Shown piece after piece: positions 1-5,236 of a stretch of DNA of 5,236 nucleotides. The notes under the pieces are model-generated. The model ran no database searches, was not told the origin of the DNA, and saw only the letters and a program-made list of their open reading frames with translations. Both the position numbers and the translations under genes were made by a program. How positions within the stretch are numbered: the stretch's first letter is position 1; every line of letters begins with the position of its first letter. Source of the DNA: JAFGIT01 sp016929465 [NCBI: Candidatus Coatesbacteria bacterium] (GTDB lineage Bacteria > B130-G9); NCBI GenBank assembly GCA_016929465.1, contig JAFGIT010000253.1:1-5236 (forward strand). Reading direction: 5' to 3'.

Positions 1-1444
1 CGCGATGGAGAATGAGCTATTGGTGGTCCCTGTCATCAATAAGATCGACCTTCCGAACGCGAACATCGAGGAGACCAAGAACCAGATCGTGGACATCCTC
101 GGACTTGATCCGGATCTATGCGTTCCGGTGAGCGCCAAGAAGGGCGATGGCGTCACGGAGCTGCTCGAGTCGATAGTGACGCACGTGCCGCCTCCTACAG
201 GCGATCCCGATGCGCCATTCAGGGCGCTCGTCTTTGACTCATACTATGACAAGTATCATGGAGTTGTGGTGCTCATGCGCGTCGTGGATGGGGAGGTGTC
301 GATCGGGGATAGGATTTCCTTCATGTCCACGGGCAAGAGCTTCGAAGTCTATCAGCTTGGTTTCTTCTCGCCCAAATCGACGACGACCGATGTTCTTCGA
401 GCGGGTGAGGTCGGATTTCTCCTCGCGAGCATCAAGACCCTTGGTGATTCTCCGCTCGGCGATACCATAACACTCGCCAGGCACTTGACGAAGCTGCAGC
501 GACTTCCCGGCTACGTTCCCGTGAAGCAGGTCGTCTTCTCGGGATTATTCCCAATCATGACGGAGCAATACGAGGCCCTCCAGGTGGCACTAGACAAGCT
601 CTCGTTGAACGATCCCGCATTCACTTATCTCCCCGAGAGCTCGAATGCGCTCGGCCTCGGTTTCCGGTGTGGCTACCTCGGAACACTGCACATGGAGATC
701 GTTCGGGAGCGGCTCGAGCGGGAGTTCGGCGTGCAGCTGCTATCGACTGCTCCTAATGTCGAATACGAGATTACGATGGTCGATGGCAGCGTGATCATGG
801 TTGACAATCCACAGAACACCCCGCCCGCGCAAATGATCGAGCATATCGCAGAGCCGTATGTCAGGTGCACCATCATAGTCCCTGACGAGTATATCGGAGC
901 GGTTCTCAAGTTGCTGACCGACCGAAGAGGGACGCAGAAGTCGATGGAGTATGTCGGGGGTGGCAAGGTGATGGTCGTTTACGACCTGCCATTCAATGAG
1001 ACCATCTTCGACTTTTACGACAAGCTGAAGTCCGCTTCGAAGGGCTACGCCTCGTTCGATTACGAGCATATCGGCCACAGGCAGTCCGATATTGTGAAGG
1101 TCGATATTCTCATCAATGGCCAGCCGGTCGATGCGCTCTCCTTCATGGCGCATAAGCAGAATTCCTATCATCGCGGCGTGGCACTCGTTCAGCGCATCAG
1201 GAAGCAGATACCCAGGCAGCTGTTCGAAGTCATCATTCAGGCCGCCATCGGGAGCAAGATAATCTCTCGCGAGAGAGTTGTCCCTCTCCGAAAGAACGTG
1301 ACCGCGAAGTGCTACGGTGGAGATATCACCCGCAAGAGAAAACTCCTCGAAAAGCAGAAAGAGGGCAAGCGCAAGATGAAGCAGCTGGGCTCAGTTTCGA
1401 TTCCTCAGGAAGCCTTCATGGCAATACTGAAGGTCGATAGCTAG
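1..1444 (+). CDS. lepA: Elongation factor 4 (LepA/EF4), 5'-truncated by window edge
   Basis: LepA is a ribosome-binding translational GTPase of the cytoplasm (and membrane fraction), implicated in back-translocation and in 30S biogenesis. The frame is open from base 2, whose first codon is GCG, so the ATG at 5 is internal. From that Met: G4 motif NKID at residues 12-15 and G5 SAK at 43-45, then the beta-barrel domain II at about 70-160. Domain III follows at about 172-250, with the GFRCGYLGTLHMEIV block at 219-233. The EF-G-V-like domain spans about 283-353 (EPYVRCTIIVP, TDRRG). The LepA-specific C-terminal domain is complete and typical (YGGDITRKRKLLEKQKEGK from 437, then GSVSIPQEAF). That domain separates LepA from EF-G and TypA. 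Compared with the roughly 600-residue family, about 120 N-terminal residues are missing, including the P-loop, switch regions and catalytic His. No frameshift or internal stop is present. The stop is TAG at 1442-1444. Confidence 0.97.
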   Translation, partial: AMENELLVVPVINKIDLPNANIEETKNQIVDILGLDPDLCVPVSAKKGDGVTELLESIVTHVPPPTGDPDAPFRALVFDSYYDKYHGVVVLMRVVDGEVSIGDRISFMSTGKSFEVYQLGFFSPKSTTTDVLRAGEVGFLLASIKTLGDSPLGDTITLARHLTKLQRLPGYVPVKQVVFSGLFPIMTEQYEALQVALDKLSLNDPAFTYLPESSNALGLGFRCGYLGTLHMEIVRERLEREFGVQLLSTAPNVEYEITMVDGSVIMVDNPQNTPPAQMIEHIAEPYVRCTIIVPDEYIGAVLKLLTDRRGTQKSMEYVGGGKVMVVYDLPFNETIFDFYDKLKSASKGYASFDYEHIGHRQSDIVKVDILINGQPVDALSFMAHKQNSYHRGVALVQRIRKQIPRQLFEVIIQAAIGSKIISRERVVPLRKNVTAKCYGGDITRKRKLLEKQKEGKRKMKQLGSVSIPQEAFMAILKVDS

Positions 1445-1469
1445 ACCACACCGTCTCGGTGGCGAATAT

Positions 1470-1508
1470 CCCCACGGGATGACTCGCTGCGGGGCACCAT
1501 CCAGCCCC
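1470..1508 (+). other. Pair of mutually exclusive GC hairpins downstream of lepA
   Basis: CCCC at 1470-1473 can pair with GGGG at 1491-1494, extended after one mismatch by three more pairs. The same GGGGC (1491-1495) can instead pair perfectly with GCCCC (1504-1508) across an 8-base loop. A separate perfect stem CACCG/CGGTG with a TCT loop lies just upstream at 1449-1461. None is followed by a T-run, so they do not look like a classical intrinsic terminator. They may be 3'-end stabilising structures of the lepA transcript, or chance. Confidence 0.3.
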
Positions 1509-1522
1509 AAGGTTCTCCCATC

Positions 1523-1538
1523 AATTCGAAATCGAATT
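1523..1538. repeat. Short perfect inverted repeat (AATTCGA-AA-TCGAATT)
   Basis: Two 7-base arms at 1523-1529 and 1532-1538 are exact reverse complements separated by only two bases. The spacing is too tight for a stable RNA loop, so a dimeric DNA-binding site is the more natural reading. No regulator can be assigned. Confidence 0.35.
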
Positions 1539-1677
1539 AGATTCTGTCGCGTCAGGCATGCTCCACCTTTGTGCGCCATTCGTCCATTTATTCAAAATAT
1601 TGTCAAAATTGTCCCCAAGGCCGTATGCCAATATCCTTAAATCAATTAGAATTCTCTATATATTAATGCCAATTCAT

Positions 1678-1727
1678 TATAGACATAGCGGATCATATAC
1701 GATATAGACAATAGCGATTTATGAGAA
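1678..1727. repeat. Two imperfect 25-bp tandem direct repeats, AT-rich
   Basis: Unit 1 (1678-1702) and unit 2 (1703-1727) both begin TATAGACA, followed by TAGCG (with one inserted A in unit 2) and then a GAT/TAT stretch that is only partly conserved. A further partial match, AGACATAG, recurs exactly at 1681-1688 and 1763-1770. The repeats lie directly upstream of the small ORFs. They could be repeated regulator sites or overlapping -10 regions; drift in AT-rich DNA is an alternative. Confidence 0.35.
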
Positions 1728-1793
1728 TCTCTGATGAGGTCATTCGGAAAAGACCGGCATAGAGACATAGATGGGCCAAAAGGGAGGCGTCCG

Positions 1794-1913
1794 ATGTCCG
1801 AGATTTTGATGCGATGTATGAGCCCACGGGTGGAGGCGATCCTGAGCAGGACGGCGCTCTACAGTCGAGGTAGCATCGGCAGGTCCCCAATGAGAGTCTT
1901 TTCACATCTATAA
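1794..1913 (+). CDS. Small ORF, 39 residues, possibly ribbon-helix-helix-like
   Basis: ATG at 1794 is preceded by GGGAGG at 1782-1787 with an ideal 6-base gap, the main argument that this is translated. The stop is TAA at 1911-1913. The product starts MSEILMRCMSPRVEAIL and continues SRTALYSRGSIG, ending RVFSHL. The N-terminal pattern (a short beta strand with Arg, then S-P, an amphipathic helix, and a G-S turn) resembles the core of FitA/VapB-type ribbon-helix-helix antitoxins, but there is no strict signature and it is short for a dimeric repressor. The frame stays open upstream to an ATG at 1734 (59 residues in total), which has only a weak ribosome binding site. It sits 30 bases before the next gene, in the same frame, so the two may form an operon, or this may be a leader peptide. 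Function is unknown; chance ORF remains possible. Confidence 0.4.
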   Translation: MSEILMRCMSPRVEAILSRTALYSRGSIGRSPMRVFSHL

Positions 1914-1914
1914 T
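1909..1914 (+). promoter_or_regulatory. Consensus -10 box TATAAT upstream of the TTG-start gene
   Basis: A perfect TATAAT lies at 1909-1914, overlapping the TAA stop of the 39-residue ORF. No recognisable TTGACA-like element is present 16-18 bases upstream, so it may be a weak or activator-dependent promoter. Transcription would begin near 1920-1922, leaving a roughly 23-base leader that contains the Shine-Dalgarno sequence at 1930-1936. This would exclude a TTG start at 1914. Confidence 0.4.
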
Positions 1915-1929
1915 TGTATGATCCTCGCC

Positions 1930-1936
1930 GGGAGGA
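1930..1936 (+). promoter_or_regulatory. Strong Shine-Dalgarno GGGAGGA fixing a TTG start at 1944
   Basis: GGGAGGA ends 7 bases before TTG at 1944-1946. No other start codon in that frame has such a site. The earlier TTG at 1914 has none and overlaps the -10 box. This therefore sets the start of the downstream gene ten codons inside the maximal open frame. Confidence 0.65.
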
Positions 1937-1943
1937 ATATACA

Positions 1944-2351
1944 TTGAGCAAGAGGATTTTGATCGCTGTTTCATCGAGACAGCCTTGGATGTCAATGACA
2001 TATCGCCTTGCCAGAAAAGCAGGTTTCTCACCCATCCTCTGCAGATGTGCCGAAGCTGCCAGGTCGGAATGCGATATATTCATCCGTATCGGGATCCCGC
2101 CGTCCATCGTCCTTGTGGATGGAGCATTGGCTACCGAGGAACGGGCGTCAGTTAGAGAATTGTGCGAGCTCTGTCGAGTCAAACTCATCGTGATTCCGGA
2201 CAGGATCGCGCCTGAGCTTGAGCGCCAGATCAGAGATGTTCTGGAGCAAGAACTGATACTCGAGAATTCGGTTCTCGGAAGATATCCCTCAAGGGACCTT
2301 ACTACAGCCTCTAATAGCATACAAATGGAAGATATCGCCAGATTGACTTGA
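1944..2351 (+). CDS. Uncharacterised 135-residue protein, degenerate receiver-like fold
   Basis: The TTG start at 1944 is chosen for its strong ribosome binding site. The stop is TGA at 2349-2351. The pattern resembles a CheY-type receiver: strand KRILIAV (residues 3-9), helix ending LARKAGF (22-28), an EAA helix start at 37-39, strand PPSIVLVDG (52-60) ending in Asp59, a helix rich in Glu/Arg (64-78), strand KLIVIP (80-85), and a charged helix (89-107). Asp59 lies where the phosphoacceptor would be. However, the acidic pair after strand 1 is replaced by SSRQ, the Thr/Ser after strand 4 is Pro, and the strand-5 Lys region is missing or unrecognisable. If the fold is right, this is a pseudo-receiver that probably does not phosphorylate normally. 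No DNA-binding output domain, signal peptide or membrane segment is visible. It could equally be another small Rossmann-like protein. The overlapping minus-strand frames are Ser-rich shadows. Confidence 0.65.
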   Translation: MSKRILIAVSSRQPWMSMTYRLARKAGFSPILCRCAEAARSECDIFIRIGIPPSIVLVDGALATEERASVRELCELCRVKLIVIPDRIAPELERQIRDVLEQELILENSVLGRYPSRDLTTASNSIQMEDIARLT

Positions 2352-2392
2352 ACATTGTGGCGATGTGCCCCGGAGTCCAATTCGAGTCCAGC
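2352..2392. other. 41-bp convergent gap without a clear terminator
   Basis: The stop codons of the receiver-like gene (+) and the permease-protease gene (-) face each other across 41 bases. I see no GC hairpin with a T-run on either strand. The only structure is a 7-base direct repeat, GAGTCCA at 2373-2379 and 2384-2390, whose starts are 11 bases apart. Confidence 0.5.
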
Positions 2393-5014
2393 TCAGGCCA
2401 TACTTAGGAATTGCGCAAAGAGGACCACCGTGTTGTAGGTTGCGTGTGCCGCTACAGGTGCTAAAAGCAGGCCAGTTCGCTCGAAGCTGATAGCGGCTGC
2501 CAGACCGAGCGCAAAGACCGGTAGCGCGGAGATGGGCGGATGGACCATCGCAAAGATCGCTGCGCTCCCCAGGATTGCCACTGAGGGCTTCAGGGAACGC
2601 CGCATGCCTTTGAAGAGAAGACCGCGAAAGATATATTCCTCGAAAAGCGGCGCGGCCACCACCAAGAGGAGCGCGATCCACCATAGGTCGCTGTAGCAGG
2701 TTCGTGATAAAAGATCGAGCGTTTCGCTTTTAAGCTCCTTTAGCGGCTCGATGAATTCGATAAGGTTCAGATAGAGCACGCCAAAGACTGCCGCGAGCAG
2801 CCCCCAGAAGAGACCTGTTCTGAGGGATTTTTCCCAGCTAACCGACGAATCGACCGACGGCTTTAGGCCAATTGTTTCCCATAGGTCGGGGACCTTGAGA
2901 TGCCGGAATATCAGGATGGAGCACAAGGCGACGACGCCCGCGGCAACTGCGTAGGCAATCAGCATGAAGCTGCGAACGCCTCTATTGCTGGACCAATAGA
3001 AAGGAAGAAAAAGCAGGCCCTGAAGGGCGAAGAAGGCGTAGCTCACGACAACACCATCAATCACACCGATCCTGTGTGGAGGATTCTGCGTGGGATCGAG
3101 GATATATGGAAGATGTCCCATCGCGTGCTGCCACACGGCAAGGCAAAGCAATACGCCAAAGCAGAGAACGACAACGCTCTGGTATGCCGTGGGGGCGTAA
3201 ATGCCATACATATACATCCCGCCAAGCGTCATTAGGAGCATTGAAAGCGCAGGTGAAGCTCTCCATTGAAGATCTCGCTCAAATGGGTCCGTCATCAGGA
3301 CGGCAAGTCCGCTTGCCATAACTGAATAGGTCGCGATCCCCGCCAGGGCGAATGCTGAGCTCCAGACTGCAGTTGTCCAGGAGGATGGAAGAATCGCGAA
3401 GGCGATGGCCAGCATAACCAGGCCATACGATAGCGCAAGAATCGCCCACATCTTTGTTTTCTGAACGATGGCATCCTTCAGGCGAATTGGAAAGGTGAAT
3501 AGCAGCCAAAGAGACTCCGCCTCTGCCGCAACGATCATAGTCGAAGAAAGAATGGTGATGAGCAATCCCATGAAGAAGGCCATAGCGGCTGCATGCCGGA
3601 AGTCGCCTGAGATCTCTCTAGGCAAGAGCGGCCACATCAGCAGTCGAAGGGCGATCACCATCGCGGGGAGGACAGTCATCTGTATCAAAATAGCCCTGTT
3701 GCTGACCAACAGCCTGAGGTCCTTGCCGATGAACCCACCCATCGATCTCAGGTCCGCTTTTGCGTCAGAGGCACGATCTCGCTTCCCGGTATATGGTCCC
3801 GGTTCCCTTACCAGGCCGTCGCGAATCAGTTTTGAGGACGCTTCTATTGAGACGAAGGCAAATAGCACAACGCTGATCACGGCAAGAACAATGACTGGCA
3901 ATGCCAGCGAGCCTCCAGCGCACAAGAGGACCGGCAGCGAAGTCGGCAGCCACGGTACAATGCCCGGGAGATAGTCCACGACCGCGAGCAGACGGCTCGC
4001 CTGCCCAGGCATCGCGCCAGCAAAGGAGAGCAGAAGGAATATGACCCCGAATACAGAAAAGACAGCCTGGAAGTTCCTGATTGCCTTTCTCGATAGATTC
4101 TTCCGAAGCCAGGTCTCTATGATTGTCCGGCATGAGGCACAAAGGACCGCGACATACGCCGCACTAACAAGCGCGATCGGGACCCCCATCAATCCATAGC
4201 CGGAGGACCAGAAGCAAACAAAGAAAAAGGGCAGAATGAATGCCCAGGAGAATATGTTGAATAGGGAATATTCAATGAGCTTCGCTCCTATGAGAACTTG
4301 CGGAGAGACAGGAAATGAAGAGAGCCATTGCATGTCCCAGTCGAGCTTCCCAAGGTCCATATTGCGGATCCCGAGATCGCTGAGTACCGCGCCAGCAAAT
4401 AGGAGCAAAGAGATGAAACCCAGGCAGAGGATCATCCTATCCTCGTTCTCTTCAGCGGGCCAGCTCTGAACACTCGGCCAAAGACAGTGGCGTATCCTCA
4501 GTTTGATCAGCTCAAACCGACCTAATCCATCCTCTTTGATGGAGGAAAGCATCTCATCAATGGGCAATCTCTGTCTCTGCAGGTAACCCATGATGCGGCG
4601 ACTGTCCTTTGAAAGGGCATCACGTAGTCTCTTCTCGGATTCTGCGCTCAATGTTTCTCCAGAATTGGTCCCTGGATTTGACAGAAGAGTGTCTATCTCC
4701 CTCAAACCGCGCACGGTAATGGGGAAATTACCTCTGGCGGAGATTGCCTCCATATCGAGGTCATCCGAGACGGAGGGAAGGAATCGGGACCATAAATTGA
4801 CGTAGTTCATCAGGAAAATGAATCCAAACAGGGCCACTGCAATGAGGCTGCGTTTCCGCTTTCTCGGTGTCGCCTCTCGACGGGTCTGGACGCCAGCCTT
4901 ATCGCCGAGAGCCATCTTCTTCAGCCATTTGGATGAGAAGCGGTTAATTCTCCCTCTGATAGCGGCTCTCGAGACAATCAGCAGGGCCCGACGGCTGGAA
5001 GGTGGGCTATGCAT
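2393..5014 (-). CDS. ABC-2-type permease fused to CPBP intramembrane protease
   Basis: This is an 873-residue inner-membrane protein. The basic cytoplasmic N-terminus (RKRKR at 51-55) leads to TM1 (about 56-76), followed by a large hydrophilic, probably external, domain (about 80-192) as in NatB-type exporters. Permease half 1 spans about 194-390 and half 2 about 435-630, each with several hydrophobic segments. Both carry a matching coupling-helix motif: WLSSFPVSPQ from 230 and LLFTFPIRLK from 504, each ending in Lys (245 and 519). A CPBP/Abi domain occupies about 650-873 with all catalytic motifs: EEYIFR (792-797), FAMVH (821-825) and HATYN (857-861). Active CPBP members are Rce1-like glutamate proteases. 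The ATG at 5014 overlaps the ATPase stop as TGATG, which supports this start despite a weak ribosome binding site; Met34 is a poorer alternative. The ATPase encoded just upstream presumably powers it. The substrate is unknown. I recall permease-CPBP fusions, but cannot confirm this architecture without a search. Confidence 0.88.
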   Translation of the reverse strand: MHSPPSSRRALLIVSRAAIRGRINRFSSKWLKKMALGDKAGVQTRREATPRKRKRSLIAVALFGFIFLMNYVNLWSRFLPSVSDDLDMEAISARGNFPITVRGLREIDTLLSNPGTNSGETLSAESEKRLRDALSKDSRRIMGYLQRQRLPIDEMLSSIKEDGLGRFELIKLRIRHCLWPSVQSWPAEENEDRMILCLGFISLLLFAGAVLSDLGIRNMDLGKLDWDMQWLSSFPVSPQVLIGAKLIEYSLFNIFSWAFILPFFFVCFWSSGYGLMGVPIALVSAAYVAVLCASCRTIIETWLRKNLSRKAIRNFQAVFSVFGVIFLLLSFAGAMPGQASRLLAVVDYLPGIVPWLPTSLPVLLCAGGSLALPVIVLAVISVVLFAFVSIEASSKLIRDGLVREPGPYTGKRDRASDAKADLRSMGGFIGKDLRLLVSNRAILIQMTVLPAMVIALRLLMWPLLPREISGDFRHAAAMAFFMGLLITILSSTMIVAAEAESLWLLFTFPIRLKDAIVQKTKMWAILALSYGLVMLAIAFAILPSSWTTAVWSSAFALAGIATYSVMASGLAVLMTDPFERDLQWRASPALSMLLMTLGGMYMYGIYAPTAYQSVVVLCFGVLLCLAVWQHAMGHLPYILDPTQNPPHRIGVIDGVVVSYAFFALQGLLFLPFYWSSNRGVRSFMLIAYAVAAGVVALCSILIFRHLKVPDLWETIGLKPSVDSSVSWEKSLRTGLFWGLLAAVFGVLYLNLIEFIEPLKELKSETLDLLSRTCYSDLWWIALLLVVAAPLFEEYIFRGLLFKGMRRSLKPSVAILGSAAIFAMVHPPISALPVFALGLAAAISFERTGLLLAPVAAHATYNTVVLFAQFLSMA

Positions 5015-5236
5015 CAGCTCTTCGAGTTAATGGACTCATCGTTTGGTGTGGTCTTGGTTTCCTGCGTGAGCGAGAAGAATATCTCCTCCAGCGAGCTACC
5101 CTCGGAGACCTCACCTCGAAGCTCATCCAGGCGCCCGATGCCGGCGAGCTTGCCCTTGAACATCACCGCGACGCGGTCGCATATTTTCTCGGCCTGGTCA
5201 AGTAGGTGAGTGCTGAAAAAGACCGAATCGCCCTTA
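5014..5236 (-). CDS. ABC transporter ATP-binding protein, C-terminal fragment
   Basis: The last 73 codons of an ABC ATPase enter from the right window edge, so the 5' part is outside. The visible protein begins KGDSVFFSTHLLDQAEK. Its STH holds the H-loop (switch) histidine, followed by ICDRVAVMFKGKLAGIG and the closing SLEEIFFSLT, the usual ending of NatA/CcmA-type exporter ATPases. A hydrophilic tail of about 14 residues follows. Walker A, signature and Walker B motifs would lie beyond the edge. Its TGA (5016-5014) shares a base with the ATG of the permease-protease gene, so the two are almost certainly co-transcribed and translationally coupled. It would sit on the cytoplasmic face, hydrolysing ATP to drive the fused permease. 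Confidence 0.93.
   Translation of the reverse strand, partial: KGDSVFFSTHLLDQAEKICDRVAVMFKGKLAGIGRLDELRGEVSEGSSLEEIFFSLTQETKTTPNDESINSKS

Follow-up and report, generated by a model that had tools for sequence, protein, structure and literature searches.

A single polypeptide encoded in the window almost certainly unites two ABC-2 (type V) permease halves with a C-terminal CPBP domain that carries all of its motifs. The window, i.e. the whole stretch of DNA analysed here, is an entire contig of 5,236 bases from a 3.19-Mb genome assembled in 423 contigs (86% complete). The gene is an ATG-to-stop ORF on the minus strand (2393..5014) with a predicted product of 873 amino acids, and 39 homologous loci were identified. 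The sequence-only reading from which this analysis started had delimited the same interval and proposed the same domain content. The interval applies to the minus strand, as 2393-5014 contains 32 stops when read on the plus strand, and the proposed domain content was borne out by a PF02517 match, motif conservation, a profile match to PF16949, the structural model and fold alignment. The protein is not, as that reading had suggested, a wholly self-contained channel plus protease, since a separate ATPase is encoded upstream.

This partner ABC ATPase is represented in the window by its C-terminal 73 amino acids (5014..5235, minus strand), its 5' end being missing at the contig end. The ATPase stop codon TGA and the ATG of the fusion gene overlap by one base (TGATG junction). 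ABC ATPase models match the tail (best TIGR01188 at 5.6e-7), which shares 68% identity with the ATPase of a related genome (G002) in a stretch of 60 residues; no Pfam ABC model matched a tail this short. On the other side of the fusion gene, lepA (translation factor EF4) lies on the plus strand and ends at 1444. Scans for promoters, terminators, tRNAs and Rfam families revealed nothing relevant to the fusion; the number of terminator-like sites was 10, compared to 4.5 expected.

Architecture of the permease part

All domains of the fusion protein are encoded on the minus strand. Permease half 1 (residues 1-400; 3815..5014), defined by profile comparison, model and fold alignment, consists of an N-terminal helix, TM1, an insert and the remaining helices. 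The insert between the first two long helices (residues 94-187; 4454..4735) is poorly conserved and, by analogy, presumed to be extracytoplasmic. Permease half 2 (residues 425-642; 3089..3742) was defined by profile comparison, by the model and by its fold alignments with NosY and CcmB. Each half contains a coupling-helix region, at residues 226-245 (4280..4339) and 500-519 (3458..3517), located by hhalign, model and window-pair scoring. The CPBP (PF02517) intramembrane protease domain occupies residues 650-870 (2405..3067), based on an HMM match and on a fold alignment with SpdC.

A gap-free match between the two coupling helices had been read from the sequence, and its register was confirmed at an offset of 274 residues (L231/L505, F234/F508, P235/P509, V236/I510, I242/I516 and K245/K519). 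Using a profile of 38 homologues, the register 227/501 ranked first of 40,198 20-residue window pairs between the halves. Its score was reached by 15 of 300 column shuffles, and the reversed-profile control scored 8.80 versus 10.07. Profile self-alignment of the halves with hhalign likewise placed the same register on top, at P values (0.075 and 0.05) that are not significant alone. Taken by itself, the half-versus-half sequence match is borderline.

Comparison with other permeases was more informative. The permease part matched a profile of 20 stand-alone PF16949 rows (19 distinct ORFs from 24 loci) with an E-value of 1.7e-18, and each half matched its PF16949 counterpart (1.1e-7 and 7.1e-12) with negative reversed controls; the CPBP part did not match this profile. 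PF16949 displays an internal repeat of its own in the same register (P 8.1e-4 and 6.3e-4 over 95 columns and 19 rows; reversed control 0.17). Similarity to NF041647-type permeases was weak, both for the permease part (P 3.2e-4; reversed 0.3) and for half 2 alone (P 4.4e-4; reversed 0.18). The Pfam PF16949 model itself matched 2 of the 38 fusions at E up to 0.01; for the window protein it gave no match even when E up to 1 was allowed. Families with matches among the 38 members (E up to 0.01) did not include the EcsB model PF05975, and the genome of the window gave no EcsB match.

The AlphaFold2 model computed on 38 homologues reached a pLDDT of 85.7 and a pTM of 0.84, while the single-sequence model (pLDDT 43) was not usable. 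By our own reading of the AlphaFold2 helix list, each coupling motif is found in the loop that joins the second long helix of its half to the third. In VIA-align, whose Z-scores for helical proteins may stem from a shared arrangement of helices if they are below about 13, residues 2-642 aligned with single chains of the mycobacterial efflux pump 8k1m-p at Z 11.8-12.3 (402-446 residues aligned, rmsd 6.4-7.2, 12% identity), and model residues 3-641 aligned with the mycobacterial pump 8k1o at Z 12.3. Under the same limit, residues 426-640 aligned with NosY (Z 12.6), CcmB (Z 12.5) and ABCG5, residues 625-873 aligned with SpdC (6u0o_A, Z 12.3), and MATE transporters also aligned to half 2 (Z 8.6-9.7). 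Foldseek returned no match at E < 0.001 (best 8k1p_A, E 0.22, prob 0.99), and searches of the PDB by sequence (phmmer and profile search) found nothing relevant. Given the PF16949 profile match together with a confident model and the alignment to a solved chain, we consider the question of two ABC-2 halves settled in favour. The features expected of ABC-2 or type V exporters were thus found, i.e. two halves of six helices, each with a coupling helix between its helices two and three, and a partner ABC ATPase, seen as a C-terminal part in the window and as an upstream ORF in relatives.

The model gave no inter-domain error, and the placement of the CPBP domain relative to the permease is not to be read from it. 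Loop sides were assigned from the ABC-2 pattern (N-in), and charges were then counted. A cytoplasmic position agrees with the positive charge of segments 1-56, 398-439 and 798-810. In the window protein, the insert 94-187, which was assigned to the outside, contains 16 K+R and 12 D+E, compared to family means of 5.7 and 6.3, so that its charge does not favour the assumed sidedness. The helix bearing EExxxR probably ends on the cytoplasmic side. In ECOD, a common topology is recorded for APH-1 and some ABC transmembrane domains (PMC6588880). That the CPBP domain might represent a third copy of the six-helix fold found no support from sequence, as it gave no signal against either half.

Conservation of the CPBP domain

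The C-terminal domain was assigned to CPBP both by its motifs and by the PF02517 (Rce1-like) model, which reached 68.8 bits over residues 776-863 (gathering score 22.4). As stated in the sequence-only reading, the motifs EExxxR (residues 792-797, with E792, E793 and R797; 2624..2641), FxxxH (residues 821-825, with F821 and H825; 2540..2554) and HxxxN (residues 857-861, with H857 and N861; 2432..2446) are intact in the window protein, all on the minus strand, and they proved to be invariant in 38/38 aligned copies. All three are present in 38 of the 39 loci, the remaining one (L061) being cut before the third motif. The alignment of 38 rows has 29 invariant columns, of which 16, among them those of all motif residues, belong to the CPBP core. 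After removal of M1, whose invariance is an effect of start assignment, and of the four columns that a search pattern fixes, 12 of 24 invariant columns are in the CPBP core.

One of the two patterns used to find relatives, AAP[LV]FEE[YF], holds both motif glutamates and is carried by 36 of the 39 loci. Conservation of the EE pair is therefore partly selected for, while R797, F821, H825, H857 and N861 are located outside both search patterns, and their conservation is not circular. EExxxR was also found in the three of the 39 loci that do not carry the pattern (L029, L034 and L037), and all three motifs are kept in two copies without it that came from other searches (L026 and L137). The invariance of the motif residues and the conservation of the CPBP core argue for a working protease, as judged from sequence.

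Relatives, gene neighbours and origin of the fusion

GTDB species genomes were scanned with a three-sequence alignment and two short patterns, and the best 80 of 130 relatives were kept; fusion counts are lower bounds. The same contig scan with the single protein as query found no relatives. Among the best 80 of the 130, 39 loci (L028-L066) encode the fusion, and the 41 others (L067-L107), which matched at the CPBP end only, were excluded from fusion counts. Two loci cut at contig ends (L059 and L061) were excluded from the alignment, which comprises 38 rows; L034, which begins at a contig end and is possibly missing its first residues, was kept. L028 and L031 probably denote the genes otherwise listed as L003 and L004 (genomes G002 and G032). 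The hosts belong to Planctomycetota, Verrucomicrobiota, Candidatus Lindowbacteria, Bdellovibrionota, Myxococcales, Candidatus Riflebacteria, Steroidobacteraceae and many Burkholderiales. A more distant copy of 868 amino acids is present with its ATPase in genome G161, and a further copy resides on a plasmid of Sphingomonas parapaucimobilis, behind an 'ABC transporter ATP-binding protein', where it is annotated only as 'CPBP family intramembrane glutamic endopeptidase'. The fusion was found in 4 of 386 genomes searched around the window (its own genome included) and in 1 of 45 genomes of the phylum of G161. Within the sample the fusion is widespread but rare. The phylum of the window genome is represented in the collection by four genomes.

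An ATPase-like ORF with Walker patterns lies directly upstream of the fusion gene in 35 of the 39 loci. The other four (L029, L034, L058 and L059) begin at contig ends, and L029 retains a partial ATPase. In 15 of the 39 loci, all from Oxalobacteraceae, a signal peptidase I gene is located directly upstream of the ATPase gene; its identity was established with PF10502 (E 4.2e-45 in L041). The stop codon of the signal peptidase gene overlaps the first possible ATPase start in 8 of these 15 loci, and the two are 30-75 bases apart in the remaining 7. No adjacent signal peptidase was seen in the other 24 loci. The upstream sequence is short in several of these; that of Massilia terrae (L038) is long enough and lacks the gene. 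In the CPBP tree, the loci with the adjacent signal peptidase are spread over two branches of the Pseudomonadota group, mixed with loci lacking it (L038 and L039). Ten genomes searched for this signal peptidase had 2-4 matching places each, some of them pieces of one gene, and in the six genomes where the gene adjoins that of the ATPase (those of L041, L042, L048, L051, L053 and L055) the next best match was 34-38% identical. On this basis, the adjacent signal peptidase appears to be a paralogue of its own.

In neighbour clustering, which was noisy in GC-rich loci due to antisense ORFs, no genes other than that of the ATPase and, for Oxalobacteraceae, that of the signal peptidase were conspicuous. 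The other loci have other neighbours. A penicillin-amidase family gene (Pfam) lies downstream of the fusion gene in L050. A PEP-CTERM protein (PF07589) is encoded downstream in Roseateles (L057), and at the same place L058 has an ORF of equal length with a near-identical start.

In a tree of 89 CPBP cores over 104 columns, the 39 fusion cores (38 from the alignment and that of G161) fell into one cluster (98/89). A stand-alone protein on a very long branch (L002) intrudes into this cluster, such that the fusion label needs 2 changes, and no bootstrap tree gave the fusion cores as one group. The CPBP domain of an NF041647 protein (L014), likewise on a long branch, was placed outside the fusion cluster. 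This tree of few columns and long branches suggests, without proving it, that ABC-2 and CPBP domains were fused twice independently, here and in NF041647. The weak similarity between NF041647-type permeases and the fusion permease makes independent fusion slightly less likely.

Proposed function and relation to known systems

On the basis of the architecture, the conserved catalytic motifs, the adjacent ATPase and the predicted fold, we propose that the fusion protein is the membrane subunit of a type V (ABC-2) exporter with both transmembrane halves on one chain. Two copies of the separate ATPase would dock on the two coupling helices, a stoichiometry that we infer and that would give an A2B layout like that predicted for EcsA2B. 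The CPBP domain, as a glutamic intramembrane endopeptidase, would cut a hydrophobic peptide of the membrane, for instance a spent signal peptide, a lipoprotein leader or an anchor segment, and the ABC module would then extract or export the fragment, or keep the protease site clear. We give roughly even chances to the protein acting as a one-chain equivalent of EcsAB/Eep, cleaving membrane peptides (for instance remnants of signal peptides) and extruding the products.

Such coupled cutting and export would fit several analogies and one gene-neighbour context. In Staphylococcus aureus, Eep, a putative membrane metalloprotease, and the exporter EcsAB are both described as required for the production and release of linear peptides derived from lipoprotein leaders (PMC7157817). 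EcsAB is described as a regulator of RasP in Bacillus subtilis (PMC7478892). EcsB is presented as holding both membrane halves in one chain within EcsA2B, by a prediction whose details its authors doubt (PMC11466899), and E. coli RseP is described as cutting signal peptides once signal peptidase has released them (PMC5381017). The fusion resembles the division of labour between EcsAB and its protease, brought together on one chain with a different protease family. Several observations count against this reading. Eep and RasP are not CPBP proteases. Profile comparison of EcsB with the fusion permease found no similarity, a weak result since it was obtained with two EcsB sequences. The signal peptidase neighbour occurs, among the 39 loci, in Oxalobacteraceae only. 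SpdC is described as a histidine kinase partner, with no proteolysis reported in that account (PMC5854430). A more specific version strikes us as somewhat unlikely: the protein would be a one-chain machine for peptide disposal or maturation, in which an SPP-like CPBP domain built into an ABC exporter would cut leftover signal peptides, in Oxalobacteraceae those from the neighbouring signal peptidase I, and hand them directly to the exporter, with at least two independent fusions having arisen (here and in NF041647).

The closest solved chain spanning both halves is a mycobacterial efflux pump, which could point to self-protection or drug efflux, the ABC part expelling antimicrobial peptides or drugs and the CPBP domain degrading peptides or conferring Abi-type immunity. 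The CPBP name itself refers to CaaX proteases and bacteriocin processing (PMC11980579), and Abi domains are annotated as self-immunity proteins (PMC5854430). However, fold similarity is uninformative on the substrate, and no bacteriocin gene was found with Pfam among eight neighbours, a small sample of one per locus from eight loci; we regard this explanation as unlikely. Alternatively, the CPBP domain might serve C-terminal sorting, cleaving a C-terminal anchor like myxosortase or MrtJ, while the ABC module passes on the protein or the anchor. Cleavage of a C-terminal tag is reported for myxosortase, a CPBP enzyme (PMC11980579), the CPBP domains match the MrtJ model in 38/38 and the MrtS model in 34/38 members at E up to 0.01, and the PEP-CTERM gene in Roseateles and the similar ORF in L058 would agree with such a role. 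The window protein, however, remains under the curated cut-offs of both models (36.6 versus 75 for MrtJ, 18.7 versus 130 for MrtS), and no protein with a C-terminal tag was prominent in the noisy neighbour clustering; we consider sorting an improbable function. A third alternative is that the CPBP domain, without being proteolytic, serves the exporter as a structural or regulatory element, perhaps in the way of SpdC, which was its match in the fold search and which is described as binding the WalK kinase (PMC5854430). This is hardly probable given that all seven motif residues are invariant in 38/38 copies.

In Gram-positive bacteria, genetic links exist between intramembrane proteases and EcsAB-type exporters, and the papers cited above seem to leave unsettled why the former depend on the latter. 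A covalent fusion of protease and exporter turns this genetic link into a physical one that can be tested in a single protein, and the neighbouring signal peptidase would point to a concrete candidate class of substrates. Moreover, a gene named only as a CPBP endopeptidase in one RefSeq plasmid record actually encodes a transporter subunit.

The architecture is less unusual than the sequence-only reading had assumed, as chains with two halves are known from EcsB (predicted), PF16949 and the pump 8k1m-p, and NF041647 comprises ABC-2/CPBP fusions of another layout. In the EcsAB/PptAB systems with Eep or RasP, as described in the papers cited above, a permease with two halves on one chain (predicted) and an ATPase pair likewise act with an intramembrane protease, but this protease is encoded separately and is of the S2P type. 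Stand-alone PF16949 (ABC_tran_2) proteins share the two-half permease by profile-profile comparison only; their frames measure 533-595 amino acids, with one of 792, and none of the 20 rows has a CPBP match. For the mycobacterial pump (8k1m/n/o/p), one chain matches both halves, but with 509-530 residues it is too short to include a CPBP domain as well. SpdC (6u0o_A) has a CPBP/Abi fold like that of residues 625-873, but it is a 248-residue chain solved together with SagB and is not an ABC exporter. No paper on an ABC-2/CPBP fusion was among the matches listed in a full-text literature search. NF041647 (ABC permease/CPBP protease, NCBIfam) likewise has a permease followed by CPBP on one chain, but its model has 636 positions, approximately 410 of them before CPBP, which is too short for two halves and the insert; the window protein scored 61.3 bits against a cut-off of 435, in the CPBP part only, and is not a member. 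An ABC-2 permease joined to CPBP is thus a kind of protein already known from NF041647, and what is new is the layout of the window protein, which fails that model.

Candidate remnant of the fusion gene

At locus L008 of genome G001, which belongs to the family of the window organism, a 62-amino-acid ORF (1489-1677, minus strand) was found to share 65% identity with residues 831-870 of the permease-protease fusion. A search of this genome for the fusion revealed nothing longer than the match to this ORF. The ORF is most likely what is left of a fusion gene that has decayed.

Extended copy and CPBP-related ORFs

The fusion copy of a verrucomicrobial locus (Chthoniobacteraceae; L036 5722-9114, plus strand) carries approximately 290 additional residues C-terminal to the CPBP domain, for which a Pfam scan gave no match. 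In the window's own genome, paired adjacent ORFs on contigs G000:C247 and G000:C244 match the CPBP part of NF041647, an NCBIfam permease/protease family of another layout.

Neighbouring and accompanying ORFs

Between lepA and the fusion gene, the window holds a candidate ORF of 145 amino acids (1914-2351, plus strand) without a Pfam match and with no NCBIfam match above cut-off; a 173-amino-acid ORF overlaps it on the opposite strand.

The Bdellovibrionaceae genome containing fusion locus L043 harbours three signal-peptidase-like places in tandem (G395:C90:96684-98781), one of them with an in-frame TAG.

In Roseateles, a PEP-CTERM protein (PF07589) is encoded downstream of the fusion (L057 8093-8665, plus strand). 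The L058 MAG has in the same place an ORF of equal length (2571-3143, plus strand), whose start is near-identical to that of the Roseateles protein.
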